Positions 1-33,146 of a DNA stretch of 33,146 nt are shown here, in pieces. The DNA comes from Hyphomicrobiales bacterium (lineage in GTDB: Bacteria; Pseudomonadota; Alphaproteobacteria; Rhizobiales; BM303). The notes under the pieces were generated by a model that was given only the letters and a program-made list of their open reading frames with translations, searched no databases and had not been told where the DNA came from. How positions within the stretch are numbered: position 1 is the first letter of the stretch; each line of letters opens with the position of its first letter. Both the position numbers and the translations under genes were made by a program. The stretch covers positions 1 through 33,146 of the forward strand of contig PKTQ01000352.1 of the NCBI GenBank assembly GCA_002869085.1. The letters are read 5' to 3'.

Positions 1-1
1 G

Positions 2-163
2 ATCAATATGGTGGTGGCGGCCCTGGCCGGCATTCTGGTGCCGCTGACCCTGGACAGATTCGGCATCGACCCGGCCATCGCCTCCAGCGTGTTCGTCACC
101 ACGGTCACCGATGTGATCGGCTTTTTCGCCTTTCTCGGCCTCGCCGCCGCCCTGCTGCTTTAG
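2..163 (+). CDS. mgtE: C-terminal fragment of MgtE-type magnesium transporter (5' truncated by window)
   Basis: Frame 2 reads [53 protein letters not shown], typical MgtE C-terminal transmembrane sequence. Confidence 0.8.
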
Positions 164-309
164 GCTGCGTGCGTGCGTGCGGACCCTTTTATGGGCGGGA
201 AATCGCTTGGGGGCACGGCAAAAGCTTCGTATAGATTGATCAGAAAAATCGGCCTTGCCTGGTCTTGCGCGACCGGCTTCAAAACAAGGCCGGATGGAGG
301 AGATTTCGC

Positions 310-1485
310 ATGAGCATACCCAATCATTACCCCAGTCTCGATTTCGGCCTCGGCGAGACCGCCGACATGCTGCGCGATGCCGTGCGCTCATTTGCCGATG
401 ACCGCATCGCGCCGCGCGCCGCCGAGATCGACGAGAGCAATAAATTCCCGCGCGATCTGTGGCCGCAATTGGGGGAGATGGGGCTGCTGGGCATCACGGT
501 GCCCGAGGAAATGGGCGGCTCGGGCATGGGCTATCTTGATCATGTGGTGGCGATGGAGGAGATCAGCCGCGCCTCGGCCTCGGTCGGCCTTTCTTACGGC
601 GCCCATTCCAATCTGTGCGTCAACCAGATCAAGCGCGCCGGCACCAAAGAACAACAGGCGCGCTATCTGCCCAAGCTGATTTCGGGCGAGCATGTGGGCG
701 CGCTGGCCATGTCGGAGCCCGGCGCGGGCTCGGATGTGGTGTCCATGAGCCTCAGGGCCGAAAAGAAGGGTGACCGCTATATCCTCAACGGCAACAAGAT
801 GTGGATCACCAACGGGCCGGAAGCCGAGACCCTGGTGGTCTATGCCAAGACCGATCCCAAGGCCGGCGCCAAAGGCATCACCACCTTCATCGTCGAGAAG
901 AGCTTTGCCGGCTTTTCCACCGCGCAGAAGCTCGACAAGCTCGGCATGCGCGGCTCGGATACCTGCGAGCTGGTGTTCCGGGACTGTGAGGTGCCGGAAG
1001 AGAATATGCTGGGCGAGCTCGGCGGCGGGGTGCGGGTGCTGATGTCCGGGCTCGATTATGAGCGGGCGGTGCTGTCGGCCGGCCCGCTCGGCATCATGCA
1101 GTCCTGCCTCGATGTGGTGCTGCCGCATCTGCATGACCGCAAGCAGTTCGGCCAGCCGATCGGCGAGTTCCAGCTCATGCAGGGCAAGCTGGCGGATATG
1201 TACACCACGCTGAGCGCGGCGCGGGCCTATGTCTATGCGGTGGCGCGGGCCTGCGATGAAGGCAAGACCTCGCGCAAGGACGCGGCCGGGGCGATCCTGT
1301 TCGCGGCCGAGAAGGCGACCTGGATGGCGCTGGAGGCGATCCAGGCGCTGGGCGGCACCGGCTATATCAATGAATCGCCGACCGGGCGGCTGCTGCGGGA
1401 CGCCAAGCTGTATGAGATTGGCGCCGGCACTTCGGAAATTCGCCGCTGGCTGATCGGCCGGGAACTGTTCGGCGAAACCGGCTGA
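310..1485 (+). CDS. ivd: Isovaleryl-CoA dehydrogenase (acyl-CoA dehydrogenase family)
   Basis: Start moved to ATG 310 with [60 protein letters not shown] motifs. Confidence 0.9.
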
Positions 1486-1565
1486 GCGGGCAGGCGCCAA
1501 GTTGAGACATTGATTCAAGTCAACCGCGTAACCGGGTGCGAATCTGATTCAGCCGGCCGGCGTAT

Positions 1566-2366
1566 CTACCCGTTATTGCTGGGTTTGTTCAGCCAGAAGG
1601 TATAGAGCAACTGGTTGATGTCGCGGTCGATTTCCTTCCAGTTGCCGAGGAGTGTGCGGCGGAAGCGATATTGCACCTCGACCTTGCCGTCCATCACCAT
1701 GTCCCGATAGCAATCGGCGGGCGCGACGCTGGCTCCGGTCTTGTCGCAATGGGCCAGAAACAGCCCGTCATGGGTGTCGGCGAAAAACAGGTCCTGATGG
1801 TCATAGCCGGAGCCTTGCTTCATCGCCTGCCGGGTCAGCCCATAAACCGTCTGCTCGGGCTTGCCGATGAAATAGGTGGGATAGATCTTCTCCAGCCGGG
1901 TGCGGGGCGACCAGATCCGCTCCGGCGCGGTCAGGTCCACATAGATGATCGGCGAGGAGGCGGTGCGGGAGGTGAAGGCCTCCTTGGCCTTTTCCGAATA
2001 GCCGGCCATTTCCGGCCATTTCACATAGAGCGAGATGCGCTTTTTCTCGCCGCCGCTACGCAGATGCTTGAAGCGCAGGAAATTCTCCGGGATCAACATC
2101 ACCACCTTGCCGACCGACAGGGCGGTGCGGGTGATGCTGGTGGTCTGGCGCTCATGGGGGTTGAAGAACGAGCTGACCGCCGGGCCGAAATAATAAAACA
2201 GCATCACCGCCAGCGGGATCACCAGCAGCATGACGGCGATGATGAAGAACCACACCACCGGATGGCGGGTCTCCTCGCCGGAAAAGTCAAAGCGGCTCCG
2301 GCTTTCGGGTTCATGCTGGGCCGAATTGAAATTCTGCTTATAAAAATCTCCCAACCGGGAAGGCAT
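1566..2366 (-). CDS. Uncharacterised single-pass membrane protein (266 aa)
   Basis: Long ORF with one clear N-terminal TM segment (VVWFFIIAVMLLVIPLAVMLFYYF); no family recognised. Confidence 0.65.
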   Translation of the reverse strand: MPSRLGDFYKQNFNSAQHEPESRSRFDFSGEETRHPVVWFFIIAVMLLVIPLAVMLFYYFGPAVSSFFNPHERQTTSITRTALSVGKVVMLIPENFLRFKHLRSGGEKKRISLYVKWPEMAGYSEKAKEAFTSRTASSPIIYVDLTAPERIWSPRTRLEKIYPTYFIGKPEQTVYGLTRQAMKQGSGYDHQDLFFADTHDGLFLAHCDKTGASVAPADCYRDMVMDGKVEVQYRFRRTLLGNWKEIDRDINQLLYTFWLNKPSNNG

Positions 2367-2545
2367 GGCGCGGTTCCGATCTTGCTATTGGGCGCTGACA
2401 GTAAAGCTTGAAACGTTAACCAAGACCACAAGTTTTTTGCGGCTGCCCCGGGTTTGTCTTGACCGGGCCGGGCCATTGCGGGCTTATGGTTAGTAAAAGG
2501 TTAAGGCTGCGGAACGCTGCGGCCCGCACCGGCAGGGGGGTGAAG

Positions 2546-2860
2546 ATGGCCGAGTTGATGACCATAGTGTTCAGTGTTGCCGCCGGTATTGTACTGGCCG
2601 GCCTGATCACCAGCGCCGTGGAACTGTTCATGGCGGAAAAGGCCGGATTCGGAATGCTGTTTTCAGGCAAGAGCGTGGCAAAGACCACGGCGATCACCCT
2701 GTTCCTGATGGTTTCCGGGCCATTGCTGCTGGCCCGCTACGGGCCCGAATTCTATCGCCGCCGCGAGCCGGTGGGCGTGTCGGTGGCGGCGGCCGGTTCG
2801 GCGTCCTGGGGCTTCGTGACCGGGCTTTTCTCGCTCAGCCTCTATTTGAATCTGGTATAA
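2546..2860 (+). CDS. Small hypothetical membrane protein (~104 aa)
   Basis: ATG 2546 start; three hydrophobic segments. Confidence 0.6.
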   Translation: MAELMTIVFSVAAGIVLAGLITSAVELFMAEKAGFGMLFSGKSVAKTTAITLFLMVSGPLLLARYGPEFYRRREPVGVSVAAAGSASWGFVTGLFSLSLYLNLV

Positions 2861-2897
2861 CCGGCTTTCACGGCCGAACAGGCAGGGGTACCAAGCC

Positions 2898-3425
2898 ATG
2901 ACACTCTATTCCCTGGGAGAGCTGACACCGCAATTGCCGGAAGAGGGGGCGTATTGGACAGCGCCCAATGCCTCGTTGATCGGCAATATCCGGCTGGAGC
3001 GCAATGCCAGCGTCTGGTTCGGGGCGGTGCTGCGCGGGGATATCGAACAGATTCTGATCGGGCCGGACAGCAATGTGCAGGACAATTGCGTCTGCCATAC
3101 CGACCGCAATTTTCCGCTCACCCTGGGGGCGGGGTGCACGGTGGGCCATAATGCGGTGCTGCATGGCTGCACGGTGGGCGACAATTCGCTGATCGGCATC
3201 GGCGCGACGGTCCTGAACGGGGCGGTAATCGGCAATAATTGCGTGATCGGAGCGCATGCGCTGATCCCCGAGGGGCGGGAAATCCCCGATAATTCGCTGG
3301 TGGTCGGCATGCCCGGGCGGGTGGTGCGCCAGCTCAAGGACGAGGATATCGAGCATTTGCGCTGGTCGGCGGCCCATTATGTGCGCCAATGGCGGAAATA
3401 TGCCGAAAACATGAAACAGGGGTAA
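2898..3425 (+). CDS. Gamma-carbonic anhydrase / hexapeptide-repeat transferase family protein
   Basis: Left-handed beta-helix hexapeptide repeats; NVQDNCVCHTD, CTVGHNAVLHGCTVGDNSLIGIGATVLNGAVIGNNCVIGA. Confidence 0.9.
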   Translation: MTLYSLGELTPQLPEEGAYWTAPNASLIGNIRLERNASVWFGAVLRGDIEQILIGPDSNVQDNCVCHTDRNFPLTLGAGCTVGHNAVLHGCTVGDNSLIGIGATVLNGAVIGNNCVIGAHALIPEGREIPDNSLVVGMPGRVVRQLKDEDIEHLRWSAAHYVRQWRKYAENMKQG

Positions 3426-3557
3426 GGCGGCGCGCCGGCACAATGTCATTGGCGGGCGGGCTGTAGAAGTTGCGGTGGCTTTATATTCTGTGCGATAGTG
3501 CCGCCAATTCACGGCAGGGCGATTTCCTGCCCTAACGCGGTATGGGAGTAGACTTAA

Positions 3558-3791
3558 ATGGCGCCGAGTTGGATTCAGATTTTGATTGTTGTGGCCCTGC
3601 TGGTGCTGCTGTTCGGCCGAGGCAAGATTTCCGACCTGATGGGCGATGTGGCCAAGGGCATCAAGAGCTTCAAAAAAGGGATTGCCGAGGAAGAGCACGC
3701 GGACCGGTCGGAGGATGTCAAAACCATCGATGTGGACAAGAGCGAGCCGATCAACACATCCGACAAGACCGAAACCTCCACCAAGAGCTAA
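3558..3791 (+). CDS. tatA: Twin-arginine translocase subunit TatA
   Basis: [41 protein letters not shown], canonical TatA; followed by tatB and tatC. Confidence 0.95.
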
Positions 3792-3834
3792 ACCCCACGG
3801 GCAGCGCGGCTGCCGGTAATGTTGGATTTCGCTG

Positions 3835-4371
3835 ATGTTTGATCTGGGTTGGAGTGAAATGCTGCTTGTGGCGGCGGTGGCCGTCATCGTGGTGGGGCCG
3901 AAGGATCTGCCTCGGCTGATGCGCACCATCGGGCAGTTCGTGTCCAAGGCCAAGAGCATGGCCGGCGAGCTGCAGTCCCAGTTCATGGATATCGCCAATC
4001 AGTCCGAGCTTGATGACATCCGTAAATCGGTGAGCGATATCCCGCTGCAAAACCCGCTTGAGGATATCGACAAGGATCTGGCCCGGGCCACGGCGGGCGA
4101 GGGGATGAATTCGACCATTCACGATCTGGAAGAGCGTGATTCCGGCACGGCGGAGGTGGAATCGGACCCGGCCATGTCCGATGATTACGACGATCTGGAG
4201 GAATGGGACCAGCCGGCCGAAGTGGAGACCGCCACAACGCCGCCGGACGCCGCCCCTGAGCCCGCTACCGCGCCTGAGGCTTCTGAGCCCGCACCCAAGC
4301 CGGCCAAAACCAAGCCCGCGAAGACCAAGCCCGCCAAGGCCAAGCCGGCTCCGGAGGAAAGCGGGCCATGA
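3835..4371 (+). CDS. tatB: Twin-arginine translocase subunit TatB
   Basis: MFDLGWSEMLLVAAVAVIVVGPKDLPRLMRTIGQFVSKAKSMAGELQSQF; Lys/Pro/Ala-rich C-terminus. Confidence 0.95.
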   Translation: MFDLGWSEMLLVAAVAVIVVGPKDLPRLMRTIGQFVSKAKSMAGELQSQFMDIANQSELDDIRKSVSDIPLQNPLEDIDKDLARATAGEGMNSTIHDLEERDSGTAEVESDPAMSDDYDDLEEWDQPAEVETATTPPDAAPEPATAPEASEPAPKPAKTKPAKTKPAKAKPAPEESGP

Positions 4372-5180
4372 GCGAGCAGGACGCTGTGAACGAAGAAGAG
4401 GATTTGGATTCCTCCAAGGCGCCGCTGCTGGAGCATCTGGTTGAGTTGCGCTCGCGGCTGCTGAAATCGGTGCTTGCGGTCGGTGCGGCCTTTCTGGTCA
4501 GCTTCTATTTCGCCACCGATATCTTCAATCTGCTGCTGATCCCCTATGAACGCGCCGCCGGGGTCGATGCCAATATCGAGCTGATTTACACCGCGCCGCA
4601 GGAATATTTCTTCACCCAGTTGAAGATCGGCCTGTTCGGGGCGATGGTGCTGGCCTTTCCGATCATCGCCTCGCAGATCTATATGTTCGTGGCGCCGGGC
4701 CTGTATAAGAATGAACGCGGCGCCTTCATGCCGTTTCTGGTCGCCACGCCGATCCTTTTTTTCATGGGTGGGGCGCTGGTCTATTTCGTGGTGATGCCGG
4801 CGGCGATGATGTTCTTTCTCAGCATGGAACAGGCCGGGGGCCACGGCACCGCCTCGATCCAGCATCTGGCCAAGGTGGCGGATTATTTCGGGCTGATCAC
4901 CACGCTGATCCTGGCCTTCGGCTTCTGCTTCCAGCTACCGGTGCTGCTGACCCTGTTGGGGCGGGTCGGGCTCGTCACCAGCGCGGGGCTGAAAGCCAAG
5001 CGCAAATACGCGATTGTGGCCACTTTCGCCGCGGCGGCGTTTCTGACCCCGCCGGACCCGATCAGTCAGATCGGCCTCGCCATCCCCACTTTGCTGCTCT
5101 ATGAGCTGTCGATCCTGTCGGTGCGGATGATCGAGAAGAAGCGCGAGCGCGAGGAAGCCGAGCGCGACGCAGAGGTTTAA
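4368..5180 (+). CDS. tatC: Twin-arginine translocase subunit TatC
   Basis: LLEHLVELRSRLLKS, multi-TM, FLTPPDPISQ; start overlaps tatB stop. Confidence 0.97.
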   Translation: MSEQDAVNEEEDLDSSKAPLLEHLVELRSRLLKSVLAVGAAFLVSFYFATDIFNLLLIPYERAAGVDANIELIYTAPQEYFFTQLKIGLFGAMVLAFPIIASQIYMFVAPGLYKNERGAFMPFLVATPILFFMGGALVYFVVMPAAMMFFLSMEQAGGHGTASIQHLAKVADYFGLITTLILAFGFCFQLPVLLTLLGRVGLVTSAGLKAKRKYAIVATFAAAAFLTPPDPISQIGLAIPTLLLYELSILSVRMIEKKREREEAERDAEV

Positions 5181-5207
5181 TTCTCGTCACACCGCTCCCG
5201 CCGGGCC

Positions 5208-5717
5208 CTAGGGTTTGATCTCAATCGGGGTGCCGTTCGGCACCGCCCGCCACAATTCCTCGATTTCCTCATCGGTGAGGGCGATGCAGCCATCGGTCCA
5301 GTCGACGACCCGGTGGGCGATGCCGATCCAGCCGTAACCGTTCGGCAGGCCGTGGATCATGATGTCGCCGCCGGGCGAAACCCCACGCTTTTTGGCGGCG
5401 CGCCGGTCCTGCCGGCTGGGATAGGAGATGTGCAGCGAGAGATGAAAGCGGCTTTTGGGGTTGCGGTAATCGATGCGGTATGTGCCCTCCGGCGTGCGCC
5501 GGTCGCCCTGCTGGCGTTTGGGGCCGACAGGCTCGCCGCCCAGCGCCACCCTGTAGCTTTTCAGGGGCGCGCCTTTTCGCATCAGGGTCAGGGTGCGCTC
5601 GGCCTTGGCAACGACGATCATATCGGCTTTTGCCCCCTCGGCCAGGGGCGCGGCCGGGGCGGGCCCGGCGGCAGCGATCATCAGCACCACCGGCAGGAAA
5701 GCCAGGAATTTGCGCAT
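5208..5717 (-). CDS. L,D-transpeptidase (YkuD domain), secreted
   Basis: Signal peptide MRKFLAFLPVVLMIAAAGPAPAA; IMIHGLPNGYG...DWTDGCIALT catalytic motif; upstream in-frame extension to 5831 judged unlikely. Confidence 0.88.
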   Translation of the reverse strand: MRKFLAFLPVVLMIAAAGPAPAAPLAEGAKADMIVVAKAERTLTLMRKGAPLKSYRVALGGEPVGPKRQQGDRRTPEGTYRIDYRNPKSRFHLSLHISYPSRQDRRAAKKRGVSPGGDIMIHGLPNGYGWIGIAHRVVDWTDGCIALTDEEIEELWRAVPNGTPIEIKP

Positions 5718-5951
5718 CGGTGAGAACTCCATTAAGGGGCGGGCCGGCAAGAAGTCTTCTATTGCAAGCTGACAGGGGAATGGGGCGATTTTCAGGTTTG
5801 AGCCTGTTTCGTCCAAGTGAGTCCAATTCAACGCGCTATGCTCTAAAACATTGGGCCTTTGCCCTCCAATGGGTTATAAATTGCTCGATTTCGCCCTGTT
5901 CCGATTCAATCTCGGGGCGGCGGGGCCGGGTCGTGGTTTGGTTTTACCGAT

Positions 5952-6028
<77 letters not shown>

Positions 6029-6119
6029 TCGGCCCTGAACCTGCGGGTCCGGCAAGCGAAGAGGGTGGAATTGGCCAGGCCGCCGGCTGAGCGGGCAGCA
6101 CAGGACAAGGGAGCACAAC

Positions 6120-6425
6120 ATGGCAGCACGAATATACCGTCCGGCAAAAACGGCAATGCAGTCAGGCGAGGGGCGCAGCAAATCCTGGGTGCTGGAATAT
6201 GAGCCGGAAAGCGCACGCCGGATCGAGCCTCTGATGGGCTGGACCAGCTCCGACGATCAGAAATCCCAGATTCGGATCAAATTCGCCACCCGCCAGGAAG
6301 CGGTTGATTATGCTCGCAAGCAGGGGATCGCCTATTCGCTGACCGAACCCCATGCGCGGCGGCGCAAGCCCAAAGCCTATGCGGATAATTTCCGTACCGA
6401 CCGGACCAAACCCTGGACCCATTAA
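6120..6425 (+). CDS. NADH:ubiquinone oxidoreductase accessory subunit, NDUFS4 (18 kDa/AQDQ) family
   Basis: ARIYRPAKTAMQSG...WVLEYEPESARRIEPLMGWTSSDD...F.T..EAVDYARKQGI...NF. Confidence 0.92.
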   Translation: MAARIYRPAKTAMQSGEGRSKSWVLEYEPESARRIEPLMGWTSSDDQKSQIRIKFATRQEAVDYARKQGIAYSLTEPHARRRKPKAYADNFRTDRTKPWTH

Positions 6426-7045
6426 ATCTCGTTGGACAAGGTGCCTGACGTATCGCTGCGCCAGTCATACTCCATCTGCCGGGCGACCGCCTCGGCCAGC
6501 TCGCCCCCTTCAAGGCGGCGGATGAGATGCAGCGACATGTCGATGCCCGCCGAAATGCCGCCCGAGGTGACGATGTCGCGTTCATCGACCCAGGTTTGAT
6601 CGCGCATCACCGTGATGTCCGGATATTGGCGCTGCAAATCATCAATGTCCTCCCAATGGGTGGTGGCCTTGCGGCCGGCCAGCAGACCGGCCTTGGCCAG
6701 CAGGAAGGCGCCGGTACATATTGACGCTGTTAACATTGAGCCATCATGGGCGCGGGCGATCCAGTCGATCACCCCGGGGCGGGCGCATATGTGCGCGACC
6801 ACGCCGCCGGGGACGATCAGGATGTCGATGGGCGGCGCGGTGCTGAAATCATGCGAGGGTAAGAAGCGATAACCGCCGCGCGCGGTAATGGCGCCGGGGC
6901 TTTCAGCGATGGTCAGCACCTCGAAGGGCGGCGGCGTTCCCGCCCGCTCCGCCAGCCGATTGGCGACAGAGAACACCTCGAACGGGCCGCCGAGATCAAG
7001 CACCTCGATCTCATCGAAAACGAATATGCCGACCGTTCTGCTCAT
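6422..7045 (-). CDS. DJ-1/PfpI family protein (GlxA/isonitrile hydratase-like, no AraC domain)
   Basis: VGIFVFDEIEVLDLGGPFEVF; SICTGAFLLAKAGLLAGRKATTHW nucleophile-elbow region. Confidence 0.88.
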   Translation of the reverse strand: MSRTVGIFVFDEIEVLDLGGPFEVFSVANRLAERAGTPPPFEVLTIAESPGAITARGGYRFLPSHDFSTAPPIDILIVPGGVVAHICARPGVIDWIARAHDGSMLTASICTGAFLLAKAGLLAGRKATTHWEDIDDLQRQYPDITVMRDQTWVDERDIVTSGGISAGIDMSLHLIRRLEGGELAEAVARQMEYDWRSDTSGTLSNEI

Positions 7046-7115
7046 TATGCGTGTTGTAAGGCTCCGGGCTCAGTGCGCCCATGGTTTCGGCAAAGCCCCG
7101 CCGGATTCAGCGCCC

Positions 7116-7304
7116 CTAATGCCCCTTGCGCTGGCAGGCTGATTTGCCGTGACAGCCGCAATCCTTGCCGCAGCCGCCGCCTTCCTCGCGCGCCGGGCCG
7201 AATTCGGGATGGGCCTCGGCGAAACGCCGCGACAGGCTCTGCACCGCCAGCCAGCCGATCAGCAGGAAGGGAATGAAGGTTGCGGCGATCAGATAGTCAG
7301 TCAT
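7116..7304 (-). CDS. Small membrane protein with Cys-rich C-terminal tail
   Basis: 62 aa: TM helix LIAATFIPFLLIGWLAV then GGGCGKDCGCHGKSACQRKGH; 27 bp downstream of hemB, same strand. Confidence 0.6.
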   Translation of the reverse strand: MTDYLIAATFIPFLLIGWLAVQSLSRRFAEAHPEFGPAREEGGGCGKDCGCHGKSACQRKGH

Positions 7305-7331
7305 GGCGTGTCTCTTGCGTACCGGGCGGCT

Positions 7332-8381
<1,050 letters not shown>

Positions 8382-8567
8382 CTAAACTCCCCGCTGCTGC
8401 CTCCGGCCGCGCCAGGCCGCCCGCTGCGGTTTATCGCAGCTTGTTCCTGACAGGACAAGTGCCGGATGCGCTGAGGACTTGACGCTTGATCCGGCTCAGT
8501 TTCTTATCATGCCGGCGCGATGGGAATAAAGAGGCATAAAGGCTTAATCCGGGCCCGAGGGAAGACA

Positions 8568-11500
8568 ATGTTGAAGACCATGAAGAATAAGAGGCGGGCT
8601 CCCGAGCCGGACAGCGCCGCGACACCGCTGCGTTTCGTCACCGCCACCAGCCTGTTTGACGGCCATGACGCGGCGATCAATATCATGCGGCGCATCATGC
8701 AGCAGCAGGGAGCCGAGGTCATTCATCTGGGCCATAACCGCTCGGTGCAGGAAATCGTCACCGCCGCCATTCAGGAGGATGCGGACGCCATCGCGGTCAG
8801 CTCCTATCAGGGCGGCCATATCGAGTTCTTCAGCTATATGATCGAACTGCTCGAAGCCGAGAGCGCGGGGCATATCAAAGTGTTCGGCGGCGGCGGCGGG
8901 GTGATCGTCGCCGAAGAGATCAGGCAATTGCATGAGCGCGGGGTGGCGCGCATCTATTCGCCCGCCGATGGCCAGTCCATGGGCCTGAAAGGCATGATCA
9001 GCGATATGATGGAGCGGGCCGGTCAAGGCCGCTCGCTGGAGATGCCGGCGCCATTGCCGGATTTTACCGCCCTGAGCCAGGGCGAGCTGGCGCGGCTGAT
9101 CAGCGGCATCGAATCGGGCCTTATTGGCGATGAGGTGATGAAGGCAATCGGTGCGGCGGCGGCGGACCACGGCGTGCCGGTTCTGGGCATCACCGGCACC
9201 GGCGGCGCCGGCAAATCCTCGCTGACCGACGAGCTTATCCGCCGGTTCCGGTTTCATTCGGATGAGCCGAAAATCGCCGTGCTGGCGATCGATCCTTCCA
9301 AGCGCAAGACCGGCGGCGCCCTGCTGGGCGACCGCATCCGCATGAACGCCATCGGCGCGCCCAATGTGTTTTTCCGCTCGCTGGCGACCCGCAGCAGCGT
9401 CGGCGAGGTGCCGGCGGCGGTGCCGCAGATCATCGATCTGTTCGCGGCGTCCAATGTGGATCTGATCATTGTCGAGACCCCGGGCATCGGCCAGGGCGAT
9501 GCCGGCATCGTGCCGTTTTCGGATATTTCGCTCTATGTGATGACGCCGGAATTCGGCGCCGCCAGCCAGCTTGAGAAAATCGATATGCTGGATTTCGCCG
9601 ATGTGGTGGCGATCAACAAATTCGACCGCAAGGGGGCCGAGGACGCGCTGCGCGATGTCTCCAAGCAATATCAGCGCAATCACGAAGCCTTCGATGTGCC
9701 GGTGGACGAAATGCCGGTGTTCGGTGCCATCGCGGCGCGGTTTGCCGATGAGGGGGTGAGCGCGCTTTATCTGAAGCTGATCGAATTGCTGGGCGCGCGC
9801 GGCTTTGCCGGCTGGAGCAGCGATCTTGCCCATCCCGGGCGGCGGGCCTCGGCGCCGGGGGCGGCGATCATCCCGCCCTCGCGCAGCGCCTATCTGGCCG
9901 GGGTGGCTTCGTGCGTGCGCGATTATCACCGCACGGTGGCCGAGCAGGTGGAGCTGGCCCGCGAGCGCCAGCATCTCATGGAGGCGCTGCGGCTGATCGG
10001 CGGCGAGGGCGGCGAGGCGGCGGCCCTGACGGCGGCGCTGGAGAAACGCGAGCGGATGATGGACCCGCGCGCCCGGCGACTGCTGGAAATCTGGCCCGAT
10101 GTGAAGCAATCCTATGACGGCGATGAATATGTGGTCAAAATCCGCGATCAGGAAAAACGCATCGCGCTGACCTATGAGACCCTGAGCGGCACGCGCATCC
10201 CGAAAGTGTCGCTGCCTTCCTATGCGGATGAGGGCGAGATTCTGAAATGGCTGCTGAAGGAGAATGTGCCCGGCAGCTTCCCCTTCACCGCCGGGGTGTT
10301 CGCCTTCAAGCGCGAAGGCGAGGACCCGACGCGCATGTTCGCCGGCGAGGGCGGGCCGAAACGCACCAATCGGCGCTTCAAGCTTTTGTCGGAAGGCATG
10401 CCGGCCAAAAGGCTGTCGACCGCCTTCGATTCGGTGACGCTGTATGGCCAGGACCCGGACGAGCGCCCGGATATTTACGGCAAGGTCGGCAATTCGGGGG
10501 TGTCGATCGCCACGCTGGACGACATGAAGGACCTCTATGACGGCTTTGATCTCATTCATCCGGCCACCTCGGTGTCGATGACCATTAATGGGCCGGCGCC
10601 GGCGATCCTGGCCATGTATCTGAACACGGCCATCGACCAGCAACTGGATAAGTTCCGCGACGATAATGACCGCGCGCCCACCGAGGACGAAGTGCAGAAG
10701 ATCAGGGCCTGGGTGCTGAACACGGTGCGCGGCACGGTGCAGGCCGATATCCTGAAAGAGGATCAGGGCCAGAACACCTGCCTGTTTTCCACCGAGTTCT
10801 CGCTGCGGATGATGGCCGATATCCAGGAATATTTCGTGCGCAACCAGGTGCAGAATTTCTATTCGGTGTCGATCTCCGGCTATCATATCGCCGAGGCCGG
10901 CGCCAACCCCATCTCGCAACTGGCCTTCACCCTGGCCAATGGCTTCACCTATGTGGAGGCCTATCTGGCGCGCGGCATGCATATTGACGAATTCGCGCCC
11001 AATTTAAGCTTCTTCTTCTCCAATGGCATGGACGCGGAATATACGGTGATGGGCCGGGTGGCGCGGCGAATCTGGTCGACGGCGATGCGGTTCCGCTATG
11101 GGGCCAATGAACGCTCGCAGAAGCTGAAATATCACACCCAGACCAGCGGGCGCTCGCTGCATGCGCAGGAGATGGCGTTCAACGATATCCGCACCACCCT
11201 GCAGGCGCTGATCGCCACCTATGACAATACCAACTCCCTGCACACCAATGCCTATGACGAGGCGATCACCACGCCGACCGGCGAATCGGTGCGCCGGGCG
11301 ATGGCGATCCAACTGATCATCAACAGAGAGTGGGGCCTCGCGAAGAATGAAAACCCCAATCAGGGCGCGTTCATCATCGATGAGCTGACCGATCTGGTGG
11401 AAGAGGCGGTGCTGAAGGAATTTGAGCGCATGTCCGAGCGCGGCGGGGTGCTGGGGGCGATGGAAACCGGCTATCAGCGCGGCAAGATCCAGGACGAGTC

Positions 11501-11828
11501 GATGCTTTATGAACATCGCAAACATGATGGCTCCTATCCGATTGTCGGGGTCAACACCTTCCTCAATCCGGACGAGGAAGCCGAGGCGCCGACGCCGGAG
11601 CTGGCGCGCTCGACCGATGCGGAAAAGCAGGATCAGCTGGCGAGGCTGCGCCGCTTCCAGTCGGCGCACGGCGCGGAGGCTGAGGCGGCGCTGGCGCGGC
11701 TGAAGCAGGTGGCGGCAGAGGGCGGCAATACGTTCGATGTGCTGATGGAGGCGGTGCGCTCATGCTCGCTCGGCCAGATCAGCGGCGCGCTGTTTGAGGC
11801 GGGCGGGCAATATCGGCGCAATGTCTGA
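8568..11828 (+). CDS. icmF: Fused isobutyryl-CoA mutase (B12-binding + G-protein chaperone + mutase domains)
   Basis: N-terminal cobalamin domain ([11 protein letters not shown]), P-loop GTPase ([17 protein letters not shown]), mutase domain ([34 protein letters not shown]); ATG 8568 has GAGGGA RBS. Confidence 0.93.
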   Translation: [1086 protein letters not shown]

Positions 11829-11892
11829 TGGATGACGGTTGCCCGGCGCCGGGGCGGTGAGCGCGCGCCGGCCCGGGCGCAAGATTTGCTTA

Positions 11893-11911
11893 AGGTAAAT
11901 GAAACTTACCT
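11893..11911. promoter_or_regulatory. Inverted repeat AGGTAA-N7-TTACCT upstream of the MarR-family gene
   Basis: Perfect 6-bp arms in AT-rich upstream region. Confidence 0.35.
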
Positions 11912-12054
11912 GTTAACCAGAGTCCGAAACTTTCTATAAAGCATTGTAAAGTAAACATAAATTAAGTCTGTTGTTTAATCGGATTTTCATTTGGGAGATG
12001 TACTTTGCCTGCATACGAAGGGGGGAACCTTCGAACCAAACGCAGGGAAGTAGT

Positions 12055-12561
12055 ATGACAGTATCAACCCCGATTGTAGGGATGCCGGAGGCAGAAGCTA
12101 AAGATATAAAATCTAGCTATCTGGATTCCCTTAACTTGATCGAGCGATTGCACCGCCATCTGCTCGATGTAATCAAGGACGAATTTGAACGCATGGGCCG
12201 GGTTGAGATCAACCCCGTACAGGCGCTGCTGCTCTACAATGTCGGTGAATCGGAACTGACGGCAGGAGAGCTGCGCAGCCGTGGCCATTATCTGGGTTCC
12301 AATGTGTCCTATAATCTGAAAAAGCTGGTGGATGCGGGCTATGTGCATCACAAGCGCTCATCCTCGGATCGGCGCTCGGTGCGGGTCAGCCTGACCGAAA
12401 AAGGCAAGTCCGTGTGCAATGCCATCGATGCGCTTTACGACCGGCATATGCACTCCATCGAACAGGTGGGTGGTCTCAGCGCCGGCTCCTTCATGGCGAT
12501 GAACCAGTCCCTGCGCAAGCTGGAGCGGTTCTGGACCGACCAGATTCGCTACCGGCTCTAG
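12055..12561 (+). CDS. MarR/winged-helix transcriptional regulator (LdtR-like)
   Basis: ATG 12055 with GGGAAG RBS; NVSYNLKKLVDAGYVHHKRSSSDRRSVRVSLTEKGK, typical MarR wing. Confidence 0.85.
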   Translation: MTVSTPIVGMPEAEAKDIKSSYLDSLNLIERLHRHLLDVIKDEFERMGRVEINPVQALLLYNVGESELTAGELRSRGHYLGSNVSYNLKKLVDAGYVHHKRSSSDRRSVRVSLTEKGKSVCNAIDALYDRHMHSIEQVGGLSAGSFMAMNQSLRKLERFWTDQIRYRL

Positions 12562-12825
12562 GGTCAGGACTCATTAATTTCATCCAATTCTGTTTCACAT
12601 AGGCTGTCCAGCAGCAAGGAAAATGGCTTTGGACAGGTCAGTCCTATTCAAAGCCGGTTTTTCGCCGCTGATGGGCAGTTTATGTGAAACCGTTCCCGGC
12701 GCGGCGGATTTTGCTTCTGAATGTGTTGCAAGGCTTTGAAAATAATTATATTTCCTGCAGTCTTGCGCCTGTTCAGCACCAAAATCCGCCAGCGCAGAAT
12801 CGACGAAATTAATGGGTCCTGACCC
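12561..12825. mobile_element. MITE-like non-autonomous element, ~265 bp, with terminal inverted repeats and TA/CTAG target duplication
   Basis: Left GGGTCAGGACTCATTAATTTCATC versus right (reverse complement) GGGTCAGGACCCATTAATTTCGTC; flanked CTA|GGG...CCC|TAG; no transposase inside. Confidence 0.8.
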
Positions 12826-12855
12826 TAGGCCGAGAAGCATCAACCGACATTGGAT

Positions 12856-12882
12856 AAAGGGCGGCGCAAGCCGCCCTTTTTC
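12856..12882 (+). terminator. Rho-independent terminator
   Basis: AAAGGGCGGC-GCAA-GCCGCCCTTT followed by TTC; perfect 10-bp stem, T-tract. Confidence 0.85.
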
Positions 12883-12917
12883 TTGCCTTATTGTTTGGGC
12901 AAATTAACAGACAAAGC

Positions 12918-12946
12918 AAACGGCAATTGTTGTTAACATGCCGTTT
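12918..12946. promoter_or_regulatory. Inverted repeat AAACGGCA-N13-TGCCGTTT upstream of the L,D-transpeptidase gene
   Basis: Perfect 8-bp arms in an AT-rich intergenic region. Confidence 0.35.
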
Positions 12947-13134
12947 ATGGCTTATGGTTAATACTGCGTTCCGCAGATGGTGGATGGTGCTGGAAAGAGG
13001 GCCTGATATCCGCGGCGACGCGGAATTGAGCTTGTCATAACATGCTGTCACACATGATTGTGATGGAAAATTTCCAGCGAATTGGCGTAAGGGGCCTATA
13101 TTCCACTCAGGCTATCGTGGAAGGCGTAGATCGC

Positions 13135-14670
13135 ATGATTATTCAGTCTTATTTGAGTCCGGTTGCCGGCCTGGTGCTGGCCGCGGCGGCTTGTGTCCTG
13201 GCGCCGGCGCCGCTCTCGGCGCAGGGGGTGGGGGATGCCGAATGGTTCGGCCCGGCCGCCAATGGTCTGATCGACCAGCCTTCGCGCCGGGTTTACCGGA
13301 AGCCGGCCGCGCCGCGCACCGCCGCCAGGCGGGCGCCGTCCTCATTGCGCGATGGGCAGCCGGTGCATGCGCGCAAGTCCTATCAGCGCCGCCGCGTGGT
13401 CCAGGCCGCCCGCTACCGCACACCGCGTCTGAGCAGTTCGGCCAAGGAATGGGACGATTCGTTTGATACTTCGACCATCCGCCACATGGCCCCGGTCTAT
13501 AGCGATCCGCTGGGCAATGATGTCACCCGCATGCCGGACAAGCCCGGTGGCGGCCTGTTCCAGGGCAGCCTGGGGCGCTCGCGGATCGGCTCCAAAACCC
13601 CGGTGATCAGCCAGAACACGCTCGATGCCATGCAGGCGGCGATCGCCCGTTATGAATATCTGGAGCGGCGCGGCGGCTGGAAGCCGATTCCGGCCGGGCC
13701 GGATCTGCGGGTCGGCTCACGCAGCCCCCGGGTCGGTCTGCTGCGCGAGCGGCTGATGGCCACCGGCGATCTGCGCCAGCGCAGCGGCAATTCGAACTCG
13801 TTCGATGCTTATGTCGGCCAGGCGGTGCAGCATTTCCAGAAGCGCCATGGCCTGCTGGCAACCGGATATGTCAATAGCCGCACCCTGAAAGCGCTTAATG
13901 TGACCGCCAGCGCGCGCCTCACCCAGCTTCGGCTCAATCTCGAGCGCCTGTCGCAGATGGTGGGCTCGACTCCCAAATCCTTCATCATGGTCAATATCGC
14001 CGCGGCGGAGCTGGAGGCGGTCGAGAGCAATTCGGTGCGCTCGCGCCATCGCACGGTGGTCGGCAAGACCGACCGGCCCTCGCCGCTGATCAGCAGCAAG
14101 GTGGTGCAGGTCAATTTCTATCCGTTCTGGCATGTACCGCAGAGCATTGTGCGCAAGGATCTGATCCCCAAGCTGAAGACCGATCCCGGTTATCTGGCCC
14201 GCACCAACACGAGGGTGCTGAAGAGCTGGGGCGGCGAGGAGATCGACCCGGCCACGGTCGACTGGAACGATCCGGCCGCCGAGGAGCTGAAATTCCAGCA
14301 GGATCCGGGTCCGTCCAATGCGATGGGCTTTGTGCGGATCAATTTCCCCAACAGCCATGCGGTCTATATGCATGACACGCCCACCAAGGGCCTGTTCAGC
14401 CATGAATACCGGGCCTATAGCTCGGGCTGCATTCGGATTCAGAATGTGCAGGACCTGGTCGGCTGGCTGTTGCAGCGCGAAAAGGACTGGTCGCCGTCCA
14501 AGGTCAATCAGACCATCAATTCCGGCGAGAGCGTCGATGTGAATCTGAAAAACCCGATGCCGGTCTACTGGACCTATTTCACCGCCTGGGCGCAGCCTGA
14601 TGGCACGGTGCAGTTCCGCCGCGACCTTTACAGCCGCGACGGGGTCGGTCAGTTGGCGGCCAATTACTGA
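13135..14670 (+). CDS. L,D-transpeptidase with peptidoglycan-binding domain (YcbB/LdtP-like), secreted
   Basis: Signal peptide MIIQSYLSPVAGLVLAAAACVLAPAPLSAQG; PG-binding VQHFQKRHGLLATGYVNSRTLKALN; YkuD HDTPTKGLFSHEYRAYSSGCIRIQN. Confidence 0.9.
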   Translation: MIIQSYLSPVAGLVLAAAACVLAPAPLSAQGVGDAEWFGPAANGLIDQPSRRVYRKPAAPRTAARRAPSSLRDGQPVHARKSYQRRRVVQAARYRTPRLSSSAKEWDDSFDTSTIRHMAPVYSDPLGNDVTRMPDKPGGGLFQGSLGRSRIGSKTPVISQNTLDAMQAAIARYEYLERRGGWKPIPAGPDLRVGSRSPRVGLLRERLMATGDLRQRSGNSNSFDAYVGQAVQHFQKRHGLLATGYVNSRTLKALNVTASARLTQLRLNLERLSQMVGSTPKSFIMVNIAAAELEAVESNSVRSRHRTVVGKTDRPSPLISSKVVQVNFYPFWHVPQSIVRKDLIPKLKTDPGYLARTNTRVLKSWGGEEIDPATVDWNDPAAEELKFQQDPGPSNAMGFVRINFPNSHAVYMHDTPTKGLFSHEYRAYSSGCIRIQNVQDLVGWLLQREKDWSPSKVNQTINSGESVDVNLKNPMPVYWTYFTAWAQPDGTVQFRRDLYSRDGVGQLAANY

Positions 14671-14704
14671 TGCAGGTGTCGGCGGAGGGGGCGCGCCGGT
14701 GGCC

Positions 14705-15403
14705 ATGCTGAAATCTCTGATGCGCATCGCCGGGGTGGAGGCGCACCCGGTTTCGCATACCGAGCGTCTCGTCTCGGTGGCCGGCGGGCTGGTGAGCATC
14801 GGGCTCGTCTATTGGATCAGCCGCAAGGCGATGGGCGCGGAGGCGGCGCTGTTTCTGGTCGCCTCGATGGGCGCCTCGGCGGTGCTGCTGTTCGCATCGC
14901 CCCATTCGGCCTTCTCCCAGCCGTGGAATGTGCTTGGCGGCCATGTGCTGTCGGCGATCATCGGGGTCGCCGCCGTGCTGCTTATCCCGCAGGGCTGGCT
15001 GGCGGCGCCGCTGGCGGTGGGGGTGGCGATCGGCATCATGCATTATGGCAATTGCATTCACCCGCCGGGGGGCGCGACGGCGCTGACCGCGGTGCTGGCG
15101 GCGCCGGTGGTGCGGGAGTCGGGGTTCATGTTCGTGCTGATGCCGGTGCTGCTGAATGCCGGCATCATGGTCATCGTGGCGGCGGCGTTCAACGGCCTGT
15201 TTAAATGGCGGCGTTATCCGGCGGCGCTTTATGCGGGCGAGCCGGAGGTGGATGACAGCGCGCATTATCCTGACATCAGCCACGCGGAATTCGTCGCCGC
15301 CCTGGCCGAAATCGACACCTTTATCGATGTCAGCGAGCAGGACCTACTGCGCATTTACGGGCTGGTGACCCGGCGCGAAGTGGACCACTCAGACGAGGGC
15401 TGA
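14705..15403 (+). CDS. HPP family integral membrane protein
   Basis: ASMGASAVLLFASPHSAFSQPWNVLGGH...HPPGGATALTAVL. Confidence 0.9.
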   Translation: MLKSLMRIAGVEAHPVSHTERLVSVAGGLVSIGLVYWISRKAMGAEAALFLVASMGASAVLLFASPHSAFSQPWNVLGGHVLSAIIGVAAVLLIPQGWLAAPLAVGVAIGIMHYGNCIHPPGGATALTAVLAAPVVRESGFMFVLMPVLLNAGIMVIVAAAFNGLFKWRRYPAALYAGEPEVDDSAHYPDISHAEFVAALAEIDTFIDVSEQDLLRIYGLVTRREVDHSDEG

Positions 15404-15422
15404 GGCGCTTTTGAGCGCTTAA
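15402..15422. terminator. Short bidirectional hairpin between convergent HPP gene and rnfA
   Basis: AGGCGCT-TTTG-AGCGCTT, 6/7 stem. Confidence 0.35.
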
Positions 15423-16006
15423 TGCGAGCCGCCGAGCCCGGCAAAACCCATAAAAGCCAGCGACAGCATGCCGCCCAGCATCAGGCTGAGGGCGGCGCCT
15501 TGCACCGCGCCCGGCACATTGGCCAGAGACAGCTTTTCGCGCAGGCCCGCCATCAGCACGATGGCCAGGGTGAAGCCGACGCCGGCGCCGATGGCGTAAA
15601 CCAGCGACTGCAGGAAATTATATTCCTTGAAGGTCTGGAACAGGGCGAGACCAAGAATGGCGCAATTGGTGGTGATGAGCGGCAGGAAGATCCCGAGCGC
15701 CCGGAACAGGGCCGGGGTGAATTTCTTCATGGTCATTTCCACCAGCTGCACCGCCGAGGCGATCACCGCGATATAGCTGATCAGGCGCAGGAACTGGATG
15801 TCGAAATGGTTCAGCACCAGATTGATGCCATAGGCGCAGGTGGAGCTGACCAGCATCACGAACATGGTTGCGAGCCCCATGGGAAAGGCGGTGTCGAGCT
15901 TGCCGGAAACGCCGAGAAACGGGCACAGGCCCAGAAACAGCGCCAGCACGAAATTGTTGATCAGCACCGCATTGAGGAAAATGAACGATAAGCTGTCAGG
16001 CTGCAT
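15419..16006 (-). CDS. rnfA: Ion-translocating ferredoxin:NAD oxidoreductase subunit RnfA
   Basis: LINNFVLALFLGLCPFLGVSGKLDTAFPMGLATMFVM; TTNCAILG; conserved Cys pair. Confidence 0.97.
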   Translation of the reverse strand: MQPDSLSFIFLNAVLINNFVLALFLGLCPFLGVSGKLDTAFPMGLATMFVMLVSSTCAYGINLVLNHFDIQFLRLISYIAVIASAVQLVEMTMKKFTPALFRALGIFLPLITTNCAILGLALFQTFKEYNFLQSLVYAIGAGVGFTLAIVLMAGLREKLSLANVPGAVQGAALSLMLGGMLSLAFMGFAGLGGSH

Positions 16007-16646
16007 GTTTCACCTCCTCGGATTTGGCTGCATCCGCGCGGCTGCGGCGGACATATTCGAAGATCAGCAGCCACATGCCCAGAATGATGAAGCCGCCCGG
16101 CGGCAGGATCATCACCACCCAGGGCTCGAAGCTGGGGCCGAACAGGTCGATGCCGAACAGGGCGCCAGCGCCCAGCACCTCGCGCACCACACCGATGCAC
16201 AAAAGGGCCAGGGTGAAGCCGAGCCCCATGCCGGTGGCATTGACCACGGTGCGCGCCAGGGTGTTCTTCGAGGCGAAAGCCTCGGCGCGGCCCAGAATGA
16301 TGCAATTGACCACGATGAGCTGGATGAAGGCGCCCAGCGCGTTATAGAGATCGAGCGAAATGGCCTGGATGGTGTAATCGACAATGGTGACGAAGGTGGC
16401 GATGATCACGATATAGGTGGCGATGCGCACCTGTTTGGGGATGAAATTGCGCAAGATAGAGATCAGCGCGCCCGATGTGAGCAGCACGAAAGTGGTGGCC
16501 AGCCCCATGGCCAGCGAATTCATGGCGGTGTTGCTGACCGCCAGCACCGGGCACATGCCGAGCAGCATCACAAAGACCGGGTTTTCGCGCCACAGGCCTT
16601 CGGCAAAGGTGTCCCAGGTGATTTCCGTTTTGGGTTTTCGGCTCAT
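15996..16646 (-). CDS. rnfE: Ion-translocating ferredoxin:NAD oxidoreductase subunit RnfE
   Basis: ENPVFVMLLGMCPVLAVSNTAMNSLAMGLATTFVLL; VVNCIILGRAEAFASKN; start set to MSRKPK at 16646. Confidence 0.97.
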   Translation of the reverse strand: MSRKPKTEITWDTFAEGLWRENPVFVMLLGMCPVLAVSNTAMNSLAMGLATTFVLLTSGALISILRNFIPKQVRIATYIVIIATFVTIVDYTIQAISLDLYNALGAFIQLIVVNCIILGRAEAFASKNTLARTVVNATGMGLGFTLALLCIGVVREVLGAGALFGIDLFGPSFEPWVVMILPPGGFIILGMWLLIFEYVRRSRADAAKSEEVKHAA

Positions 16647-17344
16647 TTCTCGGCCTCCGGCTTGGGCGGATTGTCGCGCAGGATCGCCAGATGCGGCACG
16701 ATTTTCGGCAGCAGTCTCTGCCCGGCCTGATCGAGCGCCTTGCCAACCGCATTCGAGGAAATGGTGGCGCCGGATATGGCATCGATCTGCCACGGGTCGG
16801 TCTTGGTGCCGTGCTTGACGGTGACGATCGGGTTGGCGAGGGCGGTGCCGTCAGCGTTCAACTTGGCGTCCAGGGCCTCGAAATTGGCCAGGAAGTCCTG
16901 ATTGCTGAGGATCTTGTCGCCGAGCCCCGGGGTTTCGACCATTTTCAGCACCTTGATGCCGCGAATGCACTGGCAGGCCGGGTCATAGCCATAGAGCAGA
17001 TAGATCATGCCGGCATAGCCCTGGGCGCCGGCATTGATGGCCACGCCGAGCAATTTGCCGTCCTTGTCATAGCCCGCATAGACGCGCTCGCCGCTCATGC
17101 CCTTGGCATAGGGGGTCAGGCTGTCTTTGCCGACCACATAGGTGCTCTGGCTGACGGCGCCGGGCACCACCTGAAACACTGCCGCCTCGATGGCGGCAAG
17201 CTGATTGGCCTCGATGGCCGGCTTGGTGAGCTGATAGACCATCACCACCAGCAGGCCCGACAGCATGGCGATGCCGGTCAGCACCAGCAGCATGGGCAGG
17301 GTGGGGGCAGCCTGACGCGCTGCCTCGGGAGCGGGCGCACTCAT
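16643..17344 (-). CDS. rnfG: Ion-translocating ferredoxin:NAD oxidoreductase subunit RnfG (FMN-binding)
   Basis: Single N-terminal TM; VETPGLGDKI; flavinylation motif SGATISSNAV; start MSAPAPEAARQ at 17344. Confidence 0.95.
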   Translation of the reverse strand: MSAPAPEAARQAAPTLPMLLVLTGIAMLSGLLVVMVYQLTKPAIEANQLAAIEAAVFQVVPGAVSQSTYVVGKDSLTPYAKGMSGERVYAGYDKDGKLLGVAINAGAQGYAGMIYLLYGYDPACQCIRGIKVLKMVETPGLGDKILSNQDFLANFEALDAKLNADGTALANPIVTVKHGTKTDPWQIDAISGATISSNAVGKALDQAGQRLLPKIVPHLAILRDNPPKPEAEK

Positions 17345-18402
17345 TGGCTTTCTTCCTTCTTGCGCACGGTGCCGAACACCTTGGGCTGGGTATAGCGGTC
17401 GATCAGCGGCGTGGAGGCATTGCCAAGCAGGATCGCATACATCACCCCTTCGGTGAGGCCGCCAAACAGGCGGATGATCACGGTAAGAAACCCGATCAGG
17501 GCGCCATAGATGATGACGCCTCGTGTGGTGAGGGGCGAGCCGACCATGTCGGAGGCCATGAACCAGGCGCCGAGCATCAGGCCGCCCGAGGTGAGCACGA
17601 ACAGGGGGTCGGGATAGCGGACCGGGTCCAACAGATAGAAGGGCAGGTCGGTCAGCACGGCGCCGCCCATCACCGCCACCGGGATGCGCCAGTCGAGCAT
17701 GTGGCGAAACGCCAGATACAGCCCGCAAACCAGAATCAGCAGCGCCGGGGTCTCGCCGGCCGAGCCGGCGGTGCTGCCGATCAGCAGGTCGTTCAGGGGG
17801 GCCTGGACATGCTGGAATTTCTGCAGGGCAAGCGGGGTGGCGCCGCTGAACCCGTCGAGCGAGACGGCTTTGACCCAATCGGCGATGGCCGGCGGGCTCA
17901 GGAAGGGCGGGGTGAATGTGGTGGGGATGAAGCTCGTGAAGCGCCCCTCGAACAGGCCGGGGGCCCAGGTGGTGATGGAAACCGGGAAGGCGGCCTGCAC
18001 GAAGGCGCGGCCGATCAGCGCCGGGTTGAACACATTATAGCCGATGCCGCCGAACAGGGCCTTGCCCATGGCGATGCCGACAAAGCCGGCCACGGCGGCC
18101 ATCCACAGGGGAAAGCCGGGCGGCAGGGTGAGGGCCAGCAAAAGGGCGGTGATCGTCGAGCTCCAGTCCCCCAGCGGATTGGGACGGCCCGACAGATAGG
18201 CGAACAGGCGCTCGGTCCCCAGGCAGGTGGCCATCACCACGGCGGTGAGGGCGATCACGCTGAGCCCGAACAACCACACCGCATAGGCCAGGATCGGTAG
18301 CAGCGCCAGCACCACATTCAGCATGATGTCGGCAACGCTCTGATGCCGGGCGATGTGCGGCGAGGTGCGGACCTCGATCTGCGGTTTCTTGAATATGGGC
18401 AT
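17341..18402 (-). CDS. rnfD: Ion-translocating ferredoxin:NAD oxidoreductase subunit RnfD
   Basis: Multi-TM; SGATP flavinylation motif (LDGFSGATPLAL); GGIGYNVFNPALIGRAF; start MPIFKKP at 18402. Confidence 0.96.
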   Translation of the reverse strand: MPIFKKPQIEVRTSPHIARHQSVADIMLNVVLALLPILAYAVWLFGLSVIALTAVVMATCLGTERLFAYLSGRPNPLGDWSSTITALLLALTLPPGFPLWMAAVAGFVGIAMGKALFGGIGYNVFNPALIGRAFVQAAFPVSITTWAPGLFEGRFTSFIPTTFTPPFLSPPAIADWVKAVSLDGFSGATPLALQKFQHVQAPLNDLLIGSTAGSAGETPALLILVCGLYLAFRHMLDWRIPVAVMGGAVLTDLPFYLLDPVRYPDPLFVLTSGGLMLGAWFMASDMVGSPLTTRGVIIYGALIGFLTVIIRLFGGLTEGVMYAILLGNASTPLIDRYTQPKVFGTVRKKEESQ

Positions 18403-19751
18403 CAGGCCTTTGCCTTCTCGCGGTTCATGGCTTTGGCAATGCGGAAATATTGCACCAGCGGAATATTGGACGGGCAGACATAGGAGCAGCAGCCGCATTC
18501 GAAACAGTCGGTGAGATGGAACCGGCTCTCCATCTGCTCATATTCGCGCTTGGCAGCGAGCTGGCCCATTTCGGACGGGTTGAGATACATGGGGCAGGCC
18601 TGGACGCAGCGGGCGCATTTGATGCAGGGGTAGATATTCTCGGCTTCTTGTTCGATGGCCTTTTCATTCAGCACCAATATGCCGGACATGCCCTTGGTCA
18701 CCGGCGTGTCGAGGGATGAGGCGGACATGCCCATCATCGGCCCGCCGAGGATGATTTCGGCGGCCTCGCCTTCAAAGCCCACTTCCTCGAGCAGGAAGCG
18801 GATCGGCGTGCCGATCGGCACCCGGTAATTGCCGGGGCGCTTGATGCCGGCGCCGGTGACGGTGATCACCCGCTCGATCAGCCCCTCGCCGCGCGGCAGC
18901 AGATAGCCTAGCTGGGCCAGGGTGCCGACATTGCTGACCACCACGCCGACACTGGCGGGCAGGGCGCGCGGCGGCACTTCGAGCCCGAGCAGGGAGCGGA
19001 TCAGCATTTTCTCGGCCCCTTGCGGATATTTGGCCGGCACCGCCTGCACGGTGATGGGGTCATCCGGTTCGATGGCGGCGGCAACGGCATGCACCGCGTC
19101 CATCTTGTTGTCCTCGATGCCGATGATCGCCTGCTTGGCCTCGGTGGCCTCAAGCGCATAGCGCACGCCGCGGATCAGATCCTCGGTCTGCTCCAGCATC
19201 ACCCGGTGATCGGTGGTCAGGAATGGCTCGCATTCGGCGCCATTGACCACCAGGGTATGGATTTCATATTCCTGCCCCGGCGGCAGGGTCATCTTGACAT
19301 GGGTGGGGAAGGCGGCGCCGCCCAATCCGACCATGCCGGTTTCCTGGATGGCGCGCAGCAGATCGGTGCGCGGCAGGATATGCAGCGGCCGCTTGACCGA
19401 ATAGAGCACCTCCTGGGTCGAGCCGTGATAGACGTCGATCAGGATGGCCCGCGTCTTGGGGCCGCGGGCGGTGGGCATCAGCTCGATACCGCGCACGATG
19501 CCGGTGGCCGGCGAGTGCAGCGGCACCGAGACGAAATCGTCCGCTACCGCCACCGGTTCGCCGCGCACCACCTCCTGGCCCTTCTTGACGATGGGCAGGG
19601 AGGGCTTGCCGATATTCTGATCCAGGTGCAGCACCAGCCGGTCCGGGAACGGAAACCTTTGAATCGGTCTGCTCGCCGTATCGCCCTTATGCGGGTCCGG
19701 ATGGATGCCGTGCCGGAACGAGGCGCGGAGGAATGGTTTTAAAAATCCCAT
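18402..19751 (-). CDS. rnfC: Ion-translocating ferredoxin:NAD oxidoreductase subunit RnfC
   Basis: GLGGAAFPTHVKM, NGAECEPFLTTDH, two Cys motifs CIKCARCVQACP and CFECGCCSYVCP. Confidence 0.97.
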   Translation of the reverse strand: MGFLKPFLRASFRHGIHPDPHKGDTASRPIQRFPFPDRLVLHLDQNIGKPSLPIVKKGQEVVRGEPVAVADDFVSVPLHSPATGIVRGIELMPTARGPKTRAILIDVYHGSTQEVLYSVKRPLHILPRTDLLRAIQETGMVGLGGAAFPTHVKMTLPPGQEYEIHTLVVNGAECEPFLTTDHRVMLEQTEDLIRGVRYALEATEAKQAIIGIEDNKMDAVHAVAAAIEPDDPITVQAVPAKYPQGAEKMLIRSLLGLEVPPRALPASVGVVVSNVGTLAQLGYLLPRGEGLIERVITVTGAGIKRPGNYRVPIGTPIRFLLEEVGFEGEAAEIILGGPMMGMSASSLDTPVTKGMSGILVLNEKAIEQEAENIYPCIKCARCVQACPMYLNPSEMGQLAAKREYEQMESRFHLTDCFECGCCSYVCPSNIPLVQYFRIAKAMNREKAKA

Positions 19752-19779
19752 GAACGTGATCGCTTTCGCTTCATGTCGC

Positions 19780-22700
19780 TTACTGGAATTTTTCCGCGCG
19801 CTTGATCAGTTTCTCAACGTCTTTCTCACCCATATTGAAGGGCGTTCCGGGATGAATGCATCCTGCGGTGCATTTCTCAGCGGCCCGGACGATGTCCTTA
19901 TAGGGTCCGCCGGTCGGGTTGGCCACTTCCGCCAGTTTATCGGCGTTATAAACGAAGATGTTGGGATTGATCTGGGTGCACTCATCGCAGGTGGTGCATT
20001 CAGGCGTGTCAATCCACACCGGCTCGTAATCGGCCGGAGCGCCGGCCACCGCGGCGCCATTGCCGCCATTCGCCGCCGGCGCGCCGCCGGCCAGCGAGGC
20101 GCCGAGGTCGATCGCCTGGCCCGAGCCGGACAGGCCCAGCAGGGTCGCCGCCAGGGTGCCGGCCATCTCCGACTTGGTCTTCGAGATCACCGCATCGACA
20201 TCCACCTTGTTCATCTCGCCGGCAATGCCCTTGAGCTGACGCCAGAACTCACGCCGCTCCAGAGCCGACAGCACGATTTCGTGCGAGCAGATGACCCGGG
20301 TGAGCTGGTTGTTGTTGTCGGTGGCCCAGATATAGGGATAGAGACCCTCGGTGTCCTCTTCGTCCATATCCAGGAATTCGTGCAGCGGCACCATGGTGTC
20401 GTTCCACGCCGCCCTTGGCGCCTTGCGGAAATGTTTGCGGAACCGGCCTTCGGTGGCGGCGAAGTCGGCAAAGGTGAGCGGCACCTCCATCTGATCCGGT
20501 TTACCCTTCTCGTCGAGGAAGTCGATCTTGTAGCTCGGCCAGTCCTGATCGATCTGCGGATTGCCTTCAAGATCAATGCATTCTTCAAGGGTGGTGCCCG
20601 CATCGGGGTCGAACCTGACCAGCGGATAGGCGCGGGATTCCACCGCCAGCCGCGAATGCTTGTCGGCCATGTCGTCGCCGATGCCATGCTCGGGCGGGCA
20701 CACCGAATAGATGTTGAACAGGGCCGGGTTGCGGCTGTTGAGGCCGTCGATATAACCCTCGATCAGATGGGTCGGGTTATGGATCGAGCCCTGCAGGATA
20801 TAGGAGGTGCGGTGGGAAATGCCGATCAGCGCCATTTCCTTGCGCTTCTCGCGCTTGCCGTGCCAGGCCTTGCCATAGGGGCTCATATCCGCGATCTGGG
20901 AGATGAAGCCCGAGGTGCAGGCCTGACCGCCAGTGTTGGAATAGACCTGGGTGTCCACCACCAGCACCTTGATCGGCATGCCCGAAGCGAGCGCGCGTGA
21001 CAGGTTCTGGAAGCCGATGTCATACATGGCGCCGTCGCCGCCGATCGACACGACGGGCGGGCACAGAAGCCATTCTTCCTCGGAGAACTGGTTCCAGTTG
21101 AACCGGTTGAAGAAGTCGGCATGCTCAGCCGGATTATATTTGCCGGCCAGCTCCAGCTCGGCCATGCGGATGGCCCGGAAACCGTCGGACATCTTGGCCA
21201 TGTGGCCCTCGAAGATGCCCATGGCCACCGACGGGCTGTCCTGGAACAGATGCGAGGTCCAGGGGAAGGGGTAGGGGTTGTAGGGATAGGTCGAGCCCCA
21301 CACCGAGGTGCAACCGGTGGCGTTGACGACGCCCATTTCGGTGCGGCCACGGCCGGTCGGCCCTTCCAGGTAACGCCATTTGAGATCGCGCAGCTTGTTG
21401 AGCAGATCGGTCGACCATTTCAGCCAATCGCGGTCGAGCACGGTTTCGGTGCTCTTCACATCGAGCTTGCCGGACAGTTCGGCAAGGGTGAGGTCGTGAT
21501 CCTCGCTGTCGGCCACGGCGGCGTCGATGCTGGTGATGTCGTTCAGATTGACCCCATCGGCCAGCTTCAACTTGATATGGGTCTCCAGCCGGTTGATCAG
21601 GCCGTCGAGATATTCCAGATGCTTCTTCACCCGGGGCTGGACCAGCGCGGTCACGGTCGAGGTGAACAGGTGGATGACCGCCTTTTCGCCGCAGCCGAGG
21701 CAGGCGCCGTCGCCGCAGACCATGGAATTGTAATTGTGCTTGTCGAGCAGCAGGGTTTCCAGCGCGCCGATCTTCTCGTCGAGATCATCGATGCGGCTGA
21801 ATTGCTCGGCGGTGCTGGGCAGTTTCTGCCAGAAATCCCAGTCGGCCCGGAGCCGCGTGGTCTGCTCTTCGGTCTGGCGCACCGGCTCGAGGGCCAGGTC
21901 GTCGCAGACTTCGACGCACATCATGCAGCCCTTGCAGGTATAGGGGTTGACGGTGATCGAGAACAGCCCGCCCGAGCCTTTGGCCTTTTTCTCGCGGGTG
22001 CTCCAATAGGGCTTGGTGATCGCCAGTTCGAAACTGCCGAGCGCGGTCTTCAGCCGGGTCAGCTCGTCCTCGAATTTGGCGCGCTCCTCGCCTTCGAGTT
22101 CGCTGGCGTCGATATGATCGTCAATGGCGGTCAGAAGCTGGTCGCGCACATTGATCGCCTCGCCGGCATCGGCCAGCTCGGCGCGAAGGGCCTTTTCGAT
22201 GGCCCGGGTCTCGCGGCGCAGATATTCGGTGGCGCCGGCCATGTTCTCGACCTCGGTGATGGCGGAGGCGAACACTTCGGAGATGGTGTTGACCAGGCCG
22301 GGAATGGCCGCGTCGGGGCAGACGGTGTAGCAGTCGCCGCAGGCTGTGCAGTTTTCCGGCACCCATTTCGGCACTTCGAAGCGGATATTGGTCATGTCGC
22401 GGAACACGCCGGTGGAGGCGGGGATCAGGGACAGGGCCTGATAGGGATCGGCGAGATTTTCCTCGCCCTTGCCGGTGGCGTAGAAATGGCCGGTCTGTTC
22501 CCAGAAGCGGTGCACGTCCGAGACGGCGCCCTTGCCCGAGGGCAGGTTCTTCAGCATCACCGGCAGGCTGGTGTCCTTGCGGATGATCTCTTCTTCCGCC
22601 TCGTCCATCGGCATGTTGGTGAGCTCGTGGATCTCGTCGAAGCCACGGCGCACCACGCGCACATTGTCCTCGACCACATTCTTGCCCTTGGAGCCGAATT

Positions 22701-24735
22701 TCTCGTTGAGCTGGTCGGTGATGGCGGCGAACAGTTTCTTCTCGTCGAGGCCGGCGCGCTCCATCAGGGGCGAGGCGGCGAAGAAGGCGCCCTGGAAGGC
22801 GTTGCCCTGCATGCGCAATTGCAGCTCGGCATTGCTGGCCTCGTCCTGGGCGATCTTGAACCCGTCGACGAAGAACACGCGAATCTTGTTGTTGATGATC
22901 ATCTGCCGGGCATATTTGGGGAAGCTGTTCCACAGCTCATTCGGGTCCTCCAGGCCGGACTGGATGATGAACACGCCGTTTTCCTTCAGCCCCATCAGCG
23001 GGTTGGAATGGCTGAACACATTGGGATCTGGCGAGAGCACCACATCCACATGGTGGTATTCGCAGTTGAGCGGAATGGGCTCGGGCGCGGCGGACAGGTA
23101 ATAGGTGGTGGGCTGGCCCTTTTTCTCGGAGCCGTATTTGGGGTTGGCCTTGATCTCATAACCCAGCAGTTCATACAGGGTCATGGCAAGGTTCTTGCCG
23201 GTGGTGATGGCGCCCCAGCCGCCGACCGAATGCATGCGCACGGTGATGGCGCCTTCGGGCAGCAGGTCCGGGTTTTCCGAGCCACGGACCGACATGTCGC
23301 CGATATCGGGATAGGCCTCGAGCAGTTTCTGCAGGTGGACTTCCTGTTTCGGGGTGAAGGCGTTCTCGCGGGTAAAATCAATCGACAGATAGAAGAAGCC
23401 GAGCTTCCTGCCCTCGGGCAGCATGTTCTCGACCGCGCCGATCAGCGCTTCGGGCTGCAGATCGCGGCTGCCGAGGCCATAGGCGCCGGAATAGAGCGTG
23501 GGCACATCGTCGAAACTGCGATAGGCGTCATAGTCCGGATAGGGCAGCTTCTGCTGCAGGCTGCGGCCTTTGACATTGGCGGCGCGGCCGTTTTCGATCG
23601 CTTTGCCGATGGCGGCGCGAATCTCGCGGACTAGGGGCAGGTCTTCGGCCAGGGGCTGGTCGGTGCGCTCAAGCACAGCCACGCCCTTCTTGCCCTTCAG
23701 GGCGTGGGTGATCAGGGCGCCGGGGAAGGGGCGGAACATGGTGACGTCGAGAACGCCCACTTTCAGCTTGCGGGTCTTGCGCAGATATTCGGCGATGGCC
23801 ACGGCCTGGGGGATCATCGAGCCCATGCCGCAGATCACGTAATCGGCCCGGTCGATATTGGTGGTGGCGATGCGGTTATAGCGCCGGCCGGTCAGATTGT
23901 AATATTCGTCCATCACCCCGTCGACGATGTCTTCGATGTGGTCGTAGAAATAGGGGCGCTGGGCGGCCACGGTCTGCATGAAGGAGTCCTGGTTCTGCAC
24001 CACGCCCGAGGTAACGGGGTTGTCCACGTCCCACAGGCTCGGCACCCGGCGGCGCTTTTCGCCATAGATCATTTTCTGGGCCGGGGTGGGCGAGTCGATC
24101 ATGTCGTCGGGCAGGCCGAGAAATTCGGCGATCAGCTCGCGTTCGGGCACCATCACCGGCTCGATCAGATGGGTGGTGAGAAAGCCGTCCTGGGCCACGA
24201 TGGCCGGGGTCAGCGAAAGCTCGGCGGTTTTGCGGGCAATCAGGTTCAGGTCGGCAGCGCCCTGGGCATTGTTGGCGAAGACCTGGAAGAAGCCGGTATC
24301 GTCGACGCAGTGATAATCGTCATGGCCGGCATGCACATTGAGGCTGGCCTTGGTGATGGCGCGGCAGCCCATATTCAGCACATAGGGCAGGCGCTTGCCG
24401 GCGGCGGCATAGAGCGATTCGTGCATGAAGGCGATGCCCTGGGCCGACGAGAAATTGGTGGAGCGCAGACCCGACATGGACATGCCGGCGGTGACCGCGG
24501 CGGCGGCATGTTCGGATTCCGGCTCGATGAACACCAGCGGCTTGTTGGACACATTCATATGGCCCTTGGCGGTTTCCTCAGCCCAATATTCGCCCATCTG
24601 GGTGGACGGAGTGATCGGATAAGCCCCGGCGGCATCCGATGCCTCACGTTCGCACATGATGACGGCGCTGTTGCCGTCGAGCGCCATGCGCGTACCCGGA
24701 TATTTCAGGTTCTTTTTTTCTGATTTGCCAAACAT
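19780..24735 (-). CDS. Pyruvate:ferredoxin (flavodoxin) oxidoreductase, 1651-aa variant with C-terminal ferredoxin-like domain
   Basis: AYPITPSTQMGEYWAE; CTACGDCYTVCP and CKGCMMCVEVC; CGDGACLGCGEK; SIGGDGAMYDIGFQNLSRALASG; VDTQVYSNTGGQAC; C-terminal CTTCDEC...EKCTAGCIHPG. Confidence 0.93.
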   Translation of the reverse strand: MFGKSEKKNLKYPGTRMALDGNSAVIMCEREASDAAGAYPITPSTQMGEYWAEETAKGHMNVSNKPLVFIEPESEHAAAAVTAGMSMSGLRSTNFSSAQGIAFMHESLYAAAGKRLPYVLNMGCRAITKASLNVHAGHDDYHCVDDTGFFQVFANNAQGAADLNLIARKTAELSLTPAIVAQDGFLTTHLIEPVMVPERELIAEFLGLPDDMIDSPTPAQKMIYGEKRRRVPSLWDVDNPVTSGVVQNQDSFMQTVAAQRPYFYDHIEDIVDGVMDEYYNLTGRRYNRIATTNIDRADYVICGMGSMIPQAVAIAEYLRKTRKLKVGVLDVTMFRPFPGALITHALKGKKGVAVLERTDQPLAEDLPLVREIRAAIGKAIENGRAANVKGRSLQQKLPYPDYDAYRSFDDVPTLYSGAYGLGSRDLQPEALIGAVENMLPEGRKLGFFYLSIDFTRENAFTPKQEVHLQKLLEAYPDIGDMSVRGSENPDLLPEGAITVRMHSVGGWGAITTGKNLAMTLYELLGYEIKANPKYGSEKKGQPTTYYLSAAPEPIPLNCEYHHVDVVLSPDPNVFSHSNPLMGLKENGVFIIQSGLEDPNELWNSFPKYARQMIINNKIRVFFVDGFKIAQDEASNAELQLRMQGNAFQGAFFAASPLMERAGLDEKKLFAAITDQLNEKFGSKGKNVVEDNVRVVRRGFDEIHELTNMPMDEAEEEIIRKDTSLPVMLKNLPSGKGAVSDVHRFWEQTGHFYATGKGEENLADPYQALSLIPASTGVFRDMTNIRFEVPKWVPENCTACGDCYTVCPDAAIPGLVNTISEVFASAITEVENMAGATEYLRRETRAIEKALRAELADAGEAINVRDQLLTAIDDHIDASELEGEERAKFEDELTRLKTALGSFELAITKPYWSTREKKAKGSGGLFSITVNPYTCKGCMMCVEVCDDLALEPVRQTEEQTTRLRADWDFWQKLPSTAEQFSRIDDLDEKIGALETLLLDKHNYNSMVCGDGACLGCGEKAVIHLFTSTVTALVQPRVKKHLEYLDGLINRLETHIKLKLADGVNLNDITSIDAAVADSEDHDLTLAELSGKLDVKSTETVLDRDWLKWSTDLLNKLRDLKWRYLEGPTGRGRTEMGVVNATGCTSVWGSTYPYNPYPFPWTSHLFQDSPSVAMGIFEGHMAKMSDGFRAIRMAELELAGKYNPAEHADFFNRFNWNQFSEEEWLLCPPVVSIGGDGAMYDIGFQNLSRALASGMPIKVLVVDTQVYSNTGGQACTSGFISQIADMSPYGKAWHGKREKRKEMALIGISHRTSYILQGSIHNPTHLIEGYIDGLNSRNPALFNIYSVCPPEHGIGDDMADKHSRLAVESRAYPLVRFDPDAGTTLEECIDLEGNPQIDQDWPSYKIDFLDEKGKPDQMEVPLTFADFAATEGRFRKHFRKAPRAAWNDTMVPLHEFLDMDEEDTEGLYPYIWATDNNNQLTRVICSHEIVLSALERREFWRQLKGIAGEMNKVDVDAVISKTKSEMAGTLAATLLGLSGSGQAIDLGASLAGGAPAANGGNGAAVAGAPADYEPVWIDTPECTTCDECTQINPNIFVYNADKLAEVANPTGGPYKDIVRAAEKCTAGCIHPGTPFNMGEKDVEKLIKRAEKFQ

Positions 24736-24765
24736 GGGTCTGTTTCCGTTGGTTTGAGGTCAGGT

Positions 24766-25665
24766 CTAACTTAGAGGCAAGGACTTCTTGCGGATAATGC
24801 GTTTGGATTCACGCCCCTTGCGGATGCCGGCTTTGCCGTCGAGCCAGACAATGGCGCCGGTGGGGCAGCGCTCGGTGGCGACCGGCGAAGCCAGGGCGTT
24901 TTGAGAGTAATCGATGACCGCCAGATGATTCTCTATCTTAATCAAGCCATCGGGCGAGTCCACCGCGCATCGCTCACAGGCGGTGCAAGCCACCTCGCAG
25001 GCGGATTCGGCCAGTTCGTCATTCTGCAGATTGGCGCAGGCCACCCATAATTTGTGGCTGACCGGATGCAGGGAAAACAGGTTTTTGGGGCAAACCTCGA
25101 CACAGTCGCCGCAGGCGGTGCACAGATCCTCGCTGACCACCGGCAGGCCGTTCCGATCCATGGTGATGGCGTCGAAATCGCAGACATCCTCGCAATCGGC
25201 CAGGCCCAGACAGCCCCAGACGCAGGATTTGGGGCCGCCGGCGACAATCGAGGCGGCCTGGCAGGTGTCCAGCCCCTCATAATGGGAGCGGTTGGAGGCG
25301 ACATGGTTGCCGCCGGCGCAGGCGAGCCGCGCCACCACTTTTTCCACATCGCCCGCATCGACCCCCAGCAGCCCGGCGATTTCCTCACGCGCTTCGCTGG
25401 AGGAGACGGTGCAATTGGCCGGCACCACATCACCCTTGATCAGGGCCTCGGCAAAAGGATGGCAGCCGGCGGTGCCACAGGCGCCGCAATTGGTGGCGGG
25501 GAGCAATTCCTCGACCTCGCCGATGCGCGGATCCTCATAGACCCATAAAAAACGGTTGGCGATGGCCAGGGCCCCGGCCAGCACGAGCCCCAGGGCCGAC
25601 ATGAACATGACGGCGTAGAGAATCAATGACGAATCTGCCTGTTCCATAACCGAACCTGCGGTCAC
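24766..25665 (-). CDS. rnfB: Ion-translocating ferredoxin:NAD oxidoreductase subunit RnfB, long multi-cluster form
   Basis: N-terminal TM; LLPATNCGACGTAGCHPFAEAL; CVWGCLGLADCEDVC; CTACGDCVEVCPKNLF; CTACERC; RCPTGAI. Alternative start MEQADSS at 25647. Confidence 0.95.
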   Translation of the reverse strand: MTAGSVMEQADSSLILYAVMFMSALGLVLAGALAIANRFLWVYEDPRIGEVEELLPATNCGACGTAGCHPFAEALIKGDVVPANCTVSSSEAREEIAGLLGVDAGDVEKVVARLACAGGNHVASNRSHYEGLDTCQAASIVAGGPKSCVWGCLGLADCEDVCDFDAITMDRNGLPVVSEDLCTACGDCVEVCPKNLFSLHPVSHKLWVACANLQNDELAESACEVACTACERCAVDSPDGLIKIENHLAVIDYSQNALASPVATERCPTGAIVWLDGKAGIRKGRESKRIIRKKSLPLS

Positions 25666-25758
25666 CTCGTGTGTTAGTCAGAAAGAGGAAATCATTAGAA
25701 CAATCCACCAGGTACGATCATATGCAATCGTTCCTATGTGTCGGTAATCTAGGCCAGG

Positions 25759-25787
25759 AGTATACAGAGAGGTATCGTACTTTTGAA
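25759..25787 (-). promoter_or_regulatory. Candidate sigma70-type promoter for the rnf/PFOR locus
   Basis: Minus strand TTCAAA-N17-TATACT about 95 bp upstream of rnfB. Confidence 0.35.
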
Positions 25788-25840
25788 TGAGTTGAAGAGT
25801 CGCATTCTAAAACCATTCCACAGATTTTTGTTGCCATGGG

Positions 25841-26587
25841 TCAGGCCGCCGGATCGATGTTTTCGAAGATAATATTGTCGGCAAAAACGCGCGCTTTGGC
25901 AAGCCGCTCCGGCGTATTGACAGTCCAGGCCAGCAGGGGCAGGCCCAGGGCTTTCAGCAGCAGCGGCGCCGGGGCGGGCAGGGCGTTGATGGAATAGGCG
26001 ATGAAATGCGGCCTTGTGTGCAAGGCATAATAGAGATGACGCAGCTTGAAGCGGGTGAAAGCGGGCATGCCCGGCCAGTCGCCGGCCTCGAAACCGGAGG
26101 CCACCAGGCCCCGGACCGCGCCGGGGAGCCGGCGGCGCAGCGCGCGCACCATGCGCGGATCGAAGGACATCACGGCATAGGGGCCCTGATAGCCACTGAG
26201 GATATCGGCGATGCGCCCGGCAAAGACCGGGTTGAAGCCGGCCCGGCTCTTGATTTCGAGCAGCAGCGGCGTGCGGCCGGCCACCAGGGCGAGCAGGCCG
26301 TCAAGGTCCAGCATCGGATCGCTTGATCCTCGCAGAGTGAGGGATTTGAACTCGGCGGCGCTGCGGGCGTTCAGCGGGCCCGTGGCATCGGTCAGGCGCT
26401 CCAGCACCGGGTCGTGAAACACCACCGGCTCATCATCGGCGGTGCATTGCAGATCGGTCTCGATGGTGAAGCCGGCCTCGATCGCCGCTAAGAAGGCGGA
26501 GGATGAGTTTTCGATGCGGCCGGCGGCGGCATCGTGCAGGCCGCGATGGGCGATGGGCTTGCGGGTGAGCCAGTCTGGAACTGACAT
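25841..26587 (-). CDS. Glycerophosphodiester phosphodiesterase
   Basis: PIAHRGLHDAAAGRIENSSSAFLAAIEAGFTIETDLQCTADDEPVVFHDP. Confidence 0.93.
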   Translation of the reverse strand: MSVPDWLTRKPIAHRGLHDAAAGRIENSSSAFLAAIEAGFTIETDLQCTADDEPVVFHDPVLERLTDATGPLNARSAAEFKSLTLRGSSDPMLDLDGLLALVAGRTPLLLEIKSRAGFNPVFAGRIADILSGYQGPYAVMSFDPRMVRALRRRLPGAVRGLVASGFEAGDWPGMPAFTRFKLRHLYYALHTRPHFIAYSINALPAPAPLLLKALGLPLLAWTVNTPERLAKARVFADNIIFENIDPAA

Positions 26588-26641
26588 GATTCTGAAAATG
26601 TCCTGTGCGCTGGGGCGGGCGCTTCTTAAGGCGCGCCCGGC

Positions 26642-27109
26642 TCAGCCGATCTCGAATATGGCTTCGGCCTCGACCGCCGCGTTCAGCGGCAGGCAGGCGA
26701 CGCCGACCGCGGCGCGGGCATGAATGCCGGCCTCGCCCAGCACTTCGGCGATCAGATCGGAGGCGCCATTGGCCACCAGATGATGCTCATGAAAATCCGG
26801 GCTGGAGCTGACGAAGACGCCGATGCGGATCGTGGCTTTGATGCGGGTCAGATCGCCCTCAAGAGCCGATTTGGCCTGGGCGAGCAGATTGACGGCGCAG
26901 AGCCGGGCGGCGGCGCGGCCTTCTTCCAGGCTGACATCCTTGCCGAGCCGGCCGATGACTTCAAGCCCGCCGGGACCCATGGGCAATTGGCCGGAAATGA
27001 AAAGCTGGGAGCCGGAGATGCGGGTGGGCACATAATTGGCGGCCGGGGCCGCCGCCTGCGGCAGGGTCAGGCCCAGCTCGGTCAGGCGTTGTTCGATCCG
27101 GTTGGTCAT
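26642..27109 (-). CDS. RidA/YjgF family protein (enamine/imine deaminase)
   Basis: LPQAAAPAANYVPTRISGSQLFISGQLP; ARAAVGVACLPLNAAVEAEAIFEI. Confidence 0.92.
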   Translation of the reverse strand: MTNRIEQRLTELGLTLPQAAAPAANYVPTRISGSQLFISGQLPMGPGGLEVIGRLGKDVSLEEGRAAARLCAVNLLAQAKSALEGDLTRIKATIRIGVFVSSSPDFHEHHLVANGASDLIAEVLGEAGIHARAAVGVACLPLNAAVEAEAIFEIG

Positions 27110-27207
27110 GCGGTCTCCTTAGGGCAGGGGGAAAGGCCGCAAATCAGATCATATCCCGGGCGGCGGTTCAACTTTAATTATTGCCGCCCGCTGCCCGGGA
27201 TGAGGCT

Positions 27208-27843
27208 TTAACGGTTTTGCTCGGCAGCAGCCAGGGCGGCCAGCTTGTCCTTCTGGCGTTCCAGCGCCGCGCCGACAATTTTCAGGGTGTCCGCCGGCAG
27301 GTCGAGCGCCAAAGCGGCCTGATGGCCGTGCGACGACATTTTCAGCAGGGTCTTGCCGACAATGTCGATCAGCTTGTCGTCGTCATATTGCGGGAATTTC
27401 TCGACGAATTCGTCCCAGTAATATTCCAGGAACACCACATCGACCACATTTTCCAGCGCCTGGGATTCGTCGTTCTTTTTCAGCTTTTCTTTCTTCAGAT
27501 AGGTGCCGACCGCTTCGATATCGGCTTCCGTATAGCCATTGGCCGACATGATGTCGCGCATCAGTTCGGCATGATGCTCGCGGCAGGTCTTGCGCCAGCG
27601 GTTATAGCCCTTCGGCCCGGTGGGAAAATCGGACCGGGGGATATCCCAGCGCCGGATATGCTGGGCGCGGGCGGCGATTTTGAGCAATTCCGAAGCGTCC
27701 GGGTACAGGCGCGCCAGAACGGCGCTCATGCGCTCGGAATAGACATTTTCATAGGATTGCTCGCGGCCGTCCACAGTGATCTTGCGGGGGCTTTCGGCAT
27801 TGGCTTCATCAATGGCTTTGATAACGGCTTCGAAATTACTCAT
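27208..27843 (-). CDS. DUF4202-family protein
   Basis: MSNFEAVIKAIDEANAESPRK...RAQHIRRWDIPRSDFPTGPKGYNRWRKTCREHHAEL; start ATG at 27843. Confidence 0.8.
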   Translation of the reverse strand: MSNFEAVIKAIDEANAESPRKITVDGREQSYENVYSERMSAVLARLYPDASELLKIAARAQHIRRWDIPRSDFPTGPKGYNRWRKTCREHHAELMRDIMSANGYTEADIEAVGTYLKKEKLKKNDESQALENVVDVVFLEYYWDEFVEKFPQYDDDKLIDIVGKTLLKMSSHGHQAALALDLPADTLKIVGAALERQKDKLAALAAAEQNR

Positions 27844-27863
27844 GGTGTTACTCCGAACCTTGA

Positions 27864-28985
27864 TCAGGACATGGAAATCTTGGGCGCGGCCTTGCGGTCG
27901 CCCGATTCGAGCCCCTGGATCACCTTGCTGGCGATGTCCATATAGGCCTGGGCCAGCGGGGATTCCGGGTCGCTGACGGTGATCGGGTTGCCGGAATCGG
28001 AGGTCTCGCGGATGCGGATGTCGAGCGGCACGCCGCCGAGGAAGTTGATGCCCAGATTCTTGGCTTCGGTCTCGGCGCCGCCATGGCCGAAGATTTCTGC
28101 GCGCTCGCCGCAGCTCGGGCAGATGTAATAGCTCATATTCTCGACAAAGCCGAGCACCGGCACATCGACCTTCTGGAACATGTTGAGGCCCTTGCGCGCA
28201 TCGATCAGAGCGATGTCCTGCGGGGTAGACACCACCACCGCGCCGGCAAGCTGGACCCGCTGGGCCATGGTGAGCTGGGCATCGCCGGTGCCGGGCGGCA
28301 TGTCGACCACCAGAATATCCAGCTCGCCCCAATTGACGTCGCGCAGCATCTGCTCGAGCGCGCTCATCACCATCGGGCCGCGCCAGATCATGGCGGTGTC
28401 CTCTTCCACCAGATAGCCGATCGACATGGCGACAATGCCGTTGACGGCAACCGGGTTCATCTTGCTGCCGGTGACCTCGGGCAGCTTGTCCGAACCCAGC
28501 ATGCGGGGCAGGGAGGGGCCGTAAATGTCGGCGTCGAGAATGCCGACGCGCTTGCCTTGGGCATGGAGCGCATAGGCCAGATTCACCGCCAGGGTGGATT
28601 TGCCGACGCCGCCCTTGCCACTGGCGACCGCGATGATCTGCTTGACGCCGGGGGCGAACACATCGACGCCGCTGACCGCCGCCGGCGCCTGGGGCGCCGC
28701 CTGGCCATTGCCGCCCTGGGGGGCATCGGCGGAGTTGGAATGGGCGGTGAGCACCGCGGTGACCGAGCTGCAGTCCGGAAGGGCCTTCACCGCCGCTTCG
28801 CAGGCCTTGCGCACCGGCTCCATCTGCTGGCCGCGCGCGGCATCGACTTCAAGCGCGAAGGCGACCTTGCCGTCCTTGACCACCAGACCCTTGACCATGT
28901 CGAGTTCCACGACGCTCTTGCCCTGGTCGGGGTCCATGATGTTTCCGAGTGCTTCGAGCACGATTTCCTTGGTGAGTAATGACAT
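27864..28985 (-). CDS. Mrp/NBP35 (ApbC) family Fe-S carrier P-loop ATPase
   Basis: IIAVASGKGGVGKSTLAVNLAYAL; DMPPGTGDAQLT; ENMSYYICPSCGERAEIFGHGG. Confidence 0.95.
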   Translation of the reverse strand: MSLLTKEIVLEALGNIMDPDQGKSVVELDMVKGLVVKDGKVAFALEVDAARGQQMEPVRKACEAAVKALPDCSSVTAVLTAHSNSADAPQGGNGQAAPQAPAAVSGVDVFAPGVKQIIAVASGKGGVGKSTLAVNLAYALHAQGKRVGILDADIYGPSLPRMLGSDKLPEVTGSKMNPVAVNGIVAMSIGYLVEEDTAMIWRGPMVMSALEQMLRDVNWGELDILVVDMPPGTGDAQLTMAQRVQLAGAVVVSTPQDIALIDARKGLNMFQKVDVPVLGFVENMSYYICPSCGERAEIFGHGGAETEAKNLGINFLGGVPLDIRIRETSDSGNPITVSDPESPLAQAYMDIASKVIQGLESGDRKAAPKISMS

Positions 28986-29052
28986 GTTTTCAGGTTCCGC
29001 TTGTCTGTTGCCGGGGTGCCGGGAAGGGCTTAAAATTAGTAATGTCTAATAT

Positions 29053-29088
29053 GCATAAATTCGAACGATTATAAAGTAGAATTTATGC
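29053..29088. promoter_or_regulatory. Operator-like inverted repeat GCATAAATTC-N16-GAATTTATGC
   Basis: Perfect 10-bp arms; TATAAT (minus strand, 29068-29073) lies in the spacer; upstream of mrp/apbC. Confidence 0.55.
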
Positions 29089-29106
29089 CGCTTATCCATC
29101 TGTGTT

Positions 29107-29877
29107 TCATTGTCGGCCATGCAATGTCTGTAATGCGGTCACAGTGACGCAAGGAAGGTTCTGCAGATCGCCCCTCAGACAGCGCATAGGCTGGTCAGGC
29201 TCGCCCAGATCGCTGACAATTGCCAGCGCCTCCGAGAAATCCTGGTCTTCGGTATAAGTATTGACGGTTATCAGAGTTTCAAGCCCCGCGGCGCCGGCCG
29301 ACACGAGACCATTGCGCGAATCCTCCATCGCCAGGCACTGGCTTGGCGGCAGGTCGAGCTTCTCCAGGGCCAGCAGATAAAGATCGGGCGCCGGCTTCTT
29401 CACCGCCACCATATCGCCGGCGGCGATGGCCTCAAAGCTGTCCAGCACATCGGTGCCGAGGGTGCCCTCGAACAGGGCATAGAGCGGCTTGGTGTTGGTG
29501 GTGGTGGAAATGGCCAGCTTGACCCCGGCCTCGCGGGCCTCGTTGAAAATGCGCTCGATGCCCGGGCGCAGCGGCAGTGAGCCGTCCCGGACCATGTCCA
29601 TATAGATGGCGGTCTTGCGCTCATGCATGCGCACCACCTCGTCATCGCCTGCGATGAAGCGGGCGGCATCGTCAGGGTGGTGATGGCGCAGGAAATGGCG
29701 GATGCGCTCCTTGCCGCCGGTGATCAGCAGCAACTGGCCGTAAAGCTCGCGGCTCCAGCTCCAGTTGAGGCCATATTCGGCAAATACCTTGTTGAAGGCC
29801 TCGCGGTGCGCTTCCTCGGTTTCGGCCAGGGTGCCGTCCACGTCGAATATCAGTGCTTTCAAGCTCATATCATCCAC
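29107..29877 (-). CDS. HAD-IA hydrolase, CbbY/beta-phosphoglucomutase-like
   Basis: LIFDVDGTLAETEEAHREAFNKVFAEYGLNWSW; STTTN; VKKPAPDLY; AMEDSRNGLVSA. Confidence 0.92.
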   Translation of the reverse strand: MDDMSLKALIFDVDGTLAETEEAHREAFNKVFAEYGLNWSWSRELYGQLLLITGGKERIRHFLRHHHPDDAARFIAGDDEVVRMHERKTAIYMDMVRDGSLPLRPGIERIFNEAREAGVKLAISTTTNTKPLYALFEGTLGTDVLDSFEAIAAGDMVAVKKPAPDLYLLALEKLDLPPSQCLAMEDSRNGLVSAGAAGLETLITVNTYTEDQDFSEALAIVSDLGEPDQPMRCLRGDLQNLPCVTVTALQTLHGRQ

Positions 29878-29880
29878 TTT

Positions 29881-31122
29881 CTAAACTATGTCCGGTGCGA
29901 GATCATCGACCCGCATGCCGTTTTCTCGCAACACGGTGATCAGGGTGTCGAGATGTTCGCGGCCTCTGGTCTCCAGCTCGATGACCACATAGGCGCCCTT
30001 GGCCGGCAGGGCCGAAAACCGCCGCTGATGCACCACTTCGATGACATTAGCGCCCTGATCGGCGATCAGCTTCGACAGGGTGGCGAGCTGGCCCGGCTGG
30101 TCGGCAAGCTCGACCCTGATGCGCCCAAGCCGCCCCTCGCGGGCGAGTTCGCGGTAAAGGATGTCGGCCAGCAGGCGGGTGTCGATATTGCCGCCGGTGA
30201 GCACCAGCCCCAGCTTGCGGCCGCGAAAACGCTCGGGATAGGCCAGCACCGCGGCGAGGCCGGCGGCGCCGGCGCCCTCGACCACGGTTTTCTCGATGTT
30301 GAGCAGCAGGCTGACCGCGCTTTCCAGCCGCGCCTCGTCCACCAGCACGATGTCGTCCACCAGGGCCGAGACCAGTTTTGAAGTGATCTCGCCCGGGGTC
30401 TTGACCGCGATGCCCTCGGCCAATGTGCTGCCGCCGCAGGGCGAAAGCTCGCCGCGCATGCGGTCGCGCATCGAGGGGTAGAGCTCGGCCTGAACCCCGA
30501 CAATGTCGATATCCGGGTTGATGGCATGGGCGTAGATGCTCATGCCGGAGATCATGCCGCCGCCGCCAATGGGGAGGATCAGGCAGTCGAGATCCGGCAC
30601 ATCGGCCAGATATTCGATGGCGATGGTGCCCTGGCCGGCGATTACCGCCGGGTCGTCAAAGGGGTGGATGAAGGTCAGCTGTTCGTCTTCGGCCATGCGG
30701 GCGGCGAAGGCGGCGGCCTCCTCGAAGATGTCGCCATGCAGAATGATCCGCGCGCCGTGCACCCTGGTGCCCTCGACCTTGATGGCCGGGGTGGCCTTGG
30801 GCATGACGATGGTGGCCGGGATGCCGAGCCGGCTCGCGTGATAGGCCACCCCTTGCGCGTGATTGCCGGCCGACATGGCGATGACGCCGCGTTGTTTCTG
30901 TTCGGGCGAGAGCTGCAGCAGGCGGTGGAGCGCCCCGCGCTCCTTATAGGCGCCGGTGAATTGCAGATTCTCGAATTTCAGCCAGATCTCGGCCCCGAGC
31001 ATTTTCGACAAGGTGATGCTGCGGCGCGCCGGGGTGTGCTGCACATAGGCGGAGATGGCCTTATGTGCGTTTTCGATATCCTGCCGGGTGATGGGCAGGG
31101 CCTGGTGCGGCCGGTCGGGCAT
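29881..31122 (-). CDS. ilvA: Threonine ammonia-lyase (PLP-dependent, ACT domain)
   Basis: KFENLQFTGAYKERGALHRL; MSAGNHAQGVAYHA; PIGGGGMISG; C-terminal ACT (RVELADQPGQLATLSKLIADQGANV). Confidence 0.92.
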   Translation of the reverse strand: MPDRPHQALPITRQDIENAHKAISAYVQHTPARRSITLSKMLGAEIWLKFENLQFTGAYKERGALHRLLQLSPEQKQRGVIAMSAGNHAQGVAYHASRLGIPATIVMPKATPAIKVEGTRVHGARIILHGDIFEEAAAFAARMAEDEQLTFIHPFDDPAVIAGQGTIAIEYLADVPDLDCLILPIGGGGMISGMSIYAHAINPDIDIVGVQAELYPSMRDRMRGELSPCGGSTLAEGIAVKTPGEITSKLVSALVDDIVLVDEARLESAVSLLLNIEKTVVEGAGAAGLAAVLAYPERFRGRKLGLVLTGGNIDTRLLADILYRELAREGRLGRIRVELADQPGQLATLSKLIADQGANVIEVVHQRRFSALPAKGAYVVIELETRGREHLDTLITVLRENGMRVDDLAPDIV

Positions 31123-31154
31123 GGGGGTGGTTTCCCGCTACTGATTGACATATC

Positions 31155-31430
31155 AGAGCATCTTTCGATCAACCAGAACCCATTCTGCTTCCTGATTGAC
31201 GCTGGAATTCCAGAACCGAAACCGGCGAAATGCGCTGTCTGGCAACGGATAAGACCGGTTCGATTCCAGGCGCTGCGTCAATCGTAAAGCCTGTGACAGG
31301 ACGGGCGATTTTGTCCCAAATCCGGCGTCAAGTCCCTTGACCGCACCCGGGGTGCGCTCTGCGATCCTTGACTTGACCCTGGAATAAAATCGCTCCGTCA
31401 GAATGATCCTGCATGATCGAAAGATGCTCT
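31155..31430. repeat. Compound palindromic intergenic region bounded by a 17-bp perfect inverted repeat
   Basis: AGAGCATCTTTCGATCA (31155-31171) and TGATCGAAAGATGCTCT (31414-31430) enclosing imperfect hairpins at ~31194-31283 and ~31300-31399. Confidence 0.7.
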
Positions 31431-31523
31431 CGCGAGACGTTATGAACGCATATGCGACAAAAGTCCATCATGCGGGAGGCTCATTTTCGTGAACGAGCCG
31501 GTCCTTGGCGGCGCCGCGCCGGG

Positions 31524-32783
31524 TCAGACGAGGGAGAGGGTTTTCAGGGTCGCCATGCATTTGCAGCGGGTCTTCTGCAGCAGCGGCCATAATTTGCGCG
31601 ATTGCTTGATCAGGCGCTTGATGCGCAGGCCGAGCCGGGTGGCGTGGACGTAGATATGCCCTTTCATGGTCACCGGCAGGATGGTCTCGAACAAGGTGAG
31701 ATGCTGATCGCACCATTCGGACTTGTAGCGCGACTCGCCGACCGCCAGGTCGAACACCTCGAGCCCGTCCTTGCAGCATTCGGAAATGGCATAGCGCAGC
31801 ACCACCTCGCCGGGGGAATAGCGCCGGATGTCCGGGTGGTCGGTCATGGTGTTCATCAGCCCGCAAATGCGGCCGCGATGAACGAGCCCCATCCAGGTGG
31901 CGGCGATATGGTCGCCCGCCTTCATGTAATAGATGCGCAATTGATGGCTGCCGCCATTCAGCCCGTTCAGGGCCAGGGTCTTGAAAAAGCCGCGCACGCC
32001 GGGATCGGCGAAAAAGTCGTGCACGCCCATATCCCTGAGGCGGACCGATTTCTGCCGGATCAGTTCGTCCATCACCGGGGCAAGCTCGGCGGTGTCGGAG
32101 ACGGTGTGGAAGCTGAGCGGGTAGCGGCGGTTGAAGGTGCGCTCGCGTTTGCGGGCCTTCTTGATGGTGGAGGCGGTGCGCTTGGAGGCATAGAGCGCCT
32201 CGAAATCGTCCTGCAGCTTGATGGCGTGGGAATAGCTGGCGGTCGGCAGGGCGCTGATCGCGGCGAAGGGATTGGGGGTCTTTTCCCAGCTCGAAGGCTG
32301 GTCGCTCAGACGCACCACATCGATGGGCGGCAGCAGGCTGCGCACCCGGCGCAGCAGCCGGTGCAGCTTGTCCGGGTTCTGGCGCGCGATCCACTGGCGG
32401 TCGAACAGCCCCATGCGATAGGTGCTGTGCGAATCGCCGAGCCAGCTCAGAATCCTCAGGCCCCCCAGGGCATAATAACCCAGCGGCAGGATGAACAATG
32501 TGCTGCCATTGCTGGCGGCGCCATGCACCAGGCAGGGGGTCCAGTTCGAATGGCGGCCGGCATGACTGAACCAGTTGCTCAGCCAGTCGAAATTCTGAAA
32601 CGTGGTGCACAGGGCCGCGCTCTCGAAGCTGCGCCAGACATCCTCAAGATCATGAAAATTGTGAAACAGCGACAATGTCAGGCCATCTTCAAACGCTAAA
32701 GACAGCGCTGCCTCCGGCATGAATGGCTGAAGTGGTAATGTATGTATCCCGATTTCACTCAATGGTTTTTGCCGGCACCGCAA
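31524..32783 (-). CDS. GNAT/CelD(BcsL)-like acetyltransferase
   Basis: N-terminal WRSFESAALCTTFQNFDWLSNWF; KKARKRERTFNRRYPLSFHTVSD; AATWMGLVHRGRICGLMNTMT; SPGEVVLRYAISECCKDGLEVFDLAVGESRYKSEWC. Confidence 0.8.
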   Translation of the reverse strand: MRCRQKPLSEIGIHTLPLQPFMPEAALSLAFEDGLTLSLFHNFHDLEDVWRSFESAALCTTFQNFDWLSNWFSHAGRHSNWTPCLVHGAASNGSTLFILPLGYYALGGLRILSWLGDSHSTYRMGLFDRQWIARQNPDKLHRLLRRVRSLLPPIDVVRLSDQPSSWEKTPNPFAAISALPTASYSHAIKLQDDFEALYASKRTASTIKKARKRERTFNRRYPLSFHTVSDTAELAPVMDELIRQKSVRLRDMGVHDFFADPGVRGFFKTLALNGLNGGSHQLRIYYMKAGDHIAATWMGLVHRGRICGLMNTMTDHPDIRRYSPGEVVLRYAISECCKDGLEVFDLAVGESRYKSEWCDQHLTLFETILPVTMKGHIYVHATRLGLRIKRLIKQSRKLWPLLQKTRCKCMATLKTLSLV

Positions 32784-32914
32784 GCTTTATGTTTTTAAGC
32801 TTCCGGGCGCCTGCTCCCTGTCCGTTTATTCCGCTTTTAAGATGTTTTATCAAAACTTCCTCAACAATTGGTTGGCATGATGCAGACAAATGTAATGATT
32901 GCAGGGATGGCTGA

Positions 32915-33146
32915 ATGCACCATCTGAAAAGTACGATTTTCAAGGCGGGACTCAACTCGCTCTATTACACCGGAGCCTATCGGGCGCTGGCCCCTGCCTG
33001 GCAGGGGATGGGGGCCATATTGATGTTGCATCATGTGCGCCCCGGCGCCGATGCTGAGCGCAAAACCCGCTTTGCGCCCAATGGGATATTGGAAGTCTCG
33101 CCCGAGTTTCTCGACGCGGTGATCCGGCGTATCCGGGCCAAAAATA
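32915..33146 (+). CDS. Polysaccharide deacetylase family protein, N-terminal fragment (runs off window)
   Basis: MHHLKSTIFKAGLNSLYYTGAYRALAPAWQGMGAILMLHHVRPGADAERKTRFAPNGILEVSPEFLDAVIRRIRAK. Confidence 0.75.
   Translation, partial: MHHLKSTIFKAGLNSLYYTGAYRALAPAWQGMGAILMLHHVRPGADAERKTRFAPNGILEVSPEFLDAVIRRIRAKN

Follow-up and report, generated by a model that had tools for sequence, protein, structure and literature searches.

A PFOR with helical insertions and a fused ferredoxin tail encoded within an Rnf operon: a candidate built-in partner of a distinct Rnf lineage

In the usual description, Rnf is a pump that receives its electrons from soluble ferredoxin. The locus considered here raises the question of what a pyruvate-oxidising enzyme, and one that carries a ferredoxin of its own, might be doing in the middle of an operon for such a pump. 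The locus is found in a 33,146-nucleotide stretch of contig PKTQ01000352.1 from a Hyphomicrobiales bacterium (assembly GCA_002869085.1), and this whole stretch is referred to below as the window. The gene of interest, a pyruvate:ferredoxin oxidoreductase (PFOR) gene at 19780-24735 on the minus strand, lies between rnfB and rnfC, and the operon order is rnfB-PFOR-rnfCDGEA on one strand. Separated from the PFOR gene by 30 bp, rnfB (24766-25665) encodes a protein of 299 aa with 20 Cys that matches the NCBIfam PRK07118-type RnfB (E 7e-66) and exceeds the TIGR01944 cut-off. On the other side, after a gap of 28 bp, there is rnfC (18402-19751; 449 aa; TIGR01945, E 3e-145, over the cut-off), followed by rnfD (17341-18402; PF03116, E 3.5e-102), rnfG (16643-17344; TIGR01947, E 7e-29), rnfE (15996-16646; TIGR01948 over the cut-off) and rnfA (15419-16006; TIGR01943 over the cut-off). 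All of these are on the minus strand, and the ATG start codons of rnfD, rnfG and rnfE are at 18402, 17344 and 16646, respectively. The operon shares all six rnf genes with the known Rnf complex (RnfABCDGE), RnfG scoring just under its cut-off (101.2 bits vs. 102). It differs from standard Rnf in the order B-PFOR-C-D-G-E-A, of which the PFOR gene is a constant member, and in the RnfC of approximately 450 aa, which belongs to a lineage separate from the conventional proteobacterial RnfC. Convergent with the operon, and outside the present finding, is a gene for an L,D-transpeptidase (YkuD) with a peptidoglycan-binding domain (13042-14670, plus strand).

A preliminary description of the window, made from the letters alone, had read the gene as a 1651-aa PFOR with insertions and a fused C-terminal ferredoxin-like domain. 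This was borne out: the open reading frame starts with ATG, has the reported length and contains every motif that had been quoted. Pfam recognises POR_N (aa 32-271, 23923-24642; 157.8 bits vs. a gathering cut-off of 27), PFOR_II (aa 297-379; 50.9 vs. 27), the POR or gamma domain (aa 505-700, 22636-23223; 103.7 vs. 27.4) and TPP_enzyme_C (approximately aa 1227-1274), placing the protein in the PFOR superfamily. To these can be added a two-cluster ferredoxin domain (aa 796-944, 21904-22350), the TPP domain (aa 1134-1375, 20611-21336) with GGDGAMYD, NTGGQ, Cys1142 and Cys1346, and an enlarged C-terminal domain (aa 1376-1505, 20221-20610; median identity to the query 0.58), which comprises 130 aa in the window PFOR vs. 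80 in tailless two-gene PFORs. An ungapped alignment with the Desulfovibrio africanus enzyme (7plm_A, offset 11) equates T42, E75 and R125 of the POR_N domain with T31, E64 and R114, positions with catalytic roles. GGDG and N1267 (in NTGGQ; N996 in D. africanus) are also present and conserved across the family. About 590 candidate relatives were found, of which at least 79 were aligned at full or near-full length for conservation counts, and the idea that the architecture is peculiar to the genome of the window was rejected on these numbers. The 12 Cys of the three [4Fe-4S] clusters of the body are invariant in 79 of 79 relatives: 796/799/802/806 and 934/937/940/944 in the two-cluster domain, and 1012/1015/1142/1346. 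With the TPP site, the pyruvate-contact residues and all 12 body cluster Cys in place, the enzyme is predicted to be intact.

The single-chain PFOR/NifJ enzymes of D. africanus (1b0p/7plm) and Moorella thermoacetica (6cin) have the POR_N, PFOR_II, POR, two-cluster ferredoxin and TPP domains, the catalytic residues and the 12 Cys in common with the window PFOR, but the latter is about 450 aa longer, the additions being two insertions, the enlarged C-terminal domain, a linker and the tail. Against the curated equivalog for single-chain PFOR, TIGR02176, it scores 395.3 bits. As this is far under the cut-off of 911, the window PFOR is assigned to a PFOR subfamily of its own, outside the standard NifJ enzymes.

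Both helix-like insertions seen earlier proved to be real. Insertion (i) (aa 816-910, 22006-22290; median identity 0.39) lies within the two-cluster domain and is without a counterpart in the Moorella PFOR (1171 aa), where 17 residues (702-719) face query residues 812-912, a gain of about 83 aa. Insertion (ii) (aa 1026-1133, 21337-21660) separates the TPP-proximal cluster residues Cys1015 and Cys1142, and here query residues 1025-1134 (109 aa) face seven Moorella residues (822-829), which gives about 102 extra aa. In the AlphaFold2 model (45-sequence alignment, mean pLDDT 76) the first insertion forms three to four helices and the second one 47-residue helix together with shorter helices. A fold search with residues 772-1651 of the model recovered PFORs with poor global superposition (TM about 0.39, rmsd about 12 Å over 790 columns), the relative positions of the domains being unreliable.

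The C-terminal domain is followed by a variable region (aa 1506-1572, 20020-20220) of low pLDDT that ends in an Ala/Gly-rich linker. The linker had been noted before and is confirmed here: the region ranges from 56 to 79 aa in Rnf-linked relatives and is the least conserved part of the PFOR, with a median identity to the query of 0.29 vs. 0.67 for the tail behind it. The tail itself (aa 1573-1651, 79 aa, 19783-20019) matches Fer4_13 at aa 1575-1628 (Pfam, E 4.8e-6, 27.6 bits vs. a cut-off of 24.5), and a profile search of the PDB with the last 112 aa found D. africanus ferredoxin I (FdI; 1dax, E 2.5e-10). The preliminary description had allowed that the tail might model without a plausible cluster site. 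Modelled alone, it reaches a pLDDT of 92.9, its best fold match is FdI again (1fxr, TM 0.85 by target length, rmsd 0.8 Å), and four conserved Cys (1580/1583/1586/1622) are available as cluster ligands. All 79 relatives have the first three; Cys1622 is present in 77 of them, both exceptions being proteins truncated at contig ends. Conservation of the tail next to a variable linker, together with the retention of its Cys, is far beyond chance. A decayed or cluster-less tail is rejected by the Cys conservation, the pLDDT and the FdI fold, and a fifth residue, Cys1626, was rejected as a ligand, being V or I in many relatives. With CxxCxxC, a distal Cys and this fold, the tail can be assigned as a genuine one-cluster [4Fe-4S] ferredoxin of the FdI type, as judged from sequence and model.

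D. africanus FdI (1dax/1fxr; Fer4_13) resembles the tail in sequence, fold and CxxCxxC...C pattern, but it is a free protein, whereas the tail hangs on the C-terminus of the PFOR through a flexible linker. FdI is a known partner of D. africanus PFOR, and for this reason the tail resembles a carrier of the enzyme that has become covalently attached to it. Engineered ferredoxin tethers have been reported to improve PFOR-fed electron flow in a manner that depends on linker length, with an optimum (PMC2847965). Two loci show breaks at the linker. In the Solemya velum symbiont (L071:14400-15100) the tail is out of frame with the PFOR body, the break falling within the linker; the sequence may be in error here, or the tether may truly have been lost. 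In G686:C1:2168651-2168893 (within L169) the tail occupies a short frame of its own apart from a pseudo-PFOR.

How constant is the association with Rnf? The 80 closest relatives among the approximately 590 candidates (62-71% identity) come mostly from Gammaproteobacteria, including betaproteobacterial orders, with some Alphaproteobacteria and SAR324 as well as bins labelled Acidobacteria, Spirochaetaceae and Kiritimatiellae. Where these have enough flanking DNA, rnfB always precedes the PFOR gene (76 of 76) and rnfC always follows it (66 of 66). One SAR324 bin (L048) has an ORF between rnfB and the PFOR gene and another, encoding an oxidoreductase-like protein of approximately 460 aa with MKKDVIVIGGGI, between the PFOR gene and rnfC (L048:14856-16247). 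As a guard against the bias of a best-80 sample, 274 evenly sampled Gammaproteobacteria genomes were searched with the long PFOR and with RnfC. The long tailed PFOR was present in 15 of them, and the identical 15 genomes hold the top tier of RnfC (51-62% identity). The RnfC identity ladder is gapped: a second tier (43-47%) is occupied by exactly six of the 274 genomes, and more than 100 others have only the conventional RnfC, with lower scores. Directly downstream of the PFOR gene, rnfC is found in 13 of the 15 genomes; in the remaining two the PFOR gene lies close to the end of its contig, and another contig has the matching type of RnfC at its very start. The suggestion that some gammaproteobacterial long PFORs are not linked to Rnf (L134, L144) was dismissed, as these are such contig-end cases. 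In one of them, genome G688, unrelated genes follow the PFOR gene, and a true operon break is possible there. In Alphaproteobacteria the long PFOR is rare, the genome of the window being the only one among 289 sampled.

The six second-tier genomes (G686, G747, G751, G811, G862, and G863) belong to four families, two overlap with the 15, and among the 274 they are exactly the genomes that carry a sister operon of the rTCA type. Its order is korA, korB, the C-terminal half of a pseudo-PFOR with a tail, rnfB and a second PFOR-like protein, and then, where the contig permits, sucC, sucD, rnfC and rnfD. The RnfC proteins linked to PFOR and those linked to rTCA genes share a branch that excludes conventional RnfC (support 100/100). 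Each sister operon has a single tail, like the operon of the window, but the tail is found on the KorAB-linked subunit just upstream of rnfB. The tail, the insertions and the Rnf lineage are homologous to those of the window, but the PFOR body after rnfB differs in being a tailless pseudoenzyme. This second PFOR-like protein (1258-1599 aa; L164, L165, L166, L167, L168, and L169, e.g., L166:2794-7515, minus strand) is without YPITP, the catalytic GGDG, NTGGQ, all four TPP-proximal Cys and the tail, and it keeps eight of eight ferredoxin-domain Cys and both insertions. By its residues it is catalytically dead, and catalysis in the sister operons falls to KorAB. The persistence of a dead PFOR after rnfB is best explained by a structural and electron-relay role of the PFOR body in Rnf. 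Endoriftia has an rTCA cluster with Rnf, and its "PFOR-like" gene and dimeric korAB fall together under H2S limitation (PMC11636981); these are presumably the genes of the sister operon.

Tails and insertions occur outside Rnf operons as well. In family f181 (eight genomes), which probably represents Magnetococcia, a PFOR of approximately 1680 aa has both insertions and a diverged four-Cys tail with no rnf gene adjacent, and at the loci examined a protein of approximately 960-980 aa with NfnB-like and NfnA-like domains is encoded directly downstream (L124:3747-6617, minus strand; also L125, L126, and L127). In three Alphaproteobacteria, whose genomes are without a close RnfC, a KorAB-linked tailed pseudo-PFOR is beside an NfnB-like gene (three of three) and an NfnA-like gene (two of three). 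NfnAB, the NADH-dependent ferredoxin:NADP+ oxidoreductase, is an alternative partner of tailed proteins in these two groups; it is a cytosolic flavoenzyme and not a membrane ion pump like Rnf, and none was seen in the window. A further KorAB-adjacent pseudo-PFOR (L170:8152-11070, plus strand) carries three tandem ferredoxin tails with Ala/Pro-rich linkers between them, and neither an rnf nor an nfn gene was found in the approximately 19 kb examined around it. The tailless two-gene PFORs beside sdh and sucCD have neither insertion, and no rnf or nfn neighbour was found for them.

These comparisons modify the original reading of the tail as a tethered carrier handing electrons directly to RnfB or RnfC. 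The ferredoxin nature of the tail, its match to one RnfC lineage in 15 of 15 genomes and the near-constant order rnfB-PFOR-rnfC stand in its favour; an exclusive tie of the tail to Rnf is rejected, Nfn-linked and KorAB-linked proteins having tails too. The preliminary description would also have been refuted by finding length and insertions to be common in PFORs not linked to Rnf, and on this point it is borne out only in half. The tailless two-gene PFORs are without the insertions, whereas f181 has the length and both of them. The presence of tail and insertions thus goes with a ferredoxin:NAD(P) oxidoreductase as partner: Rnf-linked and Nfn-linked proteins have them, and tailless two-gene PFORs do not. 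The tail is better read as a putative tether to whichever ferredoxin:NAD(P) oxidoreductase is co-encoded, in this case Rnf.

Our preferred explanation, which we consider reasonably probable, is that the products of rnfB-PFOR-rnfCDGEA work as a single unit: PFOR would be a subunit of a specialised Rnf ion pump, with the tail ferrying electrons from one to the other in either direction. The TPP site would interconvert pyruvate and CoA with acetyl-CoA and CO2, and electrons would pass along the three [4Fe-4S] clusters that are usual in a PFOR body to a fourth one in the tail. On its flexible linker the FdI-type tail could then swing to the RnfB or RnfC side, so that the pump and the pyruvate reaction would exchange low-potential electrons with no need of a free ferredoxin. 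A docking surface for Rnf is probably offered by the helical insertions. The domains, the intact catalytic and cluster residues, the ferredoxin identity of the tail, the genomic pairing and the dead PFOR are computational results; from them we infer that PFOR physically binds Rnf, that electrons go straight to RnfB or RnfC and that the insertions take part in docking. The indirect grounds for binding are the constant gene order, the exact co-occurrence and the dead PFOR of the sister Rnf. A wider proposal, which we advance tentatively and with somewhat less confidence than would make it an even bet, is that this is a distinct Rnf lineage with a 2-oxoacid oxidoreductase as permanent subunit, i.e., a ferredoxin-tethered pyruvate:NAD+ oxidoreductase and ion pump that may be reversible as an ion-gradient-driven pyruvate synthase, and that in the sister rTCA operons the PFOR is a dead electron-relay scaffold joining KorAB to Rnf.

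Membership of one operon can reflect co-regulation alone, and a soluble pool of carriers is just as conceivable as the acceptor of electrons from the tail. The most serious alternative is a soluble PFOR whose tethered relay speeds the exit of electrons to ferredoxin or flavodoxin in solution, which would serve nitrogenase, biosynthesis and Rnf alike, the operon merely co-regulating two steps of a pathway. Classic Rnf accepts soluble ferredoxin, tails do occur with non-Rnf partners, and the triple-tailed protein of L170 has no rnf or nfn gene in the approximately 19 kb around it. We nevertheless regard this explanation as unlikely, as it is hard to see, without a structural role, why the long PFOR should match one RnfC lineage genome for genome and why a dead PFOR should be retained after rnfB.

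Even less probable is a substrate other than pyruvate, which would make the protein an Rnf-linked oxidoreductase for 2-oxoglutarate or for a broad range of 2-oxoacids. The low TIGR02176 score (395 bits) would fit such an activity, as would the replacement of the catalytic unit by KorAB in the sister operon. Against it stand the single-chain PFOR domain order and the best PDB matches, the intact residues matching D. africanus T31, R114 and N996, and a separate KorAB pair encoded elsewhere in the genome of the window; the two-subunit KorA/KorB arrangement itself is not that of the window PFOR, which is a single chain. Pyruvate is the likely substrate on these grounds. A last alternative, very improbable in our view, is that the tail carries no electrons and mainly caps the PFOR clusters, either as a structural element or as protection against oxygen. 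A precedent exists in the protective C-terminal extension (domain VII) of D. africanus PFOR, and aerobic or microaerophilic life is common among the hosts. Against this, the tail retains all four of its cluster ligands and has the FdI fold (rmsd 0.8 Å), its linker is of considerable and varying length, and in rTCA-Rnf and KorAB-Nfn operons it is on a different, non-catalytic subunit.

If PFOR and Rnf do form one machine, it should be reversible in principle. The pyruvate/acetyl-CoA couple is roughly 180 mV below NAD+/NADH, a gap that an ion-pumping Rnf can work across in either direction. The genome of the window also encodes pyruvate dehydrogenase E1 and RuBisCO, which makes a purely oxidative role less necessary, and for this reason we lean slightly towards a machine that in this organism often acts as an NADH- and ion-gradient-driven pyruvate synthase. 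In Kentron symbionts the PFOR gene ranks with those of highest expression, and the enzyme has been interpreted as a pyruvate synthase (PMC6593406).

The position of the gene was known before. According to the passages found of the paper on the S. velum symbiont, PFOR is located there between rnfB2 and rnfC2 and pyruvate was proposed as the electron donor of Rnf (PMC4287430); this rnf2 operon (L071) is of the same type as that of the window. The same passages mention neither the tail, nor the insertions, nor the exclusive pairing. A literature search, which left most subscription journals outside its range, found no description of a fused-ferredoxin PFOR, the insertions, a PFOR-Rnf complex, the exclusive pairing or the dead PFOR. 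We regard the system described here as a genuine variant of both PFOR and Rnf, one that is conserved and has attracted little notice.

The role of the Rnf complexes of Allochromatium vinosum was called "entirely unclear" in its genome paper (PMC3368242). If the reading proposed here is true, the extra Rnf clusters of such genomes would gain a concrete and testable role. The hosts concerned would be purple sulfur bacteria, sulfur-oxidising symbionts and related microaerophiles, in which tethering instead of diffusion would keep low-potential electrons from leaking, including to oxygen. An Rnf lineage with a built-in substrate dehydrogenase and ferredoxin would then amount to a new respiratory entry point or to a gradient-driven CO2-fixing machine.
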